Origin: Brevibacillus composti
Lineage (GTDB): Bacteria > Bacillota > Bacilli > Brevibacillales > Brevibacillaceae
Length of the DNA: 64,000 nt
NCBI RefSeq assembly: GCF_016406105.1
Contig: NZ_CP066308.1
Location: 3,025,501-3,089,500, forward strand
Direction of reading: 5' to 3'
Shown here: in pieces, positions 1-64,000 of the stretch
Numbering within the stretch: position 1 is the stretch's first letter
Layout of the letters: every line of letters starts with the position of its first letter
Translations under genes and position numbers: made by a program
Notes under the pieces: generated by a model
Seen by the model: only the letters and a program-made list of their open reading frames with translations
What the model was told of the DNA's origin: nothing
The model's database searches: none

Positions 1-528
1 CATGGCCACCAGCTCCTGCGGCGTACCGGGCAATTGAAAGGACAGGTGGAGAAACTCTCCAACCGATACGAAGCCGTCTGTGCTCATCACCAGTCCTTCC
101 GGAGAAAAAGACAGCAGATTCCCCGTTCCGTTTTCCTCAATCGGGCGTGCCCCCATGACTTTGTAAGGAATCGTGATGGCCACATCCGGTTTGTACAGTT
201 GGGGCTGTCCTTTGGCCGCACTCACCAATCCGACGGGCTGAAGGCGAAGCATGCTGACCGGCCAGACGGCCTCCTCCTGGACGACCTGCATATCCAGGGT
301 TGTGACCGCCGTATCCGTTTCCCAGCGCATGCGAACGGCAGCGCCGACCAGGGAACCCATCGCTCCCGCATCCTGTGTATACGACGCGATCAGATATCCC
401 GGCTCCACGTGTTCGACCAATACCATCAGCGTTTGGTTCACCTTTGTCGCGACCATCATGGGCAAGACGGCCCCGCGATGCAATCTTCGGTCAGCCAGAA
501 AAGGGGACAGGGAGACTACTTCAGCCAT
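1..528 (-). CDS. PilZ-like domain protein (C-terminus beyond window)
   Basis: The frame begins at ATG 528 with MAEVVSLSPFLADRR, 8 bases after the obgE stop, and stays open to the window edge, giving about 176 residues. The N-terminal half resembles the YcgR-N/flagellar-brake fold, a beta-rich stretch ending near SMLRLQPVG. The C-terminal half contains GTGNLLSFSPEGLVMS and VGEFLHLSFQLPG, which fit the PilZ pattern of a 'DxSxxG' turn followed by a hydrophobic strand and 'G' turn. The canonical RxxxR motif for c-di-GMP binding is not clear; only KVMGAR is nearby. PilZ proteins usually bind c-di-GMP and control motility or exopolysaccharide. The tight spacing suggests cotranscription with spo0B-obgE. 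Family assignment is by pattern only. Confidence 0.6.
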   Translation of the reverse strand, partial: MAEVVSLSPFLADRRLHRGAVLPMMVATKVNQTLMVLVEHVEPGYLIASYTQDAGAMGSLVGAAVRMRWETDTAVTTLDMQVVQEEAVWPVSMLRLQPVGLVSAAKGQPQLYKPDVAITIPYKVMGARPIEENGTGNLLSFSPEGLVMSTDGFVSVGEFLHLSFQLPGTPQELVAM

Positions 529-536
529 ACCATTCA

Positions 537-2412
<1,876 letters not shown>

Positions 2413-2452
2413 CTTCCCCACCCAGACCGATAAGAATTTCTTTTCTTGTCCC

Positions 2453-2481
2453 ATTGTAACACATGCATCTGCGGACATAAA
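2453..2481 (-). promoter_or_regulatory. Sigma-A-type promoter of spo0B-obgE
   Basis: Read on the minus strand: -35 TTTATG (2481-2476), 17-base spacer, extended -10 TGT-TACAAT (2458-2453). It lies between the rpmA terminator and spo0B. The -10 contains the ATG at 2454, so that ATG could not be translated from this promoter, which supports the start at 2412. The -35 is weak. Confidence 0.55.
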
Positions 2482-2482
2482 G

Positions 2483-2508
2483 AAAACCCAGCAACAAGGC
2501 TGGGTTTT
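2483..2508 (-). terminator. Intrinsic terminator of the rplU-prp-rpmA operon
   Basis: CCCAGC (2487-2492) pairs with GCTGGG (2499-2504) around AACAAG, extended by A/T pairs and followed on the minus strand by TTTTCTTT. It is 13 bases beyond the rpmA stop. Confidence 0.85.
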
Positions 2509-2520
2509 TCGTTTCCGTAT

Positions 2521-2823
2521 TTACGCTTGTACAGCGACCGGCTCGATCACCACTTGTTTGCGATCGCGGCCCAGACGCTTGAAGCGAACAACACCGTCTG
2601 CAGTTGCAAACAGAGTGTCGTCTCCGCCTTTCATCACGTTTTCACCTGGGTAGATTTTCGTACCGCGTTGGCGAACGAGGATGTTACCGGCTTTTACGAA
2701 TTGACCGTCGCCGCGCTTAACGCCAAGACGCTTGGCGATGGAATCGCGACCGTTCTTCGTGGAACCTACCCCTTTTTTGGAGGCGAAGAACTGAAGATCC
2801 ACAGTAAAGAGCATTTTCATCAT
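2521..2823 (-). CDS. rpmA: 50S ribosomal protein L27 (bL27), with cleavable N-terminal extension
   Basis: bL27 sits at the peptidyl-transferase centre. The mature part [15 protein letters not shown] is unmistakable. It is preceded by [13 protein letters not shown], the Bacillota-type extension that Prp protease removes after LQFF before L27 can function. The start at ATG 2823 makes a 4-base ATGA overlap with the upstream prp stop, and AAGGAGGTG lies 6 bases before it; the next codon is also ATG. Third gene of rplU-prp-rpmA. Confidence 0.97.
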
Positions 2824-3173
2824 GAGGCACCTCCTTGCCATTTATCATCTTGTACCGCAACGTATGATCCGTACTGCTCAGCAACCGCGAGCAAAGATAT
2901 CACCATGCTCTCGGCCAGCAATTGCTGTTTCTCGTGGAGCTCCGTATCCTCCAGGGATGGAATGCTCCAGCGGAGAAACCCGCCGCCCTGCTGGGCCTGC
3001 GAGACCTGCGGAACGATGCCGAGCAGAGGGTGAATTGCATTCAAAGTGCCAAAACTGATCGCAGACACCGCAGAGCAGACAATGTCTGATCCGTAGGCTG
3101 CCGCATTGGCATGTCCGGAAATGCACACCTCTTTGATTCCGTACGGCGCTCGATTCACGATCACTTCAATCAT
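2820..3173 (-). CDS. prp: Ribosomal-processing cysteine protease Prp
   Basis: Prp (YsxB family, DUF464) cuts the N-terminal extension of bL27. The catalytic pair is visible: His in [10 protein letters not shown] and Cys in DIVCSAVSA, about 12 residues apart as in the family. The protein has 117 residues. It is between rplU and rpmA and overlaps the rpmA start by 4 bases, so enzyme and substrate are translationally coupled. The ribosome-binding site is modest (AGGAAA). Confidence 0.95.
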
Positions 3174-3188
3174 AACCGTTTCCTACTA

Positions 3189-3500
3189 TTAAGCGTTGAT
3201 CTTTTCGATCACAACTTTAGTGAACGGTTGACGGTGACCTTGCTTGCGACGGTAGTTTTTCTTGGATTTGTATTTGAACACGATAATTTTTTGGCCTTTA
3301 CCGTGTTTTTCTACTTTACCCGTTACCGTTGCGCCAGCTACAGTAGGAGCTCCTGCTGTAACCTTGCCGTCTTTGCTTACAAAGAGAACTTTGTCGAAAG
3401 TAACTGTGTCACCTTCAGTAGCAGGCAGCTTCTCGATGAAGAGAACCGCTCCCTCTTCTACTTTGTACTGTTTTCCACCGGTTTCGATAATAGCGTACAT
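3189..3500 (-). CDS. rplU: 50S ribosomal protein L21 (bL21)
   Basis: A 103-residue 23S rRNA-binding protein with the family start [17 protein letters not shown] and the basic C-terminal [20 protein letters not shown] 3500 has GGAGG 9 bases upstream. First gene of rplU-prp-rpmA; a structured leader precedes it, consistent with autogenous control by L21. Confidence 0.98.
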
Positions 3501-3502
3501 GT

Positions 3503-3615
3503 GTGTGCACCTCCTATACTCAGACTCGCCTGTGCAGGTGCGCCGCGAGCGGCGTCTTTCGCTACCTGTTTCGTGCGGTTACAGTATGCTGTGAGGCATA
3601 GCTGTATGACAACCA
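3503..3615 (-). ncRNA. Putative L21 leader (rplU 5'-UTR)
   Basis: The minus-strand transcript before rplU contains a strong hairpin CGCCG-CTCG-CGGCG (3554-3541) and a CCTG/CAGG dyad (3538-3529), then the conserved-looking stretch GCGAGTCTGAGTAT ahead of the ribosome-binding site. Placement and the tail sequence fit, from memory, the Rfam L21 leader family, in which excess L21 represses its own operon. A covariance search with that model would settle it. Confidence 0.6.
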
Positions 3616-3617
3616 TT

Positions 3618-3647
3618 AGAATACCATAGCCCAGTCCGCCTAGTCAA
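3618..3647 (-). promoter_or_regulatory. Promoter of rplU-prp-rpmA
   Basis: Minus strand: -35 TTGACT (3647-3642), 18-base spacer, extended -10 TGG-TATTCT (3623-3618). The -35 overlaps the stop codon of rng. The start point would be near 3611, making a leader of about 110 bases. Confidence 0.65.
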
Positions 3648-5149
3648 GGTTTTTTTGTTCGAGTGAGGTACAGCCGTTCGGCCTCTTCCGCACGTCCGGC
3701 GTAGAGGATCCGATACCGGTCACCTGCCAGTTCTTCGCCCGGCAGCACATGCAAGTGGAGCGGCCATCCTTCCACCGGGGCTTGTCCGCTCTGCCACTTT
3801 TCATACAGCCGCCGGGACAGCTCGACTAATGCGGCTTCCGCCTCCTGCGTGCGCACCACAGCAGCCAAATCTTCCCGCAGATGCTGAAAATGTACGGCGC
3901 TGTGCAAGAGCCGACCGCTCCCTGCACAGCAGGAACAGGTCTCTGTCATCCGCTCGGCCAGACTGGCTCCGGTGCGCTTTCGCGTCACTTCGACCAGACC
4001 GAGCGGCGTCATTCCGATCACTGCGGCAGGAACCGGATCGTCAGCCAGTGACGTGCGCAAGGCCTGCAGCACACGCTCGCGATTGGCAGACTCGCGCATA
4101 TTGATAAAATCAATCAGCACGATGCCGCCGATGTCCCGCAGGCGCAGCTGCCGCGCGATCTCCCGGGCAGCCTCCACATTGGCCAGGGTGACAGCCTGTT
4201 CCCGCTGCTGCCCCCCTCTCCCCTGAAAAGCTCCCGTGTTCACATCGATGACGGTCAGCGCCTCTGTCCGCTCGATCACAAGATTGCCGCCGCCGGGCAG
4301 GGGCACCTCGCGATGGAGGGCGGCCATCAGCTGTTCGCGTATCCCCCATTGCCAAAACAACGGCTCCCGCTCCCGGTGCCAACGGAGCTTTGCCAGCGAT
4401 TCCGGAAACAATGCTTGCATCAGCCGGCGTGTCTCTTGGTACAAACCGGCATCCTCCACGACTACTTCCGCCACATCAGCCGACAAAAAGTCGCGCAAGG
4501 CAGACTCGATCACATCATCCCCCTGCCACACGGGACCGGGCGTTCTTTTTCCACGGGCGGCAAGCAGAATCTGCTGCCAGCGCTCGCGCAAAAACATCCA
4601 TTCCTGTTGGAGCTGCTCTCTGTCTGCCTCTGCGGCCTCCGTGCGGACCACGACGCCTTCCCCGTCTGCCAGCAGTCCGAGCATAACCGCCTGCAATTCC
4701 GCCCGTTTCTGCGGATCCCTGATTTTGCGGGAGAGGGAGACCGGCTCTGCTCCCGCTCCGTTTCCTTCCGGCGGCAGGTACACCAAGAGGCGGCCTTGCA
4801 GGCTGATCTGCGTCGTGAGGCGGGGGGCCTTCGATTCCGTCGCTTCTTTGATCACCTGGACGAGCAGCGTTTCCCCTTCGCGCACGAAATGGCTGATGGA
4901 TCGCTCCTCCGCTCCCCGCTGCTTGGGCGGTGCCGCCTCGTCCACGTAGAGAAAGGCATGCTCATCCGTACCGATATCGAGAAAGGCCGACTGAATGCCT
5001 GGTACCACTCTCGCTACCTTTCCCAGGTAGATGGCGCCGATCCGCGGTTCCCCGCTCTCTGATCGCGTGCGCCACTCTGCCAGTCTCGACTGCTCCAGCA
5101 GCGCGATGCGCATCTGTCCGTCTGCCGTGCCGATGCCGATTCTTTTCAC
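3644..5149 (-). CDS. rng: Ribonuclease G/E family endoribonuclease
   Basis: A 501-residue RNase G/E-type endonuclease acting on rRNA precursors and mRNA. An S1-like N-terminal region (GAIYLGKVARVVPGIQSAF, about 37-56) precedes the catalytic core with VIDVNTGAF and IGGIVLIDFINM, where the two Mg-binding Asp residues lie, and the zinc-link CSCC near residue 405. It lacks the long C-terminal degradosome scaffold of RNase E. The start is GTG 5149 with GAGGTAG just upstream. Brevibacillus-type gene order places it between spoIVFB and rplU. Confidence 0.93.
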   Translation of the reverse strand: MKRIGIGTADGQMRIALLEQSRLAEWRTRSESGEPRIGAIYLGKVARVVPGIQSAFLDIGTDEHAFLYVDEAAPPKQRGAEERSISHFVREGETLLVQVIKEATESKAPRLTTQISLQGRLLVYLPPEGNGAGAEPVSLSRKIRDPQKRAELQAVMLGLLADGEGVVVRTEAAEADREQLQQEWMFLRERWQQILLAARGKRTPGPVWQGDDVIESALRDFLSADVAEVVVEDAGLYQETRRLMQALFPESLAKLRWHREREPLFWQWGIREQLMAALHREVPLPGGGNLVIERTEALTVIDVNTGAFQGRGGQQREQAVTLANVEAAREIARQLRLRDIGGIVLIDFINMRESANRERVLQALRTSLADDPVPAAVIGMTPLGLVEVTRKRTGASLAERMTETCSCCAGSGRLLHSAVHFQHLREDLAAVVRTQEAEAALVELSRRLYEKWQSGQAPVEGWPLHLHVLPGEELAGDRYRILYAGRAEEAERLYLTRTKKP

Positions 5150-5349
5150 CGAACTACCTCCTCGCCGTCGCCCAGCTTCCCCCGGCCAGCCCCCATCTTC
5201 CTATGGTTCGGCTGGCGGAGGCACCGTAATCTGTATCCGTAATCTAGCATAGCCGGCACGGAAAGAAAAGCGTAAATGGCGAGATCTGATCGCGAACAGC
5301 CTGCGTAGAAGGACTCGCGCAGGCGAGGTATCCAAACTGGCTGTCGGCA

Positions 5350-6192
5350 TCACAGCTTCAGCAACTTACTTACCGGTGTATCTTGCTTTTGCTCAAACAG
5401 CACCGCTTGCAGCAATTCATCCTCAGGCAGCATCCCCGCTCCCCTGACATAAACCAGGTGGGTGTATCCCCTGCACAGCAGATGGGACACCTCGATGACG
5501 GTCGCGGTCGGGGAAACCGTCAATGCGCGGACCGCCTGTTCGTCTGCCATACGCACATATTTCTCCATGAGGAAGCGGATAAATTGATAGGGAAAGCGCA
5601 GAGTTGCCTGGATGTTGATCGCGAGAAGATAAGCCGCCACCACAGCTACATTCATGTGCAGGGAGAGGCCCGCTATCCCGAACATCAGGGCCGCCAGCAT
5701 GGTACTGGCCGCGAGCGAAGAAATAGCCGCTTTTCGATAAGGGAGATACCAGCATAAGATCGCTTGTATGATACGCCCCCCATCCAGCGGCCAGATCGGC
5801 AAGAGGTTAAATCCTGCGATAATGAGATTGCTTTTGAGAAAGAACAGCGCCCACTCCTCGGTCCAGAAGCCCGCACTCCAGCAGGCCCAAGAGAAGGCCA
5901 TCATGACGATATTCATAAAGGGACCGGCGAGCGCCACCACGATTTCATCCATCGGATCTGCGGCATACGCCTCCTCGATCGTAGCTACCCCGCCAAAAGG
6001 CAGGAGCTGTACCTCCGTTACCGTCCATCCCAGCTCTCGGGCAACGGCTACATGCCCCATCTCATGGATGCAGACGATGATGAACAGCGTGATGACCTCG
6101 GTGAACATCCCCATCAGGAGCGAGAGGCCGATCACGCCCCAGAAGAGCAGGTGGATGCGGATGCGGATCCCGAAGAGACGTCCGTCATTCAA
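5350..6192 (-). CDS. spoIVFB: Intramembrane metalloprotease SpoIVFB
   Basis: An M50 site-2 protease that cleaves pro-sigma-K in the mother cell. It shows the zinc motif HEMGH in transmembrane helix 2 (about residue 43) and the third ligand in NLLPIWPLDGGR (about 148-159), with four to six hydrophobic segments. The C-terminus (residues about 220-280) resembles a single CBS half-motif. The reading frame starts at TTG 6192 and overlaps the spoIVFA stop by 8 bases, so the pair is coupled. About 280 residues, normal for the family. Confidence 0.93.
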   Translation of the reverse strand: MNDGRLFGIRIRIHLLFWGVIGLSLLMGMFTEVITLFIIVCIHEMGHVAVARELGWTVTEVQLLPFGGVATIEEAYAADPMDEIVVALAGPFMNIVMMAFSWACWSAGFWTEEWALFFLKSNLIIAGFNLLPIWPLDGGRIIQAILCWYLPYRKAAISSLAASTMLAALMFGIAGLSLHMNVAVVAAYLLAINIQATLRFPYQFIRFLMEKYVRMADEQAVRALTVSPTATVIEVSHLLCRGYTHLVYVRGAGMLPEDELLQAVLFEQKQDTPVSKLLKL

Positions 6193-6988
6193 AGGAGATC
6201 ACTTCCAGTGGGTCAACCGGCTTCTCCTGCACAAGCATGCCCAGGTACAGGTGACGCGCCTGTTCATTGGCCCCGCGGGAGATCCCGATGACCTGCCCAG
6301 GCTCGAGAAAATCATCCTCGCTGACATGGACTTGCTCCAGATTGCCAAACCAGATTTCCCTTCCCTTGGTCAAACGGACGACGACGGTCTGGCCATAGCC
6401 TGGCTTATCGCCCACATAGGTGACCCAGCCTGTCTCGCCCATCGTCACAGAGCCGTCTCCTTCGGTGCTGAGCACCACCTTGGTGCTTTTGGGGTCATAT
6501 GGTTTTACGACTCTCCACGTCGCTGGCCACATCCAGACCTCCCCTGTCTTCGGCGCGGCTGCCGGGACGGCTTTGGTCCCCGAGAGCGACGGCAACAGCG
6601 TCGGCAGCGAGCCAAACCTCGCCTCATACCACTCGGCCGCACCGGAAAAGTTAAAATCGCGCGTCATCACTTCACGCGCTTGGTTTTTCCAGGAGGCAGG
6701 CAGCAAAGAGGAGTTGAATAGCACATACGCAAAGCCGATTAAGAGCAGGGAAGCCGCGATCTGCATGCTCCATTTTTCCTGCGTGGGGGACGGATTCAGA
6801 CCGTTTCGGTTATGGCGGGAAGAGAACGGGTGGGAATCGCTGAACGAACCGGAAAAGGGATCGGGATCCGTATCGACCGGGTCCTTCCAGTCATCCACAA
6901 ACGGAGCCAGACTGTCCCTCGTCTGGGTGCGAATCCGCTCCATCCGCTCCCTCCTTCTCTCCCTGACTCGGTTGACTTCATCAAACAT
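6185..6988 (-). CDS. spoIVFA: Stage IV sporulation protein FA, M23-like
   Basis: SpoIVFA holds SpoIVFB inactive in the outer forespore membrane until forespore signalling releases it. The 267-residue protein has an Arg-rich cytoplasmic N-terminus, one membrane helix (IAASLLLIGFAYVLFNSSLL, about 80-99) and a C-terminal LytM/M23-like domain (about 155-260). The metal-binding His residues of active M23 peptidases are absent, as expected for a pseudo-protease. ATG 6988 has GGAGG 8 bases upstream. It is directly upstream of and overlapping spoIVFB. Confidence 0.9.
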   Translation of the reverse strand: MFDEVNRVRERRRERMERIRTQTRDSLAPFVDDWKDPVDTDPDPFSGSFSDSHPFSSRHNRNGLNPSPTQEKWSMQIAASLLLIGFAYVLFNSSLLPASWKNQAREVMTRDFNFSGAAEWYEARFGSLPTLLPSLSGTKAVPAAAPKTGEVWMWPATWRVVKPYDPKSTKVVLSTEGDGSVTMGETGWVTYVGDKPGYGQTVVVRLTKGREIWFGNLEQVHVSEDDFLEPGQVIGISRGANEQARHLYLGMLVQEKPVDPLEVISFE

Positions 6989-7080
6989 GTACCATCCCTC
7001 CGAAGGCCAAGCTTTGGTACATCTTATGACTTGTCTCGCCGCATTATTCTATTGGCTTCGCCAGAGAGATGGACATGCAA

Positions 7081-7112
7081 AAAAGCAGTCCCTCCAGCGA
7101 GAGACTGCTTTT
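7081..7112 (-). terminator. Terminator of the cold-shock gene
   Basis: Ten-base stem AAAAGCAGTC (7081-7090) with GACTGCTTTT (7103-7112), loop of 12, and a T run on the minus strand. It lies 15 bases after the csp stop. Confidence 0.9.
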
Positions 7113-7127
7113 CGTATCTGCCTAATT

Positions 7128-7328
7128 TTACAGTTTTGCAACGTTGGCAGCTTGAGGACCACGGCTACCTTGAACGATTTCGAATTCTACTTTTTGTCCT
7201 TCTTCGAGAGTTTTGAAACCCTCAGACTGGATTGCGCTGTAGTGTACGAATACGTCGTCTCCACCTTCAACTTGGATGAAGCCGTATCCTTTCTCCGCAT
7301 TGAACCATTTCACGATACCTTGTTGCAT
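7128..7328 (-). CDS. csp: Cold-shock protein (CspA family)
   Basis: A 66-residue single-domain OB-fold RNA chaperone. RNP1 (KGYGFIQV) and RNP2 (VFVHYSAI) are intact. ATG 7328 is preceded by GGAGG at 8 bases. It has its own promoter, a long leader and its own terminator, so it is monocistronic. Which Csp paralogue it is cannot be told from this window. Confidence 0.97.
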
Positions 7329-7524
7329 GAAACAAACCTCCTAAACATTGCGCCTCTTGAGGCGAAAAAGTGTACCGTTAACCTGTTTTTACAGAGAAGT
7401 TTTTTCAGGTATGGGAAAAAGTCATACCACAGCGAGATTTGACCACGTGGTGGCGGCTTCTCACCGAAGGTACGACCCACAACCAATCCATCAAATCACT
7501 ACAGCTAGTAAAAATGGTTAACTT
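7329..7524 (-). promoter_or_regulatory. Long 5'-UTR of csp
   Basis: About 195 bases lie between the inferred start point and the csp ATG. A perfect hairpin CGCCTC-TT-GAGGCG (about 7350-7363) stands near the ribosome-binding site. Long leaders of csp mRNAs are known to rearrange at low temperature and open the translation start; that role here is inferred. Confidence 0.5.
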
Positions 7525-7530
7525 AGGTTG

Positions 7531-7559
7531 AGTGTATCATAATCATTTTTATTTGTCAC
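7531..7559 (-). promoter_or_regulatory. Promoter of csp
   Basis: Minus strand: -35 GTGACA (7559-7554), 17-base spacer, -10 TACACT (7536-7531). It lies just after the rodA stop, in a locally AT-rich stretch. Confidence 0.65.
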
Positions 7560-7589
7560 GCATTTTGCACGGGGGGCCTGGCCCTCTTT

Positions 7590-8720
7590 TTAGTCGAAAC
7601 GAAGGCTGTCTTTTCTCATCCCGATGTTTAAAACGACGCCCACAATCAGGAAATTGGTGAGCAGCGAACTGCCCCCGTAACTGATAAACGGCAAGGGAAT
7701 TCCCGTGATGGGCATCAGCTGGATGGTCATGCCGATGTTTTCAAAAACCTGAAAGGTAAACATGCCGACGACGCCGGCCACGACATAGGAGCCAAAGGGA
7801 TCCTTTACCTCCATGGCGATCCGGATCATCCGGTAGATGAGGAAAAAGAACAGGATCATCAAGAGGCCGCCGCCGATGAAGCCCAGCTTTTCCGCGATCA
7901 CGGTAAAGATAAAGTCGCTTTCCCCTACCGGCACCCAGCCAAAGCTCGCCTGCGTCGGTGTATTGATCCCTTTGCCAAACAGCTGTCCGGAGCCGATCGC
8001 GATCAGGGACTGCTTGAGCTGGAACCCTTTTCCCATCGCTTCCAGATCCGGATTGAGCCAGAAGACGATGCGGTCCCATTGGTAAGGCTTGATAATCTTG
8101 AAAAAGATGTCTTCCTTGTATTGATACAACAAGGCCATGGTGCCGAAAAAGCTGCCGACCAGCGTCACAATGTAGAGAAAATGCCTCATCCGGATGCCGC
8201 CGACGATCAGCATCGTCGCCAGGATGGCGCTGAACACCAGCGCGCTGCCGAGGTCAGGCTGAACCAAAATCAACAGAAGCGGCACGGCCACGAGCAATAC
8301 GACGGGCAGCAACTGATAGAAGTAATAAAAACGATTGGGATTCTCCGCCTGCTTGGCGAGGAGCCGGGCTGCCGCCAATATCGTAAACAGCTTCATCGGC
8401 TCGGCAGGCTGAAACAGGACCGGCCCGAGATTGTACCAGCTGGTCGTATTGTTGATCGGCGTCGTCTGAAACACACCGATTAAGAGGATAATGCCGATGG
8501 CGTAAAATACATAGGCCAGCGAGTAGTACACCCGGTAATCAAACAACAGGGATACAGCCAGCACAAAAAAGCCAATCCCGTACCACAGCACTTGTTTCAT
8601 GGCCCCGTCGATCCCTTTGGCCGAACCGCTAATCCCGAGGTAGCTGTATACGCAAAGCCCCACCAGAATCAAGAGAATCGGCCAGTCAATCAGCTTCAAA
8701 TGTCGTTTTTCCAGGTCCAT
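7590..8720 (-). CDS. rodA: Rod-shape SEDS glycosyltransferase RodA
   Basis: A 376-residue SEDS-family peptidoglycan polymerase of the elongasome, working with a class B PBP. About ten membrane segments are visible. Family motifs include WYNLGPVLFQPAEPMKL, LVQPDLGSALV, the catalytic-Asp loop region WVPVGESDFIFTVIAEKLG and the C-terminal GIPLPFISYGGSSLL. ATG 8720 is preceded by AGGAGGATGAGCC. The partner PBP2 lies upstream across minCD, so the whole wall-elongation machinery is in one block. Confidence 0.93.
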   Translation of the reverse strand: MDLEKRHLKLIDWPILLILVGLCVYSYLGISGSAKGIDGAMKQVLWYGIGFFVLAVSLLFDYRVYYSLAYVFYAIGIILLIGVFQTTPINNTTSWYNLGPVLFQPAEPMKLFTILAAARLLAKQAENPNRFYYFYQLLPVVLLVAVPLLLILVQPDLGSALVFSAILATMLIVGGIRMRHFLYIVTLVGSFFGTMALLYQYKEDIFFKIIKPYQWDRIVFWLNPDLEAMGKGFQLKQSLIAIGSGQLFGKGINTPTQASFGWVPVGESDFIFTVIAEKLGFIGGGLLMILFFFLIYRMIRIAMEVKDPFGSYVVAGVVGMFTFQVFENIGMTIQLMPITGIPLPFISYGGSSLLTNFLIVGVVLNIGMRKDSLRFD

Positions 8721-8798
8721 GGCTCATCCTCCTAGAAAACCTGATGCCTCGATCAAAAATCGGGGGCTTCCTGTCCGCCGGGCTTGGCAGACGAAAGG

Positions 8799-8826
8799 AA
8801 AGAACAGGAGGTCTCCTGTTCTTTTT
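8799..8826 (-). terminator. Terminator after minD
   Basis: Perfect 12-base stem AAAGAACAGGAG (8799-8810) with CTCCTGTTCTTT (8813-8824) plus flanking T/A tracts; about 20 bases downstream of the minD stop. rodA must therefore be reached by readthrough or from a promoter in 8721-8798, where I see no strong one. Confidence 0.75.
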
Positions 8827-8846
8827 CGATTGATCGTGTGAACGGT

Positions 8847-9641
8847 TTATTTAAATCCAAAAAACTTGCGCACCTTCTGCAGAACACCCGCTTTTTCATC
8901 GAGCGGCTGGAGAGGGACCGATTCCCCCAACAGGCGGCGGGCAATATTGCGGTAGGATATGGACGCGCGCGACTCGTGGTTCATCACCGCCGGCTCTCCC
9001 TGGTTGGCGGCCTTGATCACATGATCATCATCCGGGACGACGCCGATCAAGTCAATGGCAAGCAGATCCAAAATGTCTTCGACGTCCAGCATGTCCCCGT
9101 TTTTTACCATATGCGGGCGCACGCGGTTGATCACCAGCTTGGGCATCCCCATTTTTTCCCGCTCCAACAGTCCGATGATGCGGTCGGCATCGCGGACAGC
9201 CGCTTTCTCCGGGGTCGTCACCACGATCGCCTGGTCCGCGCCGGCCACCGCATTGCGAAAGCCTTGCTCGATTCCCGCCGGACAGTCGATGATGACATAG
9301 TCAAATTCACGCTTTAGCTGCGTCACGATCTCTTCCATCTGTTCCGGGTGCACAGCTGTCTTGTCTTTGGTCTGCGCAGCCGGCAAGAGGGAGAGATTTT
9401 CAAAACGCTTGTCCTTGATCAAGGCCTGTTGCAGGCGGCAGGCACCTTCGGCAACATCTACCAGATCGTATATTATGCGGTTCTCCAGACCCATCACGAC
9501 GTCCAGATTGCGCAGGCCGATATCGGTATCCACCATGCAAACCTTTTGGCCCAGAAGTGCAAGAGCCGTTCCCAGATTGGCGGAGGTGGTCGTCTTTCCC
9601 ACGCCGCCTTTTCCTGATGTTACGACAATTCCAATACCCAC
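8847..9641 (-). CDS. minD: Septum-site determining ATPase MinD
   Basis: A 264-residue ParA/MinD-type membrane ATPase that recruits MinC to the poles. Deviant Walker A GKGGVGKTT (about 11-19), Walker B-like DYVIIDCPAGIE, and the C-terminal amphipathic membrane helix (GVLQKVRKFFGFK) are present. The start is GTG 9641 with GGAGG at 7 bases. It follows minC by 53 bases, followed by a terminator. Confidence 0.96.
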   Translation of the reverse strand: MGIGIVVTSGKGGVGKTTTSANLGTALALLGQKVCMVDTDIGLRNLDVVMGLENRIIYDLVDVAEGACRLQQALIKDKRFENLSLLPAAQTKDKTAVHPEQMEEIVTQLKREFDYVIIDCPAGIEQGFRNAVAGADQAIVVTTPEKAAVRDADRIIGLLEREKMGMPKLVINRVRPHMVKNGDMLDVEDILDLLAIDLIGVVPDDDHVIKAANQGEPAVMNHESRASISYRNIARRLLGESVPLQPLDEKAGVLQKVRKFFGFK

Positions 9642-9694
9642 ATCCGTTCCTCCCTCGCAGTGGCGCCTTTACGCCAGGGCACCACTTTCTACAG

Positions 9695-10372
9695 CTATAT
9701 CTCTTGTTTGCGTACACCCAATTCCGGCCGGATCCGCGGCAAGTAGTTCATTTTGGCTACGAGCATGGTGCCGTCTTCCAAATAGGCGAACTCCGTGCCT
9801 CCGGATTCCTGTGTCCACTCTTCCCCCGGCTTGCTGATAACCTCCGCGATGCGCAGCTGCGTCGGCGACATGGCCGCAGCGGCAATGATCACCTGCGTAT
9901 CGCCTTTGATGCCCGCATGTGCGTATCCGCGCAGATTGCCGAGGACGAAGATGCTGCCCGTCGCGCGCACAGTGCCGCCGGGATTGACGTCCCCAAGGAT
10001 CAGCAGGTCGCCTTCAAACTCCAGTACCTGACCAGAGCGAACCGTAACCACCTGTGTTGAAAAAGTAGATTTGAGGCGCTCGGCAAAGGCTTCTTCCTTC
10101 GTGATCACATCAGACTCAATCGTATGGATCACCAGGTTTCCCTTTTGCCGAATGATTTGGGTCAGCTGTTCCTGTTGTTCTGCGGAGCAGTATCGTTTCC
10201 CCAATTTCAAAGACACGCGAATCAGGGGTCCTGACAATATTTGTTGATGGCTATGCTCTATTTTTTCTCGCAAATCGGCCAGCAGTTCATCAAAGGTACA
10301 GGCATCATCCATGAAAAAAACGAGACCCTCTTTTGTGCCCTTGATTGTGACCTTGCTTTTCACAGTCGTCAC
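9695..10372 (-). CDS. minC: Septum-site determining protein MinC
   Basis: A 225-residue FtsZ-assembly inhibitor. The N-terminal domain starts VTIKGTKEGLVFFMDD. The C-terminal beta-helix has the MinD/FtsZ-binding repeats SGQVLEFEGDLLILGDVNPGG and GSIFVLGNLRGYAHAG. I placed the start at GTG 10372 because GAGGTGA lies 7 bases before it and the length then matches B. subtilis MinC; the frame is open 13 codons further upstream. Operon with minD. Confidence 0.93.
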   Translation of the reverse strand: MTTVKSKVTIKGTKEGLVFFMDDACTFDELLADLREKIEHSHQQILSGPLIRVSLKLGKRYCSAEQQEQLTQIIRQKGNLVIHTIESDVITKEEAFAERLKSTFSTQVVTVRSGQVLEFEGDLLILGDVNPGGTVRATGSIFVLGNLRGYAHAGIKGDTQVIIAAAAMSPTQLRIAEVISKPGEEWTQESGGTEFAYLEDGTMLVAKMNYLPRIRPELGVRKQEI

Positions 10373-10430
10373 CTGTTTCACCTCGACCGATACCATTCGC
10401 CATCGTGACAAAAGATTCCTGCTCTGCCTG

Positions 10431-10458
10431 AAAAAAATGCCGAACCGGGTCGGTCTCC
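10431..10458 (-). terminator. Possible terminator after PBP2
   Basis: On the minus strand a small GC-rich stem (CCGA, 10453-10450, with TCGG, 10443-10440) is followed by seven T residues (10437-10431). It lies about 25 bases beyond the PBP2 stop. The stem is short. Confidence 0.4.
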
Positions 10459-10482
10459 GGACCTATGGACTGGCCCGGGGAC

Positions 10483-13230
10483 CTATCGGGTGTCTGGTGT
10501 TGTCGTCGTGGCTCGCGATGCACCGGACCCAGCCAGCGAGGATACGGCTCCTCCCGGCACTGCAGCGGGTGGTTGCGTGGCTGGAGTGGTTGAACCGGAC
10601 GATCCGGCTGCAGGGGCAAGCCCGCCCGCAGAGGCTGCACCAGTCCCTCCTGCGGCAGGAGCGGTTGTGCCCGTGGCAGCCGTACCTGTCGGGCTGCCTG
10701 TCGTTCTGGTGGACGGTGCTGTTGCTGCGCTGCCAGCCGTTCCAGCGGCAGGAACGAGTCCGCCCGTGCTTGCCGCAGCGCTCTCCGGTGCGGCTGCTGC
10801 TGTGCCGGCCGGCGCCGGGGCCAGTACGCCCGGATTCAGCTCATGGTACGCCTCCAGCAAACGGCGGGCGACATAGCCGGTCGCGTCCGAACTGGAGGTG
10901 CCGTCTCTCAAGCTGTCAGGAGCGACGACCACGAAAGCGATTTTCGGATTTTCGTAAGGCGCGTAGCCGATCAGCACCGCATTTTCCGCCGCTTTTCCCG
11001 TCTGGGCGGTACCTGTTTTGGCCGCAACCGAGAAGGGCAGGCCGGAAAACGTCCGGTACGCCGTTCCCCCCATCTGGGTAACCATGCGCATCCCTTCCTG
11101 AATCACCTTGAGGTGTTTGGGATCGATGTCGATTCGATTCAGTACCTCCGGCTCGATTACGGAGAGGGTTTTGCCGGATTGCAGCGGATCGGTGTTGCCG
11201 CTGCGAATCTCCCGGACCAGATGAGGGCGCAAACGGTATCCGCCATTGGCAATCGTGGACACGTACTGCCCCAGCTGGATGGGCGTGAAAATATCGTACT
11301 GGCCGATCAAGGCGTCCGCCAGGTTTCCATAGTGCGTGTTTTTGTTGATCACGCCTGTTCTCTCGCCCGGCAGGTCAATCCCTGTTTTGACGCCGAGGCC
11401 AAACTGGGCATTGTAGTAGCGGAGCAGGGAGAACTGCTCGGGAAGCTTGGAGATCCAGTCCTTTCCCGCCCGTCTTGCCAGGCGAACAGCCATCTCGTAC
11501 ATATATGTGTTGTTGGATACCTGCAAAGAGCGGCGGGCATTTACCGGACCATGACCGCCCGGCTTCCAGTTCCGCTTGTACGAGGTACCGACGTTCAGGC
11601 CCCCTCTGTCGATGATCGTCTCGCTAGGATTCGTCAAGCCTTCCTGCAGCGCGATCATGACCGAGAGCGGCTTGTAAGTCGAGGCCGGCGGGTAGGCGGC
11701 GTAGATAAACTTGTTGGACTCGTTCGGGAGAATTTCCGTCGAGTACCGTTTGTTAAACTCTTTGCGGTCGTAGTACAGGTTCAGGTCGTAGTCCGGGTAG
11801 CTGGCCATCGCCAGAATTTCACCCGTATTCGGATTCAAGGCGAGAACGTGGGCCTCTTTAAACTCTTTGGGCGTGGTCGGCCTTTTCTTGAACGCCTCTA
11901 CCTCTTCCTTCAAGATCGCCTCCACTTTGCTCTGAAAACGCCAATCCAGCGTAAGCACCAGATCGTTGCCCGGCTCTGCCGGCCTTTTCAGGTTCCGCTC
12001 CAGGGTCTCCGAGTTCTTGTTGACGTGGACTTCCTCGATTCCGTCCTTGCCCCGCAGATAGCGCTCATAAAAGGCCTCCAGCCCGGTGACGCCGACGCGG
12101 TCAGTGGGGTTGTAGCCCTGCGCTTGATACTCTTTCAGATTCTCCGGCTTGATCGCATTGGTATAGCCGAGAATATGGGTGCCAAAGGCCGAACCGTCGG
12201 GATCTTTGTGGATCTCCCTGACAGGCTCCAGGACCACGGAGATGCCGGGAAGCTCCGAGAGTCTCTCTTCGATCTGGAAGCGCTCGTTTTCACTGATGTT
12301 TACCTTAACCCGCCGCGGAATATAGCTGGGCAGATGGGCTGAGCGCATTTCTTTCAGGAGGGACAGCTTATGCCATTGGAAGAGTCGCTGCTCCTCTGTG
12401 AGCCGCAGGTTGATTTCCAGCGAAAAGAGCGATGCGTACCGCAGCAAATCCATGTCTGACTTATTTTTCAGCTCATCGGGAGCAGGCAGCTTGCCGATTT
12501 GGTATTTGACCTCTTTCAGCAAATCGTCCCGGTCGTCCTTGTCCAAAGTCAGATTCAATTGCATATTGGTCGAAATGGCGTACTTCAATAGCTCCAGATC
12601 GGACATATCGTCAAAAGTCAACGCCTGTCCGGGGGCGTTCAGCTTCGTTTTCATCATGCTGAGGACTTTTTCCCGCTCCTTGTTGTCGAAGGGAGAACGG
12701 ACGTGCAAGCCGACGTAGATGGCCGTCTTGACCAGCTCGTAATCGGACATCGCCTCCAGCTCCGATACTTTCGGCACCTTTTGCAGCTTGGGAATCAACC
12801 GGCCGATCAGCTCTTCCGTCTCCGCCCGGTTAAAGGCGACGGGCAGCGTGGAATTCAGCTCAATCGTCGTCTTCAGCAAGTCCTCATCCGTTCCAATTTT
12901 TTCGCCATCCATTGCCAGGATTTTGGCCAAACGGTCGGCCACCTGCTCCTCGTCAATATCCTGGCCCTGCTCCTCCACATATGTGATCGAGTAGACAGGC
13001 TTATTGGAGACGAGCACCACTCCGTTTTTATCCAGAATCCGACCGCGCGGGGCAGAGATGGGAAGCTCGCGAATGCTGTATTTCTCCAGTTGATGGCGGT
13101 ATTGCTCTCCTTCGACGAGCTGGACGTAGGCCAGGCGCAGAATGATCGCAACAAAAAATAGAAATACGATGATAAAGAGGATGTTTAATCGCGCCGGTAT
13201 ATGAGATTTCAGCTCCTTCTTTTCCTCCAC
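10483..13230 (-). CDS. mrdA: Class B penicillin-binding protein 2 (elongasome transpeptidase) with long tail
   Basis: This transpeptidase crosslinks peptidoglycan during elongation, paired with RodA. From N to C: a membrane anchor (about 15-38), the dimerisation/pedestal domain starting APRGRILDKNG, and a transpeptidase domain with STYK (YPPASTYKP), SNN and KTGTAQ. The start is GTG 13230 after GGAGGAG; the length is 915. Two oddities: the pedestal contains about three 48-residue repeats (residues about 117-300), and the last 116 residues are a low-complexity Ala/Gly/Thr/Pro tail with no known fold. It is followed by minC and preceded by mreD. Confidence 0.92.
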   Translation of the reverse strand: MEEKKELKSHIPARLNILFIIVFLFFVAIILRLAYVQLVEGEQYRHQLEKYSIRELPISAPRGRILDKNGVVLVSNKPVYSITYVEEQGQDIDEEQVADRLAKILAMDGEKIGTDEDLLKTTIELNSTLPVAFNRAETEELIGRLIPKLQKVPKVSELEAMSDYELVKTAIYVGLHVRSPFDNKEREKVLSMMKTKLNAPGQALTFDDMSDLELLKYAISTNMQLNLTLDKDDRDDLLKEVKYQIGKLPAPDELKNKSDMDLLRYASLFSLEINLRLTEEQRLFQWHKLSLLKEMRSAHLPSYIPRRVKVNISENERFQIEERLSELPGISVVLEPVREIHKDPDGSAFGTHILGYTNAIKPENLKEYQAQGYNPTDRVGVTGLEAFYERYLRGKDGIEEVHVNKNSETLERNLKRPAEPGNDLVLTLDWRFQSKVEAILKEEVEAFKKRPTTPKEFKEAHVLALNPNTGEILAMASYPDYDLNLYYDRKEFNKRYSTEILPNESNKFIYAAYPPASTYKPLSVMIALQEGLTNPSETIIDRGGLNVGTSYKRNWKPGGHGPVNARRSLQVSNNTYMYEMAVRLARRAGKDWISKLPEQFSLLRYYNAQFGLGVKTGIDLPGERTGVINKNTHYGNLADALIGQYDIFTPIQLGQYVSTIANGGYRLRPHLVREIRSGNTDPLQSGKTLSVIEPEVLNRIDIDPKHLKVIQEGMRMVTQMGGTAYRTFSGLPFSVAAKTGTAQTGKAAENAVLIGYAPYENPKIAFVVVAPDSLRDGTSSSDATGYVARRLLEAYHELNPGVLAPAPAGTAAAAPESAAASTGGLVPAAGTAGSAATAPSTRTTGSPTGTAATGTTAPAAGGTGAASAGGLAPAAGSSGSTTPATQPPAAVPGGAVSSLAGSGASRATTTTPDTR

Positions 13231-13272
13231 GACAACTCTCCTCCTTCCCGAAAGAATCAAGATTCTGGCGGT

Positions 13273-13797
13273 TTACTCCAGGGGAACATCCCGCTTTTCA
13301 TTCACGGCCTGGCACAAGTTTTTCAGCGGTGCGTAGACCAAGAGGGCAAACAGCAGATTGAGCCCGACTGTCGGCAGGATTTGCCAATGGAGCATCCAGC
13401 GGACATCTACGGGAGCCGTCGAAAACAGGCGATGAACACTGTACAGCAGCCATTCATGACCGAACAGGATCAGACTGCAGGTGACGAGCACCATCGCAAA
13501 GCCGCGCTGAAACAGGATGACGATCAGCCCCGCAAAATAACTGGCGACCATCATCGTCATCATGTAGAGTCCGACGACCTGCCCGTACAAGAGGTCGTGC
13601 AACAGGCCGATCGCCAGGCCGTAGTACAACCCCTCCCGCCTGCCCAGAAACATCGAAATCAAAAGCGTTCCAACAAGTGCAAAGCGGGGTACTGTCAACC
13701 AGGACAGACCCCAAGCAGAAGGTGACACAAACTGAATCACAGTTCCCTCTAGCAGAAAAAGCAAGAGCAGCGTCAGTGTCAGCAAAAAGCGCGACAT
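13273..13797 (-). CDS. mreD: Rod-shape membrane protein MreD
   Basis: A 174-residue polytopic membrane protein with about five hydrophobic helices and the family signature GLAIGLLHDLLYGQVVGLY. It belongs to the elongasome with MreC and PBP2. ATG 13797 directly abuts the mreC stop (TAA-ATG). Confidence 0.9.
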   Translation of the reverse strand: MSRFLLTLTLLLLFLLEGTVIQFVSPSAWGLSWLTVPRFALVGTLLISMFLGRREGLYYGLAIGLLHDLLYGQVVGLYMMTMMVASYFAGLIVILFQRGFAMVLVTCSLILFGHEWLLYSVHRLFSTAPVDVRWMLHWQILPTVGLNLLFALLVYAPLKNLCQAVNEKRDVPLE

Positions 13798-14727
13798 TTA
13801 TTGCCCACCCCCAGGCGTTTGGGTCGGCTGCCCGGTAGGAACCAATTCGCCCGCCGGGGAGAACGTAAAGCCCCGCTCTACGACCATAACTTCATTTAAC
13901 TGGGAGAAGTCGGCGCTCGGCTGAATGTAAGCCGTCTGCGTCAAACCGTAGTCATCCGGCTCGGCCTTCACGATGTATCCGATCGGCAGATTGCGCGGAA
14001 TCACGCCTCCCAGTCCGGAAGACACGACTTGTTGATTTGCTTCAATTTTCTGTCCCCAAGCGATTTTCCGCATCACCAGCAGCCTCTCCTGCGGATCGTA
14101 TTCTTCGATCACGCCGCTGACTGTCTGGTACATGATCCCGCCACTTGGATTCGGCACCTGCACTTGAATGTAGGCGGAAATGTGGTTTCTCCGTTCATAG
14201 CTGGTCAAGAGCTCGACGGTGGAGGAAAAGTTGGAAACGCTCTGCACGCGGCCGATCAGCCCTTTGGCTGTCATCACCGCCATGTCCTTTTTAATGCCGT
14301 GCTTCTGACCCATGTCAATCGTAATGGTATTATTCCATGTGTCCGGATTGCGCGCGACCACTTCGGCAAATCGGAGCTGATAGGATTTTACCAGACTTTC
14401 CTTTGCCTCCAAGGCTTCCCGCAGGCGGTCATTTTCTGCTTTCAGGTCGTGCAATTCCGCAGTTGTTCTCACATATTGATCCAGACTCGCCTTCAGTGCA
14501 CGATTCTCTTCGTAGACACTGTACGCATCGCCAACTCCCTGAAAAAAGCCGGAAACAGCCTGAGCAGGGCGATAAAGCAAGCCCTGCATCAAGCTGAAGG
14601 TATCTTTGACAAACATCTCCGGCCAGCTGAGTTTAGACCGTTCCCGGGACGTGAAGCCCACAATGGTAATGAGCAAAACCAGGCCCACCAGGACAATAAT
14701 TAGTCGCTTGTTCCCGAAAAACGACAT
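13798..14727 (-). CDS. mreC: Cell-shape protein MreC
   Basis: A 309-residue bitopic membrane protein that scaffolds PBP2/RodA. An N-terminal helix (LIIVLVGLVLLITIVGF) is followed by a coiled coil (about 70-110, with ELHDLKAENDRLREAL) and the periplasmic-type beta domain with MTAKGLIGRV and SSGLGGVIPRNLPIGYI. ATG 14727 has GGAGG at 7 bases. Between mreB and mreD; the C-terminal 20 residues are a Pro/Gly/Thr linker. Confidence 0.95.
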   Translation of the reverse strand: MSFFGNKRLIIVLVGLVLLITIVGFTSRERSKLSWPEMFVKDTFSLMQGLLYRPAQAVSGFFQGVGDAYSVYEENRALKASLDQYVRTTAELHDLKAENDRLREALEAKESLVKSYQLRFAEVVARNPDTWNNTITIDMGQKHGIKKDMAVMTAKGLIGRVQSVSNFSSTVELLTSYERRNHISAYIQVQVPNPSGGIMYQTVSGVIEEYDPQERLLVMRKIAWGQKIEANQQVVSSGLGGVIPRNLPIGYIVKAEPDDYGLTQTAYIQPSADFSQLNEVMVVERGFTFSPAGELVPTGQPTQTPGGGQ

Positions 14728-14741
14728 GACGCAACCTCCGT

Positions 14742-15785
14742 TTATCTACCGCGTTTTTGCCGGGAAGAGGTTATTCCGTGCTTGGATTTGAACAGATGAA
14801 GGTTCTCGAGGGCACGGCCCGTTCCGATTGCCACACAATCCAATGCGTTTTCCGCTACGTGCACAGGCATCCCCGTCTCCTTGCTGATGAGGCGGTCCAT
14901 ATTGCGCAGCAAAGCGCCGCCGCCCGTCAGGACAATTCCTCTGTCCATGATGTCGGCAGCCAGCTCCGGCGGGCTCTTTTCCAGCGTCACTTTCACAGCC
15001 TCTACAATCGCGGAGACTGTCTCAGCGAGCGCTTCGGCTACCTCCGTGCTGCTGACGCTGATGGTCTTCGGCAAGCCGGTTACGAGGTCGCGGCCGCGGA
15101 TTTCCACGGACTCCTCCACCTCCGGAGCAATCGCCGAACCGATCTCCAGCTTGAGCGTCTCCGAGCTGCGCTCCCCGATCATCAGATTATACTTTCGCTT
15201 GATGTATTGGACGATCGCCTCATCCATCTCGTCACCGGCTACCCGGATCGAACGGGCCGTCACGATGCCGCCCAGCGAGATGATTGCGACCTCTGTCGTA
15301 CCTCCGCCGATATCCACGACCATGCTGCCCGTCGGTTCCCATACCGGCAGGTCCGCTCCAATGGCCGCTGCAAACGGCTCTTCAATCGTAAAGGCTTCTT
15401 TTGCTCCCGCCTGCTTGGTCGCATCTTCGACCGCGCGCTTTTCAACGGCGGTAATGCCCGAAGGCACGCAGACCATGACATTGGGACGGCGGCTGAACAA
15501 GCCCTGATTTTTTTGCGCCTGGTTGATAAAGTAGCGCATCATGGTCGCCGTGGTTTCGAAGTCGGCGATGACGCCGTCTTTCATCGGACGAACCGCAACG
15601 ATATTGCCAGGCGTACGGCCGATCATATTTTTGGCGGCATTTCCGACCGCCTCGATGGTATTGGTATCTGTACGGATCGCCACGACGGACGGTTCCCGGA
15701 CGACGATCCCTTTTCCTTTCGTAAATACAAGTGTATTGGCAGTGCCGAGGTCAATCCCCATGTCACGAGAAAATCCACCAAACAT
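14742..15785 (-). CDS. mreB: Rod-shape actin homologue MreB
   Basis: A 347-residue actin-like ATPase that forms moving filaments under the membrane. [13 protein letters not shown] (phosphate 1), [17 protein letters not shown] (phosphate 2) and [10 protein letters not shown] (adenosine) are all present. The start at ATG 15785 (MFGGFSRD) is chosen for GGAAGGAG 7 bases upstream. First gene of mreBCD, 68 bases downstream of radC. Confidence 0.97.
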
Positions 15786-15853
15786 AGTAAAACTCCTTCC
15801 GCTAATTTCCATTTGCTCGTAAGTATTGTAAGTAGTTAGCGAAACAGCGGGGA

Positions 15854-16549
15854 TTAGATATACCCCTGCTCCTTCAGGCTGACATAGCTGTCGTCACCAA
15901 TGATGACATGATCCAATAGAGTGATTCCGATCAGGTCACCAGCTTCTTGCAGGGTCCGCGTGACGGCAATATCCTCCCGACTGGGCGTCGGGTCACCGCT
16001 CGGATGGTTGTGCAAGCAGATGATCGAAGCACTGCTGCGTCGGATGGCTTCTTTAAAGACCTCCCGCGGGTGGACGATGGAAGCGTCGAGACTGCCGACA
16101 AATATCGTCTGTTTTCCGATCACATGATTTTTGGTGTTGAGAAAAAGGCAGACAAAATGTTCTTGTGTCAGATGCTTCATCTCGGGGAGCATTAAATTGG
16201 CCACGTCACGCGGCAAACGGATCGTAGTTCGCTCATGCGAGGACTTCATCACTCGCCGTCCCAGTTCAAACGATGCCAGCAATCCTACTGCTTTCACCGG
16301 ACCAATCCCTTTAATGGTTGTCAGCTCAGCATGAGAGGCTTGCGCCAGTCCGCCAATGTCGCCAAAGGTGGCAAGCAAGCGCTGGGCCAGCCCAAGGGCC
16401 GTCTCTCTTTCTCTTCCCGTGCGAAGCATGATGGCGATCAGTTCAGCATCCGATAGAAAGCCCGCTCCCTCCCGAAGCAGTCTTTCCCTTGGACGGTCAT
16501 AATAAGGGACGTTTTTCATGTGAATTTTGTTACACGCTTTTTGTGCCAA
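15854..16549 (-). CDS. radC: RadC family JAMM-domain protein
   Basis: A 231-residue protein with an N-terminal UPF0758/HhH segment ([20 protein letters not shown]) and a C-terminal JAMM/MPN domain with metal ligands in [16 protein letters not shown]. The biological role is unsettled; the old DNA-repair name is not well supported. I kept the TTG start at 16549, which has GGAGG 9 bases before it; the first ATG (16519) has no visible ribosome-binding site. Located between mreB and maf as in B. subtilis. Confidence 0.92.
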
Positions 16550-16671
16550 TTTTTACCGCCTCCAGCTTCTATCGGAGAACGGCGGAATACGGCTGGCAGA
16601 GGTAAGTAAAGTCCCAGTTGAAGCACGGCCGTTGCCGCTCTTTCAAGGATGAGATATTACCAATAGAACTC

Positions 16672-17256
16672 TTAATAAAGGGTGATGCCAAAACGGGAGA
16701 GCATATCTGCAGTCAAGCAAAGCGGCAAGCCCACGACAGTAAAATAGTCGCCGGCAATGCCTTCCACCAACGTGGCGCCGATCCCCTGAATCGCATAGGA
16801 GCCGGCCTTGTCCATCGGCTCCCGGGTTCGGATATAGCCATGAATCTCGCTCTCCGTCAACGGCCGAATGCGTACCTGCGTACTGCTGTGCGCAAGCTCG
16901 AACCTTCCTGTCTTCGCATCAATCAAGGCAACGCCGCTGTAGACGACATGCTCCTTCCCCTGAAGGGCGGAGAGCATCCGAAAAGCGTCCTGCTCGTCAG
17001 CAGGCTTGCCCAGTATGCGTTCACCCAAAACGACGATCGTATCGGAACCGAGTACGATCCCCTCCTCCACCTGGTCAGCCACGGCTTTGGCTTTGCGATA
17101 GGCCAGCTGCTCCACGATTTCATGGGGGCGCAGACCCGGTTCTGTGGACTCATCCACATCACTGGCCATCACCGTAAACGGAAGGCCGATTGTCTGCAAA
17201 AGCTCGCGGCGGCGAGGCGATGAGGAGGCTAAAATGAGAGTTGTGCTTGATTTCAT
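16672..17256 (-). CDS. maf: Maf nucleotide pyrophosphatase
   Basis: A Maf/HAM1-fold protein that hydrolyses dTTP/UTP-type or modified nucleotides and affects septation. The family start TTLILASSSPRRRELL is followed by DVDE, SDTIVVLGERILGKP and GSYAIQGIGATLVEGIAGDYFTVVGLP. The start was set at ATG 17256 (MKSSTT). 194 residues. Downstream of the DUF4321 gene with 11 bases between them. Confidence 0.95.
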   Translation of the reverse strand: MKSSTTLILASSSPRRRELLQTIGLPFTVMASDVDESTEPGLRPHEIVEQLAYRKAKAVADQVEEGIVLGSDTIVVLGERILGKPADEQDAFRMLSALQGKEHVVYSGVALIDAKTGRFELAHSSTQVRIRPLTESEIHGYIRTREPMDKAGSYAIQGIGATLVEGIAGDYFTVVGLPLCLTADMLSRFGITLY

Positions 17257-17267
17257 GTGCCATCTAC

Positions 17268-17510
17268 CTACTTCATTCTGCGATATATCCAAAATGCGAG
17301 GGCGAGCCCTCCAATACTAGCCAGATTTAGTTTTACCTGAAAGGTAAGGTCGTACTTCAAAATTTCTAAATCTGCTGCAGGTGACCATGTTATCACTTTG
17401 CTCTTTGTCAGAAAAGGGACCCAGGGGCCCAAAATCTCTCCCATCATGCTTCCGAAAAGCAAACCGGAAATTAAAAGAAACAAAAGTGTAAGCGTCTCTT
17501 TCCCCTTCAT
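17268..17510 (-). CDS. DUF4321 membrane protein
   Basis: An 80-residue protein beginning MKGKETLTLLFLLISGLLFG with hydrophobic helices at both ends and a middle WVPFLTKSKVITW. This matches, from memory, the DUF4321 family found beside maf in many spore-formers; its function is unknown. ATG 17510 has GGGAGTGGAG upstream. A good promoter lies just ahead, so it leads the DUF4321-maf unit. Confidence 0.85.
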   Translation of the reverse strand: MKGKETLTLLFLLISGLLFGSMMGEILGPWVPFLTKSKVITWSPAADLEILKYDLTFQVKLNLASIGGLALAFWIYRRMK

Positions 17511-17560
17511 GTAAAAGCTCCACTCCCTGCTTGTGAGGGATTCTATTTTTGCCAACCATA

Positions 17561-17589
17561 AGTGTAGCAAATGAGACCATGTGAAACAA
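17561..17589 (-). promoter_or_regulatory. Promoter of the DUF4321-maf unit
   Basis: Minus strand: -35 TTGTTT (17589-17584), 17-base spacer, extended -10 TGC-TACACT (17566-17561). Confidence 0.6.
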
Positions 17590-17624
17590 TCCCTGAATAC
17601 CCTTGGTAATTACTGTACAGAAAG

Positions 17625-17655
17625 AAAGGACTTCCGGCAAGAAATTATGCCGAAA
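17625..17655 (-). terminator. Probable terminator of the spoIIB-like gene
   Basis: On the minus strand CTTTCGGCA pairs with TGCCGGAAG across an 8-base loop (one G-T pair), followed by TCCTTTCTTTCT. It lies about 50 bases past the gene and just before the next promoter. Confidence 0.5.
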
Positions 17656-17703
17656 GCCCCCGTTCGATTCCGATCAGATAGTTTCCTTTCCCGTTTGCTC
17701 GCC

Positions 17704-18918
17704 TTACTCTTCTTTTTCCACTGCCGCCGCCCAATCGACATACGATTCCCAGAACTGGAGGACGCCGGCCTGCACCTGCCAGGCATAGGACTCCGCGCTG
17801 TTCTGTTTCTTCCCGGCGATCGCTTCCACCATCTTTTCATGGGCAGCCATTCCCTGATTAATCCCGTTTATCATACCGGCAAACATCGGCTGCCATTTTT
17901 CCGGAGTCTCCAGGAGACGGCTCTCCTCCAGAAAACGGCGGTGCTGCTCCTTTAGCTGGGCTTCTTCTTCCTTTGACAGCGAGGATGGGGTCAGGCTGAC
18001 GACGTTGCCCGACTCCAGCGACAATGCCTTGGCGATCTTCCAGCCATTCTGCAGGAAGCTATTCAGGTCAGGCGCTTTGTCTTTCGCTCCTCCGCCCGCT
18101 ACGGTTACCTCACTCGTCAGAGGCGGCATTTTCATTTCTTTTACATAGACGTCGATTCCTTTTTGCTTCAGACTGCTTGCAAAGCCGAGCACGGCATTCC
18201 GGTCGGGTGCTCCCGCCGCAAACAGGTATTGCTTGTCGCCCTGTTTATACAACAGATGGGGCAAGCCCGCATCCTTCAGCGCAGCTACGGCTGCCTCACG
18301 CGGCACTTCCAGCTGAAAGGCGCCGGCCTGGGCGACAAACAGATCCTGCCCAGGTATATTCAGCTTGGTTGCGGAGGCTTGCACAGAGGCCGGCACGGGC
18401 TGCGCCTCTCCCCCTTCTGCCTCTGGAGTTGTTTTGGCGCCGCCCTGAGCAGTCAGGGTGGCCACCGTATCGCTTAAAACCGTCTGGTAGGATTGGTGAA
18501 GCTGCTCCTGATGGAAGACGCTGAGCACCATAAATCCGAACAAAAGGCCGATGGCAACCGCACCGCCCGTCGTCAGCAGCGTTTTGGCCCAGCCCTGCCT
18601 GTGAACCCAATCGGGTATCACGATCCGCGGCCGCCATCTGGGTGTATGGCTATTTTCGCGGGTCTGATCGGCCTGCGATACATACTCGCTACCCGTCTCT
18701 GTCATCTCACTCGTCTCCAGCTGCGCCTTGTCTCGAAGCTGGGCGAGCCGCGTCCAGGCATCCCCTTCCCGCTGCTGTTTTCTCACGGGCGCCTGATCGG
18801 CAACCGTATTCCAGCGAAGCGGCTGCTGTGCGCTTCTGCTTTTCTCCGCGCTCTGATTCGTCCACCGCTCGCCATTGAGTCTCACCGTCAGCTTGCTGTT
18901 TTTTCGATCCCCGTTCAC
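17704..18918 (-). CDS. spoIIB: SpoIIB-like SPOR-domain membrane protein
   Basis: A 404-residue bitopic protein. The hydrophilic N-terminus (about 1-110) leads to one transmembrane helix (TLLTTGGAVAIGLLFGFMVL, about 118-137). A SPOR-like domain follows (about 190-265, FVAQAGAFQLEVPREAAVAAL to DVYVKEMKMP), which in this family binds denuded septal glycan. The C-terminal helical region is unassigned. The position next to maf and radC is that of B. subtilis spoIIB, which helps engulfment start. GTG 18918 is chosen because GGGAGG lies 8 bases upstream. Sequence identity to SpoIIB is not established. Confidence 0.7.
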   Translation of the reverse strand: MNGDRKNSKLTVRLNGERWTNQSAEKSRSAQQPLRWNTVADQAPVRKQQREGDAWTRLAQLRDKAQLETSEMTETGSEYVSQADQTRENSHTPRWRPRIVIPDWVHRQGWAKTLLTTGGAVAIGLLFGFMVLSVFHQEQLHQSYQTVLSDTVATLTAQGGAKTTPEAEGGEAQPVPASVQASATKLNIPGQDLFVAQAGAFQLEVPREAAVAALKDAGLPHLLYKQGDKQYLFAAGAPDRNAVLGFASSLKQKGIDVYVKEMKMPPLTSEVTVAGGGAKDKAPDLNSFLQNGWKIAKALSLESGNVVSLTPSSLSKEEEAQLKEQHRRFLEESRLLETPEKWQPMFAGMINGINQGMAAHEKMVEAIAGKKQNSAESYAWQVQAGVLQFWESYVDWAAAVEKEE

Positions 18919-18991
18919 CCCGAACGCCTCCCTTTTGCAAAGGCTACTTTGTACCAGCATACGCCCGGGAGGGACAGGTTATGACTCTCCG

Positions 18992-19993
18992 CTATCGGGG
19001 CAGGGTACCGGGATTCCAGGTGAGGAGAAGGCCGGCATGGACAAGACCTCCGCCAAAGCCGTAGATGAGCAGCGTGTCGCCCGCCTGCAGCTTGCCCTCC
19101 TGAATGGCCAAATTCCAGGCCAGGGGAATCGTCGCCGCGGAAGTATTTCCGCAGTATTTCATGCTGTGGAGGGTCTTCTCCAGCGGGAATCCGCTCTTCT
19201 CGCAGATGGACTCGATCATCCGCAGATTGGCGCTGTGCGGAATGAACCAGTCTACCTCCTCCAGCGTTTTTCCCGCCAGCTCGACGACCGCTTTCATGCC
19301 TTTGGGGATCGTCGTCACTGCCCATTTGTAGACTTCACGGCCGTTTTGCACGATGCATCCCCCGCCCGTCAGCTCCTGATCACCCATGCGCGCGGACAGG
19401 CCGGAACGATAGACGTGAATGCCTCCCTCTCCTTTTGCTCCGAGGTGTGCGGAGAGGAAGGATGGCTCATCGGCGTCCGCCTCCACCAGCACGGCTCCCG
19501 CGCCATCTCCGAACAGAATGCAAGTCGTGCGATCGGTGTAGTCCGTCACCTTGGACATCGTCTCGGTCGCCACCACGAGAACCTTTTGATGCAGGCCGGA
19601 GCTGATCATCCCGTTGGCTACATGGAGGGCATAGGAAAAGCCCGCACAGGTGGCGTTGAGGTCGAGAGCGCCTGCGCGGGTCATCGCGAAGTGCGCCTGC
19701 AGTCGGCTGGCTACGCTGGGAAAGGGAAAATCGGGAGTCGTCGTGGCGACCACGATCAAGTCGACATCCGATACATCTTTTCCCCAGACCTGTCTAAGGT
19801 TCTCTACAGCCGCGATGGCGAGATCGCTGCTGAACTGATCTTCCGCCGCAATTCTGCGCTCGTGCATGCCAGTTCGCTGAATGATCCACTCATCCGATGT
19901 CTCTACCAAGCGCTCCAGATCCGCGTTGGTCAAAATCTTTTCGGGGACGTAGGTGCCGATCGCCGTAATTAGGGCAGACGATTTTTTATTCAT
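18992..19993 (-). CDS. fabH: 3-oxoacyl-ACP synthase III (KAS III)
   Basis: Starts fatty-acid synthesis by condensing acyl-CoA (often branched) with malonyl-ACP. The catalytic triad is visible: Cys in NATCAGFSYAL, His in IPHSANLRM and Asn in GNTSAATIP. 333 residues, with the expected start ALITAIGTYVPEKILTN. ATG 19993 has GGAGG 11 bases upstream. It stands alone, without fabF, and carries a FapR-type operator at its promoter. Confidence 0.95.
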   Translation of the reverse strand: MNKKSSALITAIGTYVPEKILTNADLERLVETSDEWIIQRTGMHERRIAAEDQFSSDLAIAAVENLRQVWGKDVSDVDLIVVATTTPDFPFPSVASRLQAHFAMTRAGALDLNATCAGFSYALHVANGMISSGLHQKVLVVATETMSKVTDYTDRTTCILFGDGAGAVLVEADADEPSFLSAHLGAKGEGGIHVYRSGLSARMGDQELTGGGCIVQNGREVYKWAVTTIPKGMKAVVELAGKTLEEVDWFIPHSANLRMIESICEKSGFPLEKTLHSMKYCGNTSAATIPLAWNLAIQEGKLQAGDTLLIYGFGGGLVHAGLLLTWNPGTLPR

Positions 19994-20030
19994 ATTGGGC
20001 GTAGCCTCCGTTCGTTTTTATGACTTAGTG

Positions 20031-20047
20031 TTAGTACCTGGTACTAA
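20031..20047. promoter_or_regulatory. FapR operator
   Basis: Perfect inverted repeat TTAGTACC-T-GGTACTAA. It matches the known FapR box of Bacillota (recalled consensus around TTAGTAC...GTACTAA), which represses lipid genes until malonyl-CoA binds FapR. It starts at the 3' end of the -10 and covers the transcription start of fabH. Confidence 0.88.
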
Positions 20048-20075
20048 TTATAAGTATGAAAAACGTCGCGGTCAA
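20047..20075 (-). promoter_or_regulatory. Promoter of fabH
   Basis: Minus strand: -35 TTGACC (20075-20070), 17-base spacer, consensus -10 TATAAT (20052-20047). One of the best sigma-A promoters in the window. Confidence 0.85.
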
Positions 20076-20142
20076 TTCCCTATTCTCTCATGGAAGAGGT
20101 ATCTGCATGCCCTCCGAGGCGCCGCTGGATGAGCGCATAGCG

Positions 20143-20173
20143 AAAAGGCCTGGACAATCGAGTCCAGACCTTT
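20143..20173 (-). terminator. Terminator of murC
   Basis: CTGGAC pairs with GTCCAG across a 6-base loop, extended by AAAGG/CCTTT on either side; T run on the minus strand. About 37 bases after the murC stop. Confidence 0.8.
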
Positions 20174-20209
20174 CTGTATTTGAAACAAATTTGCAAACGA
20201 GTCGGCAGC

Positions 20210-21592
20210 CTATTTCTCCAGCTTATCGGCGAGCCAGTACGCCGATTTCCAGATGTCGCCGGCGCCCATCGTCAGCACGAGATCCCCGGGCTGCAGCGAT
20301 TCTACCAGATGCGCCTGCACCAGTTCCTTCGTCGGGATGTACTGGGCACGCGGATGGCTGTTGCTGCGGATTTTTTCGACGAGCACTTCGGCCGTCACCC
20401 CTTCGATTCGGGCTTCGCCCGCCGGCGAGTAGATATCGGTGATGATCACCTCATCCGCATCCGCGAAGGCTTTGCTGAATTCATCCATGAGAAAATAGGT
20501 GCGCGTGTAGCGCTGCGGCTGGAAAACCGCGATGACGCGTCTCCCCGATGCCCTCGCGCCATTCAGCGTCGCCATGATCTCTGTCGGATGGTGTGCGTAG
20601 TCATCCACGACCAGGATGTTGCGCACATCGCCGATGATCTGAAAGCGCCGCTTGGCCCCGCTGAACGTGGTGAAGGCCGAGGCAATTTGGTCAAAGCTGA
20701 GTCCCGCCTCCAGACAGACGATGATGGCCGCCAGCGCATTGGCAATGTTGTGCGCACCCGGCACATAGAGGACGAGCTCGCCCAAAAGGACATCCCGCCG
20801 GTAAACCAGGCAGCTGGTTCGTCTGTCACCACAGACGATGTCGCGGGCGCTGAAATCAGCCTGATCCACATACGCAGGCTGGATCGAGTAGGTGATGATC
20901 TCTTCGGTTACGGTTTCCATCAATTCCCGAATGTGCTCATCATCCAGACAGAGGATCGCTTTTCCGCCCGGTTTCAGATGGCTGAGAAATTGGGCGTACG
21001 CCCGTTTCAGATTGGCAAAGTCCCCGCCAAAATGCTCCAGATGATCGGCCTCGATGTTAGTCACCACTTCGTAAGCCGGTTGGTACTCCAAAAACGAGCC
21101 ATCGCTCTCATCAGCTTCCGCGATGACAAACTCGCTCTTGCCTGCTTTCGCATTCGTGCCCGCGCTGATCAGTTCGCCGCCGATGATAAACGTCGGGTCT
21201 ACCCCGCAGGTTTCCATGACGTGCGCGATCATCGAGGTCGTCGTGGTTTTGCCGTGCGCTCCTGCCACAGCCACACCTTTGCCTTCATTTAAAATGCTGG
21301 CCAGCATTTTGGCGCGGTGCATGACGGGAATGCCCCTCTCTTTTGCCGCTACCACCTCCGGATTGTCCGGAGCGATACTCGTGGAATAGACAACCTTGTC
21401 ACAACCGTTTACGTGATTTGCATCATGTCCGATATAGACGACAGCTCCGCGCTGTTCCAGTTTTTTCGCCAGTTCGTTCATGGCCACATCTGAGCCGGTT
21501 ACCTTGTAACCCAGGTCGAGCAATACGCGGGCAATGGCACTCATGCCATATCCGCCTATACCTACAAAGTGGACGTGTTGGGCCTGATCCAC
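20210..21592 (-). CDS. murC: UDP-N-acetylmuramate--L-alanine ligase
   Basis: Cytoplasmic ATP-dependent ligase adding the first stem-peptide residue of peptidoglycan. The NAD-like N-terminal [17 protein letters not shown] loop [21 protein letters not shown] and C-terminal [10 protein letters not shown] are all standard. GTG 21592 is preferred, with AGGTGA 5 bases before it; a GTG three codons upstream (21601) is also in frame but too close to its Shine-Dalgarno. The stop of folC overlaps or abuts this start. About 460 residues. Confidence 0.95.
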
Positions 21593-21593
21593 C

Positions 21594-22964
21594 CTATTCA
21601 CCTACCTCTTCTACAGTAGTGGGAAAGAATGTGCGCACTTGGGCGATGAAATAGAGCGAACCGCAGACAACCAACCAGTCGTCGCCGTTTGCTGTTCGGT
21701 TGTCCTTCACCCAAGAAGCGAGAAACTGGCGCCAATCGGAAATGAGCTCCAATCGAGCAGATTCCCAGCCGCCTGCAAGAAATGCTTCCTGCAAGTGGCC
21801 GGCGGTCGCCGCGCGGGGGAAGTCAAACGTCGTCAGTCGAACGGTTTCTACTTTTGTCTGCAATCCTCTCAGCGCTTCTGCCATACTCGCAAGCGGTTTA
21901 TCCGCCAAGCCGGAAAAGAGCACATGCAGTCGTGCTTCCGGCGGCGTCAACCGCTGCAGGCTGGTGACCAGCGCTTCAATTCCTTCCTGATTATGTGCCC
22001 CGTCCAACATGACCATTGGCCGTGGAGAGACTACCTCTAGACGTCCCGGCCAGCGCGTTTGTTGCAGCCCGCGCGCAATTTCTTCTTCTTCCAAGAGATA
22101 GGAAAGGAAATTTCGCAGGATATCAATGGTCATCAAGGATACTGCCGCATTTACTGCCTGATGAGGGCCGTTCATGGCGAGGCGGTATTCGGCTTCCTCC
22201 CGCCGGAGCAGGCTGCGGTAGCGGATCGTCTGTTCGCCCACGCTCTCCTGTAGCTGCTCCACATCGAACTGGGAGCCGATCCGATACAGGGTGCTGCGAG
22301 ATTTATCCGCCGCTTCCTGCAGGACCGCAAGCACCTCGGCCCGCCTCTCGCCGGTGATTACAGGTACCCCCGGCTTGATGATGCCTGCCTTTTCCCGGGC
22401 AATGTCGATGAGGCTGTTTCCCAACACGTCCATGTGATCCATACCTACGTTCGTAATAACCGTCGCGATGGGCAAAACAACGTTGGTCGAGTCGAGGCGA
22501 CCGCCCAGCCCTGTTTCCCAGATCACCACTGCCGGTCTTGTGACGTTGGCAAAATAGAGGATAGCGATCAGGGTGATGACTTCAAACTCGGTCGGAGAGC
22601 CATGCCCCGATTCTGCCTCGCAGCGTTCAGCCAAATGCTTTGCCTCCCTGATCAATTCCACCAGATCGGCTTCCGGAATCATCGCGCCGTTATAGCGGAT
22701 GCGTTCGCGGAAATCAATCAGGTAAGGCGATGTAAACATGCCCACACTGTATCCTGCTTCGATCAGCATCTGACTCAGGTAGGAGCAAGTGGAGCCTTTT
22801 CCGTTCGTACCGGCTACGTGAATAAATGCCAGTCTCCGTTCAGGATGTCCCACTTGCTCAAGCATCCACTGCATTCTCTCCAGCCCAGGCTTCTGCCCGA
22901 AACGAAGCAGTCCATGCAGCCAGTCTATGGCTTCTTCGTATGTTGCCAAACCTTCAGCTATCAT
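21594..22964 (-). CDS. folC: Bifunctional folylpolyglutamate/dihydrofolate synthase
   Basis: Adds glutamates to folates and, in bifunctional members, joins dihydropteroate with glutamate. The Mur-ligase fold is clear: [15 protein letters not shown] (P-loop), [27 protein letters not shown] and [13 protein letters not shown] 22964 is chosen because GGAG lies 9 bases upstream; two earlier in-frame starts (22979, 22985) lack one. It follows valS by about 40 bases, as in B. subtilis. Confidence 0.93.
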
Positions 22965-23007
22965 GCCGCATTGCTCCATTCTCAAAAATATGCAAGGGAG
23001 GGGCGGT

Positions 23008-25683
23008 TCATTCGCCTTTTAGTTCTGTCAAGCGAGCCAATACTTTATCCCGTTTCTCCATGTACCCTTCCATTTTCGCCCGTTCCTCTGCGACTACTTT
23101 TTCCGGAGCCTTGGCCATGAAGCCCGGGTTGTTCAATTTCTTCTCGATGCGTTCCACTTCGCCGTGCAAGGTGGACAGCTCTTTCTCCAGCCGCTTGATC
23201 TCTTGCTCCAGGTCGATCAGACCGGCCAGCGGCAAGAACAGTTCCGCCCCTGCTACGACAGCGGACATCGCTTTATCCGGCGTTTGCAGCTGCTCGCTGA
23301 TCTCCAGCCGCTCCGGATTGCAGAAGCGAATGAGGTATTCCTCTCCGCGCTTCAACCGCTCACTCGTAGCCTGGTCACCCGGCTTGATCAGCAGCTCGAT
23401 TTTTTTGGACATCGGCACATTTACTTCCGCACGGATATTGCGGACATTGCGGATCACTTCGACCAGGAGATTCATCTCCGCTTCCGCTTCCGGGAACAGC
23501 CACTCTTCCTTGACCGTCGGCCACTTGGCTACCGTGATGCTCTCCCCTTCATGCGGCAGCGCTTGCCAGATTTCCTCGGTCATGTAAGGCATGAATGGAT
23601 GCAGCAGGCGGAGCGTTTGATCCAGAACGGTCACGAGGACGGACTGGGTCGTCTTTTTCGCTGCGGCATCCGTGCCGTACAGCGGGAGCTTTGCCATCTC
23701 GATATACCAGTCGCAAAGATCATCCCAGATGAAGTTGTAGAGCACGCGTCCGGCTTCGCCAAATTCAAACTGATCCATCAGGCGGGTCGCGTCTTTGATC
23801 GTCGCTTGCAGGCGGGACAGAATCCATTTGTCAGGCGTGGACAATTCGCCGCTCAAATCGATATCTTCGTAACGGAAGTCAGCCATGTTCATCAGGGCAA
23901 AACGGGAGGCGTTCCAGATCTTGTTGGCGAAATTGCGGTTGGCCTCTACCTTTTCCCAGTAGAAACGCTGGTCATTGCCCGGCGAGTTGCCTGTCGCCAG
24001 CGTGAAGCGAAGCGCATCCGCTCCGTATTTCTCGATAACTTCCATCGGGTCGACGCCATTGCCCAGCGACTTGGACATTTTACGCCCTTCCGAATCGCGG
24101 ATAATGCCGTGGATCAGAACGGTCTCAAACGGATTTTTCCCGGTAAACTCCAGGCCGCTGAAGATCATCCGGGCCACCCAGAAGAAGATGATGTCATAGC
24201 CGGTCACCAGCACATTGGTCGGGTAGAAATACTTCATGTCCTCCGTCTCATCCGGCCAGCCCAGCGTGGAAAACGGCCAGAGCGCGGAGGAGAACCAGGT
24301 ATCCAGCACATCGGCATCCTGCTGCAGCTGATGGCTGTGGCAGTGCGGGCACTCGCCCACATCCTCGCGGGAGACGATGGTTTCGCCGCAATCCTGGCAG
24401 TACCAGGCGGGAATCCGATGGCCCCACCAGAGCTGACGGGAGATGCACCAGTCGCGGATGTTTTCGATCCAGCGCAGGTAGTTGGTCTTGAAGCGATCCG
24501 GAACGAATTTGACGCTCTCTTCGCTGTAGGCATTGGCGATCGCCGCATCGGCCAGCGGCTGCATTTTGACGAACCATTGGGTCGAGAGATACGGCTCCAC
24601 GACGGCGTCGCTGCGTTCGCTGTGGCCGACCTGGTGAATATGCTCTTCTATTTTGAACATGACGCCTTGTTCGGTCAGGTCCTTGATGATTTGCTTGCGG
24701 CACTCGAAGCGGTCCAGCCCCTGGTAGCCAGCTGCATTTTCGTTCATCGTGCCGGATTCGTCCATCACCACAATTTGCGGCAGGTTGTGTCTTTGTCCCA
24801 GCTCGAAGTCGTTCGGGTCATGAGCGGGCGTAATTTTTACCGCGCCGGAGCCGAATTCCGGATCGACGTAATCGTCAGCCACAATCGGGATTTCCCGACC
24901 GACGAGAGGCAGGATGACGGTCTTTCCAACCAGATGCTTGTAGCGCTCGTCTTCCGGATGAACCGCTACGGCCGTGTCGCCCAGCATCGTTTCGGGACGG
25001 GTCGTGGCCACCTCGATGTAGCCGCTTCCGTCAGCCAGCGGATAGCGCATATGATGCAAAGCGCCTTTTACTTCTTTATAGATCACTTCGATGTCGGACA
25101 GTGCCGTGCGTGCAGCCGGGTCCCAGTTGATGATGCGGTTGCCGCGGTAGATCAGTCCTTTTTCGTACAGGCGCACAAACACCTCGCGTACGGCGCGGGA
25201 CAGCCCCTCGTCCATCGTAAAACGCTCGCGGGAGTAGTCGAGTGCCAGGCCCAGCTTTTCCCACTGCTCACGGATGTGCTCGGCGTAGATATGTTTCCAC
25301 TCCCACACCTTTTCCAGGAACTTCTCCCGGCCGAGGTCGTGACGGGAGATGCCTTCTTCCCGCAGCGTCGCCTCTACGCGGGCTTGGGTGGCGATCCCGG
25401 CATGATCCATCCCCGGCAAAAACAGCGTGCTGTAGCCCTGCATCCGCTTGGTTCTAGTGATGATGTCCTGCAAGGTGGTGTCCAGCGCATGCCCGAGATG
25501 CAGCTTGCCGGTCACGTTTGGCGGCGGGATGACGATCGTAAACGGTTGTTTCTCTGGATCGCGCTCCGCCTTGAAAAACTGCTTTTCCATCCAATAGCGA
25601 TACCATTTGGATTCCGCTGCTTTGGGGTCGTAGTTTTTGGGCAGCAATTGATCAATGTCATTCGTCGCTTGTTGATTCGACAT
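23008..25683 (-). CDS. valS: Valyl-tRNA synthetase
   Basis: An 891-residue class I synthetase. HIGH appears as [14 protein letters not shown] (about 45-58) and KMSKS as [14 protein letters not shown] (about 525); between them is the editing CP1 domain with [17 protein letters not shown]. The C-terminal coiled-coil arm [20 protein letters not shown] contacts the tRNA. ATG 25683 has GGAGG at 7 bases. Controlled by the T-box leader upstream and followed by folC. Confidence 0.98.
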
Positions 25684-25704
25684 GGCATATCCTCCTTCAG
25701 AAAA

Positions 25705-25988
25705 TAAAAAAACCTTTCATCTCAAAGGACGAAAGGATTGTTTCGCGGTACCACCTTTGTTAACGCAGCAGCATGACGAATCCATGCACGGCGCTCACTT
25801 TGACAAGATAACGGTTGTAAACCGGCCGCGGCTACAGCATCAGCTCTCGCCGTGACAACTCCCGGGCGACCTTCGATCAGACCTGTCCTTAGAGAATCTC
25901 GCAGCTTACCGATTCTCCCTCTCTGCCAAGGCGTTCTGCTCTACTCTTCCCGATCATCGCTTGTACTGGTTCTATTCTTGGTCAATCG
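25705..25988 (-). promoter_or_regulatory. T-box riboswitch of valS
   Basis: The minus-strand leader contains the T-box core GGTGGTACCGCG (25755-25744) and then a terminator stem CCTTTCGTC/GATGAAAGG (25736-25728 with 25721-25713) plus a T run. UGGU in the core pairs with an ACCA tRNA end, agreeing with the A discriminator of tRNA-Val. Uncharged tRNA-Val would stabilise the antiterminator and allow valS transcription. I could not fix the specifier codon by eye; a Val codon is expected in stem I. Confidence 0.93.
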
Positions 25989-25994
25989 TAATGT

Positions 25995-26024
25995 ATTATA
26001 TACAATCATCGCCGCGCCCGTCAA
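25995..26024 (-). promoter_or_regulatory. Promoter of the valS leader
   Basis: Minus strand: -35 TTGACG (26024-26019), 18-base spacer, -10 TATAAT (26000-25995). Confidence 0.75.
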
Positions 26025-26034
26025 ACCCGGTTTC

Positions 26035-26346
26035 TCAGGCCTGCTTCAGGGAGATGCCCAAAGCCTCCGCAAAACCGAGGACGTGCAGGATGTCCAAAAT
26101 TTCCTCACGTACATTAATAATGTCAATTTTTTTCCCCAAGGTGAGCAAATCTTTGGTCGTAAAAAACAAATGGCCGATACCGGAAGAGTCCACGAACGTG
26201 ACATCTTGGAAATCTACGGTGACGGCGCCGTTTCTCTCTCCGTATTCACGCAGAAGATTGCCGACCCGTTCACCGACAGCCATGTCCAATTCACCGGCAA
26301 AATACAATATCGCTTGTCCGTTCTCTTCAATTGCCCGGAAGTCCAT
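26035..26346 (-). CDS. STAS-domain anti-sigma factor antagonist
   Basis: A 103-residue SpoIIAA/RsbV-type protein. The phosphorylation site is in VDSSGIGHLFF (the first or second Ser), and the fold signature AGELDMAVGERV is typical. Unphosphorylated STAS proteins bind an anti-sigma or kinase partner and release its target. ATG 26346 has GAGAGGAG 7 bases upstream. It is last in a cassette after a HATPase kinase and a PP2C phosphatase, its expected modifiers. No sigma factor is adjacent, so the output is unknown. Confidence 0.9.
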   Translation of the reverse strand: MDFRAIEENGQAILYFAGELDMAVGERVGNLLREYGERNGAVTVDFQDVTFVDSSGIGHLFFTTKDLLTLGKKIDIINVREEILDILHVLGFAEALGISLKQA

Positions 26347-26439
26347 GTTCAAACTCCTCTCTCGCTTTCTTTCTCTCTTCGCCAACAATTCGTCCTCGTT
26401 CTATTAAATTCCCGCTTTGTCCGCCTTCCAAACATCCGC

Positions 26440-27669
26440 TCAGGGAATGATCGCCTCCAAAACCAGCTTGGTTCCCACCGAAGAGGTGCCGACCAGCAGA
26501 CGATAGCAGAACTGAAGCATGACATGAAAGCCTACGCCGAGGGAATGCTTGCTCGAATACCCTTGCCGCAGCGTCGCATTCGGAAGCTCCTCCAGGAGGA
26601 TCCCCTGTCCCCGGTCGTGGACGATGACGCGCAACAAACGCTCCTCCCTGCATATGTAGATGGTGACGGTTCCCCCCGATCCGTGCTTCAGGGTATTGGT
26701 CGCCGCTTCATTGACAGCGACGAGAAATTGCAGGCTCCGTTTCTCCGGCATGGCCAGCGGCGCCATGATTTTCTTGCACTCCGTCCGCAGCGAAGCCAGA
26801 TCCTCGGCCGACGTAATCGTAATGCTCGCTACTTGCTTGCCTCTCTCCGTCAGCTCATGCAGTTCCTGATCGGTCAGCAGGATGAGCTTGTCCTGCGTGA
26901 CGGCACCCATCACCTGCTTGTACAGCTCCCACTCCTTCTGTTGCCGCTTTCGCTCCGCGGCGATCGCTTCCGTCACATCGATCAGGGCTAGGCCGCAGGT
27001 CTGATCCGGCAAAGGCGACGCATACAATTCAAACATCCGCTTGCCGTCAGCCGATACCAGCTGCTCGCGAACGGCCGATCCGCTCCAGACCGCTTCCTCA
27101 GCCACCCGCTTCAGATCTTCTGTCATCTTTTCCTCGATCATCTGCCCGCCGATGGGCCGAACTACGCCGTTTTCCATTACATACAGGTAGATCGACTGCA
27201 CCTGGCGCAAGATCGAGAGCTTTTGCAGCTCCTCTTTAATCATGCGGTGCCGCTCATCCTCGGGCTGCCTCAGCTCCAGCGGCCATTCATCCGTAAGCGG
27301 ATCCCGCCTCCGATGCCACTGGAGAAATTCGTCCAGCAGCAGCCGCTCCAGGACTTCTTCCCGCCGCAGCACCTTTTCGATATCCAGTACATAGTAGGGC
27401 ACATCACGAATTCCTTGAAAAGCGCTGCCCACAATCCGAAAGTCTGCTGCCAGTTCTACTTCTACCTGCGCGGACAGCGTTTCCTGCTTGCAATACAAAC
27501 CAATCGCCGTCCGGCTGATCGCCCGCAACTCTGCAAGGGCCGTCTGTCCCGATTCGAGCGTGACCCGCACTTTTCGCGCGGGCACCACCTTTTTTGCCGC
27601 TCCCGCTCGAAGTGCGTGAAGACAGTTATGACATGCAGGATTCGTCGGGCACTCCTCACACAACATCAT
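26440..27669 (-). CDS. HATPase serine-kinase-like protein with Cys-rich, PilZ-like and PAS-like N-terminus
   Basis: A 409-residue protein whose C-terminus (about 275-409) is a GHKL ATPase like RsbW/SpoIIAB: N-box NEAATNTLKHG, G1 DRGQGI, G2 SLGVGFHVM. It has no histidine-kinase dimerisation His, so Ser/Thr phosphorylation of the STAS partner is the likely role. N-terminal features: CxxC-x5-CxxC (Cys 4, 7, 13, 16), a PilZ-like beta region (about 28-105) and a PAS-like region (about 150-240, ending LIDVTEAIAAERKRQ). It overlaps the phosphatase gene by 14 bases. Large sensory N-termini are unusual for this kinase family. The domain names other than HATPase are tentative. Confidence 0.8.
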   Translation of the reverse strand: MMLCEECPTNPACHNCLHALRAGAAKKVVPARKVRVTLESGQTALAELRAISRTAIGLYCKQETLSAQVEVELAADFRIVGSAFQGIRDVPYYVLDIEKVLRREEVLERLLLDEFLQWHRRRDPLTDEWPLELRQPEDERHRMIKEELQKLSILRQVQSIYLYVMENGVVRPIGGQMIEEKMTEDLKRVAEEAVWSGSAVREQLVSADGKRMFELYASPLPDQTCGLALIDVTEAIAAERKRQQKEWELYKQVMGAVTQDKLILLTDQELHELTERGKQVASITITSAEDLASLRTECKKIMAPLAMPEKRSLQFLVAVNEAATNTLKHGSGGTVTIYICREERLLRVIVHDRGQGILLEELPNATLRQGYSSKHSLGVGFHVMLQFCYRLLVGTSSVGTKLVLEAIIP

Positions 27670-29773
27670 CGATTACAGCCTCCTGTTCTGTACCTGATTG
27701 AAATCGCAGGATCAACAGGGAAATATCATCCGTCTGCAGCGATTCGCTCGTTTGCGACTTTACGTAATTTTCCACGATGGCGATGCTGTCCTCATCTTCT
27801 GACAACAGGCCTTCGTGCCTTAACCGAGTAAACCCCTCCAGCCATTGATTGACACAGCGCTGCAGGTCATTTCGGCTCAAATCCAGCAGCCCGTCCGTAT
27901 ACGCCAAGAGAATGCCCTCTTCTTTCAGCGGGATGGTCTCTCTCTCGTAAAAGCTGTCGGGAGAAAGGCCCAGCCCAAGTCCGCCGCAGCAGGGCAGGAG
28001 CGCGGCTCCTGAGGCGGTCAGATATAGCGGCTGGGGATGCCCGGCCCGGCTGATCAGCAGTGCATGCTCGTGGCTGTCGTAGATGGCGACCAGCATCGTG
28101 ATGAAAGAACGGGTTTTGATCAAATCCTCGTACAGCAGCGAATTGAGCCGCTGCAAGATCAATTCGGGCTCCCAGCAAGTCTGCGTCACGGCCCGAACCG
28201 CACTGCGGATTCCTGTCGTCATCAGACTGGCCGGCAAGCCATGGCCGGATACGTCCGCGATGACAAAGCAGGTGCGCCGCTCATCCAGCTTGAGATAGTC
28301 GATATAATCGCCGCCCACATAGGTATCGGGCAGGAAAACGGCCTTGGCTTCCAGCTTCGGAAGCAGCAGCCGGCCATCGGGCATCAACATTCTTTGTATT
28401 TTCTGAGCCAATTCCATCTCCTGCTCCATTAACCGAAGCTCCAAGAGCTGGTTCTCTTGCAGGCACCTCAGGATCAAGCCGCGTACATTGACGATCAGGA
28501 GCTGGTAAAAAGACTGTTCCAAGAGCAGTTCTTCTTCATTCTCGGTCACGCATTTTGCTTGCATCACCACGTATCGGGGAACGAGCGGCGTGTCCTGCTC
28601 TTCATCAACGGCTATCCTCTCCGTAACGTCTCGCTGGATGCCGGAATGATCCTCATCTCCGCGGATGATCTCATAATATACGACTCCATCCTGAGATTCC
28701 AGCGAAAGACGCAGGTAAACCAGGTTGTCCATTTTCGCAAACCAGACATCCACCAATTCTTCGATGACTTGCTGCAAATTCTCGTAGCTGACTTCCCGCA
28801 AGCTCTGCTCATTGCTGGCCAATAGCAGCTTCTCGTAGGTCTGCTTGAGGCTCAGCATTTTGGAGAGCTGATAGTTTTTTCCCTGGATTTGTTCCAACTG
28901 CTCGGAAAATTTTTTCTCCAAGCTGCCCGCCGTCTTCAGCGTCTGCCGGATCAGCGATTGATTTCTGCTTTTCGTCAGGCAGATGCGGACGGTCGTAATG
29001 ATGGCCGCAATTCCGAACCCGATCATATACACCCAGGATTCCCGCCAGGTCAGCATCGCGATCAGCTGGATGATCAGGAGCACCTGCATCGCATTGGAGT
29101 CCTGGATACTGAAATGAAGCTGCTCGTGCAGGTAACTGTGCTCGTCCATGACGACAGATTTAGATCTGTTGCGCGGAAAGCGGTAATGAGCAAAGACCAG
29201 GATGCCGATGGAAAGAACCCCGAAGATCATAACCACGGGTTCGGGAAGAAGCTGGTGGAGCATCACCGTCACAATCAATAGCAACGTCGCCAGCAACAGC
29301 TCTGCCTTCCGCTCTGTCTGCTTGCCGTTCAGCCGGGCATTGGCCATGTACACGGTAACTAACGGAAACACCAGCAATAATCCACTGAATAGATGCATCA
29401 AAATGAAAGTGGAGCCCGTCTCCGCGGGAGAGAAGACGATGGTAAGCACCGTCGCGCCGTAGATCGCCAGAAAGGCAACAGAATCCAGAACCGTTTTCCA
29501 CTGGTCGTAGTAGATATGAGGGGCAAGTGGATAGACATGCAGAGACATCAGAAAAAAGAGGTAAAACAGGCTGTCCAGCGGCAGGCTGATGATTCTCACG
29601 ACGGGATCCGGATGATTGATCATCAGATGGGACAGTCCCCACAAAATCAGGCCAACCCCCTGCAAGAAGGAGATGTCGTACCATTTTTTGATCGACACCA
29701 GCTGCCGGGAGAAGAGCACGATCGTCACACCCGCTGCGATGCTGCATACGTATAAAATCGCCTGCCATATCAT
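27656..29773 (-). CDS. Membrane-anchored PP2C phosphatase (SpoIIE/RsbU type)
   Basis: A 705-residue protein. Residues 1 to about 265 hold roughly eight hydrophobic helices, then a coiled coil (about 275-320), a GAF-like region (about 320-440), a linker helix (QEMELAQKIQRMLMP) and a C-terminal SpoIIE-type PP2C domain (about 480-690). Metal-binding motifs are present: VGGDYIDY, IADVSGHGLPASLM, YTDGLLDL and TDDISLL. It should dephosphorylate the STAS protein encoded two genes downstream in response to a membrane or GAF signal. ATG 29773 has AAGGTG 7 bases upstream. First gene of the cassette. Confidence 0.88.
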   Translation of the reverse strand: MIWQAILYVCSIAAGVTIVLFSRQLVSIKKWYDISFLQGVGLILWGLSHLMINHPDPVVRIISLPLDSLFYLFFLMSLHVYPLAPHIYYDQWKTVLDSVAFLAIYGATVLTIVFSPAETGSTFILMHLFSGLLLVFPLVTVYMANARLNGKQTERKAELLLATLLLIVTVMLHQLLPEPVVMIFGVLSIGILVFAHYRFPRNRSKSVVMDEHSYLHEQLHFSIQDSNAMQVLLIIQLIAMLTWRESWVYMIGFGIAAIITTVRICLTKSRNQSLIRQTLKTAGSLEKKFSEQLEQIQGKNYQLSKMLSLKQTYEKLLLASNEQSLREVSYENLQQVIEELVDVWFAKMDNLVYLRLSLESQDGVVYYEIIRGDEDHSGIQRDVTERIAVDEEQDTPLVPRYVVMQAKCVTENEEELLLEQSFYQLLIVNVRGLILRCLQENQLLELRLMEQEMELAQKIQRMLMPDGRLLLPKLEAKAVFLPDTYVGGDYIDYLKLDERRTCFVIADVSGHGLPASLMTTGIRSAVRAVTQTCWEPELILQRLNSLLYEDLIKTRSFITMLVAIYDSHEHALLISRAGHPQPLYLTASGAALLPCCGGLGLGLSPDSFYERETIPLKEEGILLAYTDGLLDLSRNDLQRCVNQWLEGFTRLRHEGLLSEDEDSIAIVENYVKSQTSESLQTDDISLLILRFQSGTEQEAVIDDVV

Positions 29774-29867
29774 AGAGAATCACCTTTTTGCCTTCGATTG
29801 TCGTTCCTGTACTGCCCATGTTGTTGATTCTGTACCCGGATCCAAGCTGGCGCAAACTATTTTTCTT

Positions 29868-29896
29868 ATTATAGCGCATCTTTGCCCTGTTTTGAG
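29868..29896 (-). promoter_or_regulatory. Candidate promoter of the partner-switching cassette
   Basis: A perfect TATAAT (29873-29868, minus strand) lies about 95 bases before the PP2C start, but the -35 about 17 bases upstream is poor. Confidence 0.35.
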
Positions 29897-29964
29897 CAGG
29901 GGCTTCGCTTCCTGCCATACACTGGCAGGGGCGCTGGCGCATAGACTGAAACGAGGTGATCGGA

Positions 29965-30144
29965 ATGTCTCGATGGAAATACCACCCCACGTATATACGG
30001 ATTAAATACGGCTGCAAACAGATTCTTTTGCCTTTGATAATCTTTCAATTTATCCGAACCGTTTTCGTTCCCACATCATTTGATGTCATTCTGCTCGGAT
30101 TGCTGGCTCTCCTCTACGTAGCCGTCATCCTGGACTGGATCTGA
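29965..30144 (+). CDS. Small membrane protein, YszA-like position
   Basis: A 59-residue basic, hydrophobic protein (MSRWKYHPTYIRIKYG then a helix LLGLLALLYVAVILDWI). It is one of the few plus-strand genes, with GAGGTG 7 bases before ATG 29965 and a hairpin terminator after it. B. subtilis has a small gene, yszA, in this place between ysxE and valS; I recall position but not sequence, so homology is not claimed. Function unknown. Confidence 0.65.
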   Translation: MSRWKYHPTYIRIKYGCKQILLPLIIFQFIRTVFVPTSFDVILLGLLALLYVAVILDWI

Positions 30145-30175
30145 CCGGCCTCGATCTATGCGATTTTGGGCAAAC

Positions 30176-30204
30176 AAAAAACGCCCCACGCGGTGAGACG
30201 TTTT
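30176..30204. terminator. Convergent terminator
   Basis: AAAACG (30178-30183) pairs with CGTTTT (30199-30204) with a partly paired GC stem between. A/T tracts on both sides allow it to serve the small plus-strand gene and the minus-strand ysxE-like gene. Confidence 0.65.
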
Positions 30205-30210
30205 CCTCTG

Positions 30211-31206
30211 TTAAAACGCTTGCTGCACCCAGCGGTTCAAGCGCAACAGCCGGTCCATATCCTTTTCCAGCCTTTTGACGGCGTACAGCTCACTCCACTC
30301 GTTCTTCCCGCCGTAATAGATCGCGATGTCTCTCATGATGCGCTCCGGATACGTGAGGAAAGCGACGAGCAGATTGGTCTCCTCGGAGCGAAGAGGGAAT
30401 ATCTCCATGTAGCGACGGAAGAGCTGACTGGCTCCCGCTTCATCTCCGGCGAGGTAAAAATACGTCCGGTAAAACAGGGCCAAATCTCTGGTCGGGGTAT
30501 CGAAGACGGCCCGGTCAAAATTGAGCAAGCGGGCTTTTCCATGCCGATCTGTGAGGACGTGAGCCGGTTGGGGGGAGCCGTGGATGAGGGACAGCCGAAA
30601 ATGGGCATACGTCCGATGTCTCTCACGCCATTCCTGCAGTTGTCTGATGGCCGTCTGGGCCGTCTCCCTGACAAAGGCTTGATTGGCCAAAAACACAATA
30701 TCAAACGGAGACGGATAGAGCCGCTCGCCCGCGATCTCAGCAGCCTTATCCATCTGCAGGAGGAACCCGTCCCACCGCTTGAGCATGGTGTCGATCAAAG
30801 GCTCCACCTGTCTGGGGTCGTCAAATCGATAGTTTTGTGTCAGATGATGAAGCTCTGCCAAGCGTTCGACCGCAGGCTGCGCCCAGGCGAGAGGCTGATA
30901 CTGCCGCCGTGTCGTGCCTGGATGCCATTCTGTCAGATAATACGTGTCTTTCCCGTACTTTACATAGGGTTCATCGTATTTGGTATAAAAAAAGGGAACG
31001 GCCCCCTCCCATCCTCTCCGCTCCAATTGGCGCAGCACCCCGCTGACCGCATGCAGGCGCTGGGGATCCGTCCGCGTCCTTTTGCAGGCAAAATCGCCGT
31101 ATGGAGTGACCGCTCTGTACACATTGGGGGACTTTACCATCTCTATCTTCTGGGCAAACATGTCATATTCCTGAAACAGCGGAAAGATATCGTCAAAGCG
31201 CTTCAT
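30211..31206 (-). CDS. ysxE: CotS-family spore coat kinase-like protein (YsxE-like)
   Basis: A 331-residue member of the CotS/YsxE aminoglycoside-phosphotransferase-like family, expected in the spore coat. The catalytic loop reads LIHGSPQPAHVL, with Ser where active members have Asp after HG; the later NFDRAVFD keeps a possible metal-binding Asp. It starts at ATG 31206, overlapping the stop of the upstream paralogue as ATGA. With spoVID two genes upstream the order matches B. subtilis. It may be a pseudokinase with a structural role. Confidence 0.8.
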   Translation of the reverse strand: MKRFDDIFPLFQEYDMFAQKIEMVKSPNVYRAVTPYGDFACKRTRTDPQRLHAVSGVLRQLERRGWEGAVPFFYTKYDEPYVKYGKDTYYLTEWHPGTTRRQYQPLAWAQPAVERLAELHHLTQNYRFDDPRQVEPLIDTMLKRWDGFLLQMDKAAEIAGERLYPSPFDIVFLANQAFVRETAQTAIRQLQEWRERHRTYAHFRLSLIHGSPQPAHVLTDRHGKARLLNFDRAVFDTPTRDLALFYRTYFYLAGDEAGASQLFRRYMEIFPLRSEETNLLVAFLTYPERIMRDIAIYYGGKNEWSELYAVKRLEKDMDRLLRLNRWVQQAF

Positions 31207-32192
31207 GCTTTTGACTCACTCCTCATTCCCTCGGCGCGCTCGGCGATATGCCCAATCAGCTGATCCACCGCTTGCTGCTGGTGGACAGCTTGCTCCAGCC
31301 TGGCCAAACGCTCCTCCTCCGGCTCTCCGTTTAACCTGAACACCGCTTGCAGTTCTCTCCAGACCTCCAGCGGGAAGCCCATAAAGGCTACCAACAGCGT
31401 ATACTCGCTTTGGCTAAGGGGGCGGATTTCCTCGTAACCGTCCAGAAAGGCGTCGATTTGCGCCAAGTCTTCGTGGACGAGGTACAGCTCCCGCAGATAC
31501 CCCGCTACATCCCGCTGGGCTACGGACAACTTCGGTTTGAAAAAGCCATGCAAAAACAGCTTGTCACGGACCATGACCCAATTGTCGCGGCTGATTCGGC
31601 CATGTGTGACAAACAGGTCGGCGTGATCGATACGGGCACTTTGCAGCAGAGAGGCGCAGCGCCGCATTCTCTCCAAAAGCGGCGGGAACAGCCAGGAAAC
31701 CGCCTCATACCTTCGCGCCGATGGACGCCCCCTGAAGCGCAGCGTCCCCAGAAAATCTTCGGCCCGTTTCACTTCTGAAGCCGCTTTGCCCTGCGCCCGC
31801 TCCCAGTAATCGGCAGCGTGAAATTGCCGGCTTTCGCGCTGTGCAGCGTGCATCATCGCGACGATCTCGCCGCACTGCCGAGCCAATTCCACCGTAGGAG
31901 TCACCGCTTCGATGTGGCGCTGATGATCGGTTAAGGTGATTCCCCGCTGGCCCATCATCACGTACGGCTTGGCATCCCGGGTGCGAATAAATCGCTCCAG
32001 CTGGCGAAACCCTTGCCTTGCCATGCTCTCCCGCCAGAAAAACGACCATCGCATGACATCTGCTCGCGGCCAGATGTGAAGTTCCTTCGGGCCTCGGTTT
32101 GTCTCCAACAGATAGCAATCCTCCAGCGGGGTGATGTGGATGACCCTTGCCCGATACCGTTGACACAACTCGGACAGATTGATTTGCTCCAC
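31203..32192 (-). CDS. Second CotS-family protein, degenerate kinase
   Basis: A 329-residue relative of the next gene (similar length and layout; both end in a helical, charged region), beginning MEQINLSELCQRYRARVIHI from a GTG start at 32192 after GGAGGCGGGGGC. The loop reads VTHGRISRDNWVM: HGR in place of HGD, and the metal-binding Asp motif is replaced by HGFFKPKL. It is thus probably not catalytic. Placed between spoVID and the ysxE-like gene, a likely tandem duplication that has diverged. A role in the spore coat is inferred from context. Confidence 0.72.
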   Translation of the reverse strand: MEQINLSELCQRYRARVIHITPLEDCYLLETNRGPKELHIWPRADVMRWSFFWRESMARQGFRQLERFIRTRDAKPYVMMGQRGITLTDHQRHIEAVTPTVELARQCGEIVAMMHAAQRESRQFHAADYWERAQGKAASEVKRAEDFLGTLRFRGRPSARRYEAVSWLFPPLLERMRRCASLLQSARIDHADLFVTHGRISRDNWVMVRDKLFLHGFFKPKLSVAQRDVAGYLRELYLVHEDLAQIDAFLDGYEEIRPLSQSEYTLLVAFMGFPLEVWRELQAVFRLNGEPEEERLARLEQAVHQQQAVDQLIGHIAERAEGMRSESKA

Positions 32193-32206
32193 CGCCCCCG
32201 CCTCCT

Positions 32207-33973
32207 CTACTGTGGAATGTAAATAATCTGACCGGCTACGATCTGATCCGAACGCAAATTGTTTACCTCCAAAATGCGGGACGGGGGCAGGGAATAGCGT
32301 TGCGAGATCGTCTCCAATGTCTCATCGCGCTGGATGATGCACAGTTTCAGCCGGCTTTTCTTCTCCTCTTTGTTCTGGACAAAGGAACTGAGGTTCTGCA
32401 TCGTCTCGATGGCAGCGTGATCGGCATCTACGGGCCCCCTTCGCGTGGCGGAAGAGGACTCTTCCACGGCTTTCTCCTCTTGCTTCGTCCGCGTGGCTTG
32501 CGAGAAAATCGAGGTCAAATTGAGCTTGCCCCCTTCCTCGCGATGGGCTTTGCTGGTGATCGCCACGCGCACCTCTTTTTCCTCGGCTGCCTCCGGTACC
32601 GGGGGAGCGGCCGACGCTTCCACGCTTTCCGGTTCACCGCTCTCCTCCGCGGACACTTCCTGAGACTCATCTACGGCGGTTTCCGCGGACTCTTCCGCAT
32701 CATTTGCGGCTGTCGTCTCAACGGATGCTTCCGCAGCCGTCACGCTGCTTTCTTCAGCCGTTTCCGGAGCGGGTTGTTGCGCTTCGGCGGCGCTCTCCTG
32801 CGAAGCGGAGGCCGGAGCAATCTCCTGTTGTCTGGGTTCCTCACGGGGAGCTGCTGCTGCCTCTGCTTTTGGCGCAGCTGCCTCCACGGCCTCTTCATGG
32901 ACCACCTGGCTTGCCTCCTGCAATGGGGACGGCGGCGCCTGCTTCACGCTGGGCACTTCTTTGTGCATGGGGACCTTCTGTTCGGCCGCCCGCCATGGGG
33001 ACACCGTTTCCCGCTCGGCATCGGCCTCGCTCTGGACAGCCGGCCTCACGACAGGCTCGGCGTCAGGACGCATCCCTTCATACAAATTCGCGTTTTCTTC
33101 CGTCTCCTGCCAGGATACAGGCTCGATCGAATAGCTGGGCTCGGAATCGGACAATACGGGCTCTTCCTGCGAAATGAAATCGTCGGTCACGTCGCCAAAA
33201 CTCTGCTGCCGATCCGCCGGCTGGTTGGACGCCGTCCTGCCGGCGATTGATTGAAACATGGCCGCAAACCCGCTGGAGTTCTCTTGCTTGGCCCGGTCCT
33301 GCTCTTCTTCTTCCTCTTCTTCCGGCTCATCCTGCCGTTTCATTTCACTCTCCAGCTCGGCCAGCTTTTTCTCGATGTCTTCCAGCGAGATCGGCTGAAT
33401 CCCGCTTTCTTCCTGTTCGTGCGCCGCATAGGCATATTCCCACTGCTCCTGGTCAGGCTCGTTCTCTTCCGCTCCGTCTTCGTAGCTGGCTGGCTGGGCC
33501 ACCGACTGCTGGGGCTCCCCGATCTTGATGCCGGCGATGACCAGATCCGCTTCGATCAGCAGCTGATGAGCGGACTGCAATTGATAGTCAAAGCTGTCTA
33601 CCACCGCGTATATATCCTCAATCTCGGCGATCCGGTTCAGCGGTATGGTGATATTGAGCGGAATCCGATGCTGGAGCTGCTCTTCCCGGCCGTACAGCTG
33701 CCCTTCGGAACCACCCGGACGAAAGGGTGAAAACGTAACGGCTTCGACCAAGGTGTCCGCACTGCCTTCGGCTGACTCGAAGGCCTCCTTGGTCGGCTTG
33801 TATTTTCCGAATAACTGCAGACAACCCGTGATGGAGATGGCTGTATCTGTTTCCAGCACCTCGACGTCAGGAACCAGTTCCAGCTCCTTCCATTCTTCGA
33901 TACCAGCTTTATCGGATGAGAGGAAAATGGTTTCCTTGATGGCAAACGAGAGCAGTCCATCCTGTATCGACAT
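32207..33973 (-). CDS. spoVID: Spore coat assembly protein SpoVID
   Basis: Mother-cell protein that encases the spore with the SafA-dependent inner coat. The N-terminal beta-rich domain (about 1-165; SIQDGLLSFAIKETIFLS) is followed by a very acidic Glu/Ala/Ser-rich stretch (about 170-500) and a C-terminal LysM domain (CIIQRDETLETISQRYSLP to AGQIIYIPQ) that binds peptidoglycan or lipid II. 588 residues. ATG 33973 has GGGGGAA upstream. A sigma-E-like -10 lies 40 bases ahead. Confidence 0.92.
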   Translation of the reverse strand: MSIQDGLLSFAIKETIFLSSDKAGIEEWKELELVPDVEVLETDTAISITGCLQLFGKYKPTKEAFESAEGSADTLVEAVTFSPFRPGGSEGQLYGREEQLQHRIPLNITIPLNRIAEIEDIYAVVDSFDYQLQSAHQLLIEADLVIAGIKIGEPQQSVAQPASYEDGAEENEPDQEQWEYAYAAHEQEESGIQPISLEDIEKKLAELESEMKRQDEPEEEEEEEQDRAKQENSSGFAAMFQSIAGRTASNQPADRQQSFGDVTDDFISQEEPVLSDSEPSYSIEPVSWQETEENANLYEGMRPDAEPVVRPAVQSEADAERETVSPWRAAEQKVPMHKEVPSVKQAPPSPLQEASQVVHEEAVEAAAPKAEAAAAPREEPRQQEIAPASASQESAAEAQQPAPETAEESSVTAAEASVETTAANDAEESAETAVDESQEVSAEESGEPESVEASAAPPVPEAAEEKEVRVAITSKAHREEGGKLNLTSIFSQATRTKQEEKAVEESSSATRRGPVDADHAAIETMQNLSSFVQNKEEKKSRLKLCIIQRDETLETISQRYSLPPSRILEVNNLRSDQIVAGQIIYIPQ

Positions 33974-34010
33974 GCGTGTTCCCCCTTTCAAGTGCAGGAC
34001 ATTTCCCTAC

Positions 34011-34018
34011 ACTATATG
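34011..34018 (-). promoter_or_regulatory. Possible sigma-E -10 element of spoVID
   Basis: Minus strand CATATAGT matches 7 of 8 positions of the recalled sigma-E -10 (CATAYAHT). B. subtilis spoVID is known to be sigma-E dependent. The -35 is not convincing. Confidence 0.4.
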
Positions 34019-34056
34019 GGGTTGACGGGCTTTTTAGCACCAGAACTTGCGGGACA

Positions 34057-34088
34057 GAAAAAAACCAGGGACCTTAGTTCCCTGGTTT
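34057..34088 (-). terminator. Terminator of hemE-hemH-hemY
   Basis: Perfect 9-base stem AACCAGGGA (34063-34071) with TCCCTGGTT (34079-34087). The hemY stop codon sits in the 7-base loop. A-rich tract on the plus strand gives a U run in the minus-strand transcript. Confidence 0.88.
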
Positions 34089-35498
34089 GCTCGTGCAATG
34101 GTCCAGCAGTTCCTGAACCGTCTGTTTGGCTTGATCGATACAATCGGGCACCCCTACGCCGCCGTAGGATCCCCCTGTCAACCACACGCCGGGAAGATGT
34201 TCCTTCATCCGCGCGGTGATCCCCGAAACCCACTGGCGATGGCCCACGAGATACGGAAGGCCGCGGTTCCAGCGGGTCACCCGGTAAAACTCGGGGCGCT
34301 CATCGATCTGCATCACTTTCTGCAAATCGCGAATCACGACACGGACGATCTCCTCATCCGAGCGCTCTACGATCTCCTCGGCGCCCGGCTTTCCGACGTA
34401 GCAGCGAACCAACGCTTTTCCCGGCGGGGTGGTGTGCGGCCACTTGCGCTGGGTCCAGGTGCAGGCGGTTATCGTGCAGTTTTCCTTGCGCGGCACGACA
34501 AAACCAGTCCCTTCCCGGTCCACTCTGACCCCTTCTTCCGGATAGGCGAGCGCTACGGTAGCCATGAGGGTCGGTTTGGCACCCGAGAGCGGCGGGATCT
34601 CCACACACTCTTTGACCACGTCCTGGGCCAGATGATGCGGAATCGCCAGGATGACGGCGTCGGTCTTTAGCACTTCTCCGCTGCTCAGCTCCAGCGAGTA
34701 TCCGCCCTCTTCCCGTTTGCCAAGCCGTTTGACCGACGTTTGCTTGCGCACCGCATCCTCTGGCAGCAGCTCTTCGAGTCGCTCAGCCAGGGATTGCAAT
34801 CCGCTGGTCAAGGTCATAAACATCCCTTTGGTCCGCTTCGGCTCTGCCTGCGGCTTTTGCTGCTGGCGGGAATTCTTCATCGCCAGAATCAGGCTGCGAC
34901 TCTGCTTTTCCATTTGCGCGTACTGCGGAAATGTGGACAATAGGCTGAGCTTGTCGATATTGCCGCCGTAGACGCCCGAGATCAGCGGTTCGATGATGTT
35001 CTCGATCACTTCGTCGCCAAGGCGACGGCGGAAAAAGTCACCGACGGACTCATCCTCGCCGCTTTGGGCTCCCGGCAATAACAGATCGGCCGCCGCCCGC
35101 AGCTTGCCCCAAGGCGAAATAAGCGGTGTGGTCGCAAAGGGCATCAGCTTGGTGGGCACCCCCATCACGGCACCCTCAGGAACGGAATACAGCCGGTCTT
35201 TGTGCATGATGTAGGCTTGTCCGGCTTGGTTGTTCACAAGCCGATCTCCCAGTCCGACCTCTCTGATCAGCTCGACGGCACTGGTTTTTCGCTCCAGAAA
35301 AGAGTCCGCTCCCAGCTCAATCGTAAAGCCTTCATGTCGCCAGGTCTGCACCTTTCCGCCCACCCGATCGCTAGATTCCAGCAAGGTAAAGCGGAGATTC
35401 AGTCCTTTCTCCCTCGACCATTTTTGCAGATAGTAGGCAGCCGTAAGTCCTGTCATACCGCCGCCGACGATCGTCACATGCAGCTGTTTGGCACTCAT
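34074..35498 (-). CDS. hemY: Coproporphyrinogen III oxidase (CgoX/HemY)
   Basis: A 474-residue FAD-dependent oxidase that in Bacillota converts coproporphyrinogen III to coproporphyrin III. The dinucleotide-binding TIVGGGMTGLTAAYYL, RVGGKVQTWRHEGFTIELG and C-terminal GGSYGGVGVPDCIDQA are standard. ATG 35498 lies 2 bases after the hemH stop. Last gene of the hemE-hemH-hemY operon. Confidence 0.95.
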   Translation of the reverse strand: MSAKQLHVTIVGGGMTGLTAAYYLQKWSREKGLNLRFTLLESSDRVGGKVQTWRHEGFTIELGADSFLERKTSAVELIREVGLGDRLVNNQAGQAYIMHKDRLYSVPEGAVMGVPTKLMPFATTPLISPWGKLRAAADLLLPGAQSGEDESVGDFFRRRLGDEVIENIIEPLISGVYGGNIDKLSLLSTFPQYAQMEKQSRSLILAMKNSRQQQKPQAEPKRTKGMFMTLTSGLQSLAERLEELLPEDAVRKQTSVKRLGKREEGGYSLELSSGEVLKTDAVILAIPHHLAQDVVKECVEIPPLSGAKPTLMATVALAYPEEGVRVDREGTGFVVPRKENCTITACTWTQRKWPHTTPPGKALVRCYVGKPGAEEIVERSDEEIVRVVIRDLQKVMQIDERPEFYRVTRWNRGLPYLVGHRQWVSGITARMKEHLPGVWLTGGSYGGVGVPDCIDQAKQTVQELLDHCTSKPGN

Positions 35499-35500
35499 CC

Positions 35501-36442
35501 CTAATTCCCCATTTTATGCAGCTTTTTCCCTACGACATCCGCCAGACAGGAGATAAACGCAGGTTTGGCATTGGGCATGGGCGGACGGAAGTAGGCAGCT
35601 CCCAGTTCATCCGTTACGGCTTTGCATTCAATGTCATTGTCATACAGCACTTCCAGATGCTCGGCTACAAAGCCGACCGGACAGTAGACAAACGCCTCGT
35701 AGCCATGCCGCTGATGCAGTTCTCTGGTTAACTCCTGCACATCCGGACCGAGCCACGGCTCCGGTGTATTTCCCGCGCTTTGCCAACCGATCGCAAATTG
35801 GGAGATTCCCGCCGCTTCCGCGATTTTCCGGGCTGTCTCTTCCAGTTGCTGCGGATAGGGATCGCCTGTTTGCAGTATTTTTTCCGGCAGGCTGTGAGCC
35901 GAGAAGATGACGACAGCCTTGTCCCGCTGTTTTTCAGTCATTTCATCGAAGACGGCCCGAACCGCATCCCTCCAGTAGGAGATGAAGCCCGGCTCCGCAT
36001 ACCAGCTCTCGACCGCATGAATGACGGGACCGCCGAGCTTCTCCGCATGTGCGATTGCTCTGCCGTTGTACTCCTTGACGCTGTAGCTGGAGTAGTGCGG
36101 GGCGAGCACGAGGCTGATCGCCTCCGTGATGCCGTCCCGGTGCATCGCTTCCACCGCATCCTCCACGAACGGAGCAATATGCTTCAAGCCGAGATACCCG
36201 ATAAATTCCTTGTCGGGGTACCGGCGATTCATTTCCTGTTCGAGCTGGCGCACCTGCTCGTCCGTAATTTCGGCGAAGCGGTTGACGCCCCCGACGGCTT
36301 CATAGCGCGCAGTCAGATCATCCAGGAGTTCTTGTGGTGGCTTCCGACCGCGGCGGATATGTGTATAGTAGGGTTCGATTTCTTCCTTGCTGCGCGGCGT
36401 TCCGTACGCCATCAAGAGCAAGCCGATCTTTTGCTTGGACAT
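35501..36442 (-). CDS. hemH: Coproporphyrin ferrochelatase
   Basis: Inserts iron into coproporphyrin III. 313 residues with the family start [21 protein letters not shown], the catalytic His in [11 protein letters not shown] and the Glu-bearing [19 protein letters not shown] 36442 has GGAGG 7 bases upstream. Second in the operon, 15 bases after hemE. Confidence 0.96.
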
Positions 36443-36457
36443 AGTCGCACCTCCGCG

Positions 36458-37495
36458 TTACGCGTCCCGGCGATAGCTGTGGATGAAGCGGGTCAGCTTT
36501 TGCAGGGTTTCTACCTTGGCATCCGGGAACACTCCGTGACCCAGGTTGAAGATAAAACCAGGCTGCTTCGTGCCTTCGTCGAGGATTTCTTTTGCTTTGC
36601 TTTCCAGCTTTTCCCACGGAGCCAAAAGCAGAGTGGGGTCCAGATTGCCCTGCAGGGTCTTGGTGATCCCCATCTCGCGTGCGGTCGTAATCGTCGTACG
36701 CCAGTCAAGCCCCAGCACATCGACAGGGAGCTTGTTCCACTCATCCAGCAGATGGCCGCAGCCGACGCCGAAATAAATCGTCGGCACGCCTGTCGGTTTT
36801 ACCTCTTGCAAAATCCGCGTCATCACGGGTGCGATGTAGTTGCGGTAGTCTTCGTCATTCAGCGCCCCTACCCAGGAGTCAAAGATTTGAACAGCTTGCG
36901 CGCCGGCCGCGATTTGCGCCTTCAGATAGTTGATCGTCAGCGTGCCCAGCTTTTCCATCAATTTGTCCCAGGCCTGCGGTTGTGTGTACATAAAGGCTTT
37001 GGTCTTGTGGTAATGCTTCGATGGCCCGCCCTCAATGATGTAGCTGGCCAGCGTAAACGGAGCGCCGGCAAAGCCGATCAGCGGCACAGAAAGCTGCTGG
37101 CGCAGTATTTTAATCGCTTCCATAATGTACGGCACATGAGTATCCGGGTCCAGTTCGCCCAGGCGGTTCACGTCGTCCATCGATTGGACCGGGTTGGCGA
37201 TCACGGGTCCGATGCCCGATTCGATATTCACATCGACGCCAATCGGCTTCAGCGGGGTCATAATATCAGCAAAGAGAATGGCTGCGTCTACGCCCAGCTG
37301 TTCGACAGGCAGACGGGTCACTTCCGCGCATACTTCCGGTATGTAGTTCATCTCAAAAAAGGTGTGTTTGGCTCGGATCGCGCGATACTCCGGTTGGTAG
37401 CGGCCAGCCTGTCTCATGTACCAGACAGGGACATGGTCGGTCGTCTCCTGGCGACAAGCCCTCAAAAACGTATCGTTAAACGCTTTTACAGTCAT
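36458..37495 (-). CDS. hemE: Uroporphyrinogen decarboxylase
   Basis: Decarboxylates uroporphyrinogen III to coproporphyrinogen III. The signature [17 protein letters not shown] is near the N-terminus; [17 protein letters not shown] and [10 protein letters not shown] complete the active site. 345 residues from ATG 37495, which has GAGG 7 bases upstream; the frame is open further but B. subtilis-type proteins begin here. First gene of hemE-hemH-hemY. No convincing promoter was seen, although TTGACA and a GATAACGATT stretch lie at about 37560-37595. Confidence 0.96.
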
Positions 37496-37632
37496 GAATA
37501 AACCTCGCTTTACACGATAATATTCCTTATCCTTATGATACCACCCAGCAATCGACAAAAAATGATATGATTGTGTCAAAATCGTTATCGTTTCAGCGAG
37601 CCCGCCTCTCGTACCCATTGTTTCCAAAAATT

Positions 37633-38505
37633 TCACTGCTGAATCCGGATATCTCCCGTGGAGCTGCGCACGGTCAGCTTGGGTCCTTCAGATCCCACCG
37701 ATCCGATGAGGCGATGCCTTCCTTTCTCGGTGTAATCCAGCCGCGGCCAATCGGCTTCCACATCTCCAACGTCCGAAGCCAGATCCAGTTGAGCGGAGTC
37801 AGGCAGCGGCCGGATGGTTACGTGGACATCACCGGTGTCCGTGTGGATATCTGCATCATTCGTAAATGCATTCAGCTGCAATCGTTTCACATCTCCCGTG
37901 CTGCTTACAAGCTGCACTTTTGCCGTCACAGCGGGGAGATCCATGTCTCCGGTGTCCGTCTTGACCTCCAGCACATCGCCTTCGAAGCCCTCCAGTTCAA
38001 CATCTCCCGTGCTCGACTGGAGCCTCGCTTGCTTCGCTTTCAACCGCCCCGCGCGAATATCCCCGGTCCCGCTTCTCGCAACCACTTGTTCATAGACTAG
38101 TTCGGGAAGCGTTAGCTGGAGCTCTAGCTTTCCCATTCCAAAATCACTGTTGAATGGCAGCTTAATCCCGACGTAGTTAAGCTGCTGCTCTTTCAGACTT
38201 ACGTGCAGCGTCCCGTCCGGCGTGACTTCCGTGATAAACTCCTGTTTCCCTTTGCGGCTGCTGCTGACTTCGCCAACCATTTTCGCGCTCGCCTGGGACG
38301 TCTTGCTGATGCTGAGGACGACATCAGCCGTATCCGTCTCCAGCTCAATGGCGGTAAACGGCATCGTGATCGCACGCTCCTCGCGAACCTGCTCGAACCG
38401 GAATCCCATATCCGGTTGCTGGCTGTATTGCCAGATTAGTCCGATCAGTCCCACCAGAAAAAGAAGGCAGAAAAAACCAAACAGACTGTTCATGATTTTT
38501 CTCAT
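37633..38505 (-). CDS. DUF4097 beta-repeat membrane protein
   Basis: A 290-residue protein with an N-terminal membrane anchor ([21 protein letters not shown]) followed by a DUF4097 beta-solenoid. Repeats of the form STGDV/TDTGD recur about seven times (SGTGDIR, SSTGDVE, TDTGDMD, SSTGDVK, TDTGDVH, SDVGDVE, SSTGDIR). Such proteins accompany DUF1700 and PadR and appear in envelope-stress operons such as lia. The specific function is unknown. ATG 38505 is 1 base after the DUF1700 stop. Confidence 0.85.
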
Positions 38506-38506
38506 G

Positions 38507-39058
38507 CTACTTCCCCCTAATCATGCGGACGTTAAACTGCAGATAGCGCAAAAACTGACGGTACAACCATCCGCTGAAGCGCGCCATGCCGATGGCGAGC
38601 ATGCCTCCGAGCCCGCAGGTGGCCATACTGGCGAACAGCAGCATCAGCCGCTCGTGAGACACGCCGGGGATGCCGTACTGCAGCAAAAATCCGAGCGGTG
38701 CCAGAAACAGCGAGATCGCGACGACGAACAGCGCGACGAGAACCCCGAGAAGAGCCAGCAGCGGCCCGAGCACAAACGCAAGGTTGAAAAATCCGAGACT
38801 GACCGTAGCCACAATCGCCCTCGTCATATTACGCACCGATGCATTGGACTGCGCCTGATGGATGCGGTACCCGGCCAGGATCTCCCGGGCGAGCGCTTTG
38901 GGACTGCCGAGGCTGCCTGCGATCTCTTGCTCGCTTTTTCCTCTCTCCAGCCCGATCAGGAAATGCTCGGTATAATCGGCCAAAATATCCAGACGCTCTT
39001 TGTCCGGCAGCTCGCGGAGAAGACTGTCGAGTTCATCCATAAACTCCCGTCTCGTCAT
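38507..39058 (-). CDS. DUF1700 membrane protein
   Basis: A 183-residue protein with the typical cytoplasmic start [21 protein letters not shown], then [29 protein letters not shown], then four hydrophobic helices. Known partner of PadR regulators. Its start overlaps the padR stop as ATGA and it is followed by the DUF4097 gene. Function unknown; the trio likely works at the membrane. Confidence 0.88.
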
Positions 39059-39375
39059 AGACCAATTCCCTCCTCAATGATTTCATTGACCCCGCGGGCA
39101 AAAATTCTCCATTCCAGCACGAGGTCGTTCATATACGTGCGCCCTTTTTCCGTGAGTTGATAGTATTTGCGAGGCGGGCCTTCCGGCGACTCAGCCAAAT
39201 AAGCGGTAAAAAAGCCTTCCATGGTCAGCCTGCGGAGCAGGGGATAAACGGTTCCTTCCGCGATGTGAAACTTCTCTGAGATGGTAGCCACCAGTTCATA
39301 ACCATATCTGTCTTTCTGAGCGACGAGCACCAGCACACACAGCTCCAATACGCCCTTCTTGAATTGAACGTTCAC
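39055..39375 (-). CDS. PadR family transcriptional regulator
   Basis: A 106-residue winged-helix regulator: [22 protein letters not shown], then the recognition helix and wing [21 protein letters not shown] and [16 protein letters not shown]. The start is GTG 39375 with AAGGTG 7 bases upstream. First gene of padR-DUF1700-DUF4097; it probably represses its own operon at the dyad upstream. Confidence 0.92.
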
Positions 39376-39409
39376 TGAGCATCACCTTGTGCGATCTTAC
39401 CAAAGAGCT

Positions 39410-39438
39410 ATTATACATTGCAAGGTACTTTGTAAAAT
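39410..39438 (-). promoter_or_regulatory. Promoter and imperfect dyad upstream of padR
   Basis: -10 TATAAT (39415-39410, minus strand); the -35 is weak. An imperfect inverted repeat TACATTG...(N7)...CTTTGTA, 39414-39434, overlaps the -10 and spacer and is the natural place for PadR to bind. Confidence 0.45.
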
Positions 39439-39493
39439 TTTTGATTGTTTCACCAAAATTGGGGGGGTCACAATGAGGCCGCAAGCAAATAGA

Positions 39494-39525
39494 AGCCCTT
39501 TTCCCTGGGAAGCGGGAAAAGGGCT
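39494..39525 (-). terminator. Terminator of the 5'-nucleotidase gene
   Basis: Perfect 12-base stem AGCCCTTTTCCC (39494-39505) with GGGAAAAGGGCT (39514-39525), 17 bases past the stop. Confidence 0.85.
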
Positions 39526-39541
39526 GTGGTGCGGGTATTCA

Positions 39542-41419
39542 TTATTCAGTTACTTCGACGATGCGTCCTTCCACTTGCGGATTGATGGTTTTCCGTTTGA
39601 TCAGCTCTTCTTCGACGATGCTGTACAGCGTCAGCCCTGTGTTTAAAGCGGGCTTTTGCAGCGATACATACCCGTCTCCGCCAGAGGCCAGGAAGTCGTT
39701 GGTGGCGACTTTGTAGGTCTTGTTCAGGTCGAGAGGCTGGCCGCCCACCTTCACTTCGATGACGCGCTCGCCTGCCGGCTTGTTTGGATTGTAGGTAAAG
39801 GACATGCCGCTGATCTGCGCGAAACGGCCTTCGCCTTTCTCTACGCCGCCGACGCCGTTCTCCAGGGCCTGCTTCAACTCTTCTCCTGTCACCTCAACAA
39901 CCACCAGGGTGTTCGGGAACGGCAGGAGGGTGTAGAGACCTTTCTTCGTAATGTCGCCGGCCGGGAGCTGCGTGCGGATGCCGCCTGCATTGGTCAGGGC
40001 TACATCGGCTTCATAGCCTTTGATCGACTTCGTCCGCTCCAGCATGATGTCCGTGATGAGATTGCCGACGTTGGTCTCCTTTTTCCGCACCAGTGATCGG
40101 TCTCCATCCAGGGGGACCTCCGACTTGGCGATGACGACGTTCATCACTTCATCGATTTTTTGCGTGATTTCTTGCACCATTTTTTCGACTTCGGGGTCCG
40201 CTTGCACGCTCTCGTCATACTCTTTGATACCGCCGCTGAACGCTACCAGTTCTTTGTCCAGATAGTAGAGATCCGCACGGCCGAGCGATTTGCCGTATTC
40301 CCAGTCCTGCAGGATGTACGTGCCGTTGACGATCTCCGGCTTATCCAGCTTGGTGTGGGAGTGACCGCCAATAATCAAGTCGATGCCCGGTACGTTTTTC
40401 GCAATTTCGCGGTCTACCTCCACCCCGACGTGGGTCAAGGCGATGACGTGGTCCGCTTCCTTTTTCAACTCCGGCACGAGCGCTTTCGCTACTTCCACCG
40501 GATTTTTGAAGGTGAGTCCTTTTACGTTATCCGGATGCGTCAAAATTGGCGTGTCTTCTGCCACGATACTGAAGATGGCAAACGTTTTGCCGCCGATCTC
40601 CACTTTATAGACGGGCGTCAGCAGTTCTTTGCCGTCTTCCTTGATCACGTTTGCCGACACGATCGGGTGTTTCAGCATGTCGCGCAGCTTCAGAAGCTGC
40701 TCGTAGCCAAAATCGAATTCATGGTTGCCGGCCGCCATCATATTGAAGCCCAAGTGGTTGAGAATCGGCACGACCGACTCGCCTTGGAACTGGTTGACAT
40801 AGACCGTTCCCTGGAACGTGTCGCCGGCGTCAAGGAGCAGGAAGTTTTCGTTTTCTTTGCGCCATTCGTTGACCAGCGTGGCAATTTTGGCATAGCCGAA
40901 CTCTTTTTGGTTCTTGTCTTCGACGATGTGTCCATGCACATCATTGGCGTGGGCGATCGTCACCTGCGTGGTGGCAGCCTCTCCCAGCGCCTGGAAGAAG
41001 TCGCCGCGCGTCACTTGCGCCTTGTTTTCCAGCGTCAGCTCATACCCCAGCTTTTTCGCCACCTCGATCAGCTTCGCGGAAGAGACCGTCTGGGTCGGGT
41101 TTTTAAAGTCGTCCTGGGCGATGGCCCCCTGATTTCTCGCCCAAGCCATGTACGGGGCGGACCAGTGAGAGCCCTTGTCTGTAGGAGCTGAAATTTTGCT
41201 GCCGTTCAGTTTGGCAAACACGACTACGGCTTCCGCCAATGTCACGTTGCGCTCCAGAGCGAGATCCCCGTTTGCCCCAGGCGTGACGATCGATTTTTTG
41301 ACCATCCAATCCACGTGTTGAACAGGATGCAAGGGTGCTGCAAAGACGGAGCTCGCCATCAGGGCGGAACAAATTGCCGCAACCAGAGCGGTCAAGGTGA
41401 TGCGACGCGTTTTTTTCAT
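39542..41419 (-). CDS. Secreted 5'-nucleotidase/2',3'-cyclic phosphodiesterase family protein
   Basis: A 625-residue exported metallophosphatase. A signal peptide (MKKTRRITLTALVAAICSAL, cleaved near VFA-AP) precedes an N-terminal region (about 35-150) that resembles S-layer-homology repeats (HWSAPYMAWARNQGAI). The calcineurin-like domain follows with AHANDVHGH, LDAGDTFQG, AAGNHEFDFG and IIGGHSHTKL, then the substrate-binding C-terminal domain (NAGGIRTQLPAGDI, ASGGDGYVSL). ATG 41419 has GGGAGGAG at 8 bases. It would recycle extracellular nucleotides at the cell surface. Monocistronic, with its own terminator. Confidence 0.92.
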   Translation of the reverse strand: MKKTRRITLTALVAAICSALMASSVFAAPLHPVQHVDWMVKKSIVTPGANGDLALERNVTLAEAVVVFAKLNGSKISAPTDKGSHWSAPYMAWARNQGAIAQDDFKNPTQTVSSAKLIEVAKKLGYELTLENKAQVTRGDFFQALGEAATTQVTIAHANDVHGHIVEDKNQKEFGYAKIATLVNEWRKENENFLLLDAGDTFQGTVYVNQFQGESVVPILNHLGFNMMAAGNHEFDFGYEQLLKLRDMLKHPIVSANVIKEDGKELLTPVYKVEIGGKTFAIFSIVAEDTPILTHPDNVKGLTFKNPVEVAKALVPELKKEADHVIALTHVGVEVDREIAKNVPGIDLIIGGHSHTKLDKPEIVNGTYILQDWEYGKSLGRADLYYLDKELVAFSGGIKEYDESVQADPEVEKMVQEITQKIDEVMNVVIAKSEVPLDGDRSLVRKKETNVGNLITDIMLERTKSIKGYEADVALTNAGGIRTQLPAGDITKKGLYTLLPFPNTLVVVEVTGEELKQALENGVGGVEKGEGRFAQISGMSFTYNPNKPAGERVIEVKVGGQPLDLNKTYKVATNDFLASGGDGYVSLQKPALNTGLTLYSIVEEELIKRKTINPQVEGRIVEVTE

Positions 41420-41466
41420 TTCGCTTTCTCCTCCCATTTATGTAGAAAAATAAAGAAACCTCCCTA

Positions 41467-41475
41467 ATTATAGCA
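41467..41475 (-). promoter_or_regulatory. Extended -10 promoter of the 5'-nucleotidase gene
   Basis: Minus strand TGC-TATAAT about 45 bases before the start; the -35 region (CTGCTA) is weak, as is common with extended -10 promoters. Confidence 0.45.
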
Positions 41476-41505
41476 AAAGATTCTATTCTAGCAGTTGTTT
41501 TCCTG

Positions 41506-42311
41506 CTAGATTTTGGAGAGAAACTGCGTAATCGCCTCGGCCATCCGCTCGGAATCCTCCAGCATCCCCATATGTCCGCAGTCGGCGAGCAGCACCTGCT
41601 CTACGCGAGGCCCGGCGATGACAAAGGTTTTTCCCGGCTCAATAATTTGGTCTTCCTCCCCGGCGACAAGCAGAATGGGCAAGGCTAGCTCCCGCAGGAC
41701 GGGCAGACGGTCCGGCCGCTCTCTCATCGCTTCCAGCGTGCGAATCGCCCCGGCAGGCGGCGTCAAGAGTCCGATCTCCCTCACCCGCTCCCACTCTTCC
41801 GGCAGACGGTGGGCGCTGTCTGGCGCAAACAATTTGGGCACCAGCGCCTTGATAAACGGTTCCATGCCGTTGCGGCTGATGCTCTCCATTCCTTTGGTCC
41901 GGTTCGCCTTTGCCGCCTCGTCATCGGAATACGGGGTGAGTGGATCAGTCCCAGCGCGCTCAGCCTGTGCGGGTACCGTTCCGCGAAGGCCAAGGCGACA
42001 TAGCCGCCGAGCGAATGGCCCAGCAGGGCGACCTTTTGGATCCCGGCCTCATCCAACAAAAGGAGCAGATCCTCAGCCATTTTCTCCACCGTGTAGGTCT
42101 CCTCCGGCACCGAGCTTTTTCCATGCCCGCGCAAATCGGGCGCTAGCACATGGTGAGACTGGGCCAATGGGGGGATTATCCGCTGCCAGTACGCGGAACT
42201 GCCGCAAAACCCGTGCACCAGGCAGAGCGCATCCCCACTCCCCGCCTCCTGATAGGCGAGTGTCACGCCATTGGGCAATAAAGCGGTTTTCATCGTCGGT
42301 TCTCGATCCAT
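41506..42311 (-). pseudogene. Alpha/beta-hydrolase, split by a frameshift
   Basis: The first part (42311 to about 41937) encodes MKTALLPNGVTLAYQEAGSG, the oxyanion region VHGFCGSSAYW and the nucleophile elbow GHSLGGY. After LGLIHS the frame runs into nonsense, while the family-like continuation TPYSDDEAAKANRTKGMES is in another frame, ending with the catalytic-acid region LVAGEEDQI and the His in DCGHMGMLEDSE. One base appears to be missing near 41935-41940. All of the Ser-Asp-His triad would be present if the frame were restored. Either a recent pseudogene or a sequencing error. Confidence 0.8.
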
Positions 42312-42406
42312 CTTTCACTCTTCCTTTCCATTCTGTGGTGTCCAAACTTTTTTCCGGATGAAGGGATTTGCGGGTGCTGCCGGCATCTCGTTTTTTATTC
42401 TTCTCT

Positions 42407-42889
42407 CTACCGCAAAGGAAGCAGGATGTCGTACGCATTTTCCGGCCTGTCGGCGGCATGGCGGGGCGGGAGATAGCGATCGTCGTAGCGCTCCAGCCTG
42501 AAGGCGTGCTCGTCCAGCTCCAGCCCCTCTTGACGCAGCCAGGCAAAGGCATCCCGATACGAGGATTGGACCTGTTCCATCGGTCCCTGGTGCGTAAACT
42601 GTGCATACCGCCTGGCGGGGATGGTGAATCCGACCATGCCCACCGGGATGGTGTCTACCTTCTTTACCTCTACGGCCAAATACTCCGTGTAGATGCGATA
42701 GGAGCCCACCCTGCTCTCATCGCTTACGCCATAGACCGGTAGAGCACTTTTCAGATGGCCGATCTCTCCTGCTCTCTCCCAGAAAATCTCCCACAGCTTG
42801 GGCATCTCTACGCCCAGCGTCTGAAACTCGCCGGAATAACTCATACCCACCAACAGCATTTGCGGCATTTGAACGATGTTCCCACTCAT
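42407..42889 (-). CDS. GyrI-like/AraC effector-binding domain protein
   Basis: A 160-residue protein resembling the small-molecule binding domain of SOUL/GyrI-like regulators: LPVYGVSDESRVGSYRIYTEYLAVEV, then VGMVGFTIPARRYAQFTHQGPMEQ, and a C-terminal AFRLERYDDRYLP. No DNA-binding domain is attached. ATG 42889 (MSGNIVQMPQ) is chosen; GGAGG lies 12 bases upstream, rather far. Ligand unknown. Confidence 0.75.
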   Translation of the reverse strand: MSGNIVQMPQMLLVGMSYSGEFQTLGVEMPKLWEIFWERAGEIGHLKSALPVYGVSDESRVGSYRIYTEYLAVEVKKVDTIPVGMVGFTIPARRYAQFTHQGPMEQVQSSYRDAFAWLRQEGLELDEHAFRLERYDDRYLPPRHAADRPENAYDILLPLR

Positions 42890-43213
42890 GGCTGGCCTGT
42901 CCCTCCTTTTGTTTTTCCCTTTTTTTGTTATCATACTACGCTGTCGATTCGATCTCCTTCTTTCGCTATCAGCGAATAGAAACGCGCCGAAAGGAGAACC
43001 ACTTACCTATTGAGCGGAAAGTTGGACGGACTCGGGCGAATCCCGCGCTTCTGTCCCGGTTTGGTCCGTTTGTTTTCCCGCAGTCTTAGTCGGTTTTACC
43101 CCTTTTTGCCGCGTTTCCCGATTGACCCTTATTCACGCAATCCGGCCCTCCGATATGAGTAAGGAGTACCCGGTGCTCAGGGTTTGGCCCGATGACGACA
43201 GGAGGATGACAAC
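42890..43213. other. 324-base intergenic region with predicted RNA structure
   Basis: No convincing coding frame. On the plus strand, GGACGGAC (about 43024) can pair with GTCCGT (about 43066), enclosing a CGGG-CGAAT-CCCG hairpin, and GAGTACC/GGTGCTC forms a dyad (about 43165-43180) close to the start of the next gene. TTGACC occurs at about 43122 but has no fitting -10. The region may be a structured leader for the plus-strand gene. Confidence 0.35.
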
Positions 43214-44095
43214 ATGGCATTTGTATCTCGCACTGCACTCTTTTTTCTCATGCTTCCCGCTGTTCTTTTGTCCGGCTTCTCCACTGCGGAAAAACCGGTG
43301 AGAGCGACCTGGCTGTGGCAGACCTACCAGACCGCCTCGCAGCCTAACCAGATTCTCTCCTTCACCGCCAAGCAGGGCGTCAATTTGCTCTACCTCAAAA
43401 TTGACACCACGCTCAGGCCCGCCTACTATCAATCTTTTGTCAAACAGGCGCGCGAGATGGGCATAGAGGTGCATGCTTTGGGCGGAAAGGCGAGCTGGGG
43501 GCTGGAGCGCGGGCGGGAGGAGATCCACTCGCTCATCAGCTGGGTGGTCCGCTACAACCAGAGCGTCGGTGCGGAAGCCGCTATCTCCGGCATTCATCTG
43601 GATATCGAGCCGCATACCTTGCCCGAGTGGAAGACCGACCAGGCCAGTGTCATCCGCCAGTGGATGGCCAATGTGGATGCCTACACCAGCTACCTCCAGG
43701 CACAGGCTCCCGATCTTCACCTCGGCGCCGATATTCCGTTCTGGCTGGACAAGTATCCGCTGCCGGACCAGCCCTCCATCTCTGTAGCCGAGCGGCTGAT
43801 CGCAGCGCATGACCACGTCGCCGTCATGGCCTACCGCGATAAGGCAGAAGGCCCCAACAGCATTTCGGCCCTGGTCCCGCAAGAGCTGGAGATCGCTGAA
43901 CGGCTGGGAAAAAAGATCGTGGTTGCCGTGGAGACCAAAGCGAGCAGCGAAGGTGATTTCGTCACGTTTTACGAAGAAGGCCGGACGAGGATGGAGGACG
44001 AGCTGGCCAAGCTGCATCAGCTTCTGGGGGACAGCCCCTCTTTTGCCGGCGTAGCGATTCACTCCTACGAGTACTGGAGCAGTCTGAAAGAGTAG
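43214..44095 (+). CDS. Secreted TIM-barrel glycosidase-like protein
   Basis: A 293-residue exported protein: signal sequence MAFVSRTALFFLMLPAVLLS, then a barrel-like domain. Near residue 130, ISGIHLDIEPHTLP resembles the beta-4 strand of glycosidases such as GH18, where Asp-x-Glu carries catalysis. Other strand-like segments are GVNLLYLKID, GIEVHALGG, HLGADIPFW and HVAVMAYRDKA. I cannot name the substrate. ATG has GGAGG at 8 bases. It ends 15 bases before a strong terminator, after which a group II intron is inserted. Confidence 0.65.
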   Translation: MAFVSRTALFFLMLPAVLLSGFSTAEKPVRATWLWQTYQTASQPNQILSFTAKQGVNLLYLKIDTTLRPAYYQSFVKQAREMGIEVHALGGKASWGLERGREEIHSLISWVVRYNQSVGAEAAISGIHLDIEPHTLPEWKTDQASVIRQWMANVDAYTSYLQAQAPDLHLGADIPFWLDKYPLPDQPSISVAERLIAAHDHVAVMAYRDKAEGPNSISALVPQELEIAERLGKKIVVAVETKASSEGDFVTFYEEGRTRMEDELAKLHQLLGDSPSFAGVAIHSYEYWSSLKE

Positions 44096-44109
44096 AGGAA
44101 CGCACCTGA

Positions 44110-44141
44110 AAAAACTCCGCCAACGATCTGGCGGAGTTTTT
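44110..44141. terminator. Strong bidirectional terminator
   Basis: CTCCGCCA pairs with TGGCGGAG (loop 6), extended by AAAAA/TTTTT to a 13-base stem. It serves the plus-strand glycosidase-like gene and, before the intron came in, would have served the convergent mocR gene too. Confidence 0.92.
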
Positions 44142-44151
44142 CGCTTCGCGC

Positions 44152-46097
44152 GTGCCCAGCAAGCCGTTAATTGCTAGTTGGTGAAAGTCCAACCGAGGTA
44201 AGAGCCAAGTCGCCTCGTAGCTGACAGGCAACTGGTGGAGTGATCCTAAGGTTGAAGCCCTGTGACAAAGTAACCCGAAAGGGTGCAAGCAAATCAGCAG
44301 ACCGTAACATAAAGTGAATCCTGCCCCTCGTTAAGAAAGACCATTGTAAGATGGACAAGGAGGAGCCGAGCCTGGGGGAAGTGGGCGAAGGCCACGGAAG
44401 GTGTGTAGAACTTGGATCGCAGCACTCAAGAACCTCTCGGGGTAAGGGGAACGGTATGCTGAGAAAGTAAGGAACGGAACTGGGGAGACCCTACTTTGCA
44501 CACTCCGTCGGAGTGTAAAGCGGAAACCTATAACCGTAAGGGAAGTGGTGGACGGCAGAGAGGGAGTCGGAGGGGCTCATAGTACCAGAGAAGTGGAGAC
44601 AACAAAACTCCATGGAGGAAAGGAGCCCTGCTTTGTTCACGGGTTGAAAGGAGGTAAGAGTGAGTGAATGCAAGTAAACTTGCTAACTACACCGATGCAA
44701 AAGCTCGACAACTTTGGACAACCCTATATCTTTGTGCCAAGGAAAATCCAAAACGGCGATTTCATGCTCTGTATGACAAGGTGTATCGTCCTGACATCCT
44801 CGCCGAAGCATGGCGCAGAGTGCGTGCCAACAAAGGAAGCGGCGGAGTGGACGGACAGACAATCGAAAGAATTGTACATGAATACGGAGAGAGTAAATTC
44901 CTCAATGAAATCTACCTCGACCTAAAGAGAAAACGGTACCATCCGGCACCAGTTCGACGCACGTACATTCCAAAAGCGGATGGGAAGCAAAGACCGCTTG
45001 GCATCCCGACGATACGAGATCGAGTTGTCCAAATGGCAACCAAAATGGTCATTGAGCCAATTTTCGAGGCGGACTTTAAAGATTGCTCATATGGATTCCG
45101 ACCGAAACGAAATGCCCACCAGGCGATTGCACAAATCAGAAAAGCGAGCAAACAGGCATATTGGGTAGTTGATGTAGACATCAAGGGGTACTTTGACAAC
45201 ATCAATCAGGAGAAGCTGATGAAACTGGTTGAGCAAAGGATTTCGGACCGCAGAGTACTAAAACTGATTCGAAAATGGCTGCAAGCAGGTGTCATGGAAG
45301 GTGTACAGTTCCATGAAACGGATTGGGGAACTCCGCAAGGAGGAGTAATTTCGCCGCTGCTTGCGAACATTTACCTCAACTACATGGATACAATCTGGGA
45401 GAAACAATTTTCTCATCTTGGCAAATTAGTTCGATACGCCGATGATTTCGTGGTCATGTGCAAGACGAAAAAGGATGCCTTGGAAAGCATTCAGGTTATA
45501 AAGGCCATTATGAGCAAACTTGACCTGACTCTTAGCAAGGAAAAGTCTCGATTGATCAATATCTGGGACAACACCGCAGGCTTTGACTTCCTCGGTTTTC
45601 ATCATCGAAAATTTCCCGTTCTCATTAAAGGTGGAAAAAGGATATATGTCATGTCACATATTCCAAGCAAGAAAGCAATGAAAGAAATGAGACGGAAAAT
45701 TAAGATGTACACCGAACCGCGCAGCAAGTTGTACTGGCCGCTGCATGAGGTGGTACAAGGGCTTAATCGAAAGCTTAAGGGATTCAAGAACTACTATTCA
45801 ATTTCAACTATAGCAGCAAGATGGTTAAACAGAATTGATTGGTATGTAATAGAAAGGCTGACGCTATTCGTTAACAAGAAAAGGAATGTGCGAAACAAGC
45901 ATTCCAGGGTCGGGGAGGTAATGAAAGCCACACGGGGATCATTGGTGAAACTTGCCGGAGAGGACTACCGAATGCCAAAGAAAGAAGAGCATCGGAAAGC
46001 CGTATGAGGGAAAACCTCACGTACGGTTTGATGAGGGGGAGCTGAAATGAGTAAGGCGACCATATGGTCGCCCAAAAGTTTCAGTTCTCTACTCTAC
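44152..46097 (+). mobile_element. Group II intron with its own reverse transcriptase
   Basis: The 5' end is placed at GTGCC (44152), 10 bases past the terminator T run. About 510 bases of structured noncoding RNA precede the RT gene. Domain V is clear at about 45997-46030 (AGCCGTATGAGG-GAAA-ACCTCACGTACGGTTT). Domain VI follows: GAGGGGGAGCTGAAA pairs with TTTCAGTTCTCTACTC leaving A46091 bulged as branch point, with a GGCGACC-ATAT-GGTCGCC arm. The intron would end at AC 46097, 7 bases counted from the branch A. Insertion after a terminator stem is typical of IIC introns, though the RT looks more like other classes; I leave the class open. Boundaries are inferred. Confidence 0.85.
44664..46007 (+). 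CDS. ltrA: Group II intron reverse transcriptase/maturase
   Basis: A 447-residue intron-encoded protein. RT blocks are complete: [58 protein letters not shown], the catalytic VRYADDFVV and [10 protein letters not shown]. The maturase X domain follows (about 330-400, [15 protein letters not shown]). There is no HNH endonuclease domain, so mobility would rely on target sites at replication forks or hairpins. GTG 44664 has GGAGG 9 bases upstream. The stop codon lies inside domain V, so the coding region runs past the usual domain IV limits. Confidence 0.95.
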
Positions 46098-47527
46098 TAT
46101 GAATTTCTGCCCTCGAGCTGCCCAGCCAGCTGGATAAGCAGCCGCATGCCGTCGCGCAGCTGCTTTTCGTTGATGTAGGAGTAGCTGAGACGCATCCAGG
46201 ACCTGGATTCTTTCAGCGGATCGCAGATCGCGCCGGGGACAAAGGAGATCGACTGCTCGATGCTCTCGGCGAGGAGAACATCCATCGGCACGGTGTCCGG
46301 CAGCTTGACCCAGAGATTAAATCCGCCCTCCGGACTTTTCCATTTCCAGGTGGTGGTCGACATCTCCTCTTCCATGATCGATTTACGCACATTGAGAGCG
46401 ATGCGCAGCTTTTCCATATGCTGCACCAGACGGTCCGAAGTGAAGTAGTGCAAGAATATTTTCTGGTTCAAGAGCGGACTGCCGTTATCGGCCAGCGATT
46501 TGACGGCCAAGAGATGCTTCATCAGGGCAGGCTGCATGCAGACAGCGGCGATCCGGAGGCCGGGCGCGACGTACTTGCTGAAGCTGCGAATATAGGCGGC
46601 GTAGCCTTCCGTGCTGTAGCTGTACAGCGGCGCGGGAGGCTGCTGGGCAAAATAGATGTCGTGAAAGGGATCATCCTCAATCAGAAAACAGCGGTAACGC
46701 TCGGCTAGCTCGACCAGCTGCTTGCGCTGGATGGCCGGGACGGTGTAGCCCGTCGGATTGTGAAACGTGGGATTGAGGTAAAAAAGCCGCGGCTTGTATC
46801 GCTTCATATACGACTCGATCTGCTCCAGGTCATAGCCAAAGGGATGGATCTCGACAGGGAGTAGCTGGGCCCCCTGCTGCCGGAAGATATCAATCGCGGC
46901 GCTGTAGGTGGGACGCTCGATGAGCACAGCGTCCATCGGCTGGACCAGCACGCGTGCGATCAGATCAATCGCTTGCTGTGAACCGGTCGTGATCAAGATG
47001 CTATCGGCCGGGAGGTGAAGGCGATGATGCCGGGCAAAAAAACCGGCCAGCGCCTCCCGCAGTTCCTCATCGCCTTGGACCGTGGAATAGGTGCCGAGCA
47101 CTTTCGGGTAGCGGTCAAAAATATCCTTAACATACGCCGAGAAGTAGCGATTCGGCAACAGGTTGGGATCGAGCAGGGCATAGGAGAACTGATAGGCAGC
47201 CGGTACGCGGTGAATCTCCGAGAGATGGCTGTTCTGCACATAGGAAGAGACGATCGGGTACTCGAGATCATCAAAGGGCAGCCGGCCGCCCGGATGGACA
47301 TAGTAGCCGGATTTGTCTTTGACGTACACTTTCTTTTCGTCCTTTAGCCGCTGATAGGCCTTGAATACGGTCAAGCGATGGACATCCAGTTCGGCTGCCA
47401 GCGTGCGAACCGAGGGGAGTTTCTGGTGCTCCCGCCACTCTCCCCGCTGAATGCGCGTCCATAGATAGCTGTATACCTGCTCAGACAATGGCTTCGCTGA
47501 GGTGCCATGCCCCATCATGCTTTCCAT
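46097..47527 (-). CDS. MocR-type regulator (GntR winged helix fused to aminotransferase domain)
   Basis: A 476-residue regulator. The GntR winged helix spans about 12-80 (LPSVRTLAAELDVHRLTVFKAYQRL), a linker follows, then a fold-type I aminotransferase domain (about 115-470) with NPTFHNPTGYTVP and the PLP-Lys in SFSKYVAPGLRIA. These proteins sense PLP or amino-compound adducts and regulate a nearby, often divergent gene. Here that is the EamA transporter. Two direct repeats in the shared upstream region are probable binding sites. Its stop codon abuts the 3' end of the group II intron. Confidence 0.92.
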   Translation of the reverse strand: MESMMGHGTSAKPLSEQVYSYLWTRIQRGEWREHQKLPSVRTLAAELDVHRLTVFKAYQRLKDEKKVYVKDKSGYYVHPGGRLPFDDLEYPIVSSYVQNSHLSEIHRVPAAYQFSYALLDPNLLPNRYFSAYVKDIFDRYPKVLGTYSTVQGDEELREALAGFFARHHRLHLPADSILITTGSQQAIDLIARVLVQPMDAVLIERPTYSAAIDIFRQQGAQLLPVEIHPFGYDLEQIESYMKRYKPRLFYLNPTFHNPTGYTVPAIQRKQLVELAERYRCFLIEDDPFHDIYFAQQPPAPLYSYSTEGYAAYIRSFSKYVAPGLRIAAVCMQPALMKHLLAVKSLADNGSPLLNQKIFLHYFTSDRLVQHMEKLRIALNVRKSIMEEEMSTTTWKWKSPEGGFNLWVKLPDTVPMDVLLAESIEQSISFVPGAICDPLKESRSWMRLSYSYINEKQLRDGMRLLIQLAGQLEGRNS

Positions 47528-47572
47528 CTTCGCTTCGCCCCCTTAGTCACCATCATACACCAAATCTCCCCA

Positions 47573-47601
47573 ATCTGTTCTGTCTGTCACCATCTGTTCT
47601 G
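47573..47601. promoter_or_regulatory. Direct repeats, probable MocR operator
   Basis: ATCTGTTCTG occurs at 47573-47582 and again at 47592-47601, start to start 19 bases (nearly two helical turns), between the divergent mocR and eamA genes. Paired direct repeats are typical of MocR/GabR-type sites. Confidence 0.65.
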
Positions 47602-47640
47602 CATGCCACTCGGTAAGATGATGCCAAGGAGGCGTTACGC

Positions 47641-48561
47641 ATGGTCATCATCAACTACGCAATCATGTGCCTGGTGTTCGGCACGACATTTCTGGCGATC
47701 AAAATCGGGATTGATGCAGGGGCTCCTCCCTTTTTTTCCGCGGGTATCCGCTTTTTCCTGGCGGGGCTCGTCCTCTTCCTGTGGATGGTTTGGAAGAAGC
47801 GGGCTTCTTTTTCCCTCTTGCTGCAAAAGGAAATGGCGATCACGGGGCTCTGCCTTACGTTTGGTACATTTTCTACCCTGTACTGGGCTGAGCAGCATGT
47901 CACTTCGGGAGCGGCAGCGATTCTATCGGCTACCGGTCCGATGATGATTTTGCTGATCCAGACGGCGGTCCTGCGGGAAAAGATTCACGGCAAAGCGCTG
48001 CTCGGGTGCCTGATTGGCTTTGCCGGCGTGATCCTGCTGGTATTCCCCCAAGTCTCCATAACCGTCAGCCTGTTGTGGTTGATGGGCAGCGCGGCCATCT
48101 TGCTCGGCGAACTGTTCTACGCTTCCGGCGCCCTGTATTCCAAAAAGGTCATTCGCCGCTTCAGCGATGCATCCCCGATCGCGCTCAATGCAGCGCAGAT
48201 GATGTACGGCGGAGGAATACTGCTGGTGCTCTCGCTTTTCACGGAGGAGTTCCGTCCGGAGGCGATGCTCACTCCCGCCGCCGCCGGGTCTCTCCTCTAT
48301 CTGATCGTGATCGGCTCGATGGTGGGTCATACCCTTTTTTACTGGCTGGTCGCCAAGACGAATCCCGTCTTCCCTTCGACCTGGCTCTATCTCTCACCCG
48401 TGATTGCCATGGGCCTCGGGAGCTGGCTGTATCAGGAGCACATTTCCTGGGTCATGGCAGCAGGTGCGCTGACGACGATTACCGGTATCGTCATCATCAA
48501 TCTTGACTCCCTCAGGCAGTTGTTCCCAAGGCAGCGAAAAGCCCCGGAACTGGCAGGATAA
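47641..48561 (+). CDS. EamA/DMT family transporter
   Basis: A 306-residue inner-membrane transporter with ten hydrophobic helices in two EamA repeats (AIMCLVFGTTFLAIKIGIDAG at the start; VFPSTWLYLSPVIAMGLGSW in the second half). Substrates of this superfamily are metabolites or drugs; none can be assigned. ATG 47641 has GGAGG at 8 bases. Divergent from and probably controlled by the MocR regulator, which hints at a PLP-related or amino-acid-like substrate. Confidence 0.88.
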   Translation: MVIINYAIMCLVFGTTFLAIKIGIDAGAPPFFSAGIRFFLAGLVLFLWMVWKKRASFSLLLQKEMAITGLCLTFGTFSTLYWAEQHVTSGAAAILSATGPMMILLIQTAVLREKIHGKALLGCLIGFAGVILLVFPQVSITVSLLWLMGSAAILLGELFYASGALYSKKVIRRFSDASPIALNAAQMMYGGGILLVLSLFTEEFRPEAMLTPAAAGSLLYLIVIGSMVGHTLFYWLVAKTNPVFPSTWLYLSPVIAMGLGSWLYQEHISWVMAAGALTTITGIVIINLDSLRQLFPRQRKAPELAG

Positions 48562-48641
48562 TGTAGCAAATTTGCCTTGCAATTTTGGCTCTGCGAATCG
48601 GCCAAAAGCGTAAAAAAATAACCGTAGGAACGCGATCACGC

Positions 48642-48668
48642 AAAAAAAGCCCTGTTCGGGGCTTTTTT
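48642..48668. terminator. Bidirectional terminator between eamA and hemL
   Basis: GCCC/GGGC stem with A and T tracts on both flanks (48642-48648 and 48663-48668); serves both converging genes. Confidence 0.85.
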
Positions 48669-48682
48669 GCTTCGCATCCATA

Positions 48683-49969
48683 TTACTTCAGTTTTTTCAT
48701 CGCGTTGTAGCTGGCCGTAATCGTCCGTTCGATATCCTCTTCTGTGTGAGCGAGCGAGACGAACATGCCTTCGAATTGAGAAGGCGGAATCATGACGCCT
48801 TCTTCCAGGAGGTTGCGGAAATAGGCGGAGAACCGCTCCAGATCGGAGGTTTTCGCCGTCTCGTAGTCGATGACGGGGGTCTCGGTGAAGAACAGGCAGA
48901 CCATGGAGCCGACGCGGTTCAATGTGTGCGGAATGCCCAGCTTGCGCGCATTGTCCGCCAGCCCCTCGCCCAGGCGGGCCGAGAGTGCCTCCAGCCTTTC
49001 GTATGCGCCCGGCTGTCCCAACTGCTCAAGCGTGGTCATTCCGGCGGCCATCGCCAGCGGATTGCCCGAGAGTGTCCCCGCCTGGTAGATCGGACCCGCA
49101 GGTGCGATCTGCTGCATGATTTCCCGCTTTCCGCCGTACGCGCCTACGGGCAGACCGCCGCCGATCACTTTGCCCATCGTCGTCAGGTCAGGCGTGATGC
49201 CGTACAGTTCCTGCGCACCGCCGCGGGCCACACGGAAGCCCGTCATCACTTCATCAAAAATGAGCAAGGTGCCGTATTGCTTCGTGATCTCGCGCAGCGC
49301 TTCCAAGAAGCCTGGCTGCGGCGGGACGACCCCCATGTTGCCAGCGATCGGTTCCACGATGACTGCCGCCAGATCCGCTCCATAGTTTTCAAAGGCCAGC
49401 TTGACGCTGTCCAGATCGTTGTACGGCACTGTGATGGTGTTGACTGCCGTAGCTTCCGGCACGCCCGGGCTGTCAGGCAGACCCAGCGTCGCCACACCGG
49501 AGCCCGCTTTGATCAGCAAGCTGTCCGCATGGCCGTGGTAGCAGCCTTCGAACTTCATGATTTTGTTGCGCTTGGTGTAGCCGCGGGCGAGCCGAAGCGC
49601 GCTCATCGTCGCTTCTGTTCCCGAGTTGACCATCCGCACGACTTCGACAGAGGGAACGATCTCGCAGACCAGCTTGGCCATTTCCGTCTCCCGCTCCGTC
49701 GGGGCACCGAAGCTGGTGCCAAGCTGGGCCGTTTCCTGAATCGCGGCCAGCACCTTGGGGTGCGCATGGCCCAGAATCAGCGGGCCCCAGGAGCCGATGT
49801 AGTCGATATAGCTGTTGCCGTCCACATCCGTGATGCGGGAGCCTTCTCCGCGGGCGATGTACACCGGATTGCCGCCGACGCTCTTGAATGCCCGCACCGG
49901 GCTGTTTACGCCGCCCGGTATGTACTGCTGCGCTTCTTGAAACATGCGGGTCGATTGATCCATTTTCAT
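48683..49969 (-). CDS. hemL: Glutamate-1-semialdehyde 2,1-aminomutase
   Basis: PLP enzyme making 5-aminolevulinate from glutamate-1-semialdehyde. The start [20 protein letters not shown] and the Lys-bearing [18 protein letters not shown] are diagnostic. The start was set at ATG 49969 ([10 protein letters not shown]), with GAGGTG 9 bases upstream, 4 bases after the hemB stop; 428 residues. Last gene of hemAXCDBL and followed by a terminator. Confidence 0.96.
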
Positions 49970-49973
49970 CGCT

Positions 49974-50951
49974 TTATTCACCTCGCAGCCATTTTGCCAC
50001 ATCTTTTGCGTGATAGGTAATGATCAGATCGGCACCTGCACGCTTGAAGCCGACCAGCGTTTCCATGACGATTCTCTCTTCGTCGATCCAGCCATTTGCC
50101 GCGGCCGCTTTGACCATCGAGTATTCGGCACTGACGTTGTATACCACCAGCGGCAAGTTGAAGTTTTCGCGCAGTCTGAGCACCATATCCATAAACGCCA
50201 GACCCGGTTTGACCATCAAAAAGTCGGCGCCTTCGGCCACGTCCGAGGCCGCTTCCCGCAGTCCCTCCCGCGCATTGGCCGGGTCCATCTGATACGTCTT
50301 GCGGTCGCCCGATTGCGGGGTGGAATGGGCCGCCTCGCGGAACGGTCCATAGAAAGAGGAGGCGTATTTGACTGCGTACGACATGATCGGAATATGCGCA
50401 AAGCCCGCTTCATCCAACCCCTGGCGAATCGCCGCTACGAAGCCGTCCATCATGTTGGAGGGAGCGATGATGTCAGCGCCCGCTTTCGCTTGCGAGACCG
50501 CCGCCGCCGCCAGCAGCTTCAGGGTTTCGTCGTTGTCCACCTGGCCCTCTTGCAAAACGCCGCAGTGGCCGTGGTCGGTGTACTGGCACAGACAGGTGTC
50601 GGCGATCACGATCATCTCCGGGTGGTCTGCCTTGATCTGGCGGATCGCCCGCTGGGTGATGGCCTCGTCATTATAGGCCTCGGAGCCGCAGTAATCCTTG
50701 TGCTCCGGAACGCCGAACATCAGGACCGACTGGATGCCCAGAGCCGCGATTTCCTCCATCTCTTCTTTCAGACGATCCAGAGAAAAGTGATATACGCCCG
50801 GCATGGACGGTATCTCTTCTTTGATATTCGTCCCTTCCACGACAAACAACGGATAAATCAGATCCTCCACGCGTACGTGGTTTTCGCGAACCAGGTTGCG
50901 CATCGCTGCACTGGAGCGCAACCGGCGATGACGGTCAAAAGTGCCGGCCAT
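49974..50951 (-). CDS. hemB: Delta-aminolevulinic acid dehydratase
   Basis: Condenses two ALA to porphobilinogen. 325 residues with the zinc-type cysteine cluster [15 protein letters not shown], active-site Lys in FLMVKPG and [20 protein letters not shown] 50951 overlaps the hemD end by 17 bases, with GGAGGGAAAGCAG before it. Confidence 0.97.
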
Positions 50952-51756
50952 CTGCTTTCCCTCCCCAATAGATAATCAGTGCTTCCATCAAACCTTCTAC
51001 GGTATACTCCTCTGCCACGATGTCCGGATGCAGCCCGTGGGCTTTTGCCGTCTGCGCCGTAATCGGGCCGATGCAGGCGATGCGGACATTTCCCAGCAGC
51101 GCGGCTCCTCCATAGGGGGCCATCGCCTCCAGAAAATAAGAAACCGTGGAAGAGCTGGTAAACGCAATGACGTCGATCCTGCCCTGGCTAAGATACTCCG
51201 CTGCTTCCGGCGCCTGCTCGCCGTCGATGACGGTCTGGTACACATCCACCTCAGCGACCTCCATCCCCATGCGGCTAAGCTCCTCGGGGAGCAGCTTGCG
51301 GGCGATGTCGGCCCGAGGCAAAAGTACGCGCTCGCCCGGCTTCAGCTCCTCTTTTAAACTGACCAACATCCCCTCCGCGACGTAGTCGGATGGAATCAGA
51401 TCCACCTTCCAGCCGTGCTTGGTCAGCTCCGCCGCCGTCTTGGGTCCGACAGCTGCCAGACGGGCGGTCAGCCGCTCAAAAGGAACCTGTAGCGCTCTCA
51501 TCCGCTCCAGAAAAAAACGAACCCCGTTGACGCTGGTAAACATCACCCAATCGTAATCAGCCAACTGGAAGATGGCCTTATCCAAAGGACTGGTGTCACG
51601 CGGCGGCACCATTTTGATCAGGGGAAAGGCATACGCCTCTCCGCCGAGCGCCTCCAGCTGCGTAATCAGCTCTCCCGCCTGCTGCCGCGAGCGGGTCACC
51701 ATCATGCGTATGCCCGCTAGCGGCTTCACATGCGCCCCTTCTTCCGGGTGAATCAT
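50935..51756 (-). CDS. hemD: Uroporphyrinogen III synthase
   Basis: Closes and inverts ring D of hydroxymethylbilane. A 273-residue two-domain protein: [31 protein letters not shown] at the start and the family [19 protein letters not shown] and [19 protein letters not shown]. Its ATG overlaps the hemC stop as ATGA, so translation is coupled. Sequence conservation of HemD is low; context supports the call. Confidence 0.93.
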
Positions 51757-52697
51757 GCTTGATTCTCCTTTTTCACGCGCTCCAGCACCTCTGCGGCCCC
51801 TTCTTCCGCCAAGACATCGGCCACTTGCAGTCCAAGCGCTGCGGGATCAGTTCCCTGTGCCGTCTTCTTGAATACCTGCGTGCCGTCCGGCGTCGCCACC
51901 ATCCCGGTCAAGGTAATCAGGGTACCCTCTCCGTCCTCTCCTTCGGCTACGGTCGCGTAAGCGCCGATCGGCACCTGGCAGCCGCCCTCCAGCCGATGCA
52001 GGAAGCTGCGCTCCGCCGTTACGGCGAGCCGCGTCGGCAGGTGATCAAATTTACGCAAGAGATTCAAGGTTTCTTCATCGTCAGCCCGGCATTCGATCGC
52101 CAGAGCCCCTTGTCCCACTGCTGGCAAGCTGATGTCGATGGGCAGGAACTGGCTGATCGTCCCGTCCCAATTGACCCGCTCCAAGCCGGCTGCAGCCAGT
52201 ACAATCGCGTCAAAATTGCCTTCGTTCAGCTTGCGGATGCGCGTGTCAATATTGCCGCGAATCGACTCGATGCGCAGGTCGGGACGATAGGCCAAAAGCT
52301 GTGCCGAACGGCGCAAGCTGCTGGTCCCGATCAAGGCACCCTGCGGCAGCTCATCCAGCGTTTTGCCTTCTTTGGAAAGAAGCACATCGCGCGGGTCCAC
52401 TCGCTTCGGGATCGCCCCGATGACCAGGCCCTCCGGCAATTCCGCCGGCATATCCTTCAGGCTGTGTACGGCAAAGTCAGTCTCGCCGTCCAGCAAGGAT
52501 TGCTCGATTTCTTTGACAAACAGTCCTTTGCCGCCCACTTTCGAGAGCGTCACATCGAGGATGCGGTCTCCTTTGGTCACGATCTCATGCCGTTCAAAAG
52601 TTGCCTCGCGATCCAGTTGCTTCAGTTGATCGATGACCCAATTCGTCTGGGTCAGCGCCAGCATGCTGCGGCGTGTCCCTACCTTCCAGTTACCCAT
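51753..52697 (-). CDS. hemC: Porphobilinogen deaminase
   Basis: Polymerises four porphobilinogens on a dipyrromethane cofactor. Start [48 protein letters not shown], and the cofactor Cys in [13 protein letters not shown]. 314 residues. ATG 52697 has GGAGG 5 bases upstream; 25 bases after hemX. Confidence 0.97.
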
Positions 52698-52722
52698 GGT
52701 AGCCTCCTAACAAAGCTGTCGG

Positions 52723-53541
52723 TTACAGCCAATTGTGAAATTTTGAAACATCTGTCGCCAAGAAGTTGATCAGCACAAGCGCAAATCCGGCCAGATTCAG
52801 AAGAGCCAGGCTTCGCAGCTGCCAGGTGTCGCTAAAGCGCTTATAGAGCCAGAAGGAATACGTAAGCAGCACGCCAATCGACAACAGCACTTTTGCGTCC
52901 AGCCAGAACTTTTCGGGCAAAACCAGCTTTCCCCAGATAATCCCTACCAGTATCGCCAACAGCAGCATCGGAACCCCCATCATGTTCATCCGGTATGCGT
53001 ACGATTCCAGCCGGTCCAGGCTGGGCAGCCGCCGGAGCATGGGTGTCCAGCGCTTGGCTTTGAGCATGTGGTGCTGCACGAGGTACATCGCGGAAAAGAT
53101 CATCGAGAGCGAAAAAGCGCCGTAGCTGAACATGGCCAGGGTGATGTGAACGAGCAACAGCTCCGAGGTGAGCGGGCCCGATACGACGTGCAGGGGCGTC
53201 TCCGGCAAAAACATGGAGAGCACCAGCACGATGAAACCGATCACATTCGTAAAAAACACCAATAGGTCGATGCGAAAAACATAGTTGATGACCAAGGACA
53301 GCGTCACCAAAACCCATGAATAGAAAAACAGCGTCTCAAACAGCGTGACCACGGGAAAGTAGTTTTTGGCCACCAGCTGCGACACAAAAAATACGGTTTG
53401 CAAGGCCCAAACGACAGCAAGCAACCCGAAAGCCAGTCGATTGACTTTCCGGTTGCTTTGCAAGAAGTCGTTAAAATAGAAGAGAACACTTGCAGCGTAG
53501 AGAAAGATCGTCAAATCATAGATCCATCTCACATCGGCCAT
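52723..53541 (-). CDS. hemX: HemX, CcsA-like membrane protein
   Basis: A 272-residue membrane protein with about eight helices, related to the CcsA/ResC cytochrome c assembly family (LLVHITLAMFSYGAFSLSMIFSAMYL). In B. subtilis HemX lowers HemA level. Position between hemA and hemC is the same here. ATG 53541 has GAGAGGAG upstream. Confidence 0.93.
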   Translation of the reverse strand: MADVRWIYDLTIFLYAASVLFYFNDFLQSNRKVNRLAFGLLAVVWALQTVFFVSQLVAKNYFPVVTLFETLFFYSWVLVTLSLVINYVFRIDLLVFFTNVIGFIVLVLSMFLPETPLHVVSGPLTSELLLVHITLAMFSYGAFSLSMIFSAMYLVQHHMLKAKRWTPMLRRLPSLDRLESYAYRMNMMGVPMLLLAILVGIIWGKLVLPEKFWLDAKVLLSIGVLLTYSFWLYKRFSDTWQLRSLALLNLAGFALVLINFLATDVSKFHNWL

Positions 53542-53571
53542 GTACTCTCTCCTCTCTTTCTCTATCGGTAT

Positions 53572-54933
53572 CTACTTGGGGACGCGAGACGCCATGACCT
53601 GCTCGCGAAGGGAGGATTGTTTTGCCTTTTCCTTTTCCCAATTCGCTTCCCGCTCCGTCCGATCCAGAATCTCTTCGAGTGCGAAAATCGTGGAGAACAT
53701 GTCCAACACGTCGGAAGCATCCTGCTTGGCAGCCATTTCTTTTAGGCGAACGACCGGATCATGCAATAATTGATTGATCATGCCTTTGGTCGTTTTGCGG
53801 ATGATATGCCGTTCTTTTTCGGTTAGATGCTGCAGCTTGTTTTCGATCTTGCGCATGCCCTCGCTGTGAATGTCGAGCGCTTTTTCCCGCAGGGCCGCGA
53901 TCAGCGGCGCGACGCCAAGCGTCTGGTACCAGGTCGTGAATGCGACGATCTCTTCGGCAATCATGACTTCCAAGCGCTCAGCCTCTCGGGAGCGCTCCTC
54001 GAGATTGCTGGCGACGATTCCTTCCAGATCGTCAATATCGTAAAGATAGACGTTTTCAAGATCGTGCAGGCTTGGATCCAGATCGCGCGGCACCGCGATA
54101 TCGATCATGAACAGCGGACGGTGCCTGCGCTGCTTCATGATCGGCAGAAGCTGCTCCTTGGTGATCACATAGCCCGCAGCCCCGGTGGAGCTGATGACGA
54201 TGTCTGCGGTGAGCAGCGCCTGGGAGAGCTGCTCCATCGTACAGGCGTCCCCCTGGAACTTCTCTGCGAGCAGCTGTGCCCGCTCCAGTGTCCTGTTGGC
54301 CACGCGAACATGACCCGAACCGTTGGCATGCAGATGCTTTGCCGTCAGTTCGCTCATTTTTCCGGCCCCGACGATCAGCACCTCTTTGCCGGCGAATGAA
54401 CCGAAGATTTTCTTGCCCAGTTCGATCGCCGCGTAGCTCACCGACACGGCATTTTGTCCGATCGCTGTCTCCGTATGCGCCCGCTTGGCGAAGGTGATCG
54501 CCTGCTTGAACAGCATGTTGAAGACTGTTCCCGTCGCTTTTTGCTGCTGCGCCAGCGTAAATGCATCCCGGACCTGGCCGAGAATCTGCGTCTCGCCCAT
54601 GACCATCGAATCCATCCCGCAGGAGACGCGGAACAGATGCTCAATCGCCTGTTCGTTTCCTTTTATATATAAATGCTCTTTAAAGGCTTCCTTGCTCACG
54701 CCAAACCACTCCGCCAAGAAACGGAGAGTGTAATCCCGTCCGACGTTCAGCTGATCGCAGACTACGTAGACTTCGGTCCGGTTACAGGTGCCGAGAATCA
54801 CGCATTCTGCAATGCTCTTCGTCTGGGAGAGTAGATAAAGAGCCCGCGTCGTCCCGTCATCGCTGAAAGTAAACTTCTCGCGTATTTCGACAGGTGCCGT
54901 TTTGTAGTTAAGACCCAGTACAAGGATATCCAT
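53572..54933 (-). CDS. hemA: Glutamyl-tRNA reductase
   Basis: NADPH-dependent first enzyme of the C5 heme pathway. The catalytic Cys is in ILGTCNRTEVYV; other motifs are CGMDSMVMGETQILGQV, the Rossmann GAGKMSELTAKHL and the C-terminal dimerisation helix (KLQHLTEKERHIIRKTTKG). The start was set at ATG 54933 (MDILVLGLNYKTAP) after a G-rich Shine-Dalgarno; the frame is open 50 codons further but that part covers the promoter. 453 residues. First gene of hemAXCDBL. Confidence 0.96.
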   Translation of the reverse strand: MDILVLGLNYKTAPVEIREKFTFSDDGTTRALYLLSQTKSIAECVILGTCNRTEVYVVCDQLNVGRDYTLRFLAEWFGVSKEAFKEHLYIKGNEQAIEHLFRVSCGMDSMVMGETQILGQVRDAFTLAQQQKATGTVFNMLFKQAITFAKRAHTETAIGQNAVSVSYAAIELGKKIFGSFAGKEVLIVGAGKMSELTAKHLHANGSGHVRVANRTLERAQLLAEKFQGDACTMEQLSQALLTADIVISSTGAAGYVITKEQLLPIMKQRRHRPLFMIDIAVPRDLDPSLHDLENVYLYDIDDLEGIVASNLEERSREAERLEVMIAEEIVAFTTWYQTLGVAPLIAALREKALDIHSEGMRKIENKLQHLTEKERHIIRKTTKGMINQLLHDPVVRLKEMAAKQDASDVLDMFSTIFALEEILDRTEREANWEKEKAKQSSLREQVMASRVPK

Positions 54934-54985
54934 AACGTCCCCCCGGTAATACAATGCCAGCCGGCTCTGTGTAAAATTCACTCTC

Positions 54986-55014
54986 ATTATATCATTATGT
55001 CCGAAAGGGGTCAG
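54986..55014 (-). promoter_or_regulatory. Promoter of hemAXCDBL
   Basis: Minus strand: -35 CTGACC (55014-55009), 17-base spacer, consensus -10 TATAAT (54991-54986), about 50 bases before hemA. ATAATGAT is followed by ATAATGA as a short direct repeat over the -10. Confidence 0.75.
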
Positions 55015-55095
55015 ACGTAATTGTGAAAAGTTTATTAACGGATGACACTTTTGCGAGAGTAGACGCGAGAATGGCCGGGACATGCCTCTGATCTG

Positions 55096-56712
55096 TCAGA
55101 TGCGGAAGCGAGTGGTGATCCGCTCCAGCGCGTCTGTTTTGGCGGCCAGCTCTTCGGCCACTCCGGCCAGAAGATGGACGCCCTCTGTCTGCGTCTCGAC
55201 CGCACAGGCGGCTTCGGTCACACTGGCGGCAAACTCCTCGGCGATCGCCTCCACATCCTGCAGGGTTTGGCTAATCTCTTGGCAGTGGCGGACCAACAGT
55301 TCGGCCAGCTCCGCATTTTCCAGCGACATGCTTTTGTTCTGATCAACCACGACCTGCAGATGGCGAATCGCTTCCCCTGCTTCCTGAACGTATCGCGTAG
55401 AGGTCTTGAGCTCGCCCAGTTGACTGTCCACCTCATTTGCGCAGGCTACCACGTCTTGCTGCACGGCTCCCGTCACAGCCAAGATATTCTCCGCGAACCT
55501 GCCCGTCTCCTCCGCGAGGTGCCTGATTTCGCCGGCTACGACGGAAAACCCTCGGCCATGCTCACCCGCGCGGGCCGCCTCGATCGAGGCATTGAGCGCG
55601 AGCGTATTGGTCTGCCGGGCGATTTTGGTGATCGCCGACACCTGTTGGCTGATCTCCTCCATCTTGGCCGTCAGCAGCCGAATCGCCTCGGCCGATTTGG
55701 CCATGCCAGCCTCTGCCTGGCTGACCTGCCGGGAGGCCGCATCGACGGAGGCCGTCCCCCGCTCCGTCGTCTGGGCGGCGCTGTCACTCATCTCTCTCGC
55801 CCGCTGCAGGGCCGCTTTCATCCCCTCCAGCATGACCGTCATGTCGGACAAGCGCTGTACCGCTTTGGACAGTGCCTGCCCCTGCTGCTGACTGCCGCGT
55901 TGAAAGGCGCCCATCATTCCGCCGAGCTCGTCAAAGGTATCCGCCAAGTCTTTGGACTGGACTGCCTGCTTCCGGCTGATTTCGCCCGTCACTTGTGACG
56001 TGGCGGCGATCTCTTTGACGATATGCTGCAGACCCAAGGCCATTTTATTCATTTCCAGGCCCATCTGATGGAATTCGTTTCGCGCTGACGTGCTGACCAT
56101 CTTCGTCAGATCGCCAGCCGAAACCGCCCGGGTCACCTCGCGCCACTCGCGGAACGTCATACGCATCGCCCGGTGGATGAAGAACCCCCCGGTCATCCCG
56201 ACGAACAGCGAGACGCCCGCCCATGTGAGCATCACTTGCCACGGAAGGTCCATCACATACCCCGTGATCAGCCCGCAGACAGACGGCACCGTGCTGAGAC
56301 CGAACAGAACCGGGCCGAGAAATGGCCGGTGCAGAATCGTACCCATCCGCAGGACGTAACGCTTCCCCTGGCAATTGCCGATCGGCACAGCCGTGTCCAG
56401 CAGCCACTCGCCCGTATCCCGGAGGTACAACTGAGACAATGCCTCTTTTGCAGCCGCTGCCCTTTTCCCCACTTCATCTAAAAAGATCATTCCCTCTCTG
56501 AGGCGATTGGTATGAATGTGGCTATATCCGGTTTCATCCACGATGACAAAATACTCCCGGTGGCTCAGATGCTCGTCGAACAGCTGACGAACGGTTTCGC
56601 GGACCTCATCCAGATGACTCTTACCCAGCAGTTCGGCAACCTGTTCGGCCATTATTTTCGCTTTTCTCTCGGCTCGTCTTGTTTTGCTTGTACCCGGCAG
56701 CTTTTGCTTCAT
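55096..56712 (-). CDS. Methyl-accepting chemotaxis protein
   Basis: A 538-residue chemoreceptor. The N-terminal part (about 40-130) resembles a small PAS-like sensor (REYFVIVDETGYSHIHTNRLREG). Two adjacent membrane helices (about 133-180) and a HAMP-like segment come next, then the signalling domain with the hairpin tip IARQTNTLALNASIEAARAGEHGRGFSVVAGEIRHLAE. Because the sensor precedes the helices, sensing is probably cytoplasmic. ATG 56712 has GGGGGA 7 bases upstream. Located just upstream of the hemA promoter with no shared role evident. Confidence 0.92.
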   Translation of the reverse strand: MKQKLPGTSKTRRAERKAKIMAEQVAELLGKSHLDEVRETVRQLFDEHLSHREYFVIVDETGYSHIHTNRLREGMIFLDEVGKRAAAAKEALSQLYLRDTGEWLLDTAVPIGNCQGKRYVLRMGTILHRPFLGPVLFGLSTVPSVCGLITGYVMDLPWQVMLTWAGVSLFVGMTGGFFIHRAMRMTFREWREVTRAVSAGDLTKMVSTSARNEFHQMGLEMNKMALGLQHIVKEIAATSQVTGEISRKQAVQSKDLADTFDELGGMMGAFQRGSQQQGQALSKAVQRLSDMTVMLEGMKAALQRAREMSDSAAQTTERGTASVDAASRQVSQAEAGMAKSAEAIRLLTAKMEEISQQVSAITKIARQTNTLALNASIEAARAGEHGRGFSVVAGEIRHLAEETGRFAENILAVTGAVQQDVVACANEVDSQLGELKTSTRYVQEAGEAIRHLQVVVDQNKSMSLENAELAELLVRHCQEISQTLQDVEAIAEEFAASVTEAACAVETQTEGVHLLAGVAEELAAKTDALERITTRFRI

Positions 56713-56933
56713 CAATGCGTCCCCCTTTTTCTCATATACTGGGCAATATTTCCTCTGATAGGAAGTAGTTTTCTATATTTTCCGACATTTCTTTCCAAAA
56801 GCCAAGCCCCCTCCGCTTTTCTCCTCTTTTCCTGCGTTTTATCTTGCTTTCATCGCCTGTTTCTCGTATCATGCTTGCATGATCATCTGAACGTTGGAAA
56901 TAGTCTGATGACGTTGGAGGGAGAGAAGACATT

Positions 56934-57875
56934 TTGAAAAAGCAGTGGATGGCAGATACAACGCTGTTTTTGATCGCTTTTATTTGGGGTGCTACGTTCC
57001 TCGTCGTGCAACAGGCGATCAATGAACTTCCGCCGAACGCCTTTAATGCCGTTCGCTTTTCCATCGCCGCACTGTTCCTGCTTGCGATCCAACTGCTGTT
57101 TTATCGCCAGCAATGGCGCGAGTGGAGCGCCCCTCTGCTGAAGGCAGGCTGTCTGATTGGCTTCTGGCTTTGTCTGGGGTACGGGCTGCAGACGGTCGGC
57201 CTGATGTATACCACCCCTTCCAAAGCGGGGTTTATCACCGGTCTGTCCGTGGTGCTCGTGCCGCTCTTTTCGTTTCTGATCCTGCGGGATCGGGTAAAGC
57301 CCTCGGCCATTGTCGGGGTCATCCTGGCCGCTGTCGGCCTGTACCTGCTCACGCTGAACCAGACGCTGGGGTTCAACATCGGAGATATCATGGTATTTGG
57401 CTGCGCGATTTGCTTTGCGATGCAAATCGTCATTACCGGCAAATACTCGCCGATTTTTCCCGCCCTGCCGCTGGCGATCGTGCAGCTGGGGACGGTAGCC
57501 GTGATGAGCTGGGCCTATGCGATCCTGTTTGAAGACTGGCGGCGTGCCCTGGATCCGCAGGTCCTGCTCATCCCGGAGGTCGCCCGCGGTCTCGTGATCA
57601 CCTCCATTTTTGCCACAGCGCTGGCGTTCCTGGCCCAGACGGCCCTGCAAAAGCAGACGACGACGACCCGCGTCGCCTTAATCTTTGCGCTGGAGCCCGT
57701 CTTTGCCGCCGTCACCTCGTACCTCTGGATTCATGAAATCTTGACGGGGCGGCAGATATTCGGCGGATTCCTGATCTTCTTCGGGATGATTATGGCGGAG
57801 ATGCCGATTGCCGAGTGGGTGAAGCTGTGGATGGCGAAGAAGCAGGCGCAGCGGGAACGAAAAGATTCGACGTAA
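56934..57875 (+). CDS. EamA/DMT family transporter
   Basis: A 313-residue protein with ten hydrophobic helices in two EamA repeats; start LIAFIWGATFLVVQQAINELPP and second-half signature TTTTRVALIFALEPVFAAVTSYLW. The start codon is TTG 56934 (TTGAAAAAG) behind a GGAGGGAGAG site. Substrate unknown. Followed by a tandem repeat and a shared terminator. Confidence 0.9.
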   Translation: MKKQWMADTTLFLIAFIWGATFLVVQQAINELPPNAFNAVRFSIAALFLLAIQLLFYRQQWREWSAPLLKAGCLIGFWLCLGYGLQTVGLMYTTPSKAGFITGLSVVLVPLFSFLILRDRVKPSAIVGVILAAVGLYLLTLNQTLGFNIGDIMVFGCAICFAMQIVITGKYSPIFPALPLAIVQLGTVAVMSWAYAILFEDWRRALDPQVLLIPEVARGLVITSIFATALAFLAQTALQKQTTTTRVALIFALEPVFAAVTSYLWIHEILTGRQIFGGFLIFFGMIMAEMPIAEWVKLWMAKKQAQRERKDST

Positions 57876-57913
57876 AGCGAAAGGATTGCCCGCAAAAGCG
57901 GTTGCCATAGAAA

Positions 57914-57995
57914 CCGACGGTCACTGAAATGCGGCGGTCACGGAATTGCGGCAGTCACGGAATTGCGGCAGTCACGGAATTGCGGCAGTCACGGA
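57914..57995. repeat. 17-bp tandem repeat, about five copies
   Basis: Unit GCGGCAGTCACGGAATT: exact at 57948-57964 and 57965-57981, one mismatch at 57931-57947, partial at 57982-57995, and a degenerate copy (13 of 17) at 57914-57930. It lies between the eamA stop and the terminator. The unit length is not a multiple of three and no gene needs the region. Confidence 0.95.
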
Positions 57996-58035
57996 AAAAG
58001 GAGCATGCCTCTGTCACGAGAGCATGCTCCTTTTT
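57995..58035. terminator. Bidirectional terminator between eamA and the GH84 gene
   Basis: Perfect 14-base stem AAAAAGGAGCATGC (57995-58008) with GCATGCTCCTTTTT (58022-58035), loop of 13. Confidence 0.92.
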
Positions 58036-58065
58036 CGATGCCAAGCGCTTGGCATACGGGATTTG

Positions 58066-59418
58066 TCAGGTCGTTTTCTTTACTTCCTGCAGAAGCGCCT
58101 CGACGAACAGGCTCATCACCTGTCCGCACACCTTCTGCGGCAAGCGCTCCGTCCGCTTCAGCCACTGCTTCAGGCGCAGCAGGTGATAGGCGGCTTGCGG
58201 GAGGCGGCCGCTCGTCCCCGCTTCGATCAGGGCCGTCGCCGTCTGTCCCACTTTGGCCCAGTGGCGGTACTTTTCCACCCATTGGCCAATTTCTTTGGAC
58301 AGCTTTCGATTCTTCATTTTATGGAGCAGATGGTTGGCCGTCTCCTCCATCTCGGAAAACATCAGACCCAGCTTGCGGATCGCTTGCTCCCTGCTGCCGT
58401 ACTGAAAGTGAAAGCGGAACTGCATAAAGGACTCCAGCAGCGCGGGCGATTCGGTTTCATGCAAAAAGGAGCTCTGCACATTATCCGCAAAGCGAAGCAG
58501 GGCATCCGCATCCTCCGTCCCCGCCACTTCCTCAATCGCCCGCCGCCACGACTTCGTCGGGTCGTAGCCGTACGGGTCGCGCAGATAGTCCGCGATCGTG
58601 ATCAAGGGAATCTTGGAACTCTCCGCCCATTCCATCGCATTGGCTACATAGCCGGCAGACAATTGGCCCAAGCCCGGGTCGCGATGTCGGAGCGGTCCGA
58701 TATGCAGCTCACGCGCCATCGCCAAGTCGTTGACGGGATAGTTGTCCCAGTACAGCGGCCGGTGTCCGGTATATTCCCGGAAGCGAATCGCGTCGCCCTC
58801 GGTCAAGAACGGCGAACAGACGAATCGGCCCGTCCAGAAAAGGGCAATTTCCGGCGGCAGCAGACGCCCCAGCCTGGTGATGTAGGGCTCGTTGCCGAGA
58901 CCGTGGTACTGGGTCGGGCAGAGCACCAGACTGACGGGCTCTGACCAGGTGCCCATCTCCTCCCACAAGCGAAGCGCCGAAGCTGCATGAGCGTCAGCCA
59001 GCGTGTCAAACTGCCGAAGGTCCTCCCCATGCAGCAGCTCCAGCGGAATGTCGTCAAACTGCAGGGCAAAGCACCTCACCCCGCGATCGTACATCGCTTT
59101 GTACTTGGACGTGAGGATGTCGGCATGCTCCTTTTTGGAATACTCCATGTTTAAACCGGGACTCAGACAGTAGTAAAAGGAGAGCCCCTCCGCACCCGCT
59201 GCCTGTATCAGCGCATCGATGTTTTCCAGCTCTGCGGGAGGATGGGGCTCCTGCCATCTCTCTCTCAGATACGGATCGTCTTTCGGGGCGTAGAAGTACG
59301 CATTGAATTGGTGCCTGGCCAGAAAGCGGATCATGTCCAGCCGTTCAGCATGCGTCCACGGCTTGCCGTAGAAGCCTTCGATGACACCGCGTATGGGAAA
59401 GTGTTCGCGACTCGTCAC
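58066..59418 (-). CDS. GH84-like beta-N-acetylglucosaminidase, no signal peptide
   Basis: A 450-residue protein with the GH84 (NagJ/O-GlcNAcase) core: start IRGVIEGFYGKPWTHAERLD, FNAYFYAPKDDPYLRERW, the catalytic Asp pair in LQFDDIP and DNYPVND. It removes beta-linked GlcNAc by substrate-assisted catalysis. The C-terminal helical part (about 290-450) lacks recognisable carbohydrate-binding modules. There is no signal sequence or membrane helix, so it would act in the cytoplasm. The start is GTG 59418 after GGAGG. Convergent with eamA and downstream of engB, with no related gene nearby. Confidence 0.88.
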   Translation of the reverse strand: MTSREHFPIRGVIEGFYGKPWTHAERLDMIRFLARHQFNAYFYAPKDDPYLRERWQEPHPPAELENIDALIQAAGAEGLSFYYCLSPGLNMEYSKKEHADILTSKYKAMYDRGVRCFALQFDDIPLELLHGEDLRQFDTLADAHAASALRLWEEMGTWSEPVSLVLCPTQYHGLGNEPYITRLGRLLPPEIALFWTGRFVCSPFLTEGDAIRFREYTGHRPLYWDNYPVNDLAMARELHIGPLRHRDPGLGQLSAGYVANAMEWAESSKIPLITIADYLRDPYGYDPTKSWRRAIEEVAGTEDADALLRFADNVQSSFLHETESPALLESFMQFRFHFQYGSREQAIRKLGLMFSEMEETANHLLHKMKNRKLSKEIGQWVEKYRHWAKVGQTATALIEAGTSGRLPQAAYHLLRLKQWLKRTERLPQKVCGQVMSLFVEALLQEVKKTT

Positions 59419-59469
59419 ACAGGGGCCTCCTTTCCCGTTTCGCCGTCTCTGAATGCGGGTGTAGCACGG

Positions 59470-60120
59470 CTATTCTTGTGGTTGTTCCGCTGTCTCCTTG
59501 GCGGAAGCGATGGCATCCTGCTTCTGCTCCTCGTGTTCGTAGAGGCGCCTTTTGATCTCGGACCACAGCTCATCCCGCCCCTGACCGGTTTCCGAGGAGA
59601 AGATCAGGATCGAGTCGTCGCCGCGGAGCTTCAGATGCTCCCGGATCACTTTGGTATGCTGCAGCCAGCGGCCTCTGGCAATTTTATCGCCCTTGGTCGC
59701 CACGACCACCGTCGGAATTCCGATTTCCTTGCACCACTCGTACATGGCGACGTCATCTTTGCTGGGAGCGTGGCGAATATCTACCAGTTGAATGATAAAG
59801 CGCAATTCCTTCCGATTTTTCAGGTAAGACTCGATCATTTTTCCCCATTGCCCTTTGATCGATTTGGAGACCTTGGCATAGCCGTAGCCCGGGAAATCGA
59901 CGAAATAGAGCATCTTGTTTACCTGAAAATAGTTGAGCGTCTGGGTTTTGCCCGGCTTTTGGCTGGTCCTCGCCAACCCTTTGCGGTTCATCATTTTGTT
60001 GAGAAGCGAAGATTTTCCCACATTGGAGCGGCCTACCAGAGCGATCTCAGGCAGGCCGTCCGTCGGGTATTGACTGGGTCCGACGGCGCTGGTTATGAAT
60101 TCGGCAGAGGTGATTTTCAT
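59470..60120 (-). CDS. engB: Ribosome biogenesis GTPase EngB (YsxC)
   Basis: A GTPase for late 50S assembly. 216 residues with G1 [12 protein letters not shown], the G2 region [17 protein letters not shown]3 [10 protein letters not shown] and G4 TKGDK. A charged C-terminal tail ([14 protein letters not shown]) is longer than in B. subtilis. ATG 60120 overlaps the lonA stop as ATGA, so the two are coupled. Confidence 0.96.
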
Positions 60121-62453
60121 GAAGATTCACCCGCCATCTTTACCAGCGCGTGGCGCAGCACTTCATCCAGATGTTCGACCGGAATAAATTTCAAGTCGTT
60201 CCGCACACTTTCCGGAATGTCGTCAATGTCTTTTTCGTTGTCTTTGGGCAAAATGACGGTCGTCAAGCCCGCCCGGTGAGCGGACAGGGATTTTTCCTTC
60301 AGGCCGCCGATCGGGAGCACCCGGCCGCGCAGCGTAATCTCCCCGGTCATCCCCACTTCCTTTCGCACGGGGATACCCGTCAAAGCGGAGACGAGCGCCG
60401 TCGCCATCGTAATGCCGGCGGATGGACCGTCTTTCGGGATGGCCCCTTCCGGCACGTGGATGTGGATGTCGTTCTTCTCATGGAAATCGGGGTCGATCTT
60501 CCACTCGGCAGCTCGCGAGCGGATGTAGCTGAAAGCAGCCTGAGCCGACTCTTTCATCACATCGCCGAGCTGTCCCGTCAGTGTCAGCTTGCCTTTGCCC
60601 GGCAGGATGGTGACTTCGATATTGAGGGTGTCGCCGCCTGCTTCGGTCCAGGCGAGACCTGTCACCGAACCGACCTGATTTTCTTTTTCCGCCAGTCCAT
60701 AGCGGAAGCGCGGTTTGCCCAGCAGGCTTTCGATCGTCTTGGCTGTGACGACGACGCGCTTTTTCTCCCCGCTGACGATCAGCTTGGCGGCTTTCCGGCA
60801 GATATTGGCCGCTTCCCGGTTCAGGTTGCGCACGCCCGCCTCGCGGGTGTACTGGCGAATCACCTTCAGCATCGCCTCTTCCTGAACTTGCAGCTTATCC
60901 TTGCCGAGACCGTGATCCTCCATCTGCTTGGGCAACAGGTAGCCGCGCATGATGTTCAGCTTCTCCAGCTCGGTATAGCCCGAAATCGTGATCACTTCCA
61001 TCCGGTCCAGGAGCGGACGGGGGATCGTATGCAGGCTGTTGGCCGTCGTGATAAACATGACATTGGTCAAATCGTAGGTCTCTTCGATATAGTGGTCGCT
61101 GAACTTGTCATTCTGGTTCGGGTCCAGCACTTCGAGCAGGGCCGACGCCGGGTCTCCGCGGAAATCGGAGGCCAGCTTGTCGATCTCATCCAGGAGGAAG
61201 ACGGGATTGATCGTGCCCGCTTGCTTCATCCCCTGAATGATCCGGCCGGGCAGAGCGCCGACATAGGTGCGGCGATGGCCGCGAATCTCCGCTTCGTCAC
61301 GCACCCCGCCGAGGGAGATGCGGACGAACTCGCGCTCCAGCGCGCGGGCGATGGAACGAGCCAGGGACGTTTTTCCCACCCCCGGGGGACCGACCAGGCA
61401 GAGAATCGGACCGCGCATGGAATTTACCAGCTTTTGCACGGCGAGGTACTCCAGCACCCGCTCTTTTGGCTTTTCCAATCCGTAGTGATCTTCGTTCAGG
61501 ATGTCTTCGGCATGCTTGATGTCGAGATTGTCTACGGTCTTTCTCGTCCAGGGCAAGGCCAAAAGCGTATCGATATAGGTGCGAATCACCGATCCCTCTG
61601 CAGAGGTGGACGGCATTTTCTCCAGTCGATCCAGCTCTTTCTCGATCTTCTTCTTGATCCGCTCGGGTGCATCGGATTTGTCGAGCTGAGCGCGCAGCTC
61701 GTCGACCTCGCCCTGCCGGCCATCCTTTTCCCCCAGCTCTTTTTGGATCGCTTTCATCTGTTCCCGCAGATAGTACTCTTTCTGGGTGCGCTCCATCTGC
61801 TTTTTCACGCGGCCGCTGATTTTGCGCTCCAGCTCCAGCACCTCGCGCTCGTTGTTCAGGATATCGAGCAGAATTTCCAGGCGCTCCTTGATGTTGACAG
61901 TCTCCAAAATCTCCTGTTTGTCGCGCATTTTCAGCGGCAAATGGGAGGCAATGACATCGGCCAGCCTGCCTGGCTCCTCGATGTCGCTGACAGAGGTAAG
62001 CGTTTCCGGGGAAACTTTTTTGGACAGCTTGATAAATTGCTCAAAGTGGCTAAGTACGGCGCGCATCAGCGCCTCCACTTCGTTTGGATGGGTATGCTGT
62101 TCTTCCAGGTAGCTAATCTCGACCTGAAAATACTCTTCTTCTTGCAGATACTTCTCGATTCTGGCCCGCTGCAGGCCTTCCACCAGCACCCGAATCGTTC
62201 CATTGGGGAGCTTCAGCATTTGTTTGACGCGTGCTACCGTCCCTACCGTGTAGATCTGGTCGGCCTCTGGTTCTTCTATATGGACTTCCTCCTGGGTCGC
62301 AAGCAGGATCTTGTTGTCGTCCACCATGGCCTGCTCCAATGCGCGGACGGATTTTTCCCGTCCCACATCCAGATGCAGCACCATCGATGGATACACAAGC
62401 AATCCGCGCAGCGGGAGGAGTGGAATCTCTCGTTTACCGGAACGATCGCCCAA
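60117..62453 (-). CDS. lon: ATP-dependent protease LonA
   Basis: A 778-residue AAA+ protease for damaged and regulatory proteins. N-terminal substrate domain starting [20 protein letters not shown]; Walker [10 protein letters not shown], Walker [11 protein letters not shown]-terminal protease domain with catalytic Ser in [11 protein letters not shown] and Lys in [10 protein letters not shown]. The start is TTG 62453 with GGAGAGGTG 7 bases upstream; this gives the length recalled for Brevibacillus Lon (about 779), and the sequence is very like it. The open frame 14 codons further upstream is not used. Leads lonA-engB. Confidence 0.96.
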
Positions 62454-62508
62454 GCTTATGCACCTCTCCTTGATCTGAACAGTCTTTGCAGTCATTTTTT
62501 TTAAAAGC

Positions 62509-62522
62509 GGGAACCGGTTCCC
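62509..62522. promoter_or_regulatory. 14-bp perfect palindrome upstream of lonA
   Basis: GGGAACCGGTTCCC lies about 55 bases before the lonA start, next to an A/T tract. It does not resemble the CtsR heptad repeat or the CIRCE element. A candidate operator of unknown regulator. Confidence 0.4.
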
Positions 62523-62584
62523 CTGCGCTGGGGAAAGCCGGATCCTGCCGCCTTTGCAAAAGAAATCTCATGCAATCGTACAAG

Positions 62585-62611
62585 CAAAAACGGCCCAGGA
62601 ACAGCCGTTTT
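62585..62611 (-). terminator. Terminator of lonB
   Basis: AAAACGGC (62587-62594) pairs with GCCGTTTT (62604-62611) and is followed on the minus strand by TTTTTGC. Placed 110 bases beyond the lonB stop, so lonA has its own promoter. Confidence 0.8.
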
Positions 62612-62720
62612 GGGTCGCGCAGTGACACTCGGTCCCTCCCTGCTTTTGGGAGAGAGCCGAAGCTTCTTATCATTGTAGCGTAAACAGAATCCGATGTCTA
62701 ATTTCTGCCTGCTGCACACC

Positions 62721-64000
62721 TTACAAGGAGAGGGGGGAGGAAGCCAGGTCCTCTGTGGGCAGCTGCAAGGTAAATCCGGTCGCCTCCACCTCCGGTTCGG
62801 CGGCGCCGTGCATGGCCAGCTCCAGGACCTCCTGCACGGTCGAAACCGGGATAACTTCGATTCCTTCCATGTTGGCGAAAATCGACTGCCAGTTTTCCTC
62901 CGGAATCAGCACACGCACAGCCCCGGCAGCCCGCGCGGCTTCCACCTTGGCGACCACGCCGCCCACCGGCTTTACTTTTCCGTGAATGCTTACCTCGCCG
63001 GTCATGGCGACCAGATTGTCGACGGGGATTTTGCGGATGGCCGAGTACACCGCTGTGGCGATGGCGATGCCGGCTGACGGACCGTCCACGGGAACCCCGC
63101 CCGGAAAATTGATGTGCAGATCGTAGTCAAAAGGCTGGACGCCCAAGTGATGGAGGACCGTCAGCACGTTGTCGATCGAACCCTTGGCCATGGATTTGCG
63201 CCGAATCGTCCGGCTGCGGCTGCCGATTTCCTCTTCCTCGGCCAGTCCCGTCGTGATCACCCGTCCGTTACCCGGCACGGCTGCCGGAATGGCCGTCACC
63301 TCCAGTTCCATGACACTGCCCATGTTGGGGCCGTAGACGGCAAGCCCGTTCACAAGACCGATCTGCGGAGCGGAGTGGACCTGCTTTTCCTGCCTCGGCG
63401 ATTTTTGGCTGCTGTGGACCACCCACTCCACGTCCGAGGACTGGATGAATTTTCTTTTTTCGGTCAAGGCGATGCCGGCTGCGATCTGCACGGTGTTGAT
63501 CGCTTCGCGCCCGTTGGTGGCGTAGCGCTCGATCACGCGCACGGCTTCCTCTTCCGCCGTCATGTCCATCTTGGCCACTGCCGTTCTGACGATGCTGCCC
63601 ACCTCCGCCGCCTTTAACGGGCGGAAAAAGATCTCCAGGCAGCGGGAGCGGAGGGCGGCCGGCAATTCCTCCGGCATTCGCGTAGTAGCCCCTACCAGGC
63701 GGAAATCTGCCGGCAGGCCGTACTTGAAAATTTCATGAATATGTGCAGGGATCTGCGTATTATCTTCGCTGTAATACGCACTTTCCAGGATCACTTTGCG
63801 GTCTTCCAGCACTTTGAGCAGCTTGTTCATTTGAACGGGGTGAAGCTCGCCGATCTCATCCAGAAACAGTACGCCCCCATGCGCTTTGGTGACCGCTCCC
63901 GGCTTTGGCTGCGGAACACCTGCCTGCCCCAGCGATCCCGCTCCTTGGTAAATGGGGTCGTGAACGGAGCCGATCAGCGGGTCTGCGATCCCCCGCTCGT
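62721..64000 (-). CDS. lonB: ATP-dependent protease LonB (N-terminus beyond window)
   Basis: The frame is open to the window edge. The visible part begins ERGIADPLIGSVHDPIYQGA and continues through Walker B GGVLFLDEIGELHPVQ, AAA+ sensor regions (GATTRMPEELPAALRSRCLEI) and the Lon protease domain with Ser in PVDGPSAGIAIAT and Lys in VVAKVEAARAAG. The ATPase Walker A is outside the window. In B. subtilis LonB is forespore-associated; whether that holds here is unknown. At least 426 residues are visible; a terminator separates it from lonA. Confidence 0.94.
   Translation of the reverse strand, partial: ERGIADPLIGSVHDPIYQGAGSLGQAGVPQPKPGAVTKAHGGVLFLDEIGELHPVQMNKLLKVLEDRKVILESAYYSEDNTQIPAHIHEIFKYGLPADFRLVGATTRMPEELPAALRSRCLEIFFRPLKAAEVGSIVRTAVAKMDMTAEEEAVRVIERYATNGREAINTVQIAAGIALTEKRKFIQSSDVEWVVHSSQKSPRQEKQVHSAPQIGLVNGLAVYGPNMGSVMELEVTAIPAAVPGNGRVITTGLAEEEEIGSRSRTIRRKSMAKGSIDNVLTVLHHLGVQPFDYDLHINFPGGVPVDGPSAGIAIATAVYSAIRKIPVDNLVAMTGEVSIHGKVKPVGGVVAKVEAARAAGAVRVLIPEENWQSIFANMEGIEVIPVSTVQEVLELAMHGAAEPEVEATGFTLQLPTEDLASSPLSL

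Follow-up and report, generated by a model that had tools for sequence, protein, structure and literature searches.

A conserved phosphatase-kinase-STAS trio of Brevibacillus as a candidate partner-switching arm of the sigma-B regulon

We propose that three adjacent Brevibacillus genes, encoding a membrane PP2C phosphatase, a GHKL kinase and a STAS protein, rather probably form a partner-switching arm that is part of the sigma-B regulon and in turn acts as an input to sigma-B. The switch is conserved and ordinary in kind, its kinase is unusual, and its position in the circuit is new. We found no paper in the open-access PMC literature combining partner-switching with Brevibacillus, a genus much used in biotechnology.

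In the window (the whole stretch of 64,000 nucleotides analysed here), the trio consists of three minus-strand ORFs between ysxE and a T-box-led valS:

25722..25966, minus strand: T-box leader of valS, a neighbour outside the switch (RNA family match)
26035..26346, minus strand: candidate STAS phosphoprotein with the motif VDSSGI (PF01740, E 1.5e-11; alignment)
26409..26433, minus strand: second sigma-B-type site, GTTT-N16-GGGAA, between the kinase and STAS genes (pattern search)
26440..27669, minus strand: kinase with CX2CX5CX2C, PilZ-like barrel, PAS-like domain and GHKL domain (ORF, Pfam, alignment, fold matches)
27656..29773, minus strand: membrane PP2C phosphatase of SpoIIE type, with about eight predicted TM helices, a long helix, a GAF-like segment and the PP2C domain (ORF, Pfam, hydropathy, model)
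29833..29857, minus strand: sigma-B-type promoter site, GTTT-N16-GGGTA, upstream of the PP2C gene (pattern search)
30211..31206, minus strand: upstream syntenic neighbour that we take to be ysxE (ORF and synteny)

ORFs and domain matches agree with an earlier note on this DNA, which had described overlapping or closely spaced genes for a polytopic membrane PP2C, a GHKL kinase and a STAS protein (PP2C and kinase genes share 14 nt). The locus has no sigma or anti-sigma target next to it, and the next gene after the T-box leader is valS, both as stated there. The full phosphorylation switch that it had also claimed is complete by domain content, and would be one as far as sequence can tell.

The note had further held that loss of the three-gene order in related genomes would count against it. 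The order ysxE-PP2C-kinase-STAS-valS was kept in all 26 genus genomes (the window's and 25/25 others), and the longer order spoVID-cotS-ysxE-PP2C-kinase-STAS-valS-folC in 25 of the 25 other Brevibacillus genomes; thus, the arrangement is not due to chance. Across the order, the complete trio was present in 33 of 39 genomes, the window's included. In G032, only the ATPase domain of the kinase is left (contamination of this genome is listed as 7), and G037 has PP2C and STAS in place with no kinase between them and a full-length kinase relative, 31% identical, elsewhere. The trio genes were absent in four of the 39 genomes searched (G026, G028, G029 and G030). In G027 and G035, the order of the trio is kept and the flanking DNA differs. 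To our knowledge, the corresponding B. subtilis interval has no trio genes.

In the trio-less G030, a membrane-protein gene, yitT-like by reading, lies between ysxE and valS, and some other genera have a yitT-like gene (also by reading) between ysxE and the trio or valS (L126:9805-10599; L125:11325-12188). Elsewhere, the window holds a group II intron (44175-46097; Rfam matches to domains 1-4 and the intron 3' part) and a ribosomal protein L21 leader (3512-3590).

Regarding promoters, GTTT-N16-GGGTAC was first read by eye upstream of the PP2C gene. Both trio sites match the sigma-B promoter motif GTTT-N15/16-GGGWA, as given in an excerpt of the published source (PMC9847131). GTTT-N16-GGGWA precedes the PP2C gene in 26/26 genus genomes, where about 0.8 would be expected (chance of 3.2% per region, even allowing N14-18), and its second box ends 20-128 nt ahead of the start codon. 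GTTT-N15/16-GGGWA precedes the STAS gene in all 26 as well (24 with N16, two with N15; 0.135 genomes expected). Box positions hardly vary (top-base fraction 0.98-1.0), whereas spacer positions do (0.61-0.66). The control genes cotS, ysxE, valS and folC had no site in the 200 nt upstream (0/26 each), and the same scan found the rsbV site in 64 of 65 other Bacillales loci, 46 of them with N16. Among the nine trio-bearing genomes of other genera that were scanned, the first site occurs in five and the second in three; seven carry one or both, and G033 and G038 are without either. A third window site (57272-57296, plus strand) was dropped because it falls within a transporter-like ORF. Taking a sigma-B-type site at a conserved place as the mark of the sigma-B regulon, both genes carry it in 26/26 genomes, and the trio very probably belongs to this regulon, on promoter evidence that consists of sequence from related genomes.

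The window genome carries rsbT-rsbU-rsbV-rsbW-sigB away from the trio. Its RsbU retains the RsbU_N domain, and SQMHVSRLQR, which we take to be the -35 recognition helix, is identical in its SigB and that of B. spizizenii. Within the order, the 35 genomes (of 39) in which RsbT was found are precisely the ones with trio genes, and canonical SigB (62-100% identity) occurs in the same 35; the other four have neither RsbT nor trio, and no rsbT-V-W core. G026 has a SigB of 51% identity adjoining a PP2C gene, with no RsbT, RsbV or RsbW match within 7 kb around it, and G028, G029 and G030 have SigB relatives of only about 40%. Since the four form one clade in the valS tree, the co-loss of trio and RsbT counts as one event, and the co-occurrence is a suggestive link to sigma-B. 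The trio-less genomes retain a second module, RsbV2-RsbW2-SigB2 (seen in G026 and G028), so a SigB can do without the trio.

The earlier note had entitled the locus a cassette without a sigma factor and suggested a distant sigma factor as output. The first holds locally; genome-wide, however, the two promoter sites in 26/26 genomes and the RsbT co-occurrence make sigma-B the candidate, so that the title misleads, and for the same reasons an independent sigma-less cassette was dropped as first choice. The suggested output thereby gains a candidate, and we lean towards a feed into sigma-B. An orphan sigma factor of SigB/F/G type was sought in the window genome, and the SigB search returned SigB, SigF, SigG and more distant sigmas only. 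As a separate observation, L349, L350 and L351 carry another SigB-like sigma, about 40% identical and accompanied by RsbV- and RsbW-like genes of its own; it occurs in trio-less genomes too.

Sigma-B-type sites also occur before chemoreceptor (MCP) genes: 8 of 20 in G008, 3 of 21 in the window genome (one of the three inside a reading frame) and 1 of 16 in G028, with 0.18, 0.34 and 0.26 expected, respectively. One of 22 window-genome matches (L347) was left out because it had no start. A narrower first scan gave 8, 2 and 1; the opposite strand of these regions had no site. The G008 loci include L311, L312, L316 and L323. Genus-wide, GTTTGAA-N13-GGGAA had 48 matches (14 of them at the trio) vs. 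14 for the reversed pattern. Loci were assigned to 30 matches, and 20 of these loci are other than the trio; proteins scanned from ten of the 20 comprised five with an MCP signal domain, one MCP-like sensor with HAMP and four others. Some other matches to this strict pattern lie within genes.

Chemoreceptor genes use sigma-D in other bacteria. Another sigma factor could thus read the trio sites, the link to sigma-B being the coincidence of one lineage, as there was just one co-loss and some chemoreceptor genes bear the site. We regard this as improbable: the trio sites fit the sigma-B motif, also detected at rsbV by the same scan, and a sigma-D-like pattern, picked post hoc, matched 4/16 chemoreceptor upstream regions in G028 vs. 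0/21 in the window genome and 0/20 in G008, the two with canonical SigB. An earlier sigma-D-like pattern gave 0, 1 and 1 matches across the same three genomes.

At the protein level, the phosphatase has 705 aa (SpoIIE PF07228, E 3e-37). Hydropathy gives seven membrane segments, the predicted structure eight N-terminal helices ahead of the long helix, and the GAF-like segment was assigned by secondary structure. The acidic motifs of the PP2C domain are invariant (alignment A3), and its fold matches comprise RssB, an RsbU domain, RsbX, SpoIIE and a SiaA domain (6k4e). The membrane sensor is missing in one clade of nine. In the window genome, the PF07228 search retrieved RsbU, SpoIIE, the trio PP2C and a PrpC-like protein.

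The kinase (409 aa) has the GHKL serine kinase domain of a partner-switching module (HATPase_c_2, E 1.6e-9; RsbW/SpoIIAB fold, residues ~275-409), preceded by the Cys4 motif, the PilZ-like barrel (~23-106) and the PAS-like domain (~158-240). Solved relatives of the kinase domain by sequence are mainly SpoIIAB, and a SiaB domain (6kko) is among the structural matches. In the tree, it does not group with the anti-sigma kinases RsbW and SpoIIAB and sits with RsbT (99/98, under a long-branch warning). Canonical c-di-GMP residues of PilZ are RxxxR and D/NxSxxG; neither is kept in the kinase alignment (A1), which has R32 and S/C-R-T-x-x-G instead. The kinase profile found 57 proteins (7998 candidates scored), and the named organisms among them are all Brevibacillus bar one archaeal MAG label.

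For the STAS protein, a conserved ATG at 26346 marks the start (the ORF of the earlier note began at TTG 26388). It matches PF01740 and anti-sigma antagonists, and both serines of VDSSGI, S54 and S55, are invariant in the 19 aligned sequences, giving it a phosphorylatable serine. By tree and motif it is not a stressosome-type STAS: the tree separates it from RsbS/RsbR (100/99) and puts it near RsbV and SpoIIAA, on a long branch that calls for the same caution, and DSSG replaces DSF. Six STAS proteins were found in the window genome: SpoIIAA, RsbV, the trio STAS, a histidine kinase with STAS and two SulP-like transporters (the last three labelled by reading). Thus, the trio STAS is the sole spare free-standing STAS found there.

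The solved relatives of the kinase, together with ysxE and spoVID, which we take to be spore genes, would fit a trio that feeds sporulation, its STAS acting on SpoIIAB and sigma-F. This is very improbable, as the trio sites are of sigma-B type rather than sigma-F type, and trio-less genomes retain SigF and SpoIIAA.

SiaC, for its part, acts on the diguanylate cyclase SiaD. Sigma-B could likewise express the trio while its STAS switches an enzyme or a motility component rather than a sigma factor. The sites before chemoreceptor genes, the PilZ-like barrel, the SiaB and SiaA domains among the fold matches and the place of the kinase beside RsbT in the tree (given its long branches) are in line with this. 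We nevertheless find it rather unlikely, because the trio has no linked enzyme gene in neighbourhoods across the genus, its loss coincides with that of the rsbT-V-W core, and the canonical PilZ residues are not kept. An arm of sigma-B also has points against it: the altered or moved kinases of G032 and G037, a STAS that is not RsbS-like, and the site-less G033 and G038.

The neighbourhood of RsbT bears on the partner of the STAS protein. Among the matches listed, we compared the best 80 RsbT loci from named genomes: RsbS lies directly upstream of RsbT in 65 of 67 non-Brevibacillus loci and in 0 of 13 Brevibacillus loci, the latter including one titled Anoxybacillus sediminis PCH 117 (L360), a title that looks wrong. 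Pfam STAS detects RsbS readily (E 2e-18). With no RsbS beside RsbT and the six STAS proteins accounted for, RsbT is therefore without its usual partner. A second RsbT-like protein adjoins a histidine kinase with a STAS domain at L352:2510-4436; the window genome has such a kinase (L021), and its RsbT search (E<=1e-12) gave one RsbT only.

In the circuit that we infer, from the reading of the sites by sigma-B through phosphorylation and STAS partner to the sign of the feedback, sigma-B, whose gene follows rsbT-rsbU-rsbV-rsbW elsewhere in the genome, would transcribe PP2C, kinase and STAS from one promoter, and a second sigma-B promoter would drive the STAS gene alone. The kinase would phosphorylate STAS on a VDSSGI serine, and the PP2C, steered by its membrane or GAF-like parts, would take the phosphate off. 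Unphosphorylated STAS would then bind RsbW, as a second RsbV, or alternatively RsbT, replacing the missing RsbS; both partners are possible.

A further point against the arm is the sigB operon, whose own autoregulation is uncertain. Among 30 Brevibacillales sigB loci, the strict motif was found before rsbV in none, before rsbU in none and before rsbT in four; looser GTTT-N16-GGGAW precedes rsbT in nine and GTTT-N18-GGGATT in nine more, these overlapping the mazF terminator. In a bolder, tentative reading, Brevibacillus may have lost the stressosome (RsbS and RsbR) and replaced it with the trio, the feedback point moving from rsbV to the trio and sigma-B taking over some chemoreceptor genes. 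STAS, under its own sigma-B promoter, would hold RsbT or RsbW, and the Cys4-PilZ-PAS kinase and membrane phosphatase would supply metal or redox, nucleotide and membrane signals. If so, the general stress sigma factor of Brevibacillus runs with RsbT and without a stressosome, whose place is taken by a compact cassette in which each gene can be deleted singly. What controls RsbT without RsbS would become directly testable, in a natural case of a feedback loop shifted between STAS genes, from rsbV to the trio STAS.

Compared with known systems, a FapA-linked second partner-switching module (L111:1373-8852 and L113:1080-8305) has a GHKL kinase related to that of the trio along with PP2C and STAS genes. 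It differs in its place, in having two STAS genes, and in its HAMP and FapA/DUF342-like proteins, and its PP2C is soluble (several labels are by reading; the family search covered the L111 kinases). As for SpoIIE-SpoIIAB-SpoIIAA, the window genome has a separate set, and the trio kinase stands outside the RsbW/SpoIIAB tree group. SiaA-SiaB-SiaC (SiaD) of Pseudomonas shares a membrane PP2C, a kinase and a STAS-like protein, with structural matches to the SiaB (6kko) and SiaA (6k4e) domains; the trio, however, has no diguanylate cyclase gene alongside, and its STAS matches PF01740 and anti-sigma antagonists. Finally, the general stress module of Bacillus (RsbR-RsbS-RsbT-RsbU-RsbV-RsbW-SigB) differs from the trio, which stands at a locus of its own, contains no sigma gene, has a Cys4 motif, a PilZ-like barrel and a PAS-like domain in its kinase and a membrane sensor in its phosphatase, and belongs to a genus where RsbS and RsbR are missing beside RsbT. 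Both have the same three kinds of protein and a sigma-B-type promoter ahead of a STAS gene, at rsbV in Bacillus and at the trio STAS here.
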